NCBI RefSeq assembly: GCF_001723305.1
Contig: NZ_LPWF01000033.1
Location: 1 to 64,000, forward strand
Source of the DNA: Methyloceanibacter superfactus
GTDB taxonomy: Bacteria; Pseudomonadota; Alphaproteobacteria; Rhizobiales; Methyloligellaceae
Length of the DNA: 64,000 nt
Reading direction: 5' to 3'
Below are positions 1 through 64,000 of this stretch, in pieces. Both the position numbers and the translations under genes were made by a program. Each line of letters starts with the position of its first letter. Within the stretch, counting starts at the first letter, position 1. The notes beneath the pieces were generated by a model. It was not told the DNA's origin and did no database searches. It saw nothing but the letters and a program-made list of their open reading frames with translations.

Positions 1-305
1 CGGCCTGAGGCGGCGGCGCCATTGGCGGGGGTGGCGGCACGGGCGCTCGCGCGGAGCTTGCGGCTGAGGCGTCGGAGCCTGCGGGGCGGCTTGTGGAGCT
101 GGCGCTTGTGGCGCCGGCGCCGCGGGTGGCTGCGGCGCCTGAGCCGGCGCGGCCTGGGGCGCCGCGGCTACCGCCTCGGCACCGGCTGGCTTTGCCATCC
201 AGACATGGCTGCACTTCGCGCAGCGACCTTGCGTCCTTCGGGTGGAAACGCCGCCTTGATCTCATAGCGGGTCCCGCACGCCGGGCAGATGATCTGTGTT
301 GCCAT
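1..305 (-). CDS. MJ0042-type zinc-ribbon protein, partial and frameshifted
   Basis: The gene begins at the ATG complementary to 303-305 and runs off the left edge of the window. The first residues, MATQIICPACGTRYEI, carry the first CPxC knuckle of the zinc-finger/MJ0042 family. The expected second knuckle (VRCAKCSHVW) appears only if one base is restored near position 224, where a GG appears to have become G. Behind it the restored frame encodes a long Pro/Ala/Gln-rich linker, and a further frame change near the window edge looks likely because a Pro-rich reading continues in another frame. Proteins of this family usually have this N-terminal ribbon, a Pro-rich linker and a membrane segment. 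The gene is divergent from ftsE. Family call is good; function is unknown. Confidence 0.7.
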
Positions 306-441
306 TTCAGAAGCCGAAAATCGTCCGTTACGCGAGGACTTTACGAACGCCCCATGTGTTGCCCAATTCCATTGATACCGGACGGGGAGTTCAGCATAAA
401 GAGCCTGTGGTGGGCAATCTTAAGAGACTTAAGGAAGACGG

Positions 442-1104
442 GTGATCCGCTTTGACAACGTCGGGCTCCGCTACGGCTCAGGCCCGGAAATCTTGCGTGA
501 CGTCACCTTTCACGTGCTTCCCGGGTCCTTTCATTTCCTGACCGGACCGTCGGGCGCCGGAAAGACCTCGCTTTTGCGCCTGCTTTTCATGTCCCTCCGG
601 CCGACCAGAGGGCTGATTTTCGTGTTTGGCGAGAATGTCGCCGATCTCCCGCGCAACGGCCGGGCGGCGCTCCGCCGGCGAATCGGCATCGTTTTCCAGG
701 ATTTCCGCCTGCTCGACCATCTCACCACCTGGGAGAATGTGGCCCTCCCCTTGCGCGTCATGGGCCGGAAAGAATCCGACTATGCCGAGGACGTGACCGA
801 TCTGCTCCGCTGGGTCGGCCTCGGCGAACGGATCCATGCCTATCCCGAGATCCTGTCGGGCGGCGAGAAACAGCGCGCGGCCATCGCCCGCGCCGTGATC
901 GGCCGCCCCGAGCTGCTTCTCGCCGACGAGCCCACGGGAAATGTGGATCCCGCCATCGGCAACCGCCTGCTCCGGCTGTTCGTCGAGCTCAATCGGCTCG
1001 GCACCTCGGTCATCATCGCCACCCACGATTACGCGCTCATGGACCAGCTCGAGGCCCCGCGCCTCATGCTCTATGACGGCCAGTTGCAGGTCAGCACTCC
1101 GTGA
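442..1104 (+). CDS. ftsE: Cell-division ABC transporter ATP-binding protein FtsE
   Basis: FtsE is the cytoplasmic ATPase that works with FtsX at the divisome to activate periplasmic peptidoglycan hydrolases. The 220-residue protein has a Walker A GPSGAGKT at residues 35-42, an LSGGEKQR signature near 138 and a Walker B ending ADEPTGN near 161, all typical of the family. The start is a GTG at 442, preceded by AAGGA at 431-435; no upstream start fits better. Its stop overlaps the GTG start of ftsX as GTGA, so the two are translationally coupled. Length matches the usual 220-225 residues. Confidence 0.95.
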   Translation: MIRFDNVGLRYGSGPEILRDVTFHVLPGSFHFLTGPSGAGKTSLLRLLFMSLRPTRGLIFVFGENVADLPRNGRAALRRRIGIVFQDFRLLDHLTTWENVALPLRVMGRKESDYAEDVTDLLRWVGLGERIHAYPEILSGGEKQRAAIARAVIGRPELLLADEPTGNVDPAIGNRLLRLFVELNRLGTSVIIATHDYALMDQLEAPRLMLYDGQLQVSTP

Positions 1105-2097
1105 GCGTCGTCACTGACATCCGGGATTATCCCTGGACCACGCTGCTGGCCGCCGTGCTGCCGGCGCGGCTCACCGCGCTGCTGCCGAAGCGCTTCCAAG
1201 CCGCGCCCTCGCAGATCGTGCCGTCCGCCTCCATCGCCGGCAACGCGCTGGCCGTGGTCATCGCCATCATGACGTTTCTCGCCTGCCTCACCGCCGGCGG
1301 CGTCTACATGATCAACCAATCGGCGCAGCTGGGTCGACGACATCGCCAGCGAGATCACCATCGAGCTCGATCCGGTGAACACCGCCGACATCGAGAAGAA
1401 GATGACGCTGGTCTCGCTATTTCTCGCCAAACAGCGGGGCATCACCCGGGTTAAGCCGCTCACCGCCGACGATTCGGCCAAGCTGCTCGAGCCGTGGCTC
1501 GGCTCCACCGCCGCCCTGTCTGCGCTGCCGATCCCCCGTCTGATCGCGGTGGAGATCGACCGCTCCAGCCCGCCGGACATCGGTCTCATCAAGAACGCGC
1601 TCAATCAGAATTTCGAGGGCGTCACCCTCGACGACCACCGCCGCTGGCAGGCGGAGATCCGCTCCATCACCCGCTCCGCGGCGCTTGGCGGCATCGCCGT
1701 GCTCGGTCTGGTCGCCGCCGCCACCATCGCCGCCATCATCTCGGCCACCCGCAGCGCCATGGCGTCCAACCGCGAGATCATCGAGGTGCTGCATTTCGTC
1801 GGCGCCAATGAGCGCTTCATCTCAGGCGAGTTCGAACGTCACTTCCTGGGGCTTGGCGTGCGGGCCGGCCTTATCGGGGCCGTATCCGCGGCAGTCGCCT
1901 TCCTCCTTTTGCCCTTCGCCATGCATCTGCTGGGCGGCGGCGTCGTCACCGAGGCGGAGACGCGCCGCCTGCTGGGCTCCGGCGAGCTCGATTTTGGCGG
2001 CTACCTGCTTTGTGTGCTCGTGGTTATCGTGGTCGCGGGCCTGTGCATGATCACCTCGCGGCTTGGCGTGTTCCGCGTCTTAAAATCCTACGCATGA
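1101..2097 (+). CDS. ftsX: Cell-division protein FtsX, frameshifted in this sequence
   Basis: FtsX is the membrane partner of FtsE. The first segment (MSVVTDIRDYPW onward) contains the first membrane helix (ALAVVIAIMTFLACL). At about 1328-1332 the frame changes, and the rest (WVDDIASEITIEL onward, to 2097) gives the periplasmic domain and three further membrane helices. Removing one base from the CAGCTGGG stretch joins the two parts into a protein of about 331 residues, normal for alphaproteobacterial FtsX. The N-terminal part starts with a GTG overlapping the ftsE stop. Because both halves are well conserved and ftsE is intact, I read this as a sequence error rather than a dead gene. Confidence 0.88.
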
Positions 2098-2182
2098 GTG
2101 CTGTAATGACCCCCGGTGAAGCGGATTTCGCGGCCGTGCGATATTGCCTATTCTGCGCCGCGCCGGGGTGGGTTTGGAGTAA

Positions 2183-2893
2183 GTGGTGACGGAGGACGTG
2201 CAGGAGGTCCAGGAGAGCGCGGGGCGGCGGCATTTCCGGCGCTTCGGCGGCTTCGTGGGCAGCGTCCGGCTGCTCTTCGACGCGACCATCCTGGCGCTCG
2301 TCATGCTCATTATCGGCTTCATCGTGTTCGCCAACAGCGTGGACCGAGAGCGGCGCGAGCCGGCCTATGCCGCCGACGGCATCGCCGTGCTGACCGGCGG
2401 CGTGGCGCGCATCGACGAGGCCATGAAGCTGCTGGCCAAGGGTAAAGCCAAGCGCGTGCTGATCACCGGCGTCAATCGCGACACCACACGGGAGCAATTG
2501 AAGACGCTGGCGAGCCAAGGCGACCAGTATTTCGCCTGCTGCGTCGACATCGACAAGGAGGCGCGCAACACCATCGACAACGCTACCGAGACCGCTCAAT
2601 GGGTCGCGCTGCATAAATATGGCTCCGTCATCGTCGTCACCTCCAACTATCACATGCCCCGCGCCCTGGCCGAGCTCGCCCGGGCCATGCCGGGGGTGAC
2701 GCTGATCCCCTATGCCGTGGTCGACAACAACGTGCATGTGGAACGCTGGTGGACCTTCCCCGGCACCACCAAGCTGCTGCTGTCCGAATATCTCAAATAC
2801 ATCCCGGCGCTGGCCCGGCTCGGCGCCACCAATCTGGTGCGCATGACCGTGCGGGGCGGTTCCGTGCCCCCCGAGGACCAGCCGGAGCCTTGA
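2183..2893 (+). CDS. YdcF/SanA-type DUF218 membrane protein
   Basis: This 236-residue protein has a short cytoplasmic N-terminus, one membrane helix near residues 35-55 (ILALVMLIIGFIVFA) and a DUF218 domain. The domain signs are the IAVLTGG segment, AKRVLITGV, the acidic NTIDNATETA segment and VTSNYHMPRA. Family members are envelope proteins linked to cell-wall integrity, but their chemistry is not established. The start is one of two adjacent GTG codons (2183 or 2186) behind GGAG at 2176-2179. The gene lies between ftsX and plsC on the same strand, with short gaps, so it may share their transcript. Confidence 0.85.
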   Translation: MVTEDVQEVQESAGRRHFRRFGGFVGSVRLLFDATILALVMLIIGFIVFANSVDRERREPAYAADGIAVLTGGVARIDEAMKLLAKGKAKRVLITGVNRDTTREQLKTLASQGDQYFACCVDIDKEARNTIDNATETAQWVALHKYGSVIVVTSNYHMPRALAELARAMPGVTLIPYAVVDNNVHVERWWTFPGTTKLLLSEYLKYIPALARLGATNLVRMTVRGGSVPPEDQPEP

Positions 2894-2910
2894 GCCCGGC
2901 TCCCGTGATC

Positions 2911-3636
2911 ATGCTCCGCTCAATCCTCTTCGCTCTTCTGTTCTATGTGACGACGGCGCTGTTCGTGGTGCTCGGCAGCCCGCTCCTGTTCGCGCCGCGC
3001 AGTTGGGCCATGGCGGCGCTCAAGGTGCATGCCCGCACCGAGCTCTGGCTCCTGAAGCACGTCGTCGGTTTGGACTACGAGGTACGCGGCCTCGACAAGC
3101 TGCCGAACGGCCCCTGCCTCATCGCCTGCAAGCATCAATCGGCGTGGGAGACCTTCGCCCTCATTCCCATGTTCCGCGATCCCGCCTTGCTGATGAAGCG
3201 CGAGCTGTTCTGGATCCCGTTCCACGGGTGGTTCTCCTACAAGTTCGGGATGATCCCGGTGGACCGCGACAAGGGTCCGACGGCGCTGCGCCGCATGCTG
3301 CGCGCGGCCAAGGAACGAATCGAGGCTGGGCGCGAAATCATTTTGTTCCCCGAAGGAACCCGCCGCGCGCCGGGTGCGCCCCCCGCTTACAAGACGGGCA
3401 TCGTCCTGATTTATTCGGCGCTCGGCGTCCCTTGCGTGCCCGTCGCGCTGAACTCCGGATTTTTCTGGCCGCGGCGCAGTTGGCTCAGAAAGCCCGGGAA
3501 AATCGTGGTCGAGATCCTCGAACCCCTGCCGCCGGGCCTCCCCAAGGCCGAATTCATGAACCGGCTGGAGGACGACATCGAGACCGCCTCCGCCCGTCTG
3601 TTGGCCGAGGCGAAGACCGTGGACGGCATCGGTTAA
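2911..3636 (+). CDS. plsC: 1-acyl-sn-glycerol-3-phosphate acyltransferase (PlsC family)
   Basis: PlsC transfers a second acyl chain to lysophosphatidic acid at the inner membrane. The 241-residue protein has an N-terminal hydrophobic segment, the catalytic HxxxxE-type motif KHQSAWE (the family usually has HxxxxD), the substrate motif FPEGTR and the downstream VPVALNS segment. I chose the ATG at 2911; a GTG at 2905 is an alternative, and longer upstream readings run into the preceding gene. It begins about 18 bases after the YdcF-type gene. A second, more divergent acyltransferase occurs in this window at 43.1-43.7 kb. Confidence 0.92.
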   Translation: MLRSILFALLFYVTTALFVVLGSPLLFAPRSWAMAALKVHARTELWLLKHVVGLDYEVRGLDKLPNGPCLIACKHQSAWETFALIPMFRDPALLMKRELFWIPFHGWFSYKFGMIPVDRDKGPTALRRMLRAAKERIEAGREIILFPEGTRRAPGAPPAYKTGIVLIYSALGVPCVPVALNSGFFWPRRSWLRKPGKIVVEILEPLPPGLPKAEFMNRLEDDIETASARLLAEAKTVDGIG

Positions 3637-3783
3637 CTCCTTGTTAACACTTAAAAGCTTGACGCGGTCCGGAGCAAAGTTCATCCTTTGTTCCAGAAAG
3701 AATCGTGATCGCCGGCGGGTCTTGAATTTGTCATCGGTCAACCCATTTCAGGTAGGTCTGTTTAGTTAACGGGACGGATTTTC

Positions 3784-4200
3784 ATGTGGACGAGCGAAGC
3801 CATAGCCGCTGAGACGACGGCCCCTTGGGGGCCGGCCGACGAGCCTGCGCTGGTCTGCGCCGAGGCCGCCTTCGCTCAGGCCTTCCACTATTGGCGTGGC
3901 GCTTCGGGCCGCCGCTATCTCCACAGCGTCTATACGCTGGTGGGCTGCCCTGCCCTGCCCCAAGCAAACTACATCCTGGTGCGCCGTTATCAGGACGGCA
4001 CGCGCGAGGCGATCGCCTTCGGCGACACCAAGGACGACGCCGCCTCGCTCAACCTCGCCCATCTCCGCCATGAGGGCGCCAAGTGCGGCGCCAACGAGGT
4101 GCATGTCCACCTCCTGGCCGACAACGCCCATGACCGGGCGCTGGTCGAGGCCGATCTGACCGCCGCCCATATGCGCCGGCGCACGGCCGAGGCCGCGTAG
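3784..4200 (+). CDS. Conserved hypothetical protein, 138 residues
   Basis: I do not recognise a named family. The protein is soluble, without a signal peptide or membrane helix. Features that can be seen are a Trp/Tyr-rich centre (FHYWRGASGRRYLHSVY), a basic strand (YILVRRYQDGTREAIAFG) and a histidine-bearing segment NEVHVHLLADN near the C-terminus. It starts at an ATG at 3784 and is convergent with phaR. The stretch 3637-3783 in front of it has no gene and is long enough for its promoter. Codon use matches the neighbours, so it is very likely a real gene. Confidence 0.7.
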   Translation: MWTSEAIAAETTAPWGPADEPALVCAEAAFAQAFHYWRGASGRRYLHSVYTLVGCPALPQANYILVRRYQDGTREAIAFGDTKDDAASLNLAHLRHEGAKCGANEVHVHLLADNAHDRALVEADLTAAHMRRRTAEAA

Positions 4201-4227
4201 GACCGACTTCCGAAATTCGAAGAACGC

Positions 4228-4863
4228 TTAGTTGCGGGACAGCTTCTCGAGCCGCTGCTGCATGGCCAAGAGTTCGGCCTTGAGCGTATCGATATCGTCC
4301 CCGCCCGGCGCCCCGGCGCCGATCTTGGCCACCGGCGCGGAACTCGCCTCGGCGCCTTCCTTGGCGTCCTCTGCAGGAAGTCCGTTGGCATTGGCGTCGG
4401 ACCCGGAGAAGGGCGTGAACATGCCGAAAGCCCGCTCGAACGTGTCGAAATTCTTCCGCACCTGTTCTTGCATCGCATCAAAGGCCGCCGTGCCGAAGGC
4501 ATTGGCGAAGCGGCGGCGATACTGCTCCTGCTGGCGGGTCAGCGAGTCGAGGCTGAACTCAAGATAGCTCGGTACAAGCTTCTGCATGCTGTCGCCATAG
4601 AAGCGGATGAGCTGGCGCAAGAAGCCGATCGGCAGAAGGTTGGTGCCTCTGCTTTCCTGATCGACGATGATCTGGGTAAGGACAGCATGGGTGAGGTCTT
4701 CGCCGGTCTTCGCGTCGTAGACGACAAAGTCCCGCTCTCCCCGCACCATTTCGGCCAGGTCCTCGAGCGTCACATACGTGCTTGTATCGGTATTATAGAG
4801 CCGCCGGTTGGCGTATTTCTTGATAATGACCGGCCGACCCTCTTGGTCCGCGTCCCTAGCCAA
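4228..4863 (-). CDS. phaR: Polyhydroxyalkanoate synthesis repressor PhaR
   Basis: PhaR binds both DNA and polyhydroxyalkanoate granules and represses phasin and polymer genes until polymer is present. The 211-residue protein has the PHB/PHA accumulation regulator DNA-binding domain at residues 12-75 (IIKKYANRRLYNT, then YVTLEDLAEMV and TRGT-type NLLPI) and a downstream domain with QQEQYRRRF. The C-terminus is Ala/Gly-rich and ends in a short coiled-coil-like segment. The start appears to be a TTG at 4863 behind AGGAG; no ATG or GTG upstream of the conserved KKYANRRLYNT fits. It is divergent from phaA, so the 195-base gap between them is the likely control region. Confidence 0.94.
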   Translation of the reverse strand: MARDADQEGRPVIIKKYANRRLYNTDTSTYVTLEDLAEMVRGERDFVVYDAKTGEDLTHAVLTQIIVDQESRGTNLLPIGFLRQLIRFYGDSMQKLVPSYLEFSLDSLTRQQEQYRRRFANAFGTAAFDAMQEQVRKNFDTFERAFGMFTPFSGSDANANGLPAEDAKEGAEASSAPVAKIGAGAPGGDDIDTLKAELLAMQQRLEKLSRN

Positions 4864-4980
4864 TTGCCTTCACTCCTACGCTCTGTGGCAGCGCCTAAGG
4901 CTACTCTATGCCGCACCTGCGAAGATAACTAGCACGTTCCTTGTGCGGGGCACCAGAGGCTTCGCCGGAGGCTTAAGGGC

Positions 4981-5048
4981 CCCTAGGCCATTGGTAGGCT
5001 TTCCCTATGGAAATCCCTAGGGTATGACCTGTGGTCCCTAGGGGTATG
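4981..5048 (+). promoter_or_regulatory. Repeated CCCTA boxes upstream of phaA
   Basis: The phaR-phaA gap holds four CCCTA boxes at 4981, 5003, 5015 and 5036. The last two are a near-perfect direct repeat: TCCCTAGGGTATG at 5014-5026 and TCCCTAGGGGTATG at 5035-5048. Their starts are 21 bases apart, two turns of the helix, and the last box ends 10 bases before the phaA ATG. The arrangement looks like an operator or promoter-proximal site. Which protein binds is unknown; PhaR is a candidate by position only. Confidence 0.5.
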
Positions 5049-5058
5049 GAGAATTCGA

Positions 5059-6240
<1,182 letters not shown>

Positions 6241-6269
6241 GTCCCGGCCTCAAGCAGGCGTAGGGTTTT

Positions 6270-6298
6270 GTGTGGGGTGGCCGTTCGCCGCCCCACAC
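6270..6298 (+). other. Intercistronic hairpin between phaA and phaB
   Basis: A 12-base-pair stem (GTGTGGGGTGGC with GCCGCCCCACAC, one G-U pair) closes a five-base loop at 6282-6286. It is followed by GCGGGTTTTATC, which is only weakly T-rich. It could act as a partial terminator or as an mRNA-stabilising element setting different phaA and phaB levels. Confidence 0.6.
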
Positions 6299-6350
6299 GC
6301 GGGTTTTATCACCAAGAAGCCGGCGCCAACGTGCGCCAAGGGAGGAAGCT

Positions 6351-7073
6351 ATGGGACGTGTGGCTCTGGTCACGGGAGGAACACGCGGCATCGGCGAAGC
6401 TTGCTGCAAGGCGCTGAAGAAGGCCGGCTACAAGGTCGCCGCCAGCTATGCCGGCAATGACGACGCCGCCAACGCCTCAAGAAAGGAAACCGGCATCCCG
6501 GTGTTCAAATGGGACGTCGGCGACTACCAGGCTTGCGAGCAGGGCGTCATCGCCGTCGAGAACGAGGTCGGCCCGGTCGAGGTGCTGGTCAACAATGCCG
6601 GTATCTCGCGCGACGCCATGCTCCAAAAGATGAGCAGCGAGCAGTGGGAGCAGGTCATGCGCACGGATCTCGACTCCGTGTTCAACATGCGCGCCAGGGT
6701 GATCAACGGCATGCGCGAGCGGGGCTTCGGCCGCATCGTCAACATCTCCTCGATCAACGGCCAGCAAGGCATGCTCGGCTTGAGCAATTACTGCGCGGCC
6801 AAGGCCGGCATGATCGGCTTCACCCGGGCCGTGGCGCTGGAAGGCGCGCGCAAGGGCATCACCGCCAACGCCATCGCGCCGGGCTATGTTGCGACCGAGT
6901 TGCTGTCGGGCGTTTCCGAGAAAGTGATGGAGCACATCGTCGGCCAGATTCCCGTGGGCCGTCTCGGCGAAGCGGACGAGGTCGCCCGCTGCGTCGTGTT
7001 CCTTGCCGCCGACGAATCCGCCTGGATCACCGGCTCGACGCTGACCATCAATGGCGGCCAGCTGATGGACTAA
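6351..7073 (+). CDS. phaB: Acetoacetyl-CoA reductase
   Basis: PhaB reduces acetoacetyl-CoA to (R)-3-hydroxybutyryl-CoA with NADPH, the step between phaA and the polymerase. The 240-residue SDR has the cofactor motif TGGTRGIG at residues 9-16, NNAGIS, a catalytic serine in NISSING, and the YCAAK active-site pair. The ATG at 6351 sits behind a strong GGGAGGAAG, which settles the start. It is downstream of phaA on the same strand; the polymerase gene phaC is not in the window, which is common in Hyphomicrobiales. Confidence 0.96.
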   Translation: MGRVALVTGGTRGIGEACCKALKKAGYKVAASYAGNDDAANASRKETGIPVFKWDVGDYQACEQGVIAVENEVGPVEVLVNNAGISRDAMLQKMSSEQWEQVMRTDLDSVFNMRARVINGMRERGFGRIVNISSINGQQGMLGLSNYCAAKAGMIGFTRAVALEGARKGITANAIAPGYVATELLSGVSEKVMEHIVGQIPVGRLGEADEVARCVVFLAADESAWITGSTLTINGGQLMD

Positions 7074-7103
7074 CGGGCTTTCGCTCTCCGAGGCGCCGGG
7101 GCC

Positions 7104-7531
7104 TTACGGCTCCCAGCCTTGGGGGGCGAGCTCGAACCCGGCGAAGTCGAAGCCGGGCGCCACGGTGCAGCCGATCAGCGTCCACGCGCCTAAGCTCCGC
7201 GCGGACTGCCACGCACCGGCCGGCACCACCCTTGCGGGTGCTCGCCAGCGATCAGATCGGAACCGAGCTTCACCTCGCGCCGTGTGCCCGCGTCGTCCGC
7301 GATCTCGAGCAGAAGCGGCGCACCCCCATACCAGTGCCACATCTCGACCGCATCGACCCGGTGCCAGTGGGAGACTTCGCCCGACTTCAGCAGGAACAGG
7401 ATCGCCGTGGAGTGCGCGCGGCCCTCGTGTCCGGGCGCGTCGCGGAACGTCTCGCGGAACCAGCCGCCTTCGGGGTGCGGCACGAGCTTCAGATGGGCGA
7501 TGACCTCGTCGGCAGTGAGCGGTTCGGCCAT
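7104..7531 (-). CDS. Cupin-5 (DUF985) family protein, frameshifted
   Basis: The first part (MAEPLTADEVIAHLKL, EGGWFRETF, then the cupin strand SHWHRVDAVEMWHWYGG) is a DUF985/cupin-5 fold. The conserved end (VVPAGAWQSARSLG, then CTVAPGFDFAGFEL) is in another frame. One base is missing at the CCC of 7229-7231 (a GGGG run read as GGG on the coding strand). The restored protein is about 142 residues. Family members are beta-barrel proteins of uncertain function. The stop of gloB lies one base upstream, so the two are probably one transcript with gloB first. I infer a sequence error. Confidence 0.8.
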
Positions 7532-8305
7532 CTAGAACCGGTCCTTGCGCTTGCGGACCTCGCCGAACACCACGTCGAGCGGCTGTCCTTCGAGACCGAG
7601 CCGCTGCTGGATCGCGGGGCTCGACGCGCGCAGGAAGGGATTGGTGGCGAGCTCCTGGCCGATCGTCGTCGGCAGCGACGGCGCGCCCTTCGCGTCATTC
7701 TCCGCGACCTCGGCGGCGCGCGCTTTCAGCGCCTCGTTCTCCGGCTCGACGGTCAGCGCGAAGCGGCAATTGGCGCCGGTATATTCGTGGCCGCAGTAAA
7801 CATCCGTCTCCGGCGGCAGCGCCGCGAGCTTCGACAACGACGACCACATGGTGGGGGCATCGCCTTCGAGCAGCTTGCCACAGCCGACCGAAAATAGCGT
7901 GTCGCCGACGAACACCGCAGCCTCGTCGGGGAAGTAATAGCTGACATGCCCACGCGTATGGCCGGGCGTCTCGATCACGCTGCCCTTGGCGCCGCCAATG
8001 TCCACCGTGTCGCCCTCCTTCACCTCCACGTCGAGACCGGGGATCGAGCCCGCCTCGCGCGCCGGTCCGGTGACGGTGCAACCGGTCTTCTTCTTCAGAG
8101 GGCCGATGCCCGCCGTATGGTCCGCATGATGATGCGTGACCAGGATGTCGGTCAGGTTCCAGCCCTTGTCTTCGAGGGCGGCGAAGATCGGCTCCGCCTC
8201 GGGCGCATCGATCGCCGCCGTGGCGCCGGTCTCCGCGTCATGGATCAGCACGCCGTAATTGTCGGCCCGCGTCGGAAATTGATAAATCTCGAGCTTCGCC
8301 ATCAT
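7532..8305 (-). CDS. gloB: Hydroxyacylglutathione hydrolase (glyoxalase II)
   Basis: GloB hydrolyses S-lactoylglutathione to lactate and glutathione, completing methylglyoxal removal. The metallo-beta-lactamase fold shows the THHHADHT zinc site, GHTRGHVSYY, the FVGDTLFSVGCGK segment, and CGHEYTGANCRF at the C-terminal side. The HAGH C-terminal domain follows and ends in EVRKRKDRF. Two adjacent ATGs (8305 and 8302) are possible starts behind AAGAAGAAAG. It overlaps nothing, is followed by the cupin gene on the same strand, and is divergent from the methyltransferase gene. Confidence 0.93.
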   Translation of the reverse strand: MMAKLEIYQFPTRADNYGVLIHDAETGATAAIDAPEAEPIFAALEDKGWNLTDILVTHHHADHTAGIGPLKKKTGCTVTGPAREAGSIPGLDVEVKEGDTVDIGGAKGSVIETPGHTRGHVSYYFPDEAAVFVGDTLFSVGCGKLLEGDAPTMWSSLSKLAALPPETDVYCGHEYTGANCRFALTVEPENEALKARAAEVAENDAKGAPSLPTTIGQELATNPFLRASSPAIQQRLGLEGQPLDVVFGEVRKRKDRF

Positions 8306-8455
8306 GCTTTCTTCTTTTTCGCTGCTAGCCTTCGGGGGTGCGGACCGTAACACCCAAATCGCGGCGATTGAAACCGCGCGCGCTTGAGCCTTAAGTGGGT
8401 GACGATCCGGGTCTCAAGAACGAACTTTAAACGTAAGCCGCGCGACACTTCAGCC

Positions 8456-9241
8456 ATGCATCTCGACGCATTCGACCTCAAGGACTTCTACGCCCGCCGG
8501 CTCGGGCTGATGGTGCGCCGCCTGCTCCGGCTGACCATCCGCGCGCGCTGGGGCGACGTGAAGGGCCTGAACGTCTTCGGCCTCGGCTATGCCACGCCCT
8601 ATCTCGGCGAGTTCAGAGGCGAGGCGCGCAGCCTCGGCGCGCTGATGCCGGCCGGGCTCGGCGCCCTGACCTGGCCTGATCGAGGTCAGTCCATGAGCGT
8701 GCTCGTGGACGAGACGGAGCTGCCTCTGGACGACGAGGCCGCCGACCGCATCCTGCTCGTGCATATGCTGGAATGGTCGGAGCAGTCGCGCGTCCTGCTG
8801 CGCGAGATCTGGCGCGTGCTCAGCCCGCAAGGGAAGCTGCTCATCGTCGTCCCCAACCGGCGGGGCTTGTGGGCCCGGGTCGACACCACGCCCTTCGGCT
8901 ATGGCAGCCCGTTCAGCCGCTCCCAGCTCACACAGCTTCTGAAAGAGGCGATGTTCTCGCCGGAAGGCTGGCAATACGCGCTCTACACGCCGCCCTTCAA
9001 CTGGCGCGTGCTGACGCGCTGGCCCGGTTTCTGGGAGCGCCTCGGTCTCATCCTGTGGCCGACCTTCTCCGGCGTGATCCTGGTGGAGGCGACCAAGCAG
9101 GTCTACGCGGCGATGCCGGTGCGCGAGACCGAGCGGCAGGTCCGCCGCCGCATCGTGCCGGTGCCGGCCGGCGCCGTGACGCCGCGCCTAGCGCGACAGC
9201 AGAAAGACCGCCTGCTCGCCGAAGAGATTCTGCGCGAATAA
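8456..9241 (+). CDS. Class I SAM-dependent methyltransferase-like protein
   Basis: The 261-residue protein resembles type-11 methyltransferases. The cofactor motif I is degenerate (GLNVFGLGYATPYLG), while the later parts, ETELPLDDEAADRILLVHMLEW and LREIWRVLSPQGKLLIVVPN, are typical. Substrate is unknown. The ATG at 8456 begins the conserved MHLDAFDLKDFY. It is divergent from gloB, and its 3' end overlaps the convergent metW by 54 bases (9188-9241). Both ends look genuine. Enzymatic activity is not certain because of the altered motif I. Confidence 0.8.
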   Translation: MHLDAFDLKDFYARRLGLMVRRLLRLTIRARWGDVKGLNVFGLGYATPYLGEFRGEARSLGALMPAGLGALTWPDRGQSMSVLVDETELPLDDEAADRILLVHMLEWSEQSRVLLREIWRVLSPQGKLLIVVPNRRGLWARVDTTPFGYGSPFSRSQLTQLLKEAMFSPEGWQYALYTPPFNWRVLTRWPGFWERLGLILWPTFSGVILVEATKQVYAAMPVRETERQVRRRIVPVPAGAVTPRLARQQKDRLLAEEILRE

Positions 9242-9814
9242 CGGCATGGCGACCAGCTTGGTGCCGTAGGCGTTGAGCGCGATCGCCCGCTCCACCTTGG
9301 CGCCCACGTCGTCGCACAGATTGAGGAAATCCTTGATCGTGCACAGATGGATATTGGGCGTGTCGTACCAGCGCTCGGGCAGATTGTCCGTACGCGGCAT
9401 ATGTCCGCCGAACATCAGCTGCGTGCGCACCCGCCAATGGCCGAAATTCGGGAAGGACACCACGGCCCGCTTGCCGATGCGCAGCAGCTGCTCCAGCACC
9501 AATCGCGGCGAGTAGGTCGCCTGGATGGTCTGCGACAGGATCGCGTAGTCGAAGGCGAGATCGGGATAGTAAGCGAGGTCGTCGTCCGCATCGCCCTGGA
9601 TCACCGCGAGCCCTTGCGCCACGCAGGAGTTCACCCCCGCTTGGCTGAGCTCTATGCCGCGCCCGTCGACGCCGTGCTTCTCAGCTAGGATACGCAACAG
9701 CGTGCCGTCGCCGCAGCCGATATCGAGCACGCGCGAGCCCGGCGTCACCATCTCGGCGATCAGCAGGAGGTCGACGCGGGTCGTGTCCGTCGGCCGGACG
9801 CTGTGGGCTTTCAC
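9188..9814 (-). CDS. metW: Methionine biosynthesis protein MetW
   Basis: MetW is a SAM-methyltransferase-like protein that accompanies MetX in many alphaproteobacteria and is needed for homoserine acylation. The 208 residues show motif [13 protein letters not shown], the GIELSQAGV acidic loop and [11 protein letters not shown]. The start is a GTG at 9814, 13 bases after the metX stop, so the pair is an operon. Its 3' end overlaps the opposite-strand methyltransferase gene. Confidence 0.94.
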
Positions 9815-9827
9815 CGGGGCGTCATGG

Positions 9828-11036
9828 TCACACCTTGCCGCCGTCCGGGAACACCACGCCGCGATGGCGCGCGGCGGCGGTCAAAAATCCGCGCACGGCG
9901 TCGAACAGCTCCGGCTCGTGCAGCAGGAAGGCGTCGTGGCCCTTGTTGGATTCGATCTCCACGAAGCTCACATTGGCGGCGACCGCGTTCAGCGCATGCA
10001 CCACCTCACGGCTCTCCTCGGTGGGGAACAGCCAGTCGGACGTGAACGACACCAGGCAGAAGCGCGTCTTGGTGCCGGCAAAGGCATTGGCGAGCACGCC
10101 CCCGTGGTCGGCGGCGATGTCGAAATAGTCCATGGCGCGCGTGATGTAGAGATAGGCGTTGGCGTCGAAACGGTCGACAAACGTCATGCCTTGGTGGCGC
10201 AGATAGCTCTCCACCTGGAAATCGGCGTCGAAGCCGAAAGTGACCTTCTCCCGGTCCTGAAGATTGCGGCCGAACTTGTCGTGCAGCGTCTCGTCCGACA
10301 GATAGGTGATATGGGCGGCCATGCGCGCCACGGCCAAGCCTTTGCGCGGGCTCTTGCCCTCTTCCAGATAGCGGCCCTGGCACCAGTCCGGATCGGCCAT
10401 CACCGCTTGGCGCCCGACCTCATGGAAGGCGATATTCTGCGAGGAATGCCGCGCGGCGCAGGCGATCGGCACCGCGGAGAACACCCGGTCCTTGTAGGTC
10501 GCGGCCCATTCCAGCACCTGCATGCCGCCCATGGAGCCGCCGAGCACGCACAAGGCCTGCTCGATGCCGAGGTGATCGAGCAGGCGCGCCTGCGCCCGCA
10601 CCATATCGCGCACGGTGATGACCGGGAAATCGGGCCCGTAAGGCTTGCCCGTGGCCGGATTGATCGAGCTGGGGCCCGTGGAGCCCATGCAGCCGCCGAT
10701 GACATTGGGGCACAGCACGAAATAGCGGTCCGTATCGATCGGCTTGCCCGGCCCGATCATCGTGTCCCACCAGCCGGGCTTGCCGGTCAGGGGATGGAGA
10801 TTCGCCGCGTGCTGGTCGCCGGTCAGCGCATGGCAGACCAGCACCAGATTGGATTTGTCGGCGTTAAGGGTCCCGTAGGTCTGATAGGCGATGGAGAAGG
10901 GCGCAAGCGCGGAACCGCTGTCGAGCGGCAAGGGCTCGGCCTCGGGAAAATGCACGATATCGCTCTGCGGATTGGCGCCCTGCGCCAGCCGTTTCGCATG
11001 ATCGGCGAAACTTTCCGCTCCGGGAGTCTCGTTCAT
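9828..11036 (-). CDS. metX: Homoserine O-acyltransferase MetX
   Basis: MetX activates homoserine for methionine synthesis. The alpha/beta-hydrolase fold shows the nucleophile Ser168 in LGGSMGGMQ, the catalytic Asp in [14 protein letters not shown] and the catalytic His in [10 protein letters not shown] place the start at the ATG at 11036 ([10 protein letters not shown]) behind AGGCAAG, giving 402 residues. Whether the donor is acetyl-CoA or succinyl-CoA cannot be told safely from the fold alone. metW follows after 13 bases; hisC is divergent. Confidence 0.94.
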
Positions 11037-11219
11037 CACTTGCCTATTCTGGACGCGCAAAGGCCCATCCTCGCGCGCTTGGGAGCACTATGGCTCAAGA
11101 TTATACAATGCCGGGTTAGCTATGACCTCAACCTTGAAAGTCAATCTTTTCTTTGCCTTGGCCTCGGGAATAGCCCTATGAGAGGCCCTTCGCAAAGCCA
11201 GCCGCCAAGGAGAGAGACG

Positions 11220-12320
11220 ATGACGGCCAAACGTGGGCCAAACCCGCGTCCAGGCATTCTCGACATCGCGCCCTATGTCCCGGGCACGAGCGCGCTCCCT
11301 GGCGCCGGCGCGGTGGTCAAGCTGTCCTCCAACGAGACGCCGCTGGGGCCGTCCCCGCGCGCGGTCGAGGCTTATCTCGAGCAGGCCGCCCATCTGTCGC
11401 GCTACCCCGACGGCTCGGCGCGGCCCTTGCGCGAGGCGCTCGCCAAGCTCTACGGCCTGGACGCGGCCCGCATCGTGGCGGGCGCCGGCTCCGACGAGAT
11501 CCTGAACCTGCTGGCCGCCGCCTATCTCGGGCCGGGCGACGAGGCGATCTACTCCGAGCACGGCTTCCTCGTCTACAAGATCGCCATTCTCGCGCACGGC
11601 GCCACGCCGGTGCCGGCGCCCGAACGCAACCTGACCGCCGACGTGGATGCCATCCTGGCGCGGGTGACCGAGGCCACGCGCCTGGTGTTCATCGCCAATC
11701 CCAACAATCCGACCGGCACCTACCTGCCGTTCGACGAGATCAAGCGGCTGCATGCCGGCCTGCCGGAGCATGTCATCCTCGTGCTCGACGCGGCCTATGC
11801 CGAATATGTCCGCGCCAACGACTACGAGGCCGGCATCGAGATGGTGGCGACGAGCGAGAACACGGTGATGACCCGCACCTTCTCCAAGATCTATGGGCTC
11901 GCGGCATTGCGTCTCGGCTGGGCCTATTGTCCGTCCGCCGTCGCTGATGTCCTGAATCGCATCCGCGGTCCGTTCAACGTGACGGGCCCGTCGATCGCCG
12001 CCGGCGTCGCCGCGCTGGCCGATCAGCCGCACATGGAGCAGGCCGTCGCGCACAACACGGTATGGCGCGCCCGCGTGGCCGAGGCGCTTGACCGCATCGG
12101 CTTGCACACCACGCCGAGCGCGGCGAACTTCCTGCTCGTGCATTTTCCGGACGGGACCTCCGCGCGCGAGGCCGACGCATTCCTGCATCAGCGGCGCATC
12201 ATCCTGCGCCGGGTGGAGGAATATGGCTTTCCGAATGCCTTGCGCCTGACCATCGGCACCGAGGACGAGAACAACGCGGTGCTCGAAGCACTCACCGAAT
12301 TCATGGACGGAGCGCGATGA
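11220..12320 (+). CDS. hisC: Histidinol-phosphate aminotransferase
   Basis: HisC is a class I/II PLP enzyme that transaminates imidazole-acetol phosphate; homologues beside tyrC often also serve tyrosine and phenylalanine synthesis. The PLP lysine is Lys223 in [33 protein letters not shown] and the C-terminal ALRLTIGT arginine are also present. The ATG at 11220 follows AAGGAGAGAG. The 366-residue length is standard. The stop overlaps the tyrC start as ATGA, so the two are coupled. Confidence 0.95.
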
Positions 12321-13243
12321 GCAAGCCGTTATTCGACACGCTGGCCATTATCGGCCCCGGCCTGATCGGGTCGTCGATCATGCGGGCGGCACGTGCGCAA
12401 GGTGCCGTGCGCAGCATCGTGACCAGCTCGCGGTCGCCTGAGACGCGCGCCCGCGTGGTCGCGCTGGGCATCGCAGACAAGGTCGTCGCGACCAACGCGG
12501 AAGCCGTCCAGGACGCCGACCTCGTCATCGTCTGCGTGCCCGTCGGCGTGTGCGGGGCCGTGGCGCAAGAGATCGCGCCCCATCTGAAAACCGGCGCCAT
12601 CGTGTCCGATGTCGGCTCGGTGAAGGCCTCCATCGTGCGCGACATGGGCCCGCATCTGCCGGACACCGTGCATTTCGTGCCGGCCCATCCGGTTGCCGGC
12701 ACCGAGCATTCCGGCCCCGATGCCGGCTTCGCCGAGCTGTTCGAGAATCGCTGGTGCATTCTGACGCCGCCCGAGGGCACCGACAAAGAGGCCGTCGACC
12801 GGCTCAGCGCCTTCTGGACCCTGCTCGGCGCCAATGTGGAGATCATGACGCCGGAGCATCACGACCTGGTGCTCGCGGTCACCAGCCACCTGCCGCATCT
12901 CATCGCCTACACGATTGTCGGCACGGCGGACGAGCTGGAGACGGTAACCCGCTCGGAGGTGCTGAAATTCTCCGCCGGCGGCTTCCGCGACTTCACCCGC
13001 ATCGCCGCCTCCGATCCGACCATGTGGCGCGACATCTTCCTCGCCAACAAGGACGCGGTGCTCGAGATGCTCGGCCGCTTCAACGAGGACGTCTCCGCCC
13101 TGACCAAGGCCATCCGTCATGGCGATGGCGACGCGCTGTTCGAGCAGTTCACCCGTACCCGCGCCATCCGCCGCGGCATCATCGATGCGGGCCAGGACAC
13201 GCCGGACGCCGATTTCGGCCGCCCCCACGGGCATGACGACTAG
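12317..13243 (+). CDS. tyrC: Prephenate/arogenate dehydrogenase
   Basis: The enzyme oxidatively decarboxylates prephenate or arogenate in tyrosine synthesis. The 308-residue protein has the NAD-binding GPGLIGSS at 13-20, [10 protein letters not shown], the [11 protein letters not shown] helix and [14 protein letters not shown]. The C-terminus ends [10 protein letters not shown]. It is intact here, but pieces of its 3' part recur at 14434 and 16705 (see those entries). It is coupled to hisC by an ATGA overlap. Symbol choice (tyrC or tyrA) depends on substrate, which the sequence does not settle. Confidence 0.93.
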
Positions 13244-13355
13244 ACGCGCCGTTTCGCATCCTCTGATCGATCAACTTGAGGATTTCATCTTCACCAGACT
13301 GCAAGGGCAACCATGTACCGCTAGCGGCCACAGCCGAACGATAGGACCTGCGGTC

Positions 13356-14420
13356 ATGGAACCGTCGCCACGCATTAAGCCCTCTGCCAGGGCAAAATCA
13401 AAGAACCCGACCCCCCATCCTGGGTCCAAACGGGGGGCTGTTACCGTTCGAAACGACGTGCCGTTCGCATCTCTTGCTCAGGCATTAACGGCACTCCGGC
13501 CGGATGACGCGCAGGCAAGGCTCTTCGGGGAGCTTAATCGCTGCTTGGACGTCGCGCTCAACAACATGGGCCGCGGCCTTTCCATGTTCGATGCCGAAGC
13601 ACGGCTAATCGTCTGCAACAAGCTGTATTGCGAAATATATTCGTTACCCGAGACGCTGACTCGACCGGGTACCCCGTTGGCCGCGATCTTGCGCTATCAC
13701 GTCAAGAACGAAACAGGTCGAGATGATCCGCAGGAGTTGGAAAGACAGCGAAAGTGGATCGCGACTCACGTCGCGGCGTTGGCTTTGGGAAGGTCATTCT
13801 CGCATACCCAATCTCTAAAGAACGGCCGCATCGTCCTAGTAAGCAATCAGCCCCTTGCCGGTGGTGGATGGGTTGATATTCAGGAGGACATAACGGAGAG
13901 GCGACGAGCGGAGAATAAGATCGATTGGCTTGCGCGTCATGACACGCTGACCGAGGTTGCCAACCGGCATCAATTCAATGAGCAACTGGAAGAATGGTGT
14001 GCGGCTTTGCCAGAAGGACACGCATTTGCCCTTCACTGGATTGATCTCGATCACTTCAAAGAGGTGAATGACACTCTGGGACATCCCACTGGGGATGCCT
14101 TGCTAAAGAGTGTGGCCAATCGAATTCGCAAGGTGTTGCGCGGAACGGATACCGTGGGCCGGCTGGGTGGTGATGAATTTGCAGTCCTCCAAGCCGGGGC
14201 TGCCGACCAATCTCAGGCGATAAAGTTGGTCGAGCGCATTCAGCGTGCGCTCGCTGAACCTCATTGTGTACTCGGGAACCAAGTCGCCATGGGCGCTAGC
14301 ATCGGCATCGCTTTAGCACCGAAAGACGGTTGCGATCCCGAAGTCCTCATGAAGAAAGCTGACCTCGCACTTTATGATGCAAAGACATCTGGACGCAGCA
14401 CTTACGTCTTCTGTCCATAG
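13356..14420 (+). CDS. PAS-GGDEF diguanylate cyclase
   Basis: The 354-residue protein makes c-di-GMP from two GTP. It has a PAS_7-type sensor region at about residues 70-180 (LDVALNNMGRGLSMFDAEARL) and a GGDEF domain with an intact active site GGDEF at 271-275. The product-inhibition site RGTD lies at 262-265, five residues upstream as in inhibited cyclases. The ATG at 13356 follows AGGA at 13343-13346. Base composition is visibly less GC-rich than in tyrC or the SDR on either side, and a tyrC tail copy follows it directly, so I infer that it was inserted here. Confidence 0.9.
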   Translation: MEPSPRIKPSARAKSKNPTPHPGSKRGAVTVRNDVPFASLAQALTALRPDDAQARLFGELNRCLDVALNNMGRGLSMFDAEARLIVCNKLYCEIYSLPETLTRPGTPLAAILRYHVKNETGRDDPQELERQRKWIATHVAALALGRSFSHTQSLKNGRIVLVSNQPLAGGGWVDIQEDITERRRAENKIDWLARHDTLTEVANRHQFNEQLEEWCAALPEGHAFALHWIDLDHFKEVNDTLGHPTGDALLKSVANRIRKVLRGTDTVGRLGGDEFAVLQAGAADQSQAIKLVERIQRALAEPHCVLGNQVAMGASIGIALAPKDGCDPEVLMKKADLALYDAKTSGRSTYVFCP

Positions 14421-14433
14421 ATAGGCGAGTTGG

Positions 14434-14512
14434 CCGCGGCATCATCGAGGCCGGCCAGGACACGCCGGACGCCGACTTCGGCCGCCCGCACGGTCACAGG
14501 AGTAGCCCATAG
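14434..14512 (+). pseudogene. Detached tyrC 3'-end copy (tail B)
   Basis: Positions 14434-14493 match tyrC 13171-13230 at 56 of 60 bases, counted by eye. The tyrC frame is kept and reads [20 protein letters not shown], then HRSSP and a TAG at 14510-14512. Three of the four differences are silent and one changes Asp to Glu. That pattern fits an allele from a related strain rather than a fresh copy of the adjacent gene. It lies 14 bases after the diguanylate cyclase stop and abuts the SDR gene. Confidence 0.85.
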
Positions 14513-15358
14513 CTAACGCGTGCGTGGAATGCCCAGATAGCGCGTGGTGCCCCGGCGGATGAAGCGGGTCGGGATCTTGCCGCGCAGGAAATGATCGAGC
14601 CGCGCGAAGAAGCCGACCGGATAACGGAATTTCGGGCTCTTGGCTTCGAGCGCGGTGGCGATCGCCTCCGCCACCTCCTGCGGGTCGCGCGCCGTCTTGG
14701 CCTCGTGCTGGTCGGCGCCGCGGAACACCTGCTCAAGCCAGGGGAGATATTCGCTGTCTTCCGGCAGGATGCGCGGCGTGCTGCGCCAGATCTCCGTGCG
14801 GTAAGGGCCGGGCTCGACCAGGATGACGTGGATGCCGAAACCGTCGAGCTCGAAGGCGATCGACTCGGCCCAACCTTCGAGCGCCCATTTCGAGGCGCAG
14901 TAGATCGAGTTGGCCGGCTGGCCGGCAAACGCCGCTTGGCTCGAGACCATGACGATGCGGCCGTGCTTCTGCGCGCGGAATGTCGGTAGCAACACCCGCG
15001 TCAGGGCCAGAACGCCGAAGAAATTCGTCTCCATCACCCGACGGATGTCGGCGTCGGGCATGTCCTCATGCGCCCCGGCGACCGCCACCCCCGCATTTTG
15101 CACGACCGCGTCGAGCGAACCGCCGGTCTCGGCCAGGACCGCGGCGACCGCAGCTTCAATTGATGCGGGATCGTTGACGTCGAGTTGCAGGAGGGTGACT
15201 TGGCTTTCGACGCCGGCCTTCTTCAGCCCGCGCTCGAGCCGATCCTTCTTGGCCAGGTCGCGCATGGTGGCGAACACGCGCCAGCCTTTCGCGGCAAGAA
15301 GCTCGGCCGTGACGCGCCCGATGCCTGTCGATGTGCCGGTGATGAGAACCGTTGGCAT
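14513..15358 (-). CDS. Short-chain dehydrogenase/reductase
   Basis: The 281-residue classical SDR has the cofactor motif TGTSTGIG at residues 7-14, QNAGVAVAG, a catalytic serine in VMVSSQAAF and the YCASK pair. The C-terminal FFARLDHFLRGKIPTRF is a long extension. Substrate is unknown. It is divergent from the AlkB-like monooxygenase gene; an oxidoreductase for the resulting alcohol or aldehyde is a natural partner, but this is inference from position. It lies in the tyrC-chaC accessory block. Confidence 0.9.
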   Translation of the reverse strand: MPTVLITGTSTGIGRVTAELLAAKGWRVFATMRDLAKKDRLERGLKKAGVESQVTLLQLDVNDPASIEAAVAAVLAETGGSLDAVVQNAGVAVAGAHEDMPDADIRRVMETNFFGVLALTRVLLPTFRAQKHGRIVMVSSQAAFAGQPANSIYCASKWALEGWAESIAFELDGFGIHVILVEPGPYRTEIWRSTPRILPEDSEYLPWLEQVFRGADQHEAKTARDPQEVAEAIATALEAKSPKFRYPVGFFARLDHFLRGKIPTRFIRRGTTRYLGIPRTR

Positions 15359-15419
15359 TTACCCTCCTGCCGATCGCTTGCCCGCTTTCCGCGCCCGGCT
15401 ATGGTAATCGAGAAGCACA

Positions 15420-15443
15420 GTCTGTTGCCAATTTGTTACAGAC
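15420..15443. promoter_or_regulatory. Inverted repeat in the SDR/AlkB-like divergent promoter
   Basis: GTCTGT at 15420-15425 and ACAGAC at 15438-15443 form a symmetric pair across 12 bases, in the 140-base gap between two divergent genes. The size and spacing suit a dimeric regulator of the TetR or LysR kind. No regulator gene lies beside it. Confidence 0.4.
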
Positions 15444-15498
15444 ACTCTTGGTGGTCAGCCCTATTTTTGCCCCTGATCTTGACCGGCATATTTGCTTC

Positions 15499-16683
15499 AT
15501 GACGACCGATACCGACAGCGCCCGTAGACTGGCTCGCGCCGATGCCGGGGCCTCCGCGCCCCACGCGAAAGACGCGGCCAAGCCCTCCCTCTTCCGCCGC
15601 GACAGTCTGCTGGCGACCTGGCGCTATATGTCGGCCAATGTCCTCCTGGCGCTCGGCGCGGGCTCGCTGGTCGTTGGCGGCTATGCGCCCTTCCTGGTTA
15701 TCGCCGTGGCCATGGCCGTCGCATCCTTCGCCGACGAGGCCAGCGGCGACGACCGCATCACGCTGAGCGACCGCGCCCGCGCCTTCTGCAATTTCAATCT
15801 CTATTTGTCTCTCCCGCTGATCAGCCTGTTGGCCATTCTGCTCGTGCGGTTCGCCGCGGAGCGCCCGAACCCTCTTGAGTGGCCGCTGGAATGGATCGGC
15901 GCCTTGTGGGTGACGGGCTATCTCTTTGCCCTGGTCGGCGCCACGGTCGGCCATGAGCTCACCCATCGGCCCGGCACGCTGGCCAAGCTGGTCGCGCAGA
16001 TCCTGCTCGGCTTCACCGGAAATTCCTCCTTCGCCATCTATCATGTCTATGTCCATCACCGGCAGGTGGGCACCTTTGACGATGCGTCGACGGCGCGGCG
16101 CGGCGAACGCTTGCGGACTTTCGTGGCGCGGGCTTTGGTGCAGCAATTCGCTCAAGCCGCGCAGGTCGAGGCGGCACGCCTGCGCCGCAAGGGGCTCACC
16201 GTTTGGTCCTGGCACAACCGGCTAATCCAGGCGCATCTCGCGCCGCTGTCGATCCTCGTGCTTGCGCTGATCCTCGGGGGGCCCGCCGGTCTCTTGGCGA
16301 TCTTCCTCGCCGGCCTGCTCGGGCGCCTATTCCACGAGCTCATCAACTATGTGCAGCATTTTGGGCTGGTGCGCGTCGAGAATACGCCGATCCGGCCGCA
16401 TCACAGCTGGGACAGCTACCGGACGATCTCCAACATCCTGCACTACAATCTGCCGCGTCACTCCGACCATCACATGTTCGCCACCAAGCCGTTTTGGCAG
16501 CTGGACGCACCGGACAACGCCCCGATGCTGCCCTACGGCTACCAGACCATGGCGTTCATCGCGCTTACGCCCCCGCTCTGGCGGCGGATCATGCGGGAGC
16601 TGTTGGTGGACTGGGACAAGAACTTTGCCAGCGATGCCGAGCGCGAGATTGTGCGCGCCCGCGGCTGGGAAGGCCTCGCTTAA
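15499..16683 (+). CDS. AlkB-like integral-membrane di-iron monooxygenase
   Basis: The 394-residue protein belongs to the membrane-bound hydroxylase/desaturase superfamily and is closest in motifs to alkane 1-monooxygenase. Histidine boxes are HELTH at 152-156, HVYVHH at 182-187, NYVQHFG in the alkane-hydroxylase position and HSDHH at 321-325. Several hydrophobic helices separate them. Such enzymes hydroxylate alkyl chains using rubredoxin electrons; no rubredoxin gene is in the window, so substrate and electron donor are open. The ATG at 15499 lacks a clear ribosome site. A decayed tyrC piece follows it. Confidence 0.85.
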   Translation: MTTDTDSARRLARADAGASAPHAKDAAKPSLFRRDSLLATWRYMSANVLLALGAGSLVVGGYAPFLVIAVAMAVASFADEASGDDRITLSDRARAFCNFNLYLSLPLISLLAILLVRFAAERPNPLEWPLEWIGALWVTGYLFALVGATVGHELTHRPGTLAKLVAQILLGFTGNSSFAIYHVYVHHRQVGTFDDASTARRGERLRTFVARALVQQFAQAAQVEAARLRRKGLTVWSWHNRLIQAHLAPLSILVLALILGGPAGLLAIFLAGLLGRLFHELINYVQHFGLVRVENTPIRPHHSWDSYRTISNILHYNLPRHSDHHMFATKPFWQLDAPDNAPMLPYGYQTMAFIALTPPLWRRIMRELLVDWDKNFASDAEREIVRARGWEGLA

Positions 16684-16704
16684 CGACGTCGCGCATAGGG
16701 CGTG

Positions 16705-16827
16705 CGGTTTCGGATCACCGCGTCTACTGATCCCGTCATGCGCCGCGACGTGTTCTTGAACAACAAGGAGGCGATGCTGGAAGTGCTCGGCCACTTTTGC
16801 GAATGTGGTCTTAGCCGGGCCGGCTGA
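16705..16827 (+). pseudogene. Decayed internal tyrC fragment (fragment C)
   Basis: One frame reads FRITASTDPVMRRDVFL, then NNKEAMLEVLGHFCE, matching tyrC residues [13 protein letters not shown] and [12 protein letters not shown] at about 16 of 25 positions by eye. The corresponding DNA (16729-16805 against 13013-13089) is roughly 70-75% identical. The frame ends at a TGA at 16825-16827. No start or upstream part is present. It is much more diverged than tail B, so the two remnants have different origins. Confidence 0.75.
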
Positions 16828-16882
16828 CGGCACGGCCAGTTTCAAGGCTCGTGCCCACTACCTGACTCAACGGGGGAGTGAC

Positions 16883-17458
16883 TTGATCAAATATCTGAGC
16901 CAACTCATACAAAACTACCTAGACGCCTGGACGAGCAGCATTTTCAAGACCGGAAAAGACGGGCGCAAACTGTTCTTTCCGAGGGGGGTATTGGGCCGCG
17001 GTTACGTCATTGCCTCGGAGCAGGACTACGAACGCCTAGTGCGGCAAACCAAGGCCCTTTGCGTCGTCGGGCTGGTTCTGGGAATTGGCTTCACGACGCT
17101 AGGTGTCCTCCTAGAGAGGTACCTCGCGCTCTTCATCGGCGCAGCGGTTCTACTATTTCTCTACCACATGGCTGTGGTCCCATACCTTGTGCGTGGCATG
17201 CAGCCTTCCGACGAAAGACTGTCGCTGAAAGGGGCCTACACCTCCGAGGCAATTACGCTCAAACCGGCTCACCTGTGGTGGCTTGAAATTGGCTTGCTTG
17301 CCGGTGTCGGTGTCGGTGTTGTCACGCTTATCGTCGACCCAGCTAACTGGCTCACCGCGCTCGCCTTGATCGTCCTTTGTGGTTTCCTCGCGGCCTTTGG
17401 TATGTGGATGATCATCCTGCGGCGGCGCGCGAGCGGTCAGGAGGCGCCACACTCATGA
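16883..17458 (+). CDS. Four-helix membrane protein of unknown function
   Basis: I recognise no family. The 191-residue protein begins at a TTG at 16883 behind GGGGGAG at 16872-16878, which decides the start. It has about 70 cytoplasmic residues rich in Lys/Arg/Tyr, then two paired hydrophobic segments (CVVGLVLGIGFTTLGVLL and LFIGAAVLLFLYHMAVV). A loop with DERLSLKGAY and another helix pair near the C-terminus follow. It lies between the decayed tyrC fragment and chaC, is less GC-rich than its neighbours, and is probably part of the accessory block. Confidence 0.7.
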   Translation: MIKYLSQLIQNYLDAWTSSIFKTGKDGRKLFFPRGVLGRGYVIASEQDYERLVRQTKALCVVGLVLGIGFTTLGVLLERYLALFIGAAVLLFLYHMAVVPYLVRGMQPSDERLSLKGAYTSEAITLKPAHLWWLEIGLLAGVGVGVVTLIVDPANWLTALALIVLCGFLAAFGMWMIILRRRASGQEAPHS

Positions 17459-17525
17459 CTTGCGGGCGGCCACGCGTTGACGACCGCATGTCCTAGATCG
17501 GAGCAAAGTCAGGACAGGGCGCTAC

Positions 17526-18056
17526 ATGACTGAGCTTTGGGTCTTCGGATACGGCTCGCTGATGTGGCGGCCGGGCTTTCCCCATGACATGCAAACGCCG
17601 GGTCTGCTCCGGGGCGCCCACCGCGCGCTTTGCGTCTATTCCGTCGTGCACCGCGGCACCCACGAACAGCCGGGTCTCGTGCTCGGACTCGACCGCGGCG
17701 GCGCTTGCCGCGGCGTGGCCTTCCGCGTCAGCAAAGGCGCCGAGGAAGCGACCGTCGCGTATTTGCGCGATCGCGAACAAGTCACCGAGGTCTATCGCGA
17801 AGCCTACCGCCCCGTGCGCCTGCTCGACGGCTCGGGCCGGACGGTGCGCGCCCTCACCTTTCTCGCCAATCCCAGTCACGCCCAATATGCCGGCAGGCTC
17901 AGTCTCGACGAGCAGCTCCGCATCGTGCGGACCTGCTGCGGCGAAGCGGGCGACAATGTCGAATATGTTCTGAACACGGTGCGGCATTTGGAGGAGGAAG
18001 GCGTGCATGACGTCGGCCTGGCGCACCTCGCCACGCACTTGAGGCGCAACGCCTAG
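17526..18056 (+). CDS. chaC: Glutathione-specific gamma-glutamylcyclotransferase (ChaC family)
   Basis: ChaC enzymes split glutathione into 5-oxoproline and Cys-Gly. The 176-residue protein has the substrate-cradle motif WVFGYGSLMWRPGF near the N-terminus, then RGVAFRV, and the C-terminal DNVEYVLNTVRHLEEEGV helix. The ATG is at 17526. The stop shares a CTAG palindrome with the convergent GGDEF-EAL gene, an overlap of four bases. It marks the right edge of the accessory block that begins after tyrC. Confidence 0.9.
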   Translation: MTELWVFGYGSLMWRPGFPHDMQTPGLLRGAHRALCVYSVVHRGTHEQPGLVLGLDRGGACRGVAFRVSKGAEEATVAYLRDREQVTEVYREAYRPVRLLDGSGRTVRALTFLANPSHAQYAGRLSLDEQLRIVRTCCGEAGDNVEYVLNTVRHLEEEGVHDVGLAHLATHLRRNA

Positions 18057-19912
18057 CCGGCTGGCTTGGCCGGCTTGGAGGGCGCGGCGGGTTTCGTCTC
18101 GCCGGCATCCTTGGCAAGTTCCGGCTTGCCGAAGAAATAGCCCTGCATGTAGGAGACGCCCGCCTTCTCCAACAGCTTCATGGTCCGCTCGTCGCCAACC
18201 CACTCGCCGACGGTGACGACGCCGAAGCTGCGGGCAAGATCGATCAGCGTGCGCACGAACATTTCGTCCTCGGCGTCGTTGCCGAGATTCTGGATGAACG
18301 AGCCGTCGATCTTGACCATGTCCACGCCGAGTTGGCGCAGGGACCGGAACGAGGTGTAGCCGGCGCCGAAATCGTCGAGCGCCACGCGGCAGCCGAGCTC
18401 CTTCAGGGCCGTGACGAATTTCACCGCCGCCTTCACGTCGGAGATGGCGGTCGTCTCGGTGATCTCGATGGTGAGGCGCTCGGTTAGCGAACGGTCCTTG
18501 CCGGTGAAGCCTTCGAGCCCAGCCATCCATTGCGGGTCCGTCGCCGTCGCCGCCGATACGTTGAGCGCCAGCTTGATCTTGGGCGAGGCGCGCAAGAGAT
18601 CGATCGCCAGCTCAAGCACGCGATAATCGATCAGCTTGGCGAGGCCGAACTGCTCGGCCACGCCGATGAACTCACTCGCGCTGATCACCGTGCCGTCGGT
18701 CCGCCGCATGCGGAGCAGGCATTCGTAGACCTCAGGCTCGTGGCTACGCGAGGTGACGATCGGCTGGAGCGCGATCATCATGCGGCGGTCGTTCAGAGCG
18801 CGGATGATCTCGTCGGCGATGGCCACTTTATGCCGGCGTTCCGACTCGTGCCGCTCGCAGGGAACATATTGGCAGTACTGGTCGCCGCGGTTGCTGCGTC
18901 CGGTATCGAGCGCTTGTAGCGCGTGGCCGATGGCGCTCCGGGCGCTCGAGGCGTTCTCGGGAATGATCACCGCGCCCACGGAGATCGTCGCCGCCACCGC
19001 GCCGACGCTGGTGTCGACGACGCTCGAGCTGATCGCCTCCATGAGGCGGCGGGCAATCGCCTCGATACCGTTGGTGTCGCAATCGTGCAGCACGATGCCG
19101 AATTTGTTGGATGAGAAGCGTCCGATGCAATCCTTACCGCGCAACACGCGGCCCAAGCGCCGGCCCACCACGGTGATCACCTCGTCGCCGACATCGAAGC
19201 CATAGGTCTCGTTGATCAGGGTCAGGTCGTTGACCCCGGCCAGCAAGAAGGCGCCATTGATGGGCGAGCGGGACGCATTCGACAGAAGCGTCGTCAGAGC
19301 CTCGGTCAACCGCGTCCGGTTGAGTTGGCCGGTGAGCTCGTCATGATTTGCGGCGGGGTGTTGCCGCTCCTGCTGGCGCCGGTCGGCGATGACCCGCAGC
19401 GTGCCTTGCGCCTGCATGGGGCGTCCGTCGGCATCGGTGAAGCAAACACCCGTATCCTCGACCCAGAGGGCCCTCTTGCCCCGGCGCCCCTCGGGCAGGA
19501 GCCGGTAGTGCAAGCAGTAATGCAGCGCCGCGCCTGGCGTGGCATGCGGGCCGCCGGTGACGCCGTCGTAACGCGCGCCGGCATGCTCGGCATCGATGTG
19601 TAAGGCGAAAGCCCGCCCACGGCGAAGTTTGGCGATGTCGTCCACGCCGAGCACGACTCCGGCGTTGTCCGCCCAGTCGATCGTGTCGCCGGCGACGTCC
19701 CAGCGGTAGGCCGTGGCATGCACGCTCTCCAGAACCTGGTCGAGATCGAGCGGCCCCTGTTCCGGCGACTCGCCACCAAGCTGACCGAAATCCGCGACGC
19801 CGGCATTTCCCGGTTGGCGCGAAGGAACACCGCCGCCTCCGGCAAACTCGTTAGAGGATGCAACCACTGACCGCCCCCATTTTGCCCCACGGACCCACCA
19901 TGGGAGCGCCAT
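18053..19912 (-). CDS. Degenerate-GGDEF plus EAL protein, putative c-di-GMP phosphodiesterase
   Basis: The 619-residue protein has a PAS-like N-terminal region, a GGDEF domain whose active site reads SSNKF at 267-271 in place of GGDEF, and an EAL domain. The RGKD in front of SSNKF resembles an inhibition site, so the first domain probably senses nucleotides rather than making c-di-GMP. The EAL motif reads ECL at 397-399, but the other catalytic parts are present: LNVSAAT, EITETTA, DDFGAGY, KIDGSFI, and an Asp/Glu and Gln near the end (VGEWVGDE, YMQGYFFGKP). A phosphodiesterase role is therefore plausible. The C-terminus is a Lys/Pro/Ala tail. The true start could be a GTG about 15 codons downstream. 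Confidence 0.88.
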   Translation of the reverse strand: MALPWWVRGAKWGRSVVASSNEFAGGGGVPSRQPGNAGVADFGQLGGESPEQGPLDLDQVLESVHATAYRWDVAGDTIDWADNAGVVLGVDDIAKLRRGRAFALHIDAEHAGARYDGVTGGPHATPGAALHYCLHYRLLPEGRRGKRALWVEDTGVCFTDADGRPMQAQGTLRVIADRRQQERQHPAANHDELTGQLNRTRLTEALTTLLSNASRSPINGAFLLAGVNDLTLINETYGFDVGDEVITVVGRRLGRVLRGKDCIGRFSSNKFGIVLHDCDTNGIEAIARRLMEAISSSVVDTSVGAVAATISVGAVIIPENASSARSAIGHALQALDTGRSNRGDQYCQYVPCERHESERRHKVAIADEIIRALNDRRMMIALQPIVTSRSHEPEVYECLLRMRRTDGTVISASEFIGVAEQFGLAKLIDYRVLELAIDLLRASPKIKLALNVSAATATDPQWMAGLEGFTGKDRSLTERLTIEITETTAISDVKAAVKFVTALKELGCRVALDDFGAGYTSFRSLRQLGVDMVKIDGSFIQNLGNDAEDEMFVRTLIDLARSFGVVTVGEWVGDERTMKLLEKAGVSYMQGYFFGKPELAKDAGETKPAAPSKPAKPAG

Positions 19913-20187
19913 TCGGCGCCTCGGTTTATTGATCGGGAGGCTAGGCGATAAGGTTTAAAAAAGCCGAAAGCCCGGCCTCCCTTTAAGGATCCCCGGCGCA
20001 GCTTTACCGGCCTGGAGCCCCTCGAACGGCGGCTTTCATGTAGCTTGGTTGATGAATGCTTGCGGAATTGCCACAAGGGCCATGGCAGGCCTTGGACGCG
20101 CGAAAACGCCCGCCGCCCAAGGAGCGGCAGGAGAAGCGCAGCAAAGGAGGTTGATGAGGCGGCCGCCAGGCGCAAACGCGCGGCGGC

Positions 20188-20373
20188 TTAGGCCTCTTCC
20201 TTGATCACGATCACCTGACGGCCGCGATAGCGCCCGGACTTCAGGTCGATGTGATGCGGCCGGCGTAGCTCGCCGGAGTCCTTATCCTCGACATAGGTCG
20301 GGGACTCCAATGCATCGGCGCTACGCCGAAAACCCCGCTTCATGCGGGAGGTTTTTCTTTTAGGAACAGCCAT
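20188..20373 (-). CDS. rpmF: 50S ribosomal protein L32
   Basis: The 61-residue basic protein is L32 by its N-terminus [14 protein letters not shown], the central [18 protein letters not shown] and the end [14 protein letters not shown]. It lacks the paired cysteines that zinc-binding L32 forms carry. The ATG at 20373 has a TTTACGACT direct repeat just upstream. It follows mtgA on the same strand after 163 bases that contain a row of small hairpins. The 275 bases downstream (19913-20187) hold no gene I can support. Confidence 0.96.
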
Positions 20374-20439
20374 AGTCGTAAAGCCTCAAAGTCGTAAAAT
20401 CTCAATTCGCCCACGCGGTCCCGCGGGGAGCCTGTCTCA

Positions 20440-20519
20440 GCCCTTTAGGGGCCTGTCTTCGTGCCCTCATCGGGCTGTCTTGGCGCCCTTATAAGGGCAA
20501 TCTTTTCCCCTGGCCAGGG
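20440..20519. repeat. Four small hairpins in a row between mtgA and rpmF
   Basis: Read on the top strand, hairpins lie at 20440-20451 (GCCCTTTAGGGG), 20463-20475 (GCCCTCATCGGGC), 20485-20498 (GCCCTTATAAGGGC, perfect palindrome) and 20508-20519 (CCCTGGCCAGGG, perfect palindrome). The first three are each preceded by a CTGTCT box, so they form a degenerate tandem repeat with a unit of 22-24 bases. They lie in the rpmF leader or the mtgA trailer. Confidence 0.75.
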
Positions 20520-20536
20520 CTCACAACCACCCTTTT

Positions 20537-21274
20537 TCAGGGCTTCAAGACGCACTGGGCCCGCTTGACCATATAGGGCATGCGGCCCTCCACGGCATTG
20601 GCGACCAGAAGCATCCTCCGGCTGGGCTTGGCGGGGTTGCGCAAACGGGGGTTCGGCAGCGCCGCGGCGAGCAGAACGGCCTCCCGCCGGGTGAGCGCGG
20701 AAGCGGGCTTGCGAAAGTAGTACCGGCTGGCCGCCTCGGCCCCGTAGAGCCCTGGTCCCCATTGGGCGATGTTGAGATAGACCTCCATCATGCGCCGCTT
20801 GGGCCAGATCGCCGTCATGAGATAGGCGAACGGGACCTCCAGGGCCTTGCGCACATAGCTGCGCTCATTCCACAGATAGAGATTCTTGGCCGTCTGCATG
20901 GAGATCGTGCTCGCGCCGCGCACCCCCTTCAGGCTATGGGCCGCCTCGACCGCGTCCTTGACCGCCGCCCAGTCCACGCCCCAGTGAGCGCAGAACCGGC
21001 CGTCCTCGCTCGCCACCACCGCCAAGCGCAGATTGGGCGAGATCTTGTCGAGCGGCACCCAGTGGCGCTTCAGGGTCGCGCCTCTCAGCTTGTCGGCGAG
21101 CATGACCGGGGTGATCGGCGGAGTGACGAAGCGAAACACGACGATGGACAGCAAGAGCGCGCCGGCAATGACGAGCAATGCCAACGCTACACGCCGCAGC
21201 CATGGATGATGCTTGCGCCCGCCAGCCCGTCCCTTGCCGCGCTTTCGAGCTCCTGAAGCCGCCGATACCGCCAT
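20537..21274 (-). CDS. mtgA: Monofunctional peptidoglycan transglycosylase
   Basis: MtgA polymerises lipid II glycan chains at the inner membrane. The 245-residue protein starts at an ATG at 21274 (MAVSAASGARKRG). It has a basic cytoplasmic tail, one membrane helix (VALALLVIAGALLLSIVVF) and a family GT51 domain. The catalytic glutamate is in VVASEDGRFCAHWG, and GASTISMQTAKNLYLW and EVYLNIAQWGPGLYGAEAA follow. A longer N-terminal reading exists but lacks family similarity. It is divergent from ispA. Confidence 0.93.
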   Translation of the reverse strand: MAVSAASGARKRGKGRAGGRKHHPWLRRVALALLVIAGALLLSIVVFRFVTPPITPVMLADKLRGATLKRHWVPLDKISPNLRLAVVASEDGRFCAHWGVDWAAVKDAVEAAHSLKGVRGASTISMQTAKNLYLWNERSYVRKALEVPFAYLMTAIWPKRRMMEVYLNIAQWGPGLYGAEAASRYYFRKPASALTRREAVLLAAALPNPRLRNPAKPSRRMLLVANAVEGRMPYMVKRAQCVLKP

Positions 21275-21381
21275 GGAATCGGGTTGTACCTCCCGGCCCC
21301 CGCCTGGAGCAACGCCGGATTGCGCGGAACCCACGGGGGGTTTGCCGCCGGACCCCGCCTCCGTTATCCCTGTCCCCCAAG

Positions 21382-22275
21382 ATGACCTTCCCGCAAGAGC
21401 TCGAACGCACAGCATCGGCCATCGAGCAACGGCTCGGCGCCCACCTGGCCGCCGTCCAGGGCGCCCCGCAAAGCGGCACGGCGCTGGCCGACGCCATGCG
21501 CTATGCGGCGCTCGGCGGCGGCAAGCGCTTACGCCCGTTTCTGCTGATCCAGTCGGCGCGGCTGTTCGGCGTGGACGAGGCCCACGCGCTGGATGCGGCC
21601 TGCGCCCTTGAATGCATTCATTGTTATTCGCTGGTGCATGACGACCTCCCGGCCATGGACGACGATGCGGTGCGCCGCGGCCGGCCGACCCTCCATATCG
21701 CATTCGACGAGGCGACGGCCATCCTTGCCGGCGATGCGCTGCTCACGCTCGCCTTCGAGATTCTGAGCGCGCCGGCGACCCACGCGGATGCGGCGGTCCG
21801 CGCCGAGCTCGTGCTGATGCTCGCGCGCGCCAGCGGGTGGCAGGGCATGGCGCTCGGTCAAGCGCTCGATCTGTCCGCCGCGCACCGCGCTTTCACGCCC
21901 GAGGATACGGTGACCATGCAGACGCTGAAGACCGGCGCCTTGTTCCGCTTCGCCTGCGAGGCGGGCGCCGTGCTTGGCGGCGCCGACGGCCGCGGCCGGG
22001 CGGCCCTCACCGCCTATGCGGCCGCCTTCGGTCGAGCCTTCCAACTGGCCGACGACCTGCTCGATGCGCAAGGCGACGCTGAAGCCATGGGCAAGGCGGT
22101 GGCCAAGGATGCGGACCAGGGCAAGGCGACGCTCGTGGCCCTGCTCGGGATCGAGGGCGCCAAAGCGCGGCTTGCCGGTCTCGTGGCGGAAGCGGAAGAT
22201 GCGCTCGCCCCCTTCGGCGATGAGGCGGCCATGCTGATCGACGCCGCCCGCTTCGTGGCCGAGCGCCGCGCGTAA
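21382..22275 (+). CDS. ispA: Polyprenyl (farnesyl) diphosphate synthase
   Basis: IspA elongates dimethylallyl diphosphate with isopentenyl diphosphate to geranyl and farnesyl diphosphate. The 297-residue protein has the first Asp-rich motif DDLPAMDDD, GGGKRLRPFL, LKTGALF and the second Asp-rich motif LADDLLD. The ATG is at 21382; a longer reading overlaps mtgA and is not supported. It is convergent with the autotransporter gene, with a gap of only 14 bases. ispG occurs at 26.2-27.4 kb. Confidence 0.94.
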   Translation: MTFPQELERTASAIEQRLGAHLAAVQGAPQSGTALADAMRYAALGGGKRLRPFLLIQSARLFGVDEAHALDAACALECIHCYSLVHDDLPAMDDDAVRRGRPTLHIAFDEATAILAGDALLTLAFEILSAPATHADAAVRAELVLMLARASGWQGMALGQALDLSAAHRAFTPEDTVTMQTLKTGALFRFACEAGAVLGGADGRGRAALTAYAAAFGRAFQLADDLLDAQGDAEAMGKAVAKDADQGKATLVALLGIEGAKARLAGLVAEAEDALAPFGDEAAMLIDAARFVAERRA

Positions 22276-22289
22276 AGTGTCCGGCAGAG

Positions 22290-25210
22290 CTAGAACTTGA
22301 CGGAGGCCTTGAGCCCGGCCGCGTGCACGGCGATGCGGTCGCCGAAATGCCCGTCATAGAAGATGCGCAGCGCGCTATCCTCGGTATCGATCATCTCGAT
22401 CCCCGCCGCCACGTCGGCCTGCACCTCGTCCGTGGCCGCGGCGATGGTGAAAGGCGCGACGCCAGACGGCGCGCCGGAGAAGGAGGCCGACACGGTGACG
22501 TCGTCCTCGCTGTACCAAGTGAGCCCGCCGCGCAGGAAGGGCCGCACCAGCGTGCCGTTGGCCCACCACCATTCGGTGCCGACCTCGAGCGCCGGCGAAA
22601 TGCTGAACACCGTGTGGTCGTCGCCACGCACCAGCAAGCTCGCGCCGCCGGCGCCGGTCTCCCGCACATCGTCGAGCGTCACGCCGGTCGCCGCGGCATC
22701 GAGCATCGGCTTGTAGTAGAGGCCGGGATCGCCCAGCACGTAGCTCGCATGCAGGCGGCCTTGCAGAATGTCGATCTCGTGATCGGCCCGCGCGGTCTCG
22801 GTGAAGCCGCCGAAATCCATCGGCCGCGTCGTGTCGTACCAGCCATGCCCGCCGCTGAGCACGCCGGCCAGGAGCAGCGCGCCGGGATTGTATTTGAGCG
22901 CAACGCCGCCTTGCAGCTGATCGCCTTCGCTCTCCGCGAGGGAATTGGTCTGCAGCGTGCTCGACTGATAGCCGGCACCGAGCCCGAGCCGCCAGACCGG
23001 GTTGAGCGCGAACTGCGCCCCGCCGGCGAACTGCACCGCGGTCTCATCGAAGCCGATATCCTCGAAGGTGTCGTCGCCCTCGACGAAGCGACCCTTGCCG
23101 CCCACCCACAGACACTGCCCTTCCTTGTTAATGGCGGCGGTCTCCATGCCGTTCACGTGGCAACTCAATAGGCTGTTGGAGAAGTCAAAGGCCGAGTAGA
23201 GCGCGGCGATCTCCGCATCGGCGTAGATCTCCGGCGACAGCTGATCGAGCGCGTCGGCGTAAGCGTTGAGGGTGAACACGTTGAACAAGCCGCCGAAGAC
23301 GGGCCCCAGCGTGCCGACCCCGGCGCCAAGCACCTGATTGAGATTGTTGCCGATATGCGTCTGGTTGCGATTGAGGCCGGCCGGCGCGAAGTTCACATCG
23401 ATGCCGAGCACCACGTCGTTGGCGTTGGGGAACAGCAGCTCGGCCTGCAAGGCCGGGCTCGCCAGCAGACCGAGCCCGTTGTCGGTCGTGCCGCCGTCCG
23501 CCGACAGGATGACGAATTCCTGCTTGAGCAAGGCCGGGTTCTGCACGGCGACCTTCACGGTGCCGTCGAGCTTCGCGGTCCCCGAGACGTTCACGCGGTC
23601 CGTCGTGGCGTTGCCCAGGTTCAAATCCACGGCGAACGTGCCGCCGCTCGTCTGCACCATATTGCCGGTCAACGCCGTGGTGCGCACCTTGCCCACGCCG
23701 CCCGGCGCCAGCGTGCCCGCGTTGCGCAAGAGATTGCCATCGCCAATGAACGCGACCGTGCCGGTGTTGAACAGACCGCCGGACCGGTTGTTGAACCGGT
23801 TGGCGCCGGGGCCGAGATGCACATTGCCGGTGACCGTGCCGTAGTTGTTGACGATCTCCGCGCCCGGCCCCTCGCCCTCGATGGCGTTCTCGCCCATCGT
23901 GGTGATGGTGCCAAAATTGAAGAGCCGGTTGGTGGTGCCGCCATCGAAATCGATGCCGTCGCCCGAACCTGGGCCGCCGGTGATGGTGCTGCCACGCTTG
24001 ATGGTCACGAAGCTTTCCCCGTAGCCGGCGTTCACGTCGATGGCGTCCGAGCCGTTGCCGGTGACCGTGATGTCGCCGCTCTGCGTTATGCTGATCGGCC
24101 CGCCGCAGCAAATCTCCGCGTAGATGCCGTCGGCGTATCTGCCACTCGTTCTGATCGTGCCGGTGTGGTTGACCGTGAGCGCGCCCCCCAACGTGAAAGC
24201 CGAGATGCCGTAAGCGTAGTGGCCGCTGGTGGTGATGTTGCCGGTCTGCTTGACCGTCACGTCGCCCCCGTAGGAGATCGCGGTGATGCCGTTGGCGTCA
24301 TAGCCATGGGTGGTGATGTTGCCGGTCTGCCTGACCGTGATGTTTCCAGAAGGCGAAAAGGCGCCGATGCCGTAAGAGCCATCGCCATGGGTCGTGATAT
24401 TGCCGGTCTGGTTGACGGTGATGTCGGCGACCGGACTGAACGCGTTGATGCCCATGCGCCGTCGCCGTGGGTGACGATCGATCCGGTCTGATTGACAGTG
24501 ATGGGCCCGCCGAAAGCGGTGGCGTAGATGCCGTCGCTATACACGCCTTGCGTCGTGATCGTTCCGGTTTGCTTGACGCTGACGCGGCCGTAGCCGGTGG
24601 CGTAGATGCCCTCGCTCCCGTACCCGCGCGTCGTGATATTGCCCGTATGATCGACGATGGTGCTGGCGACGCCGTCGGCGTAGATGCCGCGGGCATAGTC
24701 GCCGCGCGTGATGATGTCGCCCGCGTGCGTGACCTTGACGTTGCCGTTATAGGAATAGGCCTCGATACCATCGGCGTTGTCGCCGGTGGTCGTGATCGAG
24801 AACGGCCCGGTATCGGAATTGATGGTGACGTTGCCGTCGCTGCCGAAATAGATGCCGTCGATCATCGAAGCCGGGGCGATGTCCCGGGTGACGCCATTGA
24901 CATTGAGGGTGCTGAACGTGTCGGCCGGGGCGCCGACCTGATCGATAGCGATGCCGGCGGAGACATTGCCGGAGCAGGTGACCGTCGAGCCCGAGACGGT
25001 GTTGCACGGGGCTGCCGGCGGCACGACCTGCGCCTGGGCGGGGCGCCCATACCCGCACAGCAGCATACCCGCCGCGACTGTGCCGAGCAGTGTGGAACGC
25101 CGAAGACCGGTTGGTTTGGACTGGATGGCAGCACGAGCGATCGTGAGATCGCCTGTGAGCGAGACAGACGCTTGACAACGCGGTCCGGCCGCTTTGCGGT
25201 TCCGGCCCAT
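22290..25210 (-). CDS. Autotransporter with tandem-repeat passenger, frameshifted
   Basis: The signal peptide follows an extended N-terminus (LLGTVAAGMLLCGYGRPAQAQ). The passenger is built of 27-residue repeats, then a pertactin-like strand region (residues up to about 600), and a C-terminal barrel of about 280 residues ending in the aromatic SVKF. One C is missing near 24453: the upstream frame ends HGDGA and the downstream frame resumes GINAFSPVADI, in register with the repeat. The restored protein is about 973 residues. It is a type V secreted surface protein, probably an adhesin-like structure; the target is unknown. Confidence 0.87.
24040..24740 (-). repeat. 27-residue (81-base) tandem repeats in the autotransporter passenger
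   Basis: About nine units follow the pattern TVxQTGxITTxG, then xxxxGIxAxSxxG, for example ITVNQTGNITTHGDGSYG and VTVKQTGNITTSGHYAYG. The register is kept across the frameshift. Units vary at GI-adjacent residues and in the loop between them. The DNA repeats are diverged enough to be read singly, though they are a risk for assembly collapse. Confidence 0.85.
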
Positions 25211-25457
25211 TCACCCCCTGAAAACAGTCGATGCGCGGCCCCCTCGCGCTCCCAATCTGTAGAACCGGGACCCGCCCCGGTCCACGGCAATTTTCCGGTC
25301 AGCCGCACTTCACTGGAACCCTGTGATATTTGGGTGACAGGAAACTTTGCCCGCCATGGTTCTGGTTATCCGGAGCCGGCACTACTTTTCCCCGCGCGCT
25401 CACCGACTTGGCCTGTCGCAAAGGGCGCGCTTGAGGAAACCTGCGAATCCGGATCGA

Positions 25458-26159
25458 ATGGCGCCCATGGCCACGACGCCGCAGCCTTCATATCGCTTGC
25501 GGGACATGCGGGTTTCCCGCTTCCTCCAGGCGCGCTGGCGATTCGTCTTCGCGGTGATTCTCGGGTTGGCGCTCGGCGCGGTCCTGCCGAACAGCTATCA
25601 TCTCACGTCGCGCTTCTTGATCGGCTTCGACGCTGGCGTGGCGCTCTATCTCCTGCTGGTGGTCGTCATGATCCTGCGCTCGGATCCCGACCGGGTGCGC
25701 CGCGAATCGCCGCTGCAGGACGATGGCCGCGTCGCCATTCCCATTCTCACCGTGGCCGCCGGCATGACGAGCCTCATCGCCATCGTGTTCTGGCTGCGCA
25801 CGGCATCGCAGAGCGAGAATATTCAGCCCGGCCTTCTCGCGCTGCTGTTTGTCACCACCTTGCTGTCGTGGCTGTTCATCCACACCATGTTCGCGCTGCA
25901 TTACGCCCATGAATATTACGCGGAGCATCGCGGGGCTGGTGGCGGCATGCGCTTTCCCGGCGGCGACAAGCCCGGCTATTGGGACTTCGTCTATTTCGCT
26001 TTCGTCATCGGGACCTCGACGGCGGTCTCCGACGTGGCAGTGACCTCGGCCACCATCCGCAAGACCGTGACGACACACGGCCTCGTCGCCTTCGTCTTCA
26101 ATGTCACGATGATCGCGCTGACGGTGTCGATCGCGGGCGACGCGATCTCGATCAAGTAG
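25458..26159 (+). CDS. DUF1345 membrane protein
   Basis: The 233-residue protein has five hydrophobic segments and the DUF1345 landmarks FDAGVALYLLLVVVMI, SWLFIHTMFALHYAHEYY, the FPGGDKPGYWDFVYFAFVIG segment and SDVAVTSATIRK. Function of the family is unknown. The start is the ATG at 25458 or 25467; the longer upstream reading lacks family similarity. It is divergent from the autotransporter and convergent with ispG, ending 17 bases from it. The 247 bases in front hold promoters for both divergent genes but no other gene. Confidence 0.87.
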   Translation: MAPMATTPQPSYRLRDMRVSRFLQARWRFVFAVILGLALGAVLPNSYHLTSRFLIGFDAGVALYLLLVVVMILRSDPDRVRRESPLQDDGRVAIPILTVAAGMTSLIAIVFWLRTASQSENIQPGLLALLFVTTLLSWLFIHTMFALHYAHEYYAEHRGAGGGMRFPGGDKPGYWDFVYFAFVIGTSTAVSDVAVTSATIRKTVTTHGLVAFVFNVTMIALTVSIAGDAISIK

Positions 26160-26176
26160 GCGCGGGGCGCTAGCGT

Positions 26177-27436
26177 CTACTCCGCCGCGCTGCGGCCCAT
26201 GGCGCCGGTGCCGTAGCGGCGCTCGATATAGTCGAGCACCATCTGCTTGAATTCCGCCGCCGCCCCCGGTCCGCGCAGCGTCGTCACCTTCTCGCCGTCG
26301 ATGAACACCGGTGCCGCCGGCGACTCGCCGGTGCCGGGGAGCGAGATACCGATATCGGCATGCTTGGATTCGCCCGGCCCGTTGACGATGCAGCCCATCA
26401 CCGCGACGTTGAGCGTCTCCACGCCGGGATAGCGGCGCTTCCACTCCGGCATCTGGTCGCGGATGAAATCCTGAATGTCGCGGGCGAGCTCCTGGAACGT
26501 GGTGGACGTGGTGCGCCCGCACCCCGGACACGCCGCCACCAGCGGCACGAAGGCGCGGAAGCCCATGCTCTGCAAAAGCTCCTGCGCCACCTTCACCTCG
26601 AGCGTGCGGTCGCCGTTCGGCTCCGGCGTCAGCGAGATGCGGATCGTGTCGCCGATACCTTGCTGGAGCAGGACGGAAAGTGCCGCCGACGAAGCGACGA
26701 TGCCTTTCGAGCCCATGCCGGCCTCGGTCAGCCCGAGATGCAGCGCGAGGTCGGACCGCGCCGCCAGCATCGCATAGACGGCAATGAGGTCCTGCACCGC
26801 GGAAGACTTGGCCGACAGCACGATTTTATCGGCGCCGAGCCCCAGCTCCTGCGCGCGCTCCGCCGAGATCAGCGCCGACTGCACGATGGCCTCGTGCATC
26901 ACTGCGCGCGCGTCCTTCGGGTCGGGACTTTGCGCGTTCTCATCCATGAGACGGGTGAGCAGATCCTGGTCGAGGCTGCCCCAGTTGACGCCGATGCGCA
27001 CCGGCTTGTCGTGGCGGAGCGCGATCTCGATGATCTGGGAGAACTGCTTGTCGCGCTTGTCCTTGAAGCCGACATTGCCGGGATTGATGCGGTATTTGGC
27101 GAGCGCTTCCGCGCAAGCCGGATACGCGGCGAGCAGCGTGTGGCCGTTGTAATGAAAGTCGCCGATCAGCGGCACGTCGACCCCGAGCGCCGCGAGCTGG
27201 TCGCGGATCTCAGGTACCGCCGCGGCGGCCTCTGCCCGGTCCACGGTGATGCGCACGAGCTCCGAGCCGGCCCGCGCCAGCGCCGCCACTTGCGTCACCG
27301 TCGCGCCCACATCCGCCGTGTCCGTATTGGTCATGGATTGGACGACGATGGGGGCACCGCCGCCCATGGTCACGCCGCCGATCCGGACCGCTATGGTACG
27401 CTTGCGCGCTTTCATCTCCATGGCGCCAGGATACAT
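26177..27436 (-). CDS. ispG: 4-hydroxy-3-methylbut-2-enyl diphosphate synthase (IspG)
   Basis: IspG converts methylerythritol cyclodiphosphate to HMBPP with a [4Fe-4S] cluster, the penultimate step of the MEP isoprenoid pathway. The landmarks are [13 protein letters not shown], the TIM-barrel segment [17 protein letters not shown], and the cluster cysteines in ACPGCGRT and [12 protein letters not shown]. The ATG at 27436 overlaps the stop of the VanZ-like gene as TGATG, suggesting coupling; an internal ATG at 27421 gives a start nearer to family norms. The length of about 415-420 residues is usual. Confidence 0.95.
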
Positions 27437-27837
27437 CACATTTGTGGAGGCCGCGCTACCGCCCGGATCTCAGGGTTTCCCGCGCTTTTCCGCACAGCCA
27501 GGCTCCGCACCGACAGGACCGCATCTGCAAGAAGCGCCGCGGCCGCGACCGCCGAGGCCGCACTGAGCGCCGTGGCCGGGTCTGCCGTGCGGTCCGCCGT
27601 CAGGGCTTGCGCCGCCTCGAGCAGGACCGCGAAAGGCAGCAGCACCGCCGCCACCGCCATCGGCCGCGGCCAGGCGAGACAGGCGAATATCGTCAGCCCG
27701 AAAAAGGCGAGGAAATGCTCCACCAGCCAGTGCAGCCCGAGGCGGAATTGCCACTCAGGCGGCCCCAGCGCCGCGAACACGATGGCGCCGGCCAGCACCG
27801 CAAGTATGAACCACAGCGACCTGCGCAAGTCAGGCAA
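27436..27837 (-). CDS. VanZ-like small membrane protein
   Basis: The 133-residue protein has four hydrophobic segments and the VanZ-family pattern around [21 protein letters not shown] and the ALLEAAQAL-type helix ([14 protein letters not shown]). Members are membrane proteins with a conserved Glu-His pair; most have no known role. It lies directly upstream of ispG and its stop overlaps a possible ispG start. No link to isoprenoid synthesis can be shown. Confidence 0.75.
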
Positions 27838-27896
27838 CGCGAAGCAAAACCTGGCGATCGTTTCTTGGCTCGCGTCTGTCCACAGGCGCCTCCAGC

Positions 27897-28799
27897 TTAG
27901 AAAGAAAGGGAAAGACCGCCCGTGACGAGGTCCTGGTCCGGCCCATAGCCGCGGAGAAACTGAACACCGGCGAAGGCCTCCCAGCGAGGGCCCAACGCGA
28001 TCGAAGGCACAAATGCGATCGAGTTGCGGGTCCCGTCGTCGTATTCGATCAACGCGTAACGTCCGGTGAGCGTGATTCTATCGGTCGGCGAATAGGCCAG
28101 CTCGGTCGCCAAGCTGTTTCGCGCGAATCCATCATTATTCTCATAGGCCTCGAACTGCGTCATTTCCTGAAGATCAACATGGGTTTCCAGGCCAACGGGG
28201 TCACGGCTGAAAAACGAATGACTGCCGAACACGGTGAGCTCGAGCTTTCCGGTCTCGATAGCGAACCCTCCGAGCAGCATCACATGGTCGATGTCCGTGG
28301 GTCTCTCCGTCGCTTCGTCAATGGCCTGCACGCTCGCATAGACCGGACCGAGAAATGGCGTGACCGTAGCTTCATCTCCGAGAGAGAAACGCCGGGAGCC
28401 GCGCAATCCAATCGCCCAGGCATGTTGCTCGTCGACGGGTATGTAGGTGAACGAATAGGCTTCCAAGCCAAACCCACTCGTGAAGTCCTGGTGGAAGGTC
28501 GCGCCAAGCGACGGGAATACTGGTCCGCCGGTTTCTTCCCGGACGAAGTGCCCGTTGAGTCCTATTTCCTGGTTTTCGTTTAGCGGGGCATGGAGATGCA
28601 TCCCACCATGAAGATAGCCTCGCCGTCCGGCATAGAACTCGGTCCCAAACTCGACGCCGGGTGGTTCCTCCATCGCGGTATCGCCTTCCTCGGCGAGTGT
28701 CGCGGTTCCCGGCGACCCAAGGGCCGCGAGCCACAGGGTCATCAACCAAAAACGTCTGCCGGTATAGGGAAGAAGACAGAGCAGTCGTTCTTGAATCAC
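27897..28799 (-). CDS. Outer-membrane beta-barrel-like protein downstream of znuA
   Basis: I know no named family. The start is a GTG at 28799, 28 bases after the znuA stop. A signal peptide follows (FWLMTLWLAALGSPGTATLA). The mature part of about 265 residues shows alternating polar and hydrophobic strands (IGLNGHFVREE, GLEAYSFTYIPV, NSIAFVPSIALG) and ends SLSF, the terminal aromatic expected of outer-membrane barrels. It is too short for a TonB-dependent receptor and has no plug domain. Base composition is less GC-rich than in znuABC. Position suggests expression with the zinc operon; transport of zinc or of a zinc carrier is inference only. Confidence 0.7.
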   Translation of the reverse strand: MIQERLLCLLPYTGRRFWLMTLWLAALGSPGTATLAEEGDTAMEEPPGVEFGTEFYAGRRGYLHGGMHLHAPLNENQEIGLNGHFVREETGGPVFPSLGATFHQDFTSGFGLEAYSFTYIPVDEQHAWAIGLRGSRRFSLGDEATVTPFLGPVYASVQAIDEATERPTDIDHVMLLGGFAIETGKLELTVFGSHSFFSRDPVGLETHVDLQEMTQFEAYENNDGFARNSLATELAYSPTDRITLTGRYALIEYDDGTRNSIAFVPSIALGPRWEAFAGVQFLRGYGPDQDLVTGGLSLSF

Positions 28800-28827
28800 G
28801 TGTTCGGCCCCCCGATGAATTGCCAGC

Positions 28828-29804
28828 TCAAGACGATAGCGCCGCGGTGAGCGCTCCGACATTGTGCTTGAACATGCCGAGATAGGTCGGCGCCGGACCG
28901 TCGGGCCCGACAGCGCGTCGGAATAGAGCACGCCGCCGATCTTGGCGCCGGTCTCCCGCGCGATCTGATCGAGCAGGCGGCGGTCGGTGACATTCTCGAT
29001 GAACACCGCCGGGATATGCTCGGCGCGGATCTGGCGGATGATCTTGGCCACGTCCTGGGCCGAGGCCTCGCTCTCGGTGCTCACGCCCTCCGGCGAGATG
29101 ACCTCGAGCCCATAGGCATCGGCGAAATAGCCGAAGGCGTCATGAGAGGTGATGATCTTGCGGCGGGCCGGCGGCAGATTGGCGATGGCCGCCTTGACCG
29201 CCTTGTCTTCGGCGTCGATGGCGGCCAGGTATTTGGCGGCGTTCGCCTCATAGACGGCCTTGCCGTCCGGATCGGCGGCGATCAGCCCGTCGCGGATATT
29301 CTCCACATAGAGCTTGCCATTGGCGAGGCTCTGCCAGGCATGGGGATCGGTCACCACCGCCGCGTCATGGTCCTCGTCGTCGTGGTCCTCGCCCTTGGCA
29401 TGGTCGTCGTGATCGTCCTCCGCATCGGCGCCATGATGGTGGCCCTCTTCTTCCACCATGGTCAGCGGCTTGACGCCCCCGCTCGTCACCACGAGCGTGC
29501 CTTTGAAGCCCGAGGCGTTCTCCAGCCGCTCCATCCAGCCTTCGAAGCCAAGCCCGTTGACGAAGAAGATGTCGGCGCCCGCCAGCATCTTGGCGTCGGC
29601 GGGTGTCGGGCTGAACACATGGGCGTCGCTGTCCGGTCCCACCAGCGTCGTGACCTCGACCCGGTCGCCCCCCACCTGTTTCACCATGTCGCCGAGAATG
29701 CTGAACGACGCCACGGCCTTGACCGTGTCGGCGGCCTGCGCACCGCAGGTCAGGCCGAGCAGTACAAGGACAGTCCCCAAGAGTGTGATGAAGCGATTGC
29801 GCAT
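28828..29804 (-). CDS. znuA: Zinc ABC transporter substrate-binding protein, frameshifted near its end
   Basis: ZnuA is the periplasmic zinc binder of the ZnuABC importer. The signal peptide is MRNRFITLLGTVLVLLGL, then cleavage near AQAAD. The metal-binding family parts are AHVFSPTPAD, the long His/Asp/Glu loop (GHHHGADAEDDHDDH and more), TDPHAWQSLANG and SHDAFGYFADAYG. The conserved end PDGPAPTYLGMFKHNV is in another frame: one C is missing in the run at 28903-28908. The restored gene stops at 28828. The ATG at 29804 follows AAGGAG. znuB is immediately upstream. Confidence 0.93.
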
Positions 29805-29827
29805 GACGCGACTCCTTGAGCGTTGGA

Positions 29828-30694
29828 TCAGGCTTCGAGATGCTTGCGCGGCATCAGCCGCCACAGGACGCCGCCTTTGACGCCGACAAGCATCGACAGG
29901 AAATAGAAGGCGCCGCAGGCGAGAATGACCGCGGGGCCGGTGGGCACGTTCAGGTAGTAGGACATCAGCAGCCCGGTGACGCTGGCGGCGAAGGCGGTCG
30001 CCACAGCCACGCCGATCATTCCCGACACGTCCTCGGCCCAGAACCGCGCCGCCACCGCCGGCAGCAGCATGATGCCGACGGCCATCAGCGTGCCGAGCGC
30101 CTGGAAGCCGGCGACGAGATTGAGCACCACCAGCAACAGGAACAGCAGATGGGTCGGCGAGCTCAACGGGCTCACCGAGCGCAGGAACTCCGGATCGAAG
30201 CATTCGAGCACGAGCGGCCGGTAGATCACCGCCAGCGCCACGAGCGACACCGTGGCGATGCTGGCGATGAGCAGGAGCGCCGCGTCGTCGAGCGCCAGCA
30301 CCGTGCCGAACAGCACATGCAGGAGGTCGACATTGCTGCCGCGCACCGACACCAGCATCACGCCGAGCGCCAGAGACACCAGATAGAACCCGGCCAGGCT
30401 CGCATCCTCGCGCAACACCGTGGAGCGGGCGACGAGGCCGGCGGCGAGCGCCACGGCGAGGCCAGCGGCGAAACCACCGAGACTCATGGCGAACAGCGAC
30501 AGCCCGGCGAGCAGATAGCCAATGGCCGCGCCCGGCAGGATGGCGTGGCCCATGGCGTCGCCCATGAGGCTCATGCGCCGCAAGACGAGGAACACGCCGA
30601 TGGGCGGCGCCGTCAAAGAGATGGCGAGGCAGCCGACCAGCGCCCGCCGCATGAAGGCGAACTCGATGAAGGGCTGGACGAGCGTGTCGATCAT
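29828..30694 (-). CDS. znuB: Zinc ABC transporter permease
   Basis: This 288-residue ABC-3 family permease has eight or nine hydrophobic segments and the family landmarks RRMSLMGDAMGHAILPG, LLHVLFGTVLAL, LMAVGIMLLPAVAARFW and YYLNVPTGPAVIL. The ATG at 30694 overlaps the znuC stop as ATGA. The longer upstream reading covers znuC and is not real. Together with znuC and znuA it forms an inner-membrane zinc importer. Confidence 0.94.
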   Translation of the reverse strand: MIDTLVQPFIEFAFMRRALVGCLAISLTAPPIGVFLVLRRMSLMGDAMGHAILPGAAIGYLLAGLSLFAMSLGGFAAGLAVALAAGLVARSTVLREDASLAGFYLVSLALGVMLVSVRGSNVDLLHVLFGTVLALDDAALLLIASIATVSLVALAVIYRPLVLECFDPEFLRSVSPLSSPTHLLFLLLVVLNLVAGFQALGTLMAVGIMLLPAVAARFWAEDVSGMIGVAVATAFAASVTGLLMSYYLNVPTGPAVILACGAFYFLSMLVGVKGGVLWRLMPRKHLEA

Positions 30695-31461
30695 GCGGTC
30701 TCGCGCTCCAACTCCTCGTCGCGCTCGCAAATCTCCGCGTGGCTGTCGAAGGCCTCGGTGAGTGTGCGCGATTTGGCGAGATTGGCCGGCGTCAGAACCT
30801 GTGGCGTTTTTCCCCAGGCCACGACCTCGCGCGCCAGCAGCAATGTGTCGGGAAAATGCGCGCGCACCTGCTCGATGTCGTGCAGCGCGGCGAGCACGGT
30901 ACGCCCCTCGCGATGCCAACGCTCGATGAGCGCGATGAGCTCGGCGACGGTTCTGGTGTCGACGGCGCGGAACGGCTCGTCGAGCAGGATCACCGCGGCG
31001 TCTTGCAGAAGGAGCCGCGCGAACAGCATGCGCTGGAATTGTCCGCCCGACAGCGAGCCCACCGGCCGGTCCGCGAGTTCCACCAGGTCCACCGTGCGAA
31101 GCGCGCCGATCACGGCTTGCTTGTCGCGCGCGCGCAATCCGCGCCAGGCGCCGATGGTGCGCCACAGCCCCATGGCGACGCAGTCGAACACCGAGATGGG
31201 AAAGGAGCGGTCGATCTCGATGACTTGCGGCAGATAGGCGATGTCGCGCTTGCCGAGACCGTCGAGGCTCAGACTGCCGCTCAAGGGCTTGAGCTCGCCG
31301 ACAATGCCCTTCAGCAGCGTCGACTTGCCGGCGCCGTTCGGACCCACCACGGCCAGAAGTTCGCCGCGGGAGATCTCGCCGCTGATGTGGTGCACGGCCG
31401 GGTGCCGGTCATAGCCGAGCGTCACGTTGTGAAAGCTGATGGCGGGCGCGGTCGTCTTCAT
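30691..31461 (-). CDS. znuC: Zinc ABC transporter ATP-binding protein
   Basis: The 256-residue ATPase starts at an ATG at 31461 (MKTTAPAISFHNV). It has Walker A GPNGAGKS, a Q-loop YLPQVIEIDRSFP, the signature LSGGQFQR and Walker B VILLDEPF. The PVIxID-type segment before FPISVFD is seen in metal-type ABC importers. Its start overlaps the stop of a 49-residue membrane peptide gene, and its stop overlaps znuB, so the genes form a coupled series. Confidence 0.94.
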   Translation of the reverse strand: MKTTAPAISFHNVTLGYDRHPAVHHISGEISRGELLAVVGPNGAGKSTLLKGIVGELKPLSGSLSLDGLGKRDIAYLPQVIEIDRSFPISVFDCVAMGLWRTIGAWRGLRARDKQAVIGALRTVDLVELADRPVGSLSGGQFQRMLFARLLLQDAAVILLDEPFRAVDTRTVAELIALIERWHREGRTVLAALHDIEQVRAHFPDTLLLAREVVAWGKTPQVLTPANLAKSRTLTEAFDSHAEICERDEELERETA

Positions 31462-31607
31462 CGCAGCGCCCAATAGACCGCGAGCCACAGTAGACAAACA
31501 GCCGCCGCCACGATGGCGAGCCGGGCCGGCACCGACAGGCGCAGGAGCGAGACGCCGCGCGCGGGCGTAACAGACTCGTGCCGCTCCACTGCTCCCTGCG
31601 ACGCCAT
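31458..31607 (-). CDS. 49-residue single-helix membrane peptide between zur and znuC
   Basis: A short frame from an ATG at 31607 to a TGA at 31458-31460 encodes 49 residues. A polar N-terminus (MASQGAVERHESVTPARG) leads into a hydrophobic helix (LAIVAAAVCLLWLAVYWAL). The stop overlaps the znuC ATG as ATGA, the same coupling seen between znuC and znuB. It begins 34 bases after the zur stop. I know no family. Position suggests a role with the zinc importer, possibly as a small regulatory subunit, but nothing in the sequence proves translation. Confidence 0.55.
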   Translation of the reverse strand: MASQGAVERHESVTPARGVSLLRLSVPARLAIVAAAVCLLWLAVYWALR

Positions 31608-31640
31608 GACGATCGGTCCCTGTGTCTTATGTCTTGTGTC

Positions 31641-32057
31641 TTAGGCCGACGCAGCCGGACGGCAGCTTTGGCACAGCCCGGCCAGTTCAAGCGTCACCTG
31701 CTCCGGCGCAATCTCATCCGGCGCCAGCGCCAGCAGCCCGGCCTGGTCCTCGTCGGAAAGCGAAATCTCGACGACCTTGTCGCAAGCCCGGCAGATGGCG
31801 AAGGCGAACTTGCCGTCGCAGGCGCCGTGATCGCAGGCGACGAAGGCGGAGCGCGACTGGAGGCGGTGCACCATGCCTTTCCGCATGAGGTCGTTGAGCG
31901 CGCGGTAGACCGTGGGCGGATGGGAAATGCCCGTTTTCCGCACCCGGTCGAGAATGGCGTAGGCGCTCATGGGCTCGTTGGCATCGCGCAAACAGGACAG
32001 GATCTCGTTCTGATTGCGCGACAGCTTGGGCGCGTGGTCGTGATGATGGGCGTTCAT
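31641..32057 (-). CDS. zur: Zinc uptake regulator Zur (Fur family)
   Basis: Zur represses zinc-import genes when zinc is bound. The 138-residue protein begins MNAHHHDHAPKLSRNQ at an ATG at 32057. It has a winged-helix part (ISHPPTVYRALNDLMRKGMVHRL) and the Fur-family cysteine pairs in AICRACDK and LCQSCRP. It is the first gene of a same-strand series with the small peptide, znuC, znuB, znuA and the barrel-like protein, so it probably controls itself and all of them. Confidence 0.9.
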   Translation of the reverse strand: MNAHHHDHAPKLSRNQNEILSCLRDANEPMSAYAILDRVRKTGISHPPTVYRALNDLMRKGMVHRLQSRSAFVACDHGACDGKFAFAICRACDKVVEISLSDEDQAGLLALAPDEIAPEQVTLELAGLCQSCRPAASA

Positions 32058-32063
32058 GGCTGA

Positions 32064-32078
32064 TGATATAACATAACA
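32064..32078 (-). promoter_or_regulatory. Candidate Zur operator at the zur start
   Basis: TGATATAACATAACA is an imperfect 15-base palindrome (five of seven pairs match) lying seven bases upstream of the zur ATG. AT-rich palindromes containing GTTATA-like halves are known Zur sites in alphaproteobacteria. Binding here would block zur and the downstream zinc genes. Confidence 0.55.
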
Positions 32079-32203
32079 GCGAGACCGCCCGTCAAGGACC
32101 AATATGAGGAACCGTGGGCGCCGGCCGTCGTTTTCTAGGGTGAAAAAGCCGCCGGGCTAAACCCGCGCGCAAGAGCCCCATCAATAGGGATAAGGAAACG
32201 CCC

Positions 32204-32915
32204 ATGCTGAGAGCACTCACCATCATCGTGGTGGCAATTGGTATCGCCTTCCTCGCTTGGTCCTTGATTGTCATGTCCGGCGGTCGGGACTGGCTGATGA
32301 CGTCGCGGACCGCGGAGACCAAGGTCGCCGACACGGCGGCGAAGGATGCGAAGGCCGAGCCGAAAGACCAGCCGAAGGATGAACCCGAAGCGGAGGCGAA
32401 AGACGAGCCCAAGGACGCCCCCAAGGACGGCGAAGCCGCGCCCGATGCCGCCATGGCAGCCGATGGCGGCGATGCTGCGGCAACGCCCGAGGGCGAGGCC
32501 GCCGGCGGCGTGGATCCGGCGGGCAATCCGGCCGAGACGGCCAAGCGCCGAGAAGGGCAGCCTGAAGAGCCCCTACCGCGACAACTACGAGTCGGTGGCC
32601 GAGGAAGGCCACAAGAAGTTCATGGCCGCCGGCTGCAACGGCTGCCATGGCGGCACCGGCGGCGGCGGCATGGGTCCGCCTCTGTCGAACGAGGTCTGGA
32701 TCTACGGCAATGACGGCGACACGCTCTTCCGTCTCATCGCCCTCGGCAGCGACGGCCTGAAAGAGCAAGGCTATGTGCGCAAGGGCTCGGAGAACGTGGT
32801 CGGGCCGATGCCGCCTCATGGCGGCATCGTGAAATCCAACGACGATATGTGGAAGATCATCGCCTGGATCTGGTCGATCAATCCGCCGGACAAGAAGGCC
32901 GCCTCGGCGCAGTAG
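32204..32915 (+). CDS. Membrane-anchored class I c-type cytochrome, frameshifted
   Basis: The N-terminus is a signal-anchor helix (LTIIVVAIGIAFLAWSLIVM), followed by about 90 residues of Lys/Asp/Glu/Ala/Pro linker. The haem domain is in another frame: SPYRDNYESVAEEGHKKF, the haem motif CNGCH, then MGPPLSNEVWIYG and a methionine-bearing PMPPHGG near the end. An extra C near 32547-32549 would explain the change; the restored protein is about 236 residues. The MGPPL and W-Y spacing recalls cytochrome c-L of methanol oxidation, but no dehydrogenase gene is here, so the partner is unknown. Its 3' end overlaps the AraC-type gene. Confidence 0.82.
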
Positions 32916-33742
32916 CGCTTTTACCGTCACGCCGCGCACCGCGCACTTTCGCGAGGCTCGGCGTGGCCGGCGCGCCGAAGGTGCGGCGGAAATCGCGGGC
33001 AAAATGGGCTTGGTCGGCAAAGCCCGCTTCATGGGCGGCGGCGGTGAGATTGCCGCCGTTCAAGACCACGCCGATCGCCGCCCGCATGCGGCACCAGGCG
33101 CGGTAGCGGCGGAAGGGCACGCCAAGCTCTCGCGTGAACACATGCTGGAAGCGCGACGGCGACAACCCGACCGCGTGCGCCACCACCCCGACGCGGTGAA
33201 GATCCCCGTAGCTCTCATGCAAGGTCTCGACGACGCGCGCCATGCGCGAATCGAGGGGGCGTGTGCCGCGGCCGGCGAAGCCGAGCAGGATCGTCCAGAC
33301 CGCGCGGCAGCCAGGACAGGCTGTCGCTGTCCTCATAGATGCTCCGCAGCACGGCGATCTCTCCGTCATTTCCCACGCGCGCGCCGCGCATGTCCTCCGC
33401 CTGATGCACGAGGCGTGACAGGCGGTCCGCGCCGGCACTTGCCTCGGCGTAGAGAACGGCAAGCGGCTCGCCTGCCATGTCGAACTCGTAGGCGACACCG
33501 GCGGGGATCGCCGCGGTCCGGCAGGCGCGCCAGGTACACCCTTCGATGCGAAGCGCGAACTTGCCATAGAGGCCGGCGAGAAAAACCGGCGTGCTGTGCC
33601 GATGGCGCGCATTGCGGCCGAGCGACCCGGCGAACAGCGCCCGCGAACGGTCGAGATACCAGAGCGGTTTGAGTTCGGATGGATCTGACACAGCACGTTC
33701 GTTCAAGCGGGCTTCGGGGCGGCGCCGATAGTCTCGCGCCAT
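32878..33742 (-). CDS. AraC-family regulator, frameshifted
   Basis: The N-terminal half (ELKPLWYLDRSRALFAG, RHSTPVFLAGLYGKFAL) is an AraC-type sensing domain. The C-terminal half, in another frame, carries the HTH region: GVVAHAVGLSPSRFQHVFTRELG and AAHEAGFADQAHFARDFRRTFG. The frame change is near 33300, where SLSWLP switches to VWTILLGFAG; a one-base indel restores about 288 residues. The ATG at 33742 overlaps the start codon of the divergent metallo-beta-lactamase-fold gene, which is its likely target. The 3' end overlaps the cytochrome gene by 38 bases. Confidence 0.8.
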
Positions 33743-34754
33743 GTCGCAAATGGAAAGACCGCAAATGCCCAAACTTACGACCAACCGCCGCCGGCTCATT
33801 GCCGGCGCGGGCGCGCTGACCTTGGCGCCTCTTGCCGCCGCTCTCGCCCCACGCCGCGCCTTGGCCGCAGCCCCGATGCTCGGCGTCTCGCAGCCGACCT
33901 ATTACCGCTTCAAGCTGGGCGATTTCGAGGTGACGACGATCTCCGACGCGGCCGCGTTCATCGACGGGCCGTGGCCTCTCATCGGCGGCAACGCCACGCA
34001 GGCCGAGGTCGATCAGGTGATGCGCGACGACCTGCTACCGACGAATAAATACCGGCCGGGATTCACCCCCATGATCGTCAACACCGGCCGCGAGCTCATC
34101 CTGTTCGACACCGGCAATGGCGAGCGCGGCTTCGTCCCGCGCCCCGCCGGCGGTTGGCTCAAGGCTCAGCTCGGCCCCGCCGGTTTCAAACCGGAGGAGA
34201 TCGACGTGGTGGTGCTCTCCCATGGCCATCCCGACCACATCGGCGGCGTGATCGAGAAGGGCCGGCCGCTCTTCCCCAACGCGCGCTACGTGATCGGTGA
34301 CAAGGAGTACGGCTTTTGGGCGGGTGACAAACCGGCTGGCGATTTGCAGCCCTTCGCCGCCTTGTTCCGCGACTATGTCGTGCCGCTCGCCGGCAAGACC
34401 ACCTTCCTCAAGCCGGGCGATGACGTGACGCCCGGCATTCGCGCGATAGAAGCCTATGGCCATACGCCCGGCCACCTCGCCTTCGACATCGAAAGTATCG
34501 GCAAGCGTCTCGTGTTCTGGGGCGATTGCGCCCATCACCAGGTCGCCTCGCTGGCGCGCCCCGATTGGCATTGCGTGTTCGATGTCGACAAGGCGCAAGG
34601 GGCGAAGACCCGCGCCCGCATGTTCGACCGGGTGGCGACGGACCGTGTGGCCGTCAGCGCGTTTCATATGCCGTTTCCCTCTCTCGGCTATGTGGAGCGG
34701 CGGAAAGAGGGCGGCTATCGCTGGATTCCCCAGTCCTATCAGCTCGACCTTTAG
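33741..34754 (+). CDS. Exported metallo-beta-lactamase-fold hydrolase
   Basis: The 337-residue protein has a twin-arginine signal (TNRRRLIAGAGALTLAPLAAAL) and a zinc hydrolase core: VVVLSHGHPDHIGGV, GHTPGHLAF and FWGDCAHHQ. The substrate is unknown; relatives include lactonases and other esterases. It may start at 33741, 33750 or 33765. It is divergent from the AraC-family gene, whose start codon it shares bases with. Tat export suggests metal loading in the cytoplasm and work in the periplasm. Confidence 0.88.
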   Translation: MSQMERPQMPKLTTNRRRLIAGAGALTLAPLAAALAPRRALAAAPMLGVSQPTYYRFKLGDFEVTTISDAAAFIDGPWPLIGGNATQAEVDQVMRDDLLPTNKYRPGFTPMIVNTGRELILFDTGNGERGFVPRPAGGWLKAQLGPAGFKPEEIDVVVLSHGHPDHIGGVIEKGRPLFPNARYVIGDKEYGFWAGDKPAGDLQPFAALFRDYVVPLAGKTTFLKPGDDVTPGIRAIEAYGHTPGHLAFDIESIGKRLVFWGDCAHHQVASLARPDWHCVFDVDKAQGAKTRARMFDRVATDRVAVSAFHMPFPSLGYVERRKEGGYRWIPQSYQLDL

Positions 34755-34804
34755 GACGACGCTAGGGACTTGATCGGCAAGGCCTTTCGGCGTGCAATGC
34801 GGCC

Positions 34805-35326
34805 ATGCCGGCCCGAATCGACATCGTCGAAGGCGATATCACCTCCCTCCCCGTCGATGCCATCGTCAACGCCGCCAACGAGGCGCTGGCGCCGGGCGGC
34901 GGCGTGTGCGGCGCCATTCACCGCAAAGCGGGGCCTGAACTGGCGGCGGCTTGCGCTAGCTCGGCGGCTGCCCCACCGGCGAGGCCAAGATGCGCCGGCT
35001 TTCGCCTGCCCGCCCGCCATGTGATCCACGCCGTAGGCCCGGTATGGGGTGGCGGCGAGCGGGGCGAAGGCAAGCTGTTGGCGGATTGCTATCGGAACGC
35101 GCTCAACCTCGCCGCCGAGACCGGGCTGAAATCGATCGCCTTCCCCGCAATCTCCACCGGCATTTACGGCTTCCCCGCCGACCGCGCCGCCTTCATCGCC
35201 GCGCGCACCGTGCGCGAGACGCTTCGCCAGCGTCCTGGCATCGAGCGCGTCGTGTTCTGCTGCTTCGGCCGCGAGTCCTACGAGCTGCACGAGGCGGCGC
35301 TCGCCGCCACGGCGCCGCAAGACTGA
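34805..35326 (+). CDS. Macrodomain protein (O-acetyl-ADP-ribose deacetylase type)
   Basis: Macrodomains of the YmdB/MacroD type bind and deacetylate ADP-ribose derivatives. The 173 residues contain IVEGDITSLPVDAIVNAANEALAPGGG, HVIHAVGPVW, KSIAFPAISTGIYGFP and VVFCCFG. A stretch near 34960-34995 reads in the wrong frame: the expected LGGCPTGEAKM lies one frame over, then AGFRLPARHV returns to frame. Two compensating indels explain it, and the rest is intact. The photolyase starts five bases after its stop, so they are cotranscribed. Confidence 0.9.
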   Translation: MPARIDIVEGDITSLPVDAIVNAANEALAPGGGVCGAIHRKAGPELAAACASSAAAPPARPRCAGFRLPARHVIHAVGPVWGGGERGEGKLLADCYRNALNLAAETGLKSIAFPAISTGIYGFPADRAAFIAARTVRETLRQRPGIERVVFCCFGRESYELHEAALAATAPQD

Positions 35327-35330
35327 TCCC

Positions 35331-36764
35331 ATGGCGAAACAGGACGCGCCCGTCATCGTCTGGTTCCGCCGCGACCTTCGCCTTGCGGACAATGCCGCGC
35401 TCACGGCCGCCGTGAGATCGGGCGCGCCGCTCCTCCCCCTCTACATCCTCGACGACGAGACGCCGGGCGATTTTCGAATGGGCGGCGCGTCGCGCTGGTG
35501 GCTGCATGGGAGCCTCGCAGCGCTGAACGACAGTCTCGGCGGACATCTCGTGCTGCGTAAAGGACCGGCGGCGAAAACTCTCGCCAGCCTTCTCGACGAG
35601 ACCGGCGCGACCGCCGTGCATGCCTCGAAGGGTTACGACCCGTGGGACGCCGCCCTCGAGGACACGATCGCCAAGCTCTGCGACGGAAAAGGCGCCGCGC
35701 TTCATTTGCATCCCGGTGCGCTTCTCTTCGCGCCGGATTCCATTCAAACGGGAAGCGGCCAGCCCTATCGCGTGTTCACCCCGTTCTGGAAAGCCTGCCT
35801 CGCCGCGCCGGCGCCGGCCTCGCCGCTGAAAGCGCCGAAGCTTGAAAAATTCGCGAACGCCAAGAGCGAGTCTCTAAGCAGCTTCAAACTTCTGCCCACC
35901 AAGCCCGACTGGGCGGGCGGCTTGCGCGCCGCGTGGACGCCCGGCGAGGCAGCGGCGCAAGCGCAGCTCGCGGCGTTCATCGATGACGGAGTCGCGGGAT
36001 ATGCAAACAGTCGCGACAGCTTCGAGCCTGACGCGACCTCGCGCCTGTCGCCGCATCTTCATTTCGGCGAGATCAGCCCGAACCAGGCGTGGCATGCGGT
36101 GCGCTATGCGAGCGATGCGGCCCCGGGCGTGGCCCAAGGGGCGCAAGCCTTCCTGCGGCAGATCGGCTGGCGCGAATTCTCGCATCATCTGCTGCACCAC
36201 TTCCCTGCCATGGCCACGGCGCCGTTGCGGCCCGACTTCGCCGGCTTCCCATGGCGCAACGACGAGGCCTCACTCGCCGCGTGGCAGCGTGGAGAGACCG
36301 GGTACCCCATCGTCGATGCCGCCATGCGCCAGCTCTGGCACACGGGCTGGATGCCGAACCGCACGCGTATGATCGTCGCATCCTTTCTGGTGAAGCATCT
36401 GCTCATCCCCTGGCAGACGGGCGCGGCCTGGTTCTGGGACACGCTGGTCGATGCCGACCTCGCCAACAACGCCGCGGGCTGGCAATGGGTCGCCGGTTGC
36501 GGCACCGATGCAGCGCCCTATTTCCGCGTGTTCAATCCCGTGCTGCAGGGCCGGAAATTCGATGCCGGCGGCGACTATGTGCGGACCTGGGTGCCGGCGC
36601 TTGCGAACCTGCCCGCGCCCGACATTCATGCGCCATGGGAGACTCCCGACCTCATCCTGGCGCAAGCAGACGTTGCGCTGGGCGGCAACTATCCGAAGCC
36701 AATCGTCGATCACGCCGCCGCGCGGGCCCGTGCGCTGCGCGCTTTCGACACCATCCGCCGCTGA
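35331..36764 (+). CDS. phr: Deoxyribodipyrimidine photolyase (class I)
   Basis: Photolyase repairs UV cyclobutane dimers using light, with FAD and an antenna cofactor. The 477 residues comprise an N-terminal antenna domain (IVWFRRDLRLADNAAL) and an FAD domain with TSRLSPHLHFGEISP, REFSHHLLHHFP, GYPIVDAAMRQLWHTGWMPNR and the tryptophan-rich WFWDTLVDADLANNAAGWQWVAG. The ATG at 35331 is five bases after the macrodomain stop. The gene is intact. Confidence 0.95.
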   Translation: MAKQDAPVIVWFRRDLRLADNAALTAAVRSGAPLLPLYILDDETPGDFRMGGASRWWLHGSLAALNDSLGGHLVLRKGPAAKTLASLLDETGATAVHASKGYDPWDAALEDTIAKLCDGKGAALHLHPGALLFAPDSIQTGSGQPYRVFTPFWKACLAAPAPASPLKAPKLEKFANAKSESLSSFKLLPTKPDWAGGLRAAWTPGEAAAQAQLAAFIDDGVAGYANSRDSFEPDATSRLSPHLHFGEISPNQAWHAVRYASDAAPGVAQGAQAFLRQIGWREFSHHLLHHFPAMATAPLRPDFAGFPWRNDEASLAAWQRGETGYPIVDAAMRQLWHTGWMPNRTRMIVASFLVKHLLIPWQTGAAWFWDTLVDADLANNAAGWQWVAGCGTDAAPYFRVFNPVLQGRKFDAGGDYVRTWVPALANLPAPDIHAPWETPDLILAQADVALGGNYPKPIVDHAAARARALRAFDTIRR

Positions 36765-36905
36765 ACGGCGGCCAAATGACTCATGTCAGCACCCCCTGCG
36801 GCCATGCACCTCCTAGGCTTCTGGGTCAAAGCCAGGTACTCTGCCCGCAAGTGAATGAGTCGCCATCGAAGGCGGCCTTCTGACTGGGCAGGTGGGAAAC
36901 GAACG

Positions 36906-38291
36906 ATGTCCGAGCTCGACCCGCTACTTCTCTCGCGCATCCAGTTCGCCTTCACGATCTCCTTCCACATTATTTTTCCGTCCTTCACCATCGGCTTGGC
37001 CGCGTGGCTCATGGTGCTCGAGGCGTTGTGGCTGAAGACCGGCAAGCAGATCTATGCCGACATCTCCCGCCATTGGACCAAGATCTTCGCCGTATCCTTC
37101 GGCATGGGCGTCGTCTCCGGCGTGGTCATGTCCTACGAGTTCGGCACCAATTGGAGCGAGCTGTCGCGGCTCGGCGGCAACGTCATCGGCCCGCTCTTGT
37201 CCTACGAGGTGCTCACCGCCTTCTTCCTCGAGGCCGGCTTCCTCGGCATCATGCTGTTCGGCCGCGACCGCGTGCCGAAATGGGTGCATTTCTTCGCCAC
37301 CTGCATGGTGGCGGCGGGCACGGCCATCTCCGCCTTCTGGATTCTCTCCGCCAATAGCTGGATGCAGACGCCGCAAGGCTACCGGGTCGCCGCGGACGGC
37401 GTGCTCCATGTCACCGACTGGTGGCAGGTCATCTTCAACCCGTCCTTTCCCTACCGCTTCGCCCACATGGTGGCAGCCGCCTATCTCACCACGGCCTTCG
37501 TCGTCTCCGGCATCGGCGCCTGGTACATCCTGAAAGACAAGAGCGCGGCCCACGGCCGCATCATGCTCGGCATGGGCTTGAGCCTCATCGTCTGGCTCGC
37601 GCCGCTGCAACTCGTCATCGGCGACCTGCATGGGCTCAATGCGCGCGAGCATCAGCCGGCCAAGATCGCCGCCGTCGAGGCCCATTGGGAGACGCGCCGC
37701 GACGCGCCGCTCGTCCTGTTCGCCTGGCCCGACGTCAAGACCGAAAGCAATCTCTACGAGATCGCCATTCCCGATCTCGGCAGCCTCGTCCTCACCCATG
37801 AATGGGACGGCGAGGTGCGCGGCCTGAAATCCTTCCCGGTCGAGGACCGGCCCGACCCGGTCATTCCCTTCTTCTCCTTCCGCATCATGGTCGGCATCGG
37901 CTTCATCATGATCGCGCTGGGCTTCACCGGCGCGGTGCTGTGGCTCATGGGCCGGCTCTACACAAGCCGCTGGTTCTTACGCGCCATGGCACTCGCCTCG
38001 CCGCTCGGCTTTATCGCCGTGCTCGCCGGCTGGTTCGTCGCCGAGGTCGGTCGCCAGCCCTGGGTGGTCTACGGCGTGCTGCGCACCGCGGACGCCGTCT
38101 CGCCGGTGCCCGGCGGCAGCGTGCTCACCTCGATCATCCTGTTCGTGATCGTCTACGGCATCGTGTTCGGCGCCGGCGTCTACTACATGGGCCAGCTCGT
38201 GCGGCGCGGTCCCGGCCAGACGCCGCCCGTGCCGGAGAAAGACGAGGCGGACCTGTCCCACAGGCCCATGGCCGCAGCGGGAAATCCATGA
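36906..38291 (+). CDS. cydA: Cytochrome bd-type quinol oxidase subunit I (CIO type)
   Basis: CydA carries the haems of a cyanide-insensitive quinol oxidase. The 461-residue protein has haem-ligand His21 in FTISFHIIFPSFTIG, the acidic SYEVLTAFFLEAG, YRFAHMVAAAYL with a second ligand, and EVGRQPWVVYG. The region between helices that binds quinol is short, as in CioA-type enzymes. The ATG at 36906 is supported by the family N-terminus. cydB follows after 10 bases. The 140 bases upstream hold no gene. Confidence 0.94.
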   Translation: MSELDPLLLSRIQFAFTISFHIIFPSFTIGLAAWLMVLEALWLKTGKQIYADISRHWTKIFAVSFGMGVVSGVVMSYEFGTNWSELSRLGGNVIGPLLSYEVLTAFFLEAGFLGIMLFGRDRVPKWVHFFATCMVAAGTAISAFWILSANSWMQTPQGYRVAADGVLHVTDWWQVIFNPSFPYRFAHMVAAAYLTTAFVVSGIGAWYILKDKSAAHGRIMLGMGLSLIVWLAPLQLVIGDLHGLNAREHQPAKIAAVEAHWETRRDAPLVLFAWPDVKTESNLYEIAIPDLGSLVLTHEWDGEVRGLKSFPVEDRPDPVIPFFSFRIMVGIGFIMIALGFTGAVLWLMGRLYTSRWFLRAMALASPLGFIAVLAGWFVAEVGRQPWVVYGVLRTADAVSPVPGGSVLTSIILFVIVYGIVFGAGVYYMGQLVRRGPGQTPPVPEKDEADLSHRPMAAAGNP

Positions 38292-38301
38292 GGGTCGTGA
38301 G

Positions 38302-39336
38302 ATGACAGCCAACGCCATGGACATGAGCCAGCTGCTGCCGATCTTCCTGCCGCTCGTCTGGGCCGCGATCCTGGCGCTCGGCGTGTTCCTCTACGTGCTG
38401 CTGGGCGGCTACGATCTCGGCCTCGGCGTGCTGTTTCCGCTGGCCCCGTCCCATCGCGACCGCGACGCCATGATGGCCTCGGTCTCCCCCTTCTGGGACG
38501 GCAACGAGACCTGGCTGGTGCTCGGCGGCGGCGGGCTGCTCGCCGCCTTCCCGCTCGCCTATTCGGTGATGCTGCCCGCGCTCTACATCCCGCTCATTCT
38601 CATGCTGCTGGGTCTAATCCTGCGGGGCGTCGCCTTCGAGTTCCGCTTCAAGTCGAGCCGCTTCCGCTGGGCGTGGGATCTCGCCTTCGCCGGCGGCTCG
38701 ATTCTCGCCGCCCTCATGCAAGGCGGCGCCATCGGCGCCTTCGTCCAGGGATTCGCCGTGACCGACAATAAATTCTCCGGCGGCGCCTTCGACTGGCTGT
38801 CGCCTTTCTCGATGGTCACGGCCATCGCCGTGCTGTCGGGCTACGTCCTGCTGTCGGCGGGCTGGCTCATCATGAAGGCCGACGAGGCGCTGCGCGACTG
38901 GGCCTATAGCGTCGCCCGCTACGCGCTGATCGCGGTGACGCTGTTCATCGTCGTCTTTTCGCTGTGGACGCCGTTCCTCCATCCGGAGATCGCCGCGCGC
39001 TGGTTCTCCCCCGGCAACATGGTGATGTTCTCGCCCGTGCCGCTGCTCACCGCAGTCGCCGTTCTCGGCCTGTGGCGCGGCATTTCCACCCGCCAGCGCT
39101 ACGCGCCCTTCCTGTGGGGCGCCGCCATCTTCCTGCTCTGCTATATCGGGCTGGCGATCAGCCTGTTCCCCTACATCATCCCGCCGGACATCACGATCTG
39201 GCAGGCCGCCGCCGCACCCGACTCGCAGCTCTTCATGCTGTACGGCGCGGTTCCGCTCCTGCCGATCATCCTCGGCTACACGGCCTATTCCTATTACGTG
39301 CTGTGGGATGCGCCGGAGAGTGACGCCTACCACTAG
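38302..39336 (+). CDS. cydB: Cytochrome bd-type quinol oxidase subunit II
   Basis: The 344-residue partner of CydA has the landmarks YVLLGGYDLGLGVLFP, SPFWDGNETWLVLGGGG, ALMQGGAIGAFVQG and the C-terminal PLLPIILGYTAYSYYV. It has eight or more hydrophobic helices. It begins 10 bases after cydA in the same transcript. I found no small CydX-type subunit frame between its stop and the convergent NagZ-like gene. The short gap (6 bases) suggests shared 3' ends. Confidence 0.94.
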   Translation: MTANAMDMSQLLPIFLPLVWAAILALGVFLYVLLGGYDLGLGVLFPLAPSHRDRDAMMASVSPFWDGNETWLVLGGGGLLAAFPLAYSVMLPALYIPLILMLLGLILRGVAFEFRFKSSRFRWAWDLAFAGGSILAALMQGGAIGAFVQGFAVTDNKFSGGAFDWLSPFSMVTAIAVLSGYVLLSAGWLIMKADEALRDWAYSVARYALIAVTLFIVVFSLWTPFLHPEIAARWFSPGNMVMFSPVPLLTAVAVLGLWRGISTRQRYAPFLWGAAIFLLCYIGLAISLFPYIIPPDITIWQAAAAPDSQLFMLYGAVPLLPIILGYTAYSYYVLWDAPESDAYH

Positions 39337-39342
39337 GCGACG

Positions 39343-40505
39343 TCACCGCGTCCCGGCCAGGTCCTTCTGCTTCAGCCGCCGCTTGAGCAGCATGATCTTG
39401 CCGTAAGCCTGATGGATGCGGTTGCGCGAGATGCGCCCTTCGCACACGGCCTTGGCGATGGCCGCGTGCACGCGCTCGCCGAGGTCCGGGTCGCTCGCTT
39501 CCACATTGGAGAACACGATGATGTCGATGCCGGCGTTGATTGCCTTCACCGCCAGGTCCTCGCGCGTGTAGCCGCGCACCGCGCCCATCTCCATGTCGTC
39601 GCTGATGACGACACCGTGGAAGTCGATCCACTTTTTATTGCGCACGCCCGCACTGTCTTCGCCGACAGCGACGTGGGCATGCCTTCTATGTCGCTGAAGC
39701 GCGGATGGTAGAGATGCCCGATCATCACCGCGTCGAGCTTTCCTGATGCGGCAAGCCGGCGGTAGGGCTCGAGCTCCACCTCGCGCCAGGTCTCCGACAC
39801 GTCCGCCAGCGCTTTGTGACTGTCGACGCGGCTTGAGCCGTGGCCGGGGAAGTGCTTGGCCACGGGCACCACATTCGCCGCGCGATGCGCCTCGATGAAG
39901 GCGCCAGCCAGCGCCGTCACCGTATCGGGGTCGTCACTGAAGCTCCGCCCCCGCCCCCCGATCACCGGGTTGTGCGGATTGAGGTTGAGATCGACCACGG
40001 GGCCGAAATTCATGTTGAAGCCGGCATCGGCCAACTCCGCCGCCATCTTGTCGTAGAGACGCCGCGCCGCGCCGGGCACGGCGTAGCTCGGATTCCGCCC
40101 CACGGCCTGCGCCGAGGGATAGCGTGTGAACCCGTTCCAACTGTTGAGCCGCTGCACCTTGCCGCCTTCCTGGTCGACGGCGATGAACGGCCGCGGGTTG
40201 GAATGGGCGTTGCGCAAATAGGCGATAAGATTCTTCAACTCGCCCGCCGACCGGATATTCTCCGGGAACAGCACCACGCCGCCGATCAGGCCCTTGTTCA
40301 GCTGATCGCGCACGGCGATGACGCCGGCGTCCTTCTCGTCGTCGCCGGGAAACCCCACCATGATCATCTGCCCGATCATCGCCGACAGCCGGGGCGAGCC
40401 GCAGCCGCTCGGCAGCGGCGCGGCGCCAACCGCCGTCACGCTCGGCAGATGCAGCGGCGCGAGGAGGACGGCGAGGATAACGAGGAAGAAACGGGGGAAG
40501 GACAT
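39343..40505 (-). CDS. Exported family 3 glycoside hydrolase, NagZ-like, frameshifted
   Basis: The main part has a signal peptide (FFLVILAVLLAPLHLPSV), AVDQEGGKVQRLNSW, VAKHFPGHGSSRVDSH with the NagZ-type Asp-His pair, and MIGHLYHPRFSD. The end (WIDFHGVVISDDMEMGAV, INAGIDIIVFSNVEASDPD) is in another frame; an indel near 39645 joins them to about 387 residues. NagZ cuts N-acetylglucosamine from peptidoglycan muropeptides, normally in the cytoplasm, so the signal peptide is notable. A second, cytoplasmic nagZ may exist elsewhere. Confidence 0.85.
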
Positions 40506-40596
40506 GTGCCGGTGGGTTTAGGGACGAAATCTGCCGCGATTGTGAATAAACTCGGCCGCGGGTAAAGGACGAACGGGTCGCGGAGGGAAAGGCCCC

Positions 40597-41201
40597 ATGC
40601 ACAGTAGCATCTTGAGGTCCCTGTCAGGGGCATGCGTCGCCGTGGCGCTTCTTGCGGTCCCGGCCTTCGCCGAGCCAGAGGCTCCGGCCGAGGAGGAAGA
40701 TCCGGACGCGACGCTCGTTCAAAGCCTGTTGGGCAAGACCTATGACGGTGAGCTTCCCATCGAGGGCTGGACCGATTTTGGCGGCGGCCTCGTCTCGCCA
40801 CCAATCTATGTTCATCTCTATCGGCGCGAGGAGGACGGCACGTCCCTGGTGCTCACCAGCAAATTGTCGTCGGGAACCCACGAGGTGACCGATGCGCTGA
40901 TCATCTCCAAGCCGTGGAAGGCTACGCCATCTCCATCGCCTGCACCCAAGGCGACGACTTCACGCTGCGCTTCATCGGCGACGCAAGAGGCCCGGAGGAC
41001 AGGGAATGGTGGACCGAGGTCCGCCGCGCCTGGGCGATCGAGCTCCCACCAAAGCCCAAAGCCAAGGCTGAGACCGAGGCCGAGGCCGAGACCGCGTCCA
41101 AGAGTGAAGCCAAAGCGGAAGGCGACGCCGCCGAGCCCGCGCCCGGCAAGATCGCCAAGACCGACACCAAGGGCGTCAGGTGCACCAACCCGAACTGGTA
41201 G
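40597..41201 (+). CDS. Secreted protein of unknown function with Lys/Glu/Ala tail, frameshifted
   Basis: I recognise no family. The N-terminus is a signal peptide (SLSGACVAVALLAVPAFA) followed by EEEDPDATLVQSLLGKTYD and a beta-rich region with LVSPPIYVHLYRREEDG. The frame changes near 40918: the continuation VEGYAISIACTQGDDFTLRF, then a Lys/Glu/Ala-rich tail ending VRCTNPNW, is in the next frame. One missing base restores about 201 residues. It is convergent with nothing and lies upstream of the DUF1772 gene on the same strand. Confidence 0.65.
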
Positions 41202-41239
41202 AAGACTAAGAAGACCGCAGGGACGGGGAGGCCCCAGGC

Positions 41240-41740
41240 TTGGATCGACTCATATTCGTGCTGACACTCTTGGCGGCGCTCGGCACCGGACTGCTCGCCG
41301 GCAATTTCTTCGCCTTCTCGGCCTATCTGATGCGCGCGCTCGCCGGCCTCTCGGCCGAGCGCGGCATCGTCGCTATGCAGGCGATCACCGCGGCGATCAA
41401 GAGCCTCGCCTTCCTCGTCCTGTTCTTCGGCACCGCGGTGCTCTGCGCCGTGCTGGCAGGGCTCGCCCTTCTTACCTGGGGCGAGCCCGGCTCAGGCTAC
41501 CGCCTCGCAGGTACGTTACTCTTTCTCTTGGGCGCCTTCCCGGTGACCATGCTGATCCACGCGCCGCTCAACACCCGTCTCGCTGTCGCCTCGCCCGACG
41601 CCAAGGAAGGCCGCGATCTGTGGAAGCGGTTCCTGTCGTCTTGGGGCGCGTGGAACCATGTGCGCTCGCTCACCGCGTTTCTCGCTTGCGCCGCGCTGAT
41701 CCTGGCGCTCGCGGCAAGCGGCAACCCCTTCACCCACTAG
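41240..41740 (+). CDS. DUF1772 membrane protein
   Basis: The 166-residue protein has four membrane helices and the DUF1772 pattern: GLLAGNFFAFSAYLMRAL at the N-terminus, FPVTMLIHAPLNTRL and WGAWNHVRSLTAFLACAAL. Relatives are sometimes called anthrone oxygenase-like, but most have no known activity. The start is a TTG at 41240 behind GGGGAGG. It is convergent with the DUF1906 gene, with eight bases between stops. Confidence 0.83.
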   Translation: MDRLIFVLTLLAALGTGLLAGNFFAFSAYLMRALAGLSAERGIVAMQAITAAIKSLAFLVLFFGTAVLCAVLAGLALLTWGEPGSGYRLAGTLLFLLGAFPVTMLIHAPLNTRLAVASPDAKEGRDLWKRFLSSWGAWNHVRSLTAFLACAALILALAASGNPFTH

Positions 41741-41748
41741 CGCATGCA

Positions 41749-42940
41749 TCAGCGCGGGCAGACCGCGCTCCGCCGCGCCGCCTGGTCCTTGATATAGGTG
41801 GGCTTGTGCGCGAACGACCTCGACAGATTGTCGACCATGGTCCAGCCGTCGAAACGGCCGTCGTCGTCATAGTCCACGCGCACGAGGACGCCGTTGCTCT
41901 CGCCGACGCGCGCCGTGTTGGCGTAGCAGATCTGCGCCACGAGCCCACGCCCGAGACGCGGCTCGCACTCGATATAGGGACGGCCGCAATGGGCGGTGCT
42001 TGCCAGCGGTCCCGGCGGCAGCGCGCCGGTGGCGCGGATCAGCGCATCGCCGTTACAGGCGAAGCGGCGCTGATTGAAGATCGCGACCGTGCGCGCCTTC
42101 GGCACCGCATAAGGTCCTTCGCGCGTCCAGAAGCCGATCGACTGGCCGGCGAAAGCCGCGTTCTGGATGTCGGTGTCGAGCGGCAGCCCGCCTTTGCATT
42201 TGCCGCCGGCTCTCGCTGCGAACCAGCGCGTGTCGGTCCAGTTCTGGAAGAGATGCCACTGGCCTGAATTGTGGAAGGCCGTCGAGCCGCCGAAGGAGCG
42301 CGACGCCGACAGCCAGGTGAAATCGATCAGCCTGTGATGCTTGAGCAGCATGAGCGCATCGCCGCTGCCATAGGCCCCTACCAGATAACCGGCGCTGCGC
42401 AGATTGCGGTTCACCACCGTGAAATACTCGACCATCTTTTTGGCGGTCGCCGCGTCGCTGCGGTCGAAATTGAAGTCGACACCGAAATAGATGGCGGTGT
42501 TGGCGGGCTGGCCGAGCGCCCGGGCCTGCGCCACGGCGGCGCGTGAATCGAGCTCCGCTTCCGTCTTGGTCGAATGCGGCGGGCTCGCGGCCTTCGCGCA
42601 ATTGGCGTCCTTGAGCGTGAACAGCCGGCCGCGGCTGTCGAAGCTCTTGCCTTGGAACTTGTATTTGCTGCTGGAAAGATATTGGTAGATCGACAGCACC
42701 GCGAAGCCATGGTCGAGGATCGCGTCGATCTCGCTCCCCGGTTGCCCCGCCAGACCGTTGTCGATGAGCCGCTTGCCCCGCCATTGGGCGCAGCGGCCGA
42801 GATAGCGCCCGATCACCTCGACGCCGCCGCGCGCAGCTCCGGCAGATGCGGCATCACGTTGTGGGAGGTGTCGATGATGGCGATGCGGCCGGCATCGTCA
42901 TTGGCCGCAGCGCGAACGGCGCCAGCAGGAGCGTCATCAT
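41749..42940 (-). CDS. DUF1906 glycoside-hydrolase-like secreted protein, frameshifted
   Basis: The main frame has VIGRYLGRCAQWRGKRLI-type strands, NTAIYFGVDFNFDRSDA, GAYGSGDALMLLKHH and WHLFQNWTDTRW of the DUF1906 (Rv2525c-like) barrel, then a Cys-containing tail. The true N-terminus is split over two other frames: a hydrophobic signal (MMTLLLAPFALRPMTMPAA) near 42940 and IAIIDTSHNVMPHLPELRAAA before 42815. Two indels would join them. Family members act on cell-wall glycans or related sugars, but the reaction is not proven. It is downstream of the second acyltransferase gene. Confidence 0.75.
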
Positions 42941-43071
42941 CAGCAAAGCCGTGCCGTAACGGACCAAGTGCGCGAAATCCTCTTTCAGGAGCGAATCTGC
43001 CCCGAACGGGTGGTCGAATCGTGGCCAAGCTACAAGCCTGGACTCGAGGGTCAAGCCATTGAGCCCTCGCG

Positions 43072-43725
43072 CTATTCCCAGGCCGGCACCTTTTCGTCCG
43101 CCGCGAGCCCCGTCATCGCCGCCTCCAGCGCGGTGACGCAGGCCACGCGGTCGCCCGTCCCGTGCAGCGTCTCGCCGACGCTGACGATGCAATTGAACGG
43201 CACCGGCAGCATAGAGCCCTTGGGCAGCACCTTGCCGAGCCCGTGCATGAACACCGGGATGACCGGCACGTGCGGCCGCGCGCAGGCCAAATGCCCGATG
43301 CCTTTCTTGAAGGCTTGCAGGGCTTCCGGGGCGCCGCGCGATCCTTCCGGGAACAGCACGAGGATGTCGCCGCGGTCGAGCGCCGCCTCGCATCCCGCCA
43401 GCGGGTTGCCTTTTAGCCCGCCGCCCCGGACCACCGGAATGATGCCGATGATGTTCTTGGCGAACCAGCCGAACATGCCCGACGTGGCGAAATAGTCGGC
43501 CGCCGCGACGGGCCGCAGGCGCGGCAGCAATTTCAACGGCATCAGCGACATCAGCGCCAGCGTGTCGAGATGGGAATTGTGATTGGCCGCGAGCACGGCG
43601 GGGCCGTCCTTCGGCAGGCGCTCGCGGTGGCGCACCGTGAGACCGATCGCCACCAGGATCACCGCGCGCACCACGACCGCGAAGAACAGGAAGCGCAAGA
43701 CTCTGTTGAGCGGGCTCTGGTTCAT
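43072..43725 (-). CDS. Second 1-acylglycerol-3-phosphate acyltransferase-like protein
   Basis: The 217-residue protein has one N-terminal membrane helix, the catalytic NHNSHLDT motif (HxxxxD), [10 protein letters not shown] and [10 protein letters not shown]. It starts at an ATG at 43725, 10 bases after the CdsA-like gene. Together with that gene and the YnbA-like gene it forms a same-strand lipid-head-group cluster. The acyl acceptor is unknown; it differs from the plsC gene at 2.9 kb in motif and length. Confidence 0.88.
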
Positions 43726-43735
43726 GGGCCGCGCC

Positions 43736-44680
43736 TCATGGCGTGAAGAAATAGCGGAAGAAGTGGAAGAAAGCGGGCGCCGCATAGGTGAGGCTATCGA
43801 CCCGGTCGAGAATGCCGCCATGGCCGGGGATCAGACCGCCGGTGTCCTTGACGCCGAGATCGCGCTTCACCGCCGAGATGGTGATGTCGCCGAGGAAGCC
43901 GGCGATACCGAGCACGGCGCCGGCCAGCGCCGACCATTGCCAATTCATCGGCGTGAGATAGGGGCCGAGGGCCGCGGCCAGCAGCACCGTCGTCAACACC
44001 CCGCCGGCGAGGCCTTCCCACGTCTTCTTGGGGCTGACCAGCGGCGTCACCTTGTGCCGGCCGAACAGCTTGCCCCAGGTGTATTGCGCCACGTCGTTGA
44101 ACTGGGTGAGCACCACGAGGAAGAACAAGAGCCCGACGCCGCCGGCGACCGGGTTGTAGACCTCGCCCGAGACCAGCAGCATCGCCATGTGGCTCAGGCA
44201 GAACACGGTCAGCATCAGCCCCCAGGAGAGCGTGCCCACCGCGCGCAAGAAACCTTGCGTGTCGCCACGCAGCGCCATGAGCGCCGGGAAGAACAGGAAC
44301 ATCCACACCGGCACGAACACGATGAACATCGTGTACCAATCGTCCGCCGCCCAATAATACTGAATGGGAATGGCGAGATAGGCGAACAGCAGAAGGCCGC
44401 GGTCGATGCGCCGCGTCGGGATCAGCGAGAGATATTCCTTCAGCGCCAGATAGGAGATGAAGGCGAGGAAGACGATCGCCGCCGTCTGGCTCAAGACGAT
44501 CGCGAGCGTGAAGGCGCCGATCATCCACCACCACGACGCGGTGCGGTCGATCAGCTCGCTATAGCGGCCGGGCCACCGCCAGTGCAGAAACAGCACCAGC
44601 AGCGTGGCGGCGAGGAGCAGACCCCACACCCCGGCTGTGGCGACGACCACATGCTCCGGCAAGCCGAACATCATATTCAT
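43736..44680 (-). CDS. Phosphatidate cytidylyltransferase-like protein
   Basis: The 314-residue membrane protein belongs to the CdsA family and would make CDP-diacylglycerol or a related CDP-lipid. It has eight hydrophobic segments, [32 protein letters not shown] and the family signature [20 protein letters not shown], then DRVDS. It lies between the YnbA-like gene and the second acyltransferase, with gaps of about 10 bases. E. coli ynbB is a similar, little-studied homologue. A house-keeping cdsA is expected elsewhere. Confidence 0.88.
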
Positions 44681-44690
44681 GGCGACGGAC

Positions 44691-45301
44691 TCATTCTGCG
44701 CTGCTTTCGGCGACGATGGCCCGCGCGCGGTTGACGACGGTCACGGCGGACAGCGCCAGCAGAATGGCGAGGTAGACGCTCGACCATGATCCGGGCGCAA
44801 AGCCGATGCCGACCAGCACCGCCAGCAAGCCGAAGGCGAAGGCGCGGTCGCTCTTGCCGAGCGGCCCGTCATAGCGGCGTGGCGCCTTGATGAGAGGTCC
44901 GAGCGCGCCGGCCATCTCGGCGATGATGCCGGCCACCACCACAGTCGCCACGAGGCTCCCATCGATGCCGGGGATGAGCGCGAAGGGGAGATAGAGCATC
45001 GCGTCGGCGATGACGTCCGACAGCTCGTTGAGCACGGCGCCGCTCGTGCTCGCCTGGCCGTGCTCCTTGGCCATCAGCCCGTCAATGGCGTTGAGCGCCA
45101 TGCGGACGAACAGCGTGACCGGCAGCACCAGCCAGGGCAGGGCGGCGCCGGGCTGAAACGCCAGCCACGCGCCTTGAGCCGCGCTCACGCCAGCGCCGCG
45201 GCCGTGACCCCGTTGGCGGTAACGCCGGCGCGCACCAGCCACGCGGCGATGGGGCGCAAGCAGGCCTGAAACTTCGGCTTCAGATCGTAGATGGTGGCCA
45301 A
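44691..45301 (-). CDS. YnbA-like CDP-alcohol phosphatidyltransferase, frameshifted
   Basis: The active-site segment is DGLMAKEHGQASTSGAVLNE, then LSDVIAD: the usual AR pair is AK, and Asn replaces the third Asp of the family motif. The N-terminus (IYDLKPKFQACLRPIAAWLV) lies in another frame; one base missing near 45184 joins it at ALAVSAAQGAW. The start is a TTG at 45301 behind AAGG. The restored protein is about 203 residues with six helices. With the CdsA-like gene downstream it parallels E. coli ynbA-ynbB. Confidence 0.8.
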
Positions 45302-45360
45302 GCGGTCAGCCTTGCATCTGCCTTTGGGAAAAGCACCTGGAGAAGGTCACTCGAAGGAGG

Positions 45361-46887
45361 CTAGCGAACCCAGTCGACGGCAAAGAATATCAGAGCGGCT
45401 AGCCCAGCGGCAGACGGCACGGTGATGGCCCAGGCGGCCACGATGCCCATGAAATGCGACCGGCGCACCAGCTTGCGGCGGCGCAGTTCGTCCTGATCGG
45501 CGAGCGAGAATCGCCGCTGCGGCTGGTTGCGCTTATGGGTGCGGATATAGTGCCGCCGCCGCCGGCTATGAGTCGTGTAATACTCGCGGAAGAAGCCGAC
45601 GCCGAACACCGCGCCGACCACGATATGCGTCGTCGACACCGGCAGTCCGAGCTGCGAGGCGACGAGCACCGTGAGCGCCGCGGCGAGCGCCACGCAGAAG
45701 GCGCGCATCGGATTCATCTTGGTGATCTGCTCGCCGACGATCCGCACGATGCGCGGGCCGAACAGGAACAGGCCGAGGCTGATGCCGACGGCGCCGATCA
45801 GCATCACCCAGAACGGCACGCCGACCTGGCTGCTGAGCGCTCCCGTAGTCGCGCTGTTGAGGATTGCCGCCAAGGGACCCACGGCATTGGCCACGTCGTT
45901 GGAGCCGTGGGCGAAGGACAGCAGCGCCGCCGAGCAGATCAGCGGCAGGTTGAACAGCTGCCGCAAAGCCTGGTTGCGGTTCTCCATGCCGCGCGACTTG
46001 GTGCGCACCCAAGGCTTCGCCGCCAGATAGACCAGGGCGAAGACGAGGATGCTGATCGTCGCCAGCGCCGGGAAGCCGGGGTGCCAAATATGCTTCAAGC
46101 CCTTGGTGACGAGATAGGCGGCGAAGATCGCCGCCAGCAGCGCCACCAGCACGGGGACCCAGCGCCGCGCCGCGCCGATCTTGTCCTCTTGATAGATGAG
46201 ATTGACCTTGATGAAGGCGAGGAAGCCCGCGGCGATGACGCCGCCGATCACCGGCGAGATCAGCCAGCTGACGAAGATCGACGACACGACGACCCAGTCG
46301 ACCACGCCGAAGCCCACCGCCGCGACGCCGGCACCCAGCACGCCGCCGACGATGGCGTGGGTGGTCGACACCGGCGCGCCGAGAAACGTGGCGAGATGCA
46401 CCCACAGCGCCGAGGCGAGCAGCGCCGACATCATCACCCACACGAACACGCCCGCGTCCGGCACGAGCGCCGGATCGATGATGCCCTTGGAGATGGTCTC
46501 GACCACGTTGCCGCCCGCAATCAGCGCGCCGGCGCATTCGAAGATCGCGGCGATGACGAGCGCGCCGGTCATGGTCAGCGCGCGGGCGCCAACCGCCGGA
46601 CCCACATTGTTGGCCACATCGTTGGCGCCGATGGTCAGCGCCATATAGCCGCCGATCACCGCGGCCATGATCATCAATATGCTGTGCTGCTCGACGCCAA
46701 TCTGAGTGCTGGCCAGCGCGCCGGCCGTGGCGAGAAAGAGGAGCGCGATGCCGACGGCGACGCGGTTGCGCGAGACGGCGCGCGTCGCGTCTTCCAGACG
46801 CTCGATCTTGCGGAGATCCTTGTCGAGCGAGGATTTGCGAATCCCGCTCACCCGTACGGCCGCCGCATTCTCGTCGCGCGTTGTCAT
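45361..46887 (-). CDS. pit: Inorganic phosphate transporter, PiT family
   Basis: The 508-residue protein is a cation-coupled phosphate carrier of the inner membrane. Both family signature repeats are present: GANDVANNVGPAVGARAL near residue 88 and GSNDVANAVGPLAAILN in the second half. The paired APVSTTHAIVGGVLG and LPVSTTHIVVGAVFG segments are also there. The long hydrophilic N-terminus and a basic RRRRHYIRTHKRN loop near the C-terminus fit a subset of alphaproteobacterial PiT proteins. The ATG is at 46887. It stands alone. Confidence 0.93.
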   Translation of the reverse strand: MTTRDENAAAVRVSGIRKSSLDKDLRKIERLEDATRAVSRNRVAVGIALLFLATAGALASTQIGVEQHSILMIMAAVIGGYMALTIGANDVANNVGPAVGARALTMTGALVIAAIFECAGALIAGGNVVETISKGIIDPALVPDAGVFVWVMMSALLASALWVHLATFLGAPVSTTHAIVGGVLGAGVAAVGFGVVDWVVVSSIFVSWLISPVIGGVIAAGFLAFIKVNLIYQEDKIGAARRWVPVLVALLAAIFAAYLVTKGLKHIWHPGFPALATISILVFALVYLAAKPWVRTKSRGMENRNQALRQLFNLPLICSAALLSFAHGSNDVANAVGPLAAILNSATTGALSSQVGVPFWVMLIGAVGISLGLFLFGPRIVRIVGEQITKMNPMRAFCVALAAALTVLVASQLGLPVSTTHIVVGAVFGVGFFREYYTTHSRRRRHYIRTHKRNQPQRRFSLADQDELRRRKLVRRSHFMGIVAAWAITVPSAAGLAALIFFAVDWVR

Positions 46888-47003
46888 GAGAGTCAGGCCC
46901 CCGGGTCCCCTAGGGTGAGGTCATAGGGGGTCTGGGGGACGGCCACAACTCCGCCCGGCCGTTCGTCCCGGCTTTTCACCGCCTGGCTTGGAAATCGTCG
47001 CCC

Positions 47004-47425
47004 TCAGGCGCGCTTGAGGCTGGCAAAAATCCTGAGCACGTCCGCAAGTTGTGCCTCCCGGACCATGCCTGCGGCCTTATCCGGCGCCACCCATCGCAGC
47101 TTCCGGCTCTGCTTTTCCGGCCAATCCAGCCCCTGGCACCGCACCTCGAGCCCGAACACGTCGACATTGCAGCGGGTCCAGGAGAACAGATGCAGCCGCT
47201 TGGTGTAGTCGTAGGAACCGAGCGGCTCGGGCGAGACGTCGCCCTCGCGCCGGCCTCCTCGAAGGCTTCCCGCGCGGCCATTTCGGCGTTGGTCATGTCG
47301 GGCTTGGCCCAGCCCTTGGGGATGGTCCAACGGCCCATGGCACGCGTGGTGATCAGCAGGACCAGGGGCCCGCTCTGCGTATTCACGAAGGGCAACGCGG
47401 CGACTTGCTTCATGGGCGTCTTCAT
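47004..47425 (-). CDS. Nudix hydrolase, frameshifted
   Basis: The first part (AALPFVNTQSGPLVLLITTR, WTIPKGWAKPDMT, AAREAFEEAGA) has the Nudix box with the core REAFEEAG intact; the first Glu of the box appears to be Met. The end (SYDYTKRLHLFSWTRCNVDVFG and KLRWVAPDKAAGMV) is in another frame, and an indel near 47245 restores about 140 residues. The fold resembles diphosphoinositol or dinucleotide polyphosphate hydrolases. Substrate is unknown. Confidence 0.82.
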
Positions 47426-47572
47426 AGGGCAAACCGGATGGCTGAGGGGGAGCGTGCACGCGGCCGCGTCTCTGCGCGTTCACTCCGATAGGGCGCGCCG
47501 GAATAGACTCAAATGTGGGAGGATCGCAACCGCGATCCACGTCGGGGAAGACGTCCTACCCATGAGCAAAGC

Positions 47573-48244
47573 CTAATCCTCCTCGCCCGACCCGGCGTCA
47601 CCTCGCGCGCGCGCCAGCAGCTCTTCCACCTTCGGCAGCATATTTTCCACGATCTTTGCGACACCCTTACCATTGGGGTGGATGCCGTCTTTCTGCATCA
47701 GCCCGTCATTGAGCGCCGCGCCTTCCAAAAAGAACGGGTAGAGCAGCACGTCATAGTGCGCGGCGAGATCCGGATAGATCGCGCCGAACGCCGTCACATA
47801 GTCCTCCCCCATATTGCGCGGCGCTTCCATGCCGGCGAGCAGCACCGGCAGACCGCGCGCTTTGAGCTGCTCGATGATCTTGGCAAGCGCCGCCTTGGTC
47901 CCTTCGGGCGGAATGCCTTGCAGAGCGTCGTTGCCGCCGAGCTCGACGATCACCGCGCCCGCGTCGTCGGGAAGCGCCCAATCGAGGCGTTTCTCCGCGG
48001 CCGACGCCGTATCGCCCGAGACGCCCGCGTTCACGATCCTGACATCGGCCCCGCGCGCTTTCAGCGCCGCCTCGAGCTGCGCCGGGAAGGATTGGTTCTG
48101 CGGCAAGCCGTAGCCGGCGGTGAGGCTGTCGCCCAAAGCGACGATCACGGTCGGTTCGCCGTCGGCCGCGGACGCTTGCGGACCGGACGCGAAAATCAGG
48201 GCTGCGGCGACAAAGCCCATGAGGCCTATGCGAACCATCATCAT
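47573..48244 (-). CDS. tesA: Periplasmic SGNH-family esterase (TesA type)
   Basis: The 223-residue protein has a signal peptide ending near ASAADG and the SGNH motifs: GDSLTAGYG with the nucleophile serine, a glycine in VSGDTA, an asparagine in ELGGNDAL and the Asp-His pair in DGIHPN. TesA is a thioesterase and lysophospholipase of the periplasm. It is divergent from the YbbA-type ATPase gene, an arrangement also seen in other bacteria, which suggests that the esterase and ABC system act together. Confidence 0.92.
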   Translation of the reverse strand: MMMVRIGLMGFVAAALIFASGPQASAADGEPTVIVALGDSLTAGYGLPQNQSFPAQLEAALKARGADVRIVNAGVSGDTASAAEKRLDWALPDDAGAVIVELGGNDALQGIPPEGTKAALAKIIEQLKARGLPVLLAGMEAPRNMGEDYVTAFGAIYPDLAAHYDVLLYPFFLEGAALNDGLMQKDGIHPNGKGVAKIVENMLPKVEELLARARGDAGSGEED

Positions 48245-48338
48245 TTCGACCTGTTTGCCCTTGTCTAATGCGGCTATGTCTAAAACGGCTATCTAACTTC
48301 TATCCTGCCATTCGCTTTTGACCGGTGACCTTCCTGCC

Positions 48339-49055
48339 ATGGATCAGACCTTGAAACAGCATCCCGCGATCCATCTCGAAGGCCTGCAGGTCACCCTGCC
48401 CTCGCGCGCCGGCGCGGTCGCCATCCTGCGCGGCATCGATCTAAGCGTGCCGGAAGGCGAAGCTGTGGCGGTGGTCGGCCCCAGCGGCTCCGGCAAATCG
48501 ACCCTGCTCATGGTCATCGCCGGCCTCGAACGCGCCACGGCCGGCCGTGTCACCGTCGCCGGCACGGATCTCGGCTCGCTGGACGAGGACGGCTTGGCGC
48601 GGCTGCGCGCCGCCAATATCGGTATCGTATTCCAGTCCTTCCATCTGGTGCCGACCATGACGGCCGTCGAGAATGTGGCGCTGCCCATGGAATTCCTCAA
48701 CCAGGAGGACGCCTTCACGGTGGCGCAGGCCGCGCTCGCCGAGGTGGGGCTGGCCCATCGCGAATCGCATTTCCCCGGCCAGCTTTCCGGCGGTGAGCAG
48801 CAGCGCGTGGCCATCGCCCGGGCGCTCGCCACCAAGCCGACGCTGATTCTCGCCGACGAGCCGACCGGCAATCTCGACCTCGCCACGGGCGAGCAGGTGA
48901 TGGATCTCCTGTTCGAGCTGAAGGAGCGCACCGGCGCCACGCTGCTGCTCATCACCCATGACAACACACTCGCCAAGCGCTGCGACCGCACCGTCAACGT
49001 CGCCGACGGGCGCATCGTCAGTGGCGGCGCCAAACGCCGCGCGCGCGCCACGTGA
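48339..49055 (+). CDS. ABC transporter ATP-binding protein (YbbA/LolD type)
   Basis: The ATPase has Walker A GPSGSGKS, signature LSGGEQQR, Walker B ILADEPTGNLD and the switch LLLITHDNTLA. The MDQTLKQHP start at 48339 is chosen because the upstream reading lacks similarity. The 238-residue length is typical. Its stop overlaps the permease start, so the two form one unit. LolD-like relatives usually work in lipoprotein or lipid export; YbbA-type proteins have no proven substrate. Confidence 0.9.
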   Translation: MDQTLKQHPAIHLEGLQVTLPSRAGAVAILRGIDLSVPEGEAVAVVGPSGSGKSTLLMVIAGLERATAGRVTVAGTDLGSLDEDGLARLRAANIGIVFQSFHLVPTMTAVENVALPMEFLNQEDAFTVAQAALAEVGLAHRESHFPGQLSGGEQQRVAIARALATKPTLILADEPTGNLDLATGEQVMDLLFELKERTGATLLLITHDNTLAKRCDRTVNVADGRIVSGGAKRRARAT

Positions 49056-51626
49056 CGGCGGCCGTGACAACGGCTGACGCTGCCACGCCCCGCGCGCGGC
49101 TGCCGCTGGCGTTGAGCATCGCACTGCGCGAGTTGCGCGCCGCGCGAGCGGACTTGCCGTCTTCGTGCTGTGCATCGCCCTCGGCGTCGCCGCCGTCGCC
49201 GCGATCGGCTCGCTGGCCGCGGCCTTCGACAAGGCGCTGGCAAACCAGGGACGGCTGCTGATCGGCGGCGATCTCTCGTTCGAGCTGATCCACCGCCAGA
49301 CCAATCCGGAAGAGACCGCGGCGCTGGAGAAGCTCGGCGAGATCAGCGGCTCGGCGAGCTTCCGCGCCATGGCCCGCGCCGAGGACGGCAAGAGCGCCTT
49401 GGTCGAGGTGAAGGCGGTCGACGACCCCTACCCGCTCTACGGCGATGTCGCCGTGCTGGAGCCGAAGGATGCCGGACCGCTCTGGCGTGAATCGGGGGTC
49501 GTGGTCGCCCAGCGCGTGTTGCTCGACCGGCTCGGCTTGAAGGTCGGCGATCCGCTCAAGATCGGCGAGGCCACCGTCAAGATCGGCGGCATTCTCGGCG
49601 ACCAGCCCGACCGCCTCGCCGACCGGCTGTCCTACGGTCCGAAGCTGCTGATGTCGCGCGACACCCTCGAGCGAACGGGTCTGGTGCAACCCGGCAGCCT
49701 GATCCGCTGGACGTATCGCGTGAAGATGCCCGAGGCGATCGCCATCGACCGCGAGGCGCTGACCGCCGCGCGCAAGGGCATCGAGACCGAGTTTCCGCAG
49801 GCCGGCTTCGCCATCCATGACTGGACCGATCCGGCGCCGTCGCTCCGCCGCGATGCCGAGCGCTTCACCCAGTTCATCAACTTCGTCGGGCTGACCGCGC
49901 TACTGCTCGGCGGCATCGGCGTCGGCAACGCCATTCAAAGCTATATGGCGAAGAAGCGCGACATCATCGCCACCTTCAAATGTCTCGGCGCCTCGAGCCG
50001 GCTGGTTCTCAACGTCTATCTGATCCAGGCGCTGCTGCTGGCCCTCATCGGCATCACCATCGGGCTCGTGCTCGGGGCGCTGGCGCCCGCGGCCATCGCC
50101 GCCCGCTATGCCGACGCGCTGCCCATCGCGCTCGCCGTCGAGCCGCATCCCATTCCGCTGCTCGTGGCGGCGCTGGCCGGTCTCCTCACCATGGTGCTGT
50201 TCGTGCTGTGGCCGCTGGGCCGCGCCAGCCGCATCTCGCCCGCCGTGCTCATGCGCGCCCATCTCACCGAGGAGAGCGAGCGCTCCGCCCTGCCCTTCGC
50301 CATCGGCTCCGCCGCGGCCGGCCTCGCCCTCTTCGCGCTCGCCATCGCCGCGTCGGAGGAACGCATCGTCACCGCGGCCATCTCCGCCGGCATCGTCGTC
50401 GCCTTCGGCCTGCTGCTCGGCTTCGGCGTGATCGTGCAGCGGCTTGCCGCCCGCTTCCGCCGCACCAAGCCGCCCGCTTGGGGCCTGGCCTTGGCCAGCA
50501 TCGGCGGACCCGGCTCGCTCGCCCGCTCCATCGCCGTGTCGCTGGGCTTGGGCCTCGGCCTCCTCATCGCCGTGGCCTTGATCCACACCTCGCTGCTCAC
50601 CGAGATCGAGAGCCATGTGGAGGTCGACGCGCCCGCCTATTACTTCCTCGACGTCGAGCCGGACGATCTCAAGACCTTCCAGGACACCGCCAAGGCCATC
50701 GAGCCCACCGCCAAGCTCGACGACGCACCGATGCTGCGCGGCCGCATCATCGAGCTCAACGGCGTCTCGGTGGACAAGGTCGAGGTCAAGCCCGACGCCC
50801 GCTGGGTGCTCGCCGGCGACCGCGGCCTCACCTATACCGCGCCGTGCCCGGCGCCTCGACCATCGAGGAAGGCGAATGGTGGCCCAAGGGCTATGACGGC
50901 CCGCCGCTCGTGTCGTTCGACGGCGAGCTCGCCGAGGGTCTCGGGCTGAAGCTCGGCGACGAGATCACGGTCAACATCCTCGGCCGCAACGTGAAGGCGA
51001 AGATCGCGAGCTTGCGCAAGATCGACTGGGAGTCGCTCGCCATCAATTTCGTCATGGTGTTCTCGCCCAGCACGCTGGAAGGCGCGCCGCATCGCCTCGT
51101 CACCACGCTCGAGCTGCCCAAGGGCACCGATCCCGCCACGGAAGCCAAGATCATCCAATCGCTGGCCGAGCGCTTCCCCCTCGTCACCGCCATCAAGATC
51201 GGCGACATCATCGACGCGGCCAAGGCGCTGCTCGCCAAGCTGATGACCGCCATCACCGCCACGGCCGGCGTCACGCTCCTGATCGGCGCCGCGGTGCTTG
51301 CGGGCGCCGTGTCCGCCGGCCAGCAGCAGCGGAAATATCTGACCGTGCTCTACAAGACGCTGGGTGCCACGCGCGGCCGCATCATCCGCGCCGAGCTCTT
51401 GGAATTCGGCACCCTCGGGCTCGCCACCGCCTTGCTGGCCCTGCTGATCGCCACGATCACGGCCTATGCGCTGTGCGTCTTCGCCTTCGACATCAAATTA
51501 GTCTTCGCGCCCTGGGCCGCGCTTCAGACCGTGCTGCTGGCGCTGGCGCTGGTCCTGGCGGTCGGCGCCATCACCACCTGGCGGGTGCTTTCGGTCAAGG
51601 CGGCCCCTTATCTCCGGGCCGAATAA
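49052..51626 (+). CDS. ABC transporter permease (YbbP/FtsX-like), frameshifted twice
   Basis: Three frames carry one protein of about 857 residues. The start (MTAAVTTADAATPRARLPLALSIALRELR, 49052) changes frame near 49150 to a membrane segment (LAVFVLCIALGVAAVAAIGSLA), then a periplasmic domain. The next FtsX-like helices hold IGVGNAIQSYMAKKRDIIATFKCLG. A second change near 50845 leads to the remaining domain and helices (LTVLYKTLGATRGRIIRAELLE). Two FtsX-like repeats are present, as expected for YbbP. Both breaks are single-base indels. The gene is coupled to the ATPase upstream. Confidence 0.87.
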
Positions 51627-51741
51627 GGCGTTTCCGGCCCGCGCGGACACAGTGTCTTCACCTTGCGCCGCTAGCCTTAAGCCACCATATTCATAGCCAA
51701 ATTGGCTTTCTGACCAACCGTTCAGCAAGGGATTCTCTTAT

Positions 51742-52503
51742 ATGGCGGAACTCGACAGACGTTATGGGCAGGGCGCGGCCGCCGGTCGCGCCGAAGCAGG
51801 TGCCATCGACCAGGGCCTGCGCGCCTACATGCTCCGCGTCTACAACTACATGGCCTCCGGCGTCGCCATCACCGGCGTCGTCGCCTATGCGATCTACGCC
51901 ATGTCCGTGGTGACCGGGACCGACGGCGCCGTGACGGGCCTGACCCCGTTCGGCAACTTCATGTTTGCCAGCGCCTTCAAATGGGTGGTGATCTTCGCGC
52001 CGCTCGCCTTGGTGTTCTTCATCTCGGCGCGCATCAACTCCATGAGCTTGAGCACGGCCCAGATCACCTTCTGGCTGTTCTCCGCGCTCATGGGCGCATC
52101 GATCTCCTCGATCTTCCTGGTCTATGCCGGGGAGAGCATCGCCCGGGTGTTCTTCATCACCGCCGCCTCCTTCGGCGCGCTGAGCCTGTGGGGCTACACC
52201 ACCAGCAAGGACCTCTCCGGTTGGGGTTCCTTCCTGTTCATGGGCCTGATCGGCATCATCATCGCCTCGCTGGTGAACCTGTTCATCGGCTCGACCGCCC
52301 TGCAATTCGCGGTGTCGGTGATCGGCGTCTTGGTGTTCGCCGGGCTGACCGCCTACGACACCCAGCAGATCAAGGAGATGTATTCCGTCAACGACGACGG
52401 CTCAGTCTCCGGCCGCAAGGCTGTCATGGGCGCGCTCAGGCTCTATCTCGACTTCATCAACCTGTTCATGATGCTGCTCCAGCTCTTCGGCGACCGCCGC
52501 TAG
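51742..52503 (+). CDS. Bax inhibitor-1/YccA family membrane protein
   Basis: The 253-residue protein has seven hydrophobic segments and the BI-1 family parts: GLRAYMLRVYNYMASGVAITG near the N-terminus, VFFITAASFGALSLWGYTT and the C-terminal GLTAYDTQQIKEMY with aspartates, then LRLYLDFINLFMMLLQLFG. E. coli relatives modulate the FtsH protease and membrane ion balance. The ATG at 51742 follows a 115-base gap. A strong terminator lies 22 bases after the stop. Confidence 0.93.
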   Translation: MAELDRRYGQGAAAGRAEAGAIDQGLRAYMLRVYNYMASGVAITGVVAYAIYAMSVVTGTDGAVTGLTPFGNFMFASAFKWVVIFAPLALVFFISARINSMSLSTAQITFWLFSALMGASISSIFLVYAGESIARVFFITAASFGALSLWGYTTSKDLSGWGSFLFMGLIGIIIASLVNLFIGSTALQFAVSVIGVLVFAGLTAYDTQQIKEMYSVNDDGSVSGRKAVMGALRLYLDFINLFMMLLQLFGDRR

Positions 52504-52524
52504 AGCCGAGCCGGCAAGCGAACC

Positions 52525-52559
52525 AAAAAAGGCCCCAGCGTCCGCGTTGGGGCCTTTTT
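52525..52559 (+). terminator. Rho-independent terminator after the Bax-inhibitor-like gene
   Basis: A 10-base-pair stem (GGCCCCAGCG with CGTTGGGGCC, one G-U pair) closes a TCCG loop and is followed by TTTTT at 52555-52559. An A run lies before the stem, so it could also work in the opposite direction. Confidence 0.9.
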
Positions 52560-52671
52560 AATGATGCCGCCAAGCCGCAAGGGGATGCGGTTGAAAAACG
52601 GCCCCCCAGCGCCCACTTGCTTGCGGTGATGGGCTTCCCTCCCCATCACAGGTTCCCCCCATAAGGAACCC

Positions 52672-52711
52672 GGAGAAGCCCCGAGTCCCCCCCGTCTCCC
52701 GGGGCTTCTCC
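52672..52711. terminator. Second inverted repeat between convergent genes
   Basis: GGAGAAGCCCCG (52672-52683) and CGGGGCTTCTCC (52700-52711) form a perfect 12-base-pair stem with a 16-base C-rich loop. It is followed by ATTTTC on the top strand. It lies just beyond the stop of DUF2794 and may serve either strand, though the T run is weak. The stretch 52560-52671 holds no gene I can support. Confidence 0.6.
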
Positions 52712-52726
52712 ATTTTCTGGGGGTCT

Positions 52727-53107
52727 TCAAGCCTCGACGAGCCGCAAGCCCTTATCGAGCGCGCGCACACGGCGGGCGAGGTCGTGGCCACGCTTGAGGA
52801 TGAGCCCCGTCGCCGCGATCACGCTATAGGCGCCCTGGCGCCGCGCCAGCTTGGGCGCCTTCTCGATGCGGTAGAGGGGGCATTCGGACGACCGCCGGAA
52901 CACCGAGAACACGGCCTTCTCTTTCAGCGTGTCGATGGCGTAGTCGCGCCATTCGCCGCTCGCCACCTTGCGGCCGTAGACATTCAGGATTTGGCTGAGT
53001 TCCTGGCGGTTAAAGGAGATGTCCGCGCGCCGGGCCCCCTCGGAAGGGGTAAGATCGCCGCCAGCCTTGCGGGCCAGCGGCAAGACTATCGGTTCCGTAT
53101 CGCTCAA
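52727..53107 (-). CDS. DUF2794 protein
   Basis: The 126-residue protein matches the DUF2794 family of Alphaproteobacteria: ISFNRQELSQILNVYGRKV, GEWRDYAIDTLKEKAVFSVF, then PLYRIEKAPKLARRQGAYSV and LILKRGHDL. Function is unknown; it is soluble. The start at 53107 is followed by a typical acidic N-terminus. It is divergent from the candidate small RNA gene at 53266, whose promoter lies in the same intergenic region. Confidence 0.85.
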   Translation of the reverse strand: MSDTEPIVLPLARKAGGDLTPSEGARRADISFNRQELSQILNVYGRKVASGEWRDYAIDTLKEKAVFSVFRRSSECPLYRIEKAPKLARRQGAYSVIAATGLILKRGHDLARRVRALDKGLRLVEA

Positions 53108-53231
53108 CGCGCGCCTCCTGTAACGGAACCTTCATGATGACCGCGCAGGCCAAGGAATTCAAGCGGTACAAGGCCATCACACGAACTGTAACATAACGAA
53201 ACATAAGTCACAGTTCCGCCTAAGTTCAGCC

Positions 53232-53259
53232 CTTGGAAGACCCCAAAACTCGCTATGAT
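53232..53259 (+). promoter_or_regulatory. Promoter of the candidate small RNA
   Basis: CTTGGA at 53232-53237 resembles the alphaproteobacterial -35 (CTTGAC). TATGAT at 53254-53259 is a near-consensus -10, with a 16-base spacer between. It predicts a transcript starting near 53265-53267. Confidence 0.65.
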
Positions 53260-53265
53260 TATGCA

Positions 53266-53404
53266 TGTTGCCTCTCGGCCCGGTCCAACTAGAGAGGCTT
53301 CGGAATCTCAGCCCCCCAGCCCCCCCCGGGGTCTTCTCTCGGACCGGGCCACTCTCCATGAGGCCACGAAAAAGGGCCGGCGAAAGCCGGCCCTTTTGTT
53401 TTTT
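53266..53404 (+). ncRNA. Candidate small RNA, about 130-139 nt
   Basis: The transcript would start about 7 bases after a good promoter and end at a strong terminator. Its 5' end pairs with its 3' half: GCCTC (53270-53274) with GAGGC (53360-53364), and GGCCCGGTCC (53277-53286) with GGACCGGGCC (53341-53350), a perfect 10-base-pair stem. Inside lies a hairpin at 53292-53309 with a C(UUCG)G loop and tandem G-A pairs. A C-rich single-stranded region follows at 53312-53327 (six C, AG, then nine C). The terminator stem GGGCCGGC with GCCGGCCC has a GAAA loop and a TTTTGTTTTTT tail. No coding frame is plausible and it does not resemble SRP RNA, tmRNA or 6S RNA as I know them. Confidence 0.75.
53374..53404 (+). 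terminator. Rho-independent terminator of the candidate small RNA
   Basis: GGGCCGGC (53374-53381), a GAAA tetraloop and GCCGGCCC (53386-53393) are followed by TTTTGTTTTTT. This is one of the strongest terminators in the window. Confidence 0.92.
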
Positions 53405-53443
53405 CGCGAGAGATCCTGCCGCGCGGGACGTGAACTCGAGCGC

Positions 53444-54196
53444 CTATTTGCGCTCATAGGCGGCCGCGCCGAGCACCGGCCCCGCGCCCTCCACCTGCAC
53501 CAGCGCCACCAGGCAATCGCCGCCGATGGTCTGCAGATCCTTCAGCGGCAATCGCAGAGTCATCTTCTCGCCGGCCCACATGCCGATGGGCGTGAGCTCG
53601 CGCACCGGATGGGTATAGGTGATCTTCTTGCCGCGATTTTCGCCGCGGGTGATGGCGACGGTTTCCTCGTCCTTGGCGACGGCGAGCCACACGGTCGCCT
53701 CGCGCATGTCCGAGGTCTTGGGCGCCGCGCCGATCTCGACCACCAGGCTGTTGCCCTCGGCGTGCATCGACACCGGCACTCTCACGTCCTTGAGCCGACC
53801 CGTGGCCTTGCGGATCGCCATTTCGATCGCCGCCTCGCTGCTGCCGTTCACATGCATGATGCCGTCGACCACGACTTGCGGCGTGTACACGCGGCCGTCG
53901 CCGCGGGCGAGCGCGTAGTCGCGCTGGCGCTCGCTGTTCTCGGGGCTCGACAGCGTGTCGTGCCAACCGAGATAATTCCAATAGTCGACCGAGAAAGAGA
54001 GCGTGATCACGTCTTCCTTGCCGCCGTACTCGGCGAGAAGCTTGTCCGCTGGCGGACAAGACGAGCAGCCTTGGCTCGTGAACAGTTCGAGCAGAGTCAC
54101 GGTGCCGGCCCCGGAGGGCTCGGCTTGGCTCGGCGCCGTCAGGCCGACAAGAGCGACGGCGCCCACGCCCGCGGCAAGAAAGAAGACTGACCTCAT
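53444..54196 (-). CDS. DUF1223 thioredoxin-like exported protein
   Basis: The 250-residue protein has a signal peptide (MRSVFFLAAGVGAVALVGL, then APSQA) and a DUF1223 domain with the redox motif CSSCPPAD near the N-terminus of the mature part. YWNYLGWHD and YTPQVVVDG follow. The family is a periplasmic thioredoxin-like group of unknown partner. The start is the ATG at 54196; a longer reading to 54247 is less likely. It lies 73 bases downstream of acnA on the same strand. Confidence 0.87.
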   Translation of the reverse strand: MRSVFFLAAGVGAVALVGLTAPSQAEPSGAGTVTLLELFTSQGCSSCPPADKLLAEYGGKEDVITLSFSVDYWNYLGWHDTLSSPENSERQRDYALARGDGRVYTPQVVVDGIMHVNGSSEAAIEMAIRKATGRLKDVRVPVSMHAEGNSLVVEIGAAPKTSDMREATVWLAVAKDEETVAITRGENRGKKITYTHPVRELTPIGMWAGEKMTLRLPLKDLQTIGGDCLVALVQVEGAGPVLGAAAYERK

Positions 54197-54268
54197 GCCA
54201 GTTAGAATGCCGGAATTAGTCCGAGATTTCCGGGAAAAACGGCTCAACTGGGGTCACAACTCAGTGAC

Positions 54269-56973
<2,705 letters not shown>

Positions 56974-57204
56974 TGAAGTCTCCTTCGAAGCCCTGAAACG
57001 GGCGGGTCCCAGCAAATGAGCATGCAAAGGTACGGCCAATCCGCCGCGAGGGGCTTTCGCCATCTCGCGCCGGGGCGTCCTTGGCTTTTGGATACGCGCT
57101 CTTGGGGCCACTATAAAAGCCCTTGCGGCAACGAGACAATGACGCGAAGAGACCCGTAGCCCGCCTCCGCAACCCGCGCTTCGCCGGAAATCTGCACAGA
57201 ATCC

Positions 57205-57846
57205 ATGCAAACGCCCTTTAAGCTCAGCCTCAGCGCCCAAGACATCGCCTGCGAGCGGGGCGGCCGGACCCTGTTCCGGAATTTGGACTTTGCCGTGGAG
57301 CCGGGCCAGGCGCTGCTGGTCAGCGGCCCGAACGGCGCCGGCAAGACGAGCCTGCTGCGCCAGCTCGCCGGGCTTTTGCCGCTGGCGGGCGGCCGTCTCG
57401 TCACCGACGGCGCGGATGCCGATACGCCGATTGCCGAGCTGAGCCACTATGTCGGCCATCTGAACGCAGCCAAGACCGCGTTCACCGTGCGCGAGAATCT
57501 CGCCTTCTGGGCGGATTTCCTGGCCGAAGGCCAAGGCGATCCTGCTGACCACCTTGCCGGCGCGCTCGCCGCCTTCGGCCTTGGAGAGCTTGGCCGACTT
57601 CCGGCAGGGCTGTTGTCGGCGGGACAGAAGCGGAAACTTGCCCTGTCGCGCCTGTTTGCCGCACCCAGGCCCCTGTGGCTGCTGGACGAACCGTCCGTGT
57701 CGCTCGACGTGGCCTCGGTGAAGAAGCTGGACGGCGCGATGCGCGATCACTTAAAGGCCGGCGGCATCGCCGTGGTGTCGACCCATGTGCCGCTCGAGAC
57801 CAAGTTCACCCACACCCTCGATCTCGGCCTGGAGCGCGCCGCATGA
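57205..57846 (+). CDS. ccmA: Haem exporter/cytochrome c maturation ATPase CcmA
   Basis: CcmA powers the release of haem-loaded CcmE by CcmC and CcmD in system I cytochrome c assembly. The 213-residue ATPase has Walker A GPNGAGKT at 41-48, a signature LLSAGQKRK and Walker B LWLLDEPSVSLD. The ATG is at 57205. Its stop overlaps the ccmB ATG. It is divergent from acnA across 231 bases that hold both promoters; no other gene was seen there. Confidence 0.94.
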   Translation: MQTPFKLSLSAQDIACERGGRTLFRNLDFAVEPGQALLVSGPNGAGKTSLLRQLAGLLPLAGGRLVTDGADADTPIAELSHYVGHLNAAKTAFTVRENLAFWADFLAEGQGDPADHLAGALAAFGLGELGRLPAGLLSAGQKRKLALSRLFAAPRPLWLLDEPSVSLDVASVKKLDGAMRDHLKAGGIAVVSTHVPLETKFTHTLDLGLERAA

Positions 57847-58511
57847 ACGCGGCCCTCGCCCTTCTCGCGCGCGACGTGAAGCTCGCCTGGCGCGAAGGCG
57901 GCGCCGTCGGCGTGGCGCTCGGCTTCTATCTCGTCGTCATCGTCATCACCCCGCTCGGGCTCGGCCCCGACCTCAACCTGCTCGGCCGCATCGCGCCGGG
58001 CATTCTATGGGTCGGGCTTCTGCTCGCCGGGCTCCTCTCCGCCGGCCGCATCTTCGACAACGACTATGAGGACGGCACGCTCGACGTGCTCGCCGCCGGG
58101 CCGCTGCCGCTCTCCGTCGTCGCCGGCGTGAAATGCCTCGCCCATTGGCTCGCCACCGGCATCCCCCTGGTGCTGATCGCGCCCCTTCTCGCCCTGCTGC
58201 TCAATCTGCCCATGGGCTCGGTGCCGTCGCTGATGCTCGCCATGCTGGCCGGCACGCCGGCCGTGAGCTTCCTCGCCGGCATCGGCGCGAGCCTGACGCT
58301 CGGGCTTCGCCGCAGCGGGCTCCTTCTCGCATTGCTCGTGGTGCCGCTCTATGTGCCGGTGCTGATTTTCGGCGTCTCGGCCGTCACGCCCTACGTCACC
58401 GGGCCCAACTCTTTGTGGCCGCCCTTCCTTATTCTCTGCGCGCTCAGCCTCGCCAGCATGGTGCTCGCGCCGCTGGCCTCTGCGGCCGCGATCCGCAACG
58501 CGCTGCGATAG
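57843..58511 (+). CDS. ccmB: Cytochrome c maturation permease CcmB
   Basis: The 222-residue protein has six membrane helices and the CcmB parts FYLVVIVITPLGLGPD, RIFDNDYEDGTLDVLAAGPLPL and the final LASAAAIRNALR. It starts at 57843, overlapping ccmA as ATGA. It forms the membrane part of the CcmABCD complex. ccmC follows after 42 bases. Confidence 0.93.
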   Translation: MNAALALLARDVKLAWREGGAVGVALGFYLVVIVITPLGLGPDLNLLGRIAPGILWVGLLLAGLLSAGRIFDNDYEDGTLDVLAAGPLPLSVVAGVKCLAHWLATGIPLVLIAPLLALLLNLPMGSVPSLMLAMLAGTPAVSFLAGIGASLTLGLRRSGLLLALLVVPLYVPVLIFGVSAVTPYVTGPNSLWPPFLILCALSLASMVLAPLASAAAIRNALR

Positions 58512-58553
58512 GCCTCATTTGCGCTTCCCCGCCAAAGCCACTAGATCAGCCCC

Positions 58554-59291
58554 ATGATCAGCCTCGCCAACCCCACGCGCTTTCTCGGCCTGGTGGACAA
58601 GGTCCTGCCCTGGCTGTCGGCACTCGTGGTCATCCTGCTCGGCACGGGCTTGTATCTTTCGTTCTTCGTGGCCCCGCCCGACTATCAGCAGGGCGAGACC
58701 GTGCGCATCATGTTCATCCACGTGCCCGCCGCCTGGCTCGCCATGTTCGGCTACACGGTGATCGCCATCGCCGCGTTGGGCACGCTGATCTGGCGGCATC
58801 CCTTGGCCGATGTCGCCGCCAAGACCGCGGCCCCCATCGGCGCCACCTTCACCTTCGTCGCCCTCGTCACCGGCTCGCTGTGGGGCAAGCCCATGTGGGG
58901 AACCTATTGGGTGTGGGACGCGCGGCTCACCTCCATGCTGGTGCTGTTCCTGCTCTATCTCGGGCTGATCGCCCTGTGGCAATCCATCGACGAATTGGGC
59001 CGCGCCGGGCGCGCCGCCGCCATCTTGGCTTTGGTCGGCGCCATCAACATCCCGATCATCAAATTCTCGGTCGATTGGTGGAACACCCTGCATCAGCCGG
59101 CGAGCGTGTTTCGCACCGGCGGCCCAACCATCGACCCCGCGCTGCTCACGCCGCTCTTCGTCATGGCGGCGGGCTTCACCGCGCTGTTCGTGCTGCTGCA
59201 TCTCATGGCCATGCGCGCCGAGATCCTGCGCCGCCGCGTGCGCGCGCTTCAGCAAACCCAAGTCGAGCGCGCCGCGCTGGCCGAAGCCTAA
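58554..59291 (+). CDS. ccmC: Haem handling protein CcmC
   Basis: CcmC presents haem to CcmE at the outer face of the inner membrane. The 245-residue protein has six helices, the tryptophan-rich motif GTYWVWDARLTSML, haem-ligand histidines in FIHVPAAW and LHQPAS, and the C-terminal LLHLMAMRAEILRRR. The ATG is at 58554. ccmD follows after nine bases. Confidence 0.94.
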   Translation: MISLANPTRFLGLVDKVLPWLSALVVILLGTGLYLSFFVAPPDYQQGETVRIMFIHVPAAWLAMFGYTVIAIAALGTLIWRHPLADVAAKTAAPIGATFTFVALVTGSLWGKPMWGTYWVWDARLTSMLVLFLLYLGLIALWQSIDELGRAGRAAAILALVGAINIPIIKFSVDWWNTLHQPASVFRTGGPTIDPALLTPLFVMAAGFTALFVLLHLMAMRAEILRRRVRALQQTQVERAALAEA

Positions 59292-59300
59292 AGCGAACCC

Positions 59301-59678
59301 ATGCTTGATCTCGGCCCGCACGCAAGCTTCATCCTCGCCGCCTATGGCGTGACCGCCATCGCCGTCGCCGTGCTGGTGGTCACGACCCTTGCCGACGACC
59401 GCACCCAACGGCGCAAGCTCGCCGATCTCGAGCGCCGGGGCATCCGGCGGCGCTCGGCGACGCCGCCCAAAGCAGCGAAGACCGTAACGCCGAAGACCAC
59501 GCCATCGATGACGGCGCCGCCCGGCGGCGAGACGATCGAGACAGATCCCGCCGAGGCCACGGCCAAAAAGCCGGCATCGAAGCGCAAGCCGGCGGCCAAG
59601 ACCGCAACTAAGACGGCGGCCAAGCGCAAGACGGCGGCCAAAGCGAAGGCGCCGCGCACCCGGAAGCCCCGCTCATGA
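59301..59678 (+). CDS. ccmD: CcmD with an unusual Lys/Ala-rich C-terminal tail
   Basis: The first 50 residues (LGPHASFILAAYGVTAIAVAVLV, DLERRGIRRRS) are a normal CcmD, a single-helix protein that holds CcmC and CcmE together. Typical CcmD proteins end there at about 50-60 residues; this one has 125. The extra part is Lys/Ala/Thr/Pro-rich (KKPASKRKPAAKTATKTAAK) and resembles a histone H1 tail. The topology puts it in the cytoplasm. Its stop overlaps the ccmG start. Confidence 0.88.
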   Translation: MLDLGPHASFILAAYGVTAIAVAVLVVTTLADDRTQRRKLADLERRGIRRRSATPPKAAKTVTPKTTPSMTAPPGGETIETDPAEATAKKPASKRKPAAKTATKTAAKRKTAAKAKAPRTRKPRS

Positions 59679-60403
59679 CGGCCAAGAAGTCGCCCGCCAA
59701 GAAAACGCCTGCAAAGAAGGCGCCTGCCAAGAAGGCCGCAAAAGCAGCGGCGGCTAAGACGCCGGCGGCGAAGGGTCCGGCCGCGAAAACGGCGCTCCCG
59801 CAACACGCGGCCGAGCCGACGCCACCGCGCAAGCGCAGCAGCTGGGCCGTCGCGCTGCCCTTTCTCGTGTTCGCCGGACTTGCCGGGCTGTTCTTCTATG
59901 CGCTGCAGACCGGCGATCCGTCCAAGCTGCCCTCGGCGATGCTCGGCAAGCCGGTGCCCGATTTCACGCTGCTGCCGCTCGACGGGCTGAAGGCGGACGG
60001 CGGCGTGCCCGTGCAGAGTTTTGGCGCGGCCGATCTCGCCGGCGGCAAGCCCACCATCGTCAACGTGTTCGCGTCTTGGTGCGTGCCGTGCCTGCAAGAG
60101 CATCCGATGCTCATGGCGCTCGCCAACGACACCGATGTCCGCCTCTACGGCATCAACTACAAGGACGACCCCGCCTCGGCCCGGCGCTTCCTCGGCCGCT
60201 ACGGCAATCCCTTCGACCGTGTCGGCACCGATGCGTCCGGCCGGGTGGCGATCGATTTCGGCGTCTATGGCGTGCCGGAGACCTATGTGATCTCCGGCGA
60301 CGGCAAGATCGCCTATCGCCATGTGGGACCGCTCACCGAGCAGGCGATCAACGAGAAGATCCTGCCGCTCATGCAGCCGCCGGCGGAGACGCCGGCCGAG
60401 TGA
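59675..60403 (+). CDS. ccmG: Thiol:disulfide reductase CcmG/DsbE with a Lys/Ala-rich N-terminal tail
   Basis: CcmG keeps the apocytochrome cysteines reduced. The redox motif is WCVPC in VFASWCVPCLQEHP, followed by YGINYKDDPASARRFLG and YGVPETYVI. Ahead of the membrane helix (VALPFLVFAGLAGLFFYAL) lies a cytoplasmic tail of about 55 residues of AKK, PAKK and AAK units. Such a tail is not usual for CcmG. The gene has 242 codons and overlaps ccmD by four bases. Confidence 0.92.
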   Translation: MTAKKSPAKKTPAKKAPAKKAAKAAAAKTPAAKGPAAKTALPQHAAEPTPPRKRSSWAVALPFLVFAGLAGLFFYALQTGDPSKLPSAMLGKPVPDFTLLPLDGLKADGGVPVQSFGAADLAGGKPTIVNVFASWCVPCLQEHPMLMALANDTDVRLYGINYKDDPASARRFLGRYGNPFDRVGTDASGRVAIDFGVYGVPETYVISGDGKIAYRHVGPLTEQAINEKILPLMQPPAETPAE

Positions 60404-60430
60404 CGGCTGACCGCGCTCGCGAAACGGCGA

Positions 60431-60871
60431 CTACTCGTCGTCGGCGTCGGCGATCAGAATGAGAGTTTCGAGAAAATCTTGACGCTTGGCCGGCGGCAGA
60501 TTGGCCAGAAGCCGCGAGTCTGCGGCGGCGGCGCTCGGCTGCGCGTCACGCAACGCCTTGGCGCCCTGGGCGCTCAGCCTGACGGCATAGGCTCTGCCGT
60601 CGTCCTTGGCGCGGCGGCGCTGAATCAAGCCGCGGCTGAGCAACCGCGCGACGATGTCGGCCAGCGTCGACCGGTCGATGCCGGTCCGGTCGACGAGTTG
60701 GGTCTGCGTCAGACCCTCCTCGTTGGACACCACCAGCAGCACGGCATACTGCCGGGGCGTCAACGCGTTGGCCCCGGCTTCATCCGCGAAGATGTCGGCG
60801 GCACGCTGCCCCGCCCGATGCAGCAGATGCGCTGCCGAGCGATTGAGAGGATTTCCAGCCTTAACCATCAT
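60431..60871 (-). CDS. MarR-family regulator
   Basis: The 146-residue winged-helix protein has LTPRQYAVLLVVSNEEGLTQ, TQLVDRTGIDRSTLADIVARL and RRRAKDDGRAYAVRLS, the wing typical of MarR proteins. Two adjacent ATGs (60871 and 60868) are possible starts; a longer reading to 60895 is also open. It is convergent with ccmG. No target is evident. The 219 bases before yciB hold no gene I can support. Confidence 0.88.
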   Translation of the reverse strand: MMVKAGNPLNRSAAHLLHRAGQRAADIFADEAGANALTPRQYAVLLVVSNEEGLTQTQLVDRTGIDRSTLADIVARLLSRGLIQRRRAKDDGRAYAVRLSAQGAKALRDAQPSAAAADSRLLANLPPAKRQDFLETLILIADADDE

Positions 60872-61114
60872 CCGCACGCTGCCAATCTCACGCAAAGCGT
60901 GTAGGCGAACTGAACTGCCTAGCGTTTTCGGGCCTTGCGGGCATTTCTTTTACAACCGGAAATCGCAATCAGCAAACGACTGGTTGAAAGATTGTCCTCG
61001 CGCGGCATTACTCGACATGACCAACGGGTCGAGGTGTCATATCGGAGGGAGCCGTTCCGCATACAAGCAGACGATCGGGGAATGATTGGCGATAACCTTA
61101 AGCAGACAAGCCTG

Positions 61115-61756
61115 CTACTTGGGGGCCTCATCTTCGGAGAGACCATAGCGTTGCATCAATGGGACCTGAGCCATGGCGAACAGGAAGGTAATCGGTAGGA
61201 AGCCGAACGCTTTGAAGCTGACCCAGGTGTCGGTCGAGAAGTTCCGCCACACGAACTCGTTGAGCACCGCCATGGCCAAGAAGAACACAGCCCAGCGTAC
61301 GGTCAGCTTGCGCCAGCCTTCGTCGGTGAGGTTGAACACCGGGCCGAACAGCAGCTCGAGCACGGGCTTGCGCATGAGCAGGCCACCTAGGAGCAGCACC
61401 GCGAACATCGTGTAGACGATGGTCGGCTTGAGCTTGATGAAGGTGTCGTCGTGCAGATAGAGCGTGAGCCCCCCGAAGGCGAGCACGATCACCGCGCTGA
61501 CCAGCGGCATCACCGGCACTTTGTGATAGCGCCACCAAGCGAAGCCGAGGGATAGCACGGTCGCCACCATGAAGGCGGCGGTGCCGGCATAGATCCCGGC
61601 GGCGGCATTCGTTCCGAAGAAGACGAGCAGCGGCCCGATTTCGATGATGAGCTTGGCGACGACGGACTGCGCCGGCTCGACCGGCTTGTTGTCCGCGGTC
61701 ATCTTATCGCCGGCAGCCATATTGGCCGGCGGCTCCGTCTCAGGCTGCGGCTTCAT
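61115..61756 (-). CDS. yciB: Inner membrane septation protein A (YciB/IspZ)
   Basis: The 213-residue protein begins near MKPQPETEPPANMAAGDK with a hydrophilic region, followed by five or six helices. The family parts are IEIGPLLVFFGTNAAAGIYAG, FGPVFNLTDEGWRKLTVRWA and SFKAFGFLPITFLFAMAQVP. YciB affects envelope and septum formation by an unknown mechanism. The start at 61756 overlaps the ftsY end by 17 bases; a GTG at 61762 is an alternative. Confidence 0.92.
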   Translation of the reverse strand: MKPQPETEPPANMAAGDKMTADNKPVEPAQSVVAKLIIEIGPLLVFFGTNAAAGIYAGTAAFMVATVLSLGFAWWRYHKVPVMPLVSAVIVLAFGGLTLYLHDDTFIKLKPTIVYTMFAVLLLGGLLMRKPVLELLFGPVFNLTDEGWRKLTVRWAVFFLAMAVLNEFVWRNFSTDTWVSFKAFGFLPITFLFAMAQVPLMQRYGLSEDEAPK

Positions 61757-62708
61757 TTTCACGTCCTGCCCCGGCGATGGCCCGGGCGAAATCATGGGCA
61801 TCGAACGGCTCGAAATCCTCGATACCTTCGCCGATGCCGATGGCGTTGATGGGTAGCCCGAAGCGTTCGGCGATAGCCACGAGAATGCCGCCCCGCGCGG
61901 TGCCGTCGAGCTTGGTCACGACCAGGTTAGTCACCCCGGCGATCTCCTGGAAAATCTGCACCTGATTGATCGCGTTCTGCCCGGTGGTGGCGTCGAGCAC
62001 CAGCACGACGCTGTGCGGCGCATTCGCGTCGAGCTTCTTCAACACGCGCACGATCTTGGCGAGCTCGTCCATGAGGTCGCCCTTGTTCTGTAGCCGCCCG
62101 GCCGTGTCGATAAGCAGCACGTCGCGCCCTTCGGCTTTGGCGCGCTCCAGCGCCTCATAGGCGACGCCGGCGGGATCGGCCCCCACATCCTTGGCGACCA
62201 CCTCGGCGCCGACGCGGCCGCCCCAGATCTTGAGCTGATCGATGGCCGCGGCGCGGAACGTATCGGCGGCGGCGAGCATGACCCGCTTGCCGTCGTTATC
62301 GAACTGGTGCGCCAGCTTGCCGATGGTGGTGGTCTTGCCGGTGCCGTTGACGCCGACGACGAGGATCACGTGGGGCTTAGCGCTCGCCTCGAGCGTGAAG
62401 GCTTGCGCCACCGGCTCCAGCACGCGCGCCACCTCGGTGGCCAAGACGCTGCGCACGTCCTCCGCCGTCAGTCCTTTGTCGTAGCGGCCTTTGGAGATTG
62501 CTTCACGCACATGGTCTGCCATGGCCATGCCGAGATCGGCCCTGAGCAGCACCTCCTCCAGCTCGTCGAGCGTTTCCTCGTCGAGCTTCCGCTTGGTGAG
62601 CACGCCGGCGATATTTTCCGTGAGCGAGTTCGACGTACGGGAGAGGCCGGCTTTGAGCTGCGCGAACCAGCTCCGCTTGGACTCGGGCGGCGCGATCTTC
62701 TCGCTCAC
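61740..62708 (-). CDS. ftsY: Signal recognition particle receptor FtsY
   Basis: FtsY is the membrane-associated GTPase that receives SRP-ribosome complexes. The 322-residue protein has an NG domain with VGVNGTGKTTTIGKLA (G1), DTFRAAAIDQL, LLIDTAGRLQNKGDLMDEL and VTKLDGTARGG. The long acidic A domain of E. coli FtsY is absent, as in many alphaproteobacteria. The GTG at 62708 overlaps the mtaB stop, showing coupling. yciB follows. Confidence 0.95.
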   Translation of the reverse strand: MSEKIAPPESKRSWFAQLKAGLSRTSNSLTENIAGVLTKRKLDEETLDELEEVLLRADLGMAMADHVREAISKGRYDKGLTAEDVRSVLATEVARVLEPVAQAFTLEASAKPHVILVVGVNGTGKTTTIGKLAHQFDNDGKRVMLAAADTFRAAAIDQLKIWGGRVGAEVVAKDVGADPAGVAYEALERAKAEGRDVLLIDTAGRLQNKGDLMDELAKIVRVLKKLDANAPHSVVLVLDATTGQNAINQVQIFQEIAGVTNLVVTKLDGTARGGILVAIAERFGLPINAIGIGEGIEDFEPFDAHDFARAIAGAGRENEAAA

Positions 62709-63961
62709 GATGCCGTCTCCGCCAGCAGCGCCGCGCCGTCGTCGCCGGAGACCACCGCGTCAATCAGGGCGCCGGCTTCCGCGCAAGTCTCGAGCTTGAC
62801 CGGCGTGAAGTCCGCCGAGCGGCCATGGGCCTCGTTCTCCATGAGCACCTGGATACGCCGGCCGCGCGCGCCTTCGAGATGGTTCTTCAGTGCGGCGACG
62901 CCCTTGGCGCGCAGGTCGGCGGCGCGGCGCGTCACCACTGCGCCGTTCACCTGCGGCATCCGCGCGGCGGGCGTGCCCTCGCGCGCCGAGAAGGGGAACA
63001 CATGCAGGAAGGTGAGGCCGCAATCGTCCACCAGCGACAGCGAGTTCGCGAACATCGCCTCGGTCTCGGTGGGGAAGCCGGCGATGATGTCGGCCGCGAA
63101 CACCATGTCGGGACGCGCCTTGCGCATGGCTTCGCAGAATGCGACCGAGTCGGCGCGGGCATGGCGCCGCTTCATGCGCTTCAAGGTGAGATCGTCGCCC
63201 GCCTGTAGCGACAAATGCAGATGCGGCATCAGCCGCTCTTCCTCGGCGATCGCGGCGATCAGCGCCGGGTCGGCCTCGACGGAATCGATGGAGGAAATGC
63301 GCAAGCGGGGCAGCTCCGGCACGAGCTTGAGCACGGAGCGGACGAGCTTGCCGAGCGTCATGTCGCCGGGCAGGTCCGCGCCATAGGCCGTCATGTCGAC
63401 GCCGGTCAGCACGATCTCGGCGTAGCCGTTCTCCACGAGGCGCCGGACTTGCGCCACCACCTCGCCCGCCGGCACCGAGCGCGAGTTGCCCCGCCCGAAC
63501 GGGATGATGCAGAAGGTGCAGCGATGGTCGCAGCCGTTCTGGATCTGCACATAGGCCCGCGCGCGATTGCCGAAGCCCTCGATGAGATGACCGGCGGTCT
63601 CCGTCACCGACATGATGTCGTTGACCGCGACCTTCTCGGTGTCTTCGACACAAAGCCCTTGGAAGGTCCGGGCTTGCATCTTCTCTTGATTGCCGATGAC
63701 GCGGTCGACCTCGTCCATGGCGGCGAAGCGGTCGGGATCGATCTGCGCCGCGCAGCCCGTCACCACCGATCTTGCGCCCGGCGCGTCGCGCCGCGCCTTG
63801 CGGATCGCTTGGCGCGCCTGGCGCACGGCTTCCGCCGTCACCGCGCAGGTGTTGACGATCACCGCGTCGCCGACGCCGGCGGCCTTCGCATGCTCGCGCA
63901 TGACCTCGGACTCGTAGGCGTTGAGCCTGCAACCGAAGGTGATGATCTCGATATCCGACAT
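62705..63961 (-). CDS. mtaB: tRNA t6A37 methylthiotransferase MtaB
   Basis: MtaB adds a methylthio group to N6-threonylcarbamoyladenosine-37 of tRNA. The 418-residue radical SAM protein has the N-terminal UPF0004 cysteines (TFGCRLNAYES and VNTCAVTAEAV), the cluster motif GCDHRCTFCIIPFGRG, and the TRAM-like end. The ATG is at 63961. It is coupled to ftsY by a four-base overlap. The last 39 bases of the window hold no gene. Confidence 0.94.
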   Translation of the reverse strand: MSDIEIITFGCRLNAYESEVMREHAKAAGVGDAVIVNTCAVTAEAVRQARQAIRKARRDAPGARSVVTGCAAQIDPDRFAAMDEVDRVIGNQEKMQARTFQGLCVEDTEKVAVNDIMSVTETAGHLIEGFGNRARAYVQIQNGCDHRCTFCIIPFGRGNSRSVPAGEVVAQVRRLVENGYAEIVLTGVDMTAYGADLPGDMTLGKLVRSVLKLVPELPRLRISSIDSVEADPALIAAIAEEERLMPHLHLSLQAGDDLTLKRMKRRHARADSVAFCEAMRKARPDMVFAADIIAGFPTETEAMFANSLSLVDDCGLTFLHVFPFSAREGTPAARMPQVNGAVVTRRAADLRAKGVAALKNHLEGARGRRIQVLMENEAHGRSADFTPVKLETCAEAGALIDAVVSGDDGAALLAETAS

Positions 63962-64000
63962 AAGGCGGCTTCTAACACGAATTGCTGAAAGGAGTCAGAC

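Follow-up and report, generated by a model that had tools for sequence, protein, structure and literature searches.

Displaced tyrC pieces between tyrC and chaC of Methyloceanibacter superfactus seem to record ordinary DNA recombination

The tyrC locus of Methyloceanibacter superfactus (NZ_LPWF01000033.1) seems to preserve legible traces of ordinary recombination between DNAs and not a new mobile element. This bacterium is a marine methylotroph and tyrC is a tyrosine-synthesis gene. In the 64,000-nucleotide stretch analysed here (the window), tyrC is 4.28 kb away from chaC, with two displaced tyrC pieces in between. We consider it probable that this block is a layered scar left by recombination with imported chromosomal DNA rather than a mobile element. 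The block and its borders are laid out as follows.

12317-13243, plus strand: intact tyrC, prephenate/arogenate dehydrogenase (Pfam PDH_N/PDH_C, NCBIfam NF005694)
13356-14420, plus strand: PAS_7-GGDEF diguanylate cyclase gene, cargo, GC3 58.6 (Pfam, composition); start uncertain, ATG 13356 or GTG 13458
14433-14504, plus strand: displaced tyrC 3' end, codons about 285-308, nearly intact, with a small deletion by the stop
14513-15358, minus strand: short-chain dehydrogenase (SDR) gene, cargo, normal composition (Pfam adh_short)
15499-16683, plus strand: AlkB-like membrane hydroxylase gene (FA_desaturase family), cargo
16708-16839, plus strand: displaced internal tyrC piece, decayed, with one stop; codons about 226-270, best part 226-257
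16805-17458, plus strand: predicted membrane protein ORF, cargo, no Pfam family, GC3 68.3; start uncertain
17526-18056, plus strand: chaC, right border of the block (Pfam ChaC)

The displaced pieces are 72 nt (tail) and about 132 nt (internal) in length, the stop being carried by the internal one. An earlier note on this DNA had placed an intact tyrC ahead of the block, in agreement with the gene at 12317-13243. Its gene list was right about the PAS-GGDEF, AlkB-like and membrane protein genes and left the minus-strand SDR gene at 14513-15358 unnamed.

In this genus, tyrC and chaC normally lie side by side. The earlier note suggested looking for genomes in which tyrC abuts chaC, and these were found: the gap measures 1-80 bp in 12 of the 17 genus members, and of the other family genomes that have a complete tyrC, all 28 carry chaC at most 1.5 kb behind it. 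Inserts of 222-4282 bp occupy the junction in five of the 17 genus genomes, the window's included, in a comparison between species of one genus and not between strains. All five differ in content and three contain genes, and the proposal that the site takes up cargo is a fair one on these counts. The further suggestion, a search for tyrC tail copies beside variable cargo, was answered positively in the window and negatively elsewhere, with no displaced tyrC piece found by tblastn at 108 other tyrC loci (five rows, L022, L098, L059, L041 and L036, with E values of 0.002-0.09 and 26-52% identity, were not counted). One row in L008 (E 0.001) was rejected as a displaced piece, being the same gene's own frameshifted end. 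For the related inserts of L003, L004, L005 and L008, tblastn found no tyrC piece, and alignment gave none that was clear, the best scores being reached by 4, 13, 29 and 1 of 60 shuffles, respectively (here and below, shuffles permute two-base blocks). The best match in the L008 insert, equalled by that single shuffle, is gap-ridden and points to the opposite end of tyrC. A search for sequence common to the five spacers returned weak matches only, of which the best, between L008 and the reverse strand of the window, scored 27, where the highest of 25 shuffles reached 21.5, and is full of gaps. The L005 spacer contains a dispersed repeat.

Both displaced pieces in the window are significant. 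The tail copy at 14433-14496 matches tyrC 13170-13233 over 64 nt with 92% identity, was recovered by a genome-wide tyrC search (E 3e-8) and scored 55.5, well beyond the 22 reached by the best of 60 shuffles, so that the tail copy reported behind the PAS-GGDEF gene stands. The internal piece, with its one stop, was recovered by the same search at 16702-16839 (E 3e-5) and scored 54.5 against a shuffle maximum of 24, again with 0 of 60 shuffles as good. Apart from these two and the intact gene, the genome gave no tyrC match at E<=0.001. When the same rule was applied to 602 kb of the genome (506 ORFs of at least 120 amino acids, window included), a fragment-like copy no more than 8 kb away was found for just one other ORF, in L155. 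By contrast with the two significant pieces, the likeness to the tyrC end once seen in CGRPRVDDR at 17463-17485 is at chance level; a third piece before chaC was rejected, the best score within 17440-17525 being 13.0, which 39 of 60 shuffles reached. The genome is a metagenome-like draft of 38 contigs at 93% completeness, which leaves room for an assembly error, but the block begins 13.2 kb inside a contig of 102,918 bases and the pieces are degraded and present nowhere else in the genome, making such an error hardly credible.

The pieces could also be duplicates of the resident tyrC that arose in place and have since decayed. Such an origin is compatible with the tail copy being as near to resident tyrC as to any other allele (57 of 62 bases, equal to L020). 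However, six of 21 codons are changed between the tail copy and the end of resident tyrC, five silently and one not, where a non-silent share of 0.74 is expected without selection (P=0.006). The changes are therefore mostly silent, as had been noted earlier, and fit the expectation for a second allele. The internal piece scored 48.1-51.6 bits against nine of nine native tyrC alleles of the genus and 41.6 against the resident gene; it scored 48.5 and 49.7 bits against two genomes of another genus in the family, and 47.0-48.1 against three tyrC alleles with a foreign body, nearly equal to the native ones. Judged by these scores, the internal piece is closer to the genus's native kind of tyrC than to the resident gene, which also speaks against duplication in place, an origin that we regard as very improbable. 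The decayed internal piece claimed behind the AlkB-like gene is thus real, while simple decay of the resident allele does not account for it. The two pieces begin at different points of tyrC, about codons 281-285 for the tail and 223-226 for the internal piece, and the tail copy, which is nearer to tyrC, is the less decayed of the two.

As read from block identities and trees, the intact tyrC itself combines two allele types in a mosaic: up to about residue 280 it is Xanthobacteraceae-like, and its last 28 residues are of the genus type. In the tree of residues 1-225, it groups with Xanthobacteraceae and monophyly of the genus is rejected (AU p=0.0005, the allele groups having been named after the block identities were seen, which makes the AU p-values post hoc); key branches have SH-aLRT values of 84-90, below 95. 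In the tree of the adjoining hisC, the genus is recovered as a single clade (support 97), and a clade of the members with a foreign-body tyrC is rejected both by hisC (p=1.8e-5) and by metX (p=0.019). Thus, the core gene flanking the block recombines and conflicts with its neighbours hisC and metX. For chaC, monophyly of the genus is not rejected (p=0.16). In five of five wide tyrC-chaC junctions a foreign-body tyrC stands beside a chaC that groups with the genus, a pattern to which we give no weight, given that same p-value for the remaining chaC and the dispersed repeat in the L005 spacer. A relative's allele seems to have replaced much of the resident tyrC.

The cargo genes differ in composition. 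The cyclase and membrane protein genes had been described as less GC-rich than their surroundings, and indeed have 55.2% and 58.1% GC against 65.6% for the window, and GC3 of 58.6 and 68.3 against 80-88 for hisC, tyrC, SDR, AlkB, chaC and an EAL gene. The best relatives of the PAS-GGDEF protein in the family reach 43-44% over PAS plus GGDEF. The SDR and AlkB-like genes form a chromosomal gene pair of the genus that is sited elsewhere in sister genomes, where they are divergent as they are here; SDR relatives of 68-76% are present in 8 of 16 other genus genomes, and in the present genome the pair does not stand beside neighbours matching those in the sister genomes. Kinship of the AlkB-like protein to solved alkane 1-monooxygenases (8f6t, E 1.7e-35) bears out its assigned identity. 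The reported absence of an integrase held for the window's cargo proteins, the set that was scanned, with no recombinase, integrase or transposase found by Pfam, NCBIfam or PHROGs; Pfam likewise found no integrase or transposase among the insert genes of L004 and L008. Gene transfer agents were considered as a possible vehicle; their hub family was not found in the present genome. The reading frame of the cyclase is open from ATG 13233 inside the tyrC end; codon-position GC is flat there (57/57/56) and we do not claim this start. In 8 of 16 genus loci, the position of ATG 13233 is the chaC start point.

The earlier note left two mechanisms standing, homologous recombination with related alleles and an element using the tyrC end as its target. 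The first is supported because tyrC is mosaic, the internal piece fits an allele type not kept intact here, the tail copy has diverged mostly silently and hisC has another history. The second is not supported, since the pieces begin at different tyrC codons, no recombinase occurs in the cargo, SDR-AlkB is a chromosomal pair of the genus and the four related inserts show no clear repeated tyrC end. A site-specific element at the tyrC 3' end, with its integrase acting in trans or lost, would restore the end upon entry and leave the old end at its far side. This is what the PAS-GGDEF unit looks like, sitting between the tyrC end and its 64-nt direct repeat of 92%. By contrast, the internal piece begins some 60 codons further upstream in tyrC and does not include the tail, no clear tyrC repeat lies in the L003, L004, L005 and L008 inserts, and the cargo holds no recombinase family, so we take such an element to be quite improbable.

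In the layered scar that we favour, imported chromosomal DNA from relatives would have recombined with tyrC, exchanging most of the resident gene for a Xanthobacteraceae-like one. Homology would have been present at just one end of the import, in tyrC; the other end, lacking it, would have been joined illegitimately, bringing unrelated genes in behind tyrC and stranding older tyrC parts beyond them. At least two joins may have occurred. The earlier, at SDR-AlkB, would account for the decayed internal piece of native type, and the later, at the PAS-GGDEF gene, for the tail that is still almost whole. The broken junction probably tolerated further inserts. The mosaic tyrC, the two significant pieces, the tight tyrC-chaC junction of most relatives and the presence of SDR-AlkB elsewhere in the genus are observed; how many events there were and in what sequence, joining by homology-facilitated illegitimate recombination, and the route of DNA entry are inferred. 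Counting against this reading, the search for a donor with tyrC adjoining the present cargo gave none, a 64-nt direct repeat like that of a site-specific element marks the PAS-GGDEF join, no clear tyrC piece lies on the far side of the membrane ORF, the internal piece scores nearly as well against two genomes of another genus and three foreign-body alleles as against the native ones, the gene transfer agent hub family was not found, SH-aLRT values are 84-90, and the allele groups were named post hoc.

Alternatively, the whole block might have been built in an unsampled lineage and have entered in a single event, an ordinary double crossover with its exchanges in tyrC and chaC. This requires just housekeeping recombination, has been proposed for hotspots without mobile elements by Oliveira et al. 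(PMC5635113), and agrees with five different contents in five genus members. However, the stranded pieces would then have arisen in a different genome and would still lack an explanation, and no such block exists elsewhere in the 17 genus genomes; we consider it rather unlikely. More speculatively, and with still less confidence, the tyrC 3' end might serve as an integrase-free cassette entry, where each import renews the end and pushes an older, piece-capped unit towards chaC. If so, the locus would be a dated record with the youngest unit beside tyrC, comparable to an integron driven by general recombination; two pieces cannot prove the order of layers.

The layered scar would be a case of a bacterium acquiring chromosomal genes at a core biosynthesis gene with no mobile element involved, and with debris of the replaced gene still in place. 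Such debris makes it possible to distinguish the former allele, its replacement and the cargo, something that clean double crossovers do not permit. Should strains confirm the layers, it could become possible to count and date one-sided recombination in nature.

Among known systems, the locus resembles hotspots and minimal mobile elements in its conserved flanks with differing genes, its recombining flank and the lack of an integrase or transposase in the scanned cargo. In Oliveira et al. 2017 (PMC5635113), hotspots without mobile elements arise by double recombination in both flanks within species. Variable genes likewise stand here beside a recombining core gene in conflict with its neighbours, with no integrase seen, but stranded pieces point to one-sided joining and species were compared. 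The minimal mobile elements of Neisseria, as defined in PMC3082526, are different whole genes placed between two conserved genes by homologous recombination; differing whole genes also lie between conserved tyrC and chaC, whereas flanking-gene pieces remain here and the comparison is of species rather than strains. A site-specific island fits less well: no integrase is in the cargo, and an end repeat marks the PAS-GGDEF unit only, a direct repeat at both ends being missing for SDR-AlkB and not clear for the four related inserts. Homology-facilitated illegitimate recombination, as described in PMC5361080, uses a homologous anchor on one side and an illegitimate join on the other to gain foreign DNA. 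The proposed tyrC anchor, illegitimate far join and DNA gain would match it, here as deduced from a natural sequence. In Kirchberger et al. 2017 (PMC5361080), T6SS immunity genes and orphan Rhs ends are stacked by sequential displacement, in which, as here, a new module is set behind the conserved 5' portion while the former 3' portion ends up further downstream. Two stranded pieces, each behind a cargo unit, repeat this arrangement, but stranded immunity genes are useful there, while here dead pieces of a biosynthesis gene show no kept use. On the favoured reading, the locus is a well-preserved case of cargo capture by recombination at core genes, a process already known.

The contig from which the window is taken (its bases 1-64000) is 102,918 bases long and belongs to a 3.1 Mb draft (38 contigs, 93% complete). 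Gene order across the locus is metX (reverse strand), hisC, tyrC, PAS-GGDEF, tyrC tail, SDR (reverse), AlkB-like, internal tyrC piece, membrane ORF, chaC and EAL-GGDEF (reverse), where metX and hisC are what we take these genes to be. The window holds no tRNA. Comparison of the tyrC protein with its own genome at E<=0.001 returned the gene itself and two further places, both within the block:

14420-14497, tyrC tail copy, codons 281-306, E 3e-8
16702-16839, internal tyrC piece, codons 223-270, one stop, E 3e-5

Local alignment to 17 tyrC genes gave scores of 55.5 for the tail copy and 54.5 for the internal piece, against shuffle maxima of 22 and 24 (n=60), indicating that the copy reported in the earlier note behind the PAS-GGDEF gene and the decayed piece reported behind the AlkB-like gene are both real; the piece farther from tyrC is the more decayed. 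A tyrC-end resemblance proposed just before chaC scored 13.0, which 39 of 60 shuffles equalled, and was therefore dropped as chance. Such debris is rare in this genome: under the same rule, with the copy within 8 kb, one other ORF was found among 506 ORFs of at least 120 aa (L155; 602 kb of the own genome). There, on contig C29, the ORF at L155:2531-3793 is followed after 1.6 kb by a fragment-like copy of itself (L155:5415-5897, 59% identity).

The resident tyrC is a mosaic. By blocks, its residues 1-280 share 70-95% identity with Pseudolabrys (L034) and 39-90% with nine native alleles, the contrast being clear at residues 1-176 (70-82% versus 39-70%) and 251-280 (77% versus 50-63%), whereas the final 28 residues are 71-96% identical to native alleles and 54% to Pseudolabrys. 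This foreign body is present in 8 of 17 genus members, and in G008 tyrC has a native look beyond roughly codon 205. A tree of residues 1-225 placed the eight foreign-body members among Xanthobacteraceae and relatives, with SH-aLRT values of 84 and 90 (not starred); a single genus clade was rejected (AU test, p=0.0005; the groups were named after the block identities had been seen, so the tests are post hoc). With residues 226-308, G008 shifted to the native group and a single genus clade was not rejected (p=0.22). The genus formed one clade in the hisC tree (97) and in the metX tree (93, not starred), where a clade of the eight foreign-body members (hisC, p=1.8e-5) or of seven of them (metX, p=0.019) was rejected; rows under half filled were L008 for hisC, and L004 and L006 for metX. 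The conflict of the tyrC tree with both neighbours shows that the foreign body moved independently of them.

The internal piece scored 48.1-51.6 bits with native alleles (9 of 9), compared with 41.6 bits for the resident gene, 40.8-42.7 for its nearest relatives L003, L004 and L008, and 39.7 for L006, so it did not arise by simple copying of the resident allele. Loci L005, L007 and L009 gave 47.0-48.1 bits, and two genomes from a different genus gave 48.5-49.7. Most simply the piece is a remnant of the replaced native tyrC; derivation from another allele is possible. For the tail copy, the resident gene and a native allele (L020) are equally good matches, at 57 of 62 bases each. Five of six changed codons are silent (P=0.006), a bias that fits the meeting of two alleles better than the decay of a duplicate where it arose.

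Among relatives, full-length tyrC was found in 28 of 29 other family genomes (G027 gave a weak match alone), and at all 28 loci a chaC gene in the same orientation follows no more than 1.5 kb away. Between the stop codon of tyrC and the first chaC codon that matched lie 1-80 bp in 12 of 17 genus members, and at 8 of 16 genus loci (L006, L007, L016, L021, L024-L027; L008 left out) chaC starts inside the last tyrC codons, an overlap that may be why the genus-type tail persists when the body is replaced. The other five members have wider spacers:

L005 (G004), 4928-5149, 222 bp, dispersed repeat
L003, 263 bp
L004, 865 bp, ZIP-family gene
L008, 1462 bp, MFS gene
the window, 4282 bp

The L005 repeat is palindrome-rich and occurs again at the end of L009. 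No displaced tyrC piece within up to 7 kb of tyrC was accepted at 108 other loci (28 family loci and 80 of genome_contigs, at least two of which, L031 and L084, duplicate genomes already counted); weak rows at L022, L098, L059, L041 and L036 (E 0.002-0.09, 26-52% identity), and one at L008 that is the frameshifted end of its own gene (E 0.001), were left uncounted. Of what the earlier note proposed to look for, close tyrC-chaC junctions and variable cargo were seen in relatives; tyrC pieces beside cargo were found in the window alone.

Of the 16 other genus genomes, 8 carry a relative of the SDR gene (68-76%). At seven of the eight loci read it is paired divergently with an AlkB-like gene (the short G004 contig has SDR alone). 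At four of five loci with ORFs listed the pair lies between genes that we take to be ccoI-like and hpnN-like; G014 agrees on the hpnN-like side only. In the window's own genome the ccoG-H-I-like genes do not have the pair as a neighbour, and a search at 1e-40 gave no hpnN-like match. As the earlier note had it, the cyclase and membrane ORF are less GC-rich (GC3 58.6 and 68.3 versus 83-84 for SDR and AlkB). The closest family relatives of the cyclase show 43-44% identity over PAS and GGDEF and at most 52% over GGDEF alone. Its open frame (13233-14420) reaches back to an ATG within the end of tyrC, where chaC starts in sister genomes; codon-position GC speaks against coding before about 13356. 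The membrane ORF had one weak match among 248 other genomes of the order and none in plasmids.

No cargo protein matched any recombinase family, in line with the reported lack of an integrase. A site-specific element as the origin of the block would account for the PAS-GGDEF unit but leaves the internal piece and the related inserts unexplained. By contrast, incoming DNA with homology on one side, in tyrC, could recombine so that most of tyrC is replaced, cargo is placed behind it and tyrC pieces are stranded beyond the cargo; we favour this reading because one-sided homology gives all three. At L008, tyrC agrees with the resident gene in 53-56 of 60 bases in each block of nt 541-840, falling to 47/60 and 20/27 beyond, and the tail is a different allele from the body. 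Its 3' end (L008:1076-1169, G002) has lost one base, which could be an assembly error, directly after CCGCGGC, the motif that also opens the tail copy in the window; a preferred breakpoint cannot be claimed from two cases. PF13547, a gene transfer agent family, was found in 5 of 17 genus genomes (G001, G002, G003, G005, G016) and not in the window's own.

Taken together, the block is a genuine scar, unusually easy to read, left by allele replacement and the capture of genes. Among the matches listed, no open-licence paper on Methyloceanibacter horizontal gene transfer, or on illegitimate or xenologous recombination in connection with prephenate dehydrogenase or gene remnants, dealt with this locus. 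The kind of event is already known. Hotspots that lack mobile elements but whose flanking genes recombine have been well described (PMC5635113), and one-sided homology has been proposed to explain T6SS immunity genes that are stacked, and Rhs ends (PMC5361080).
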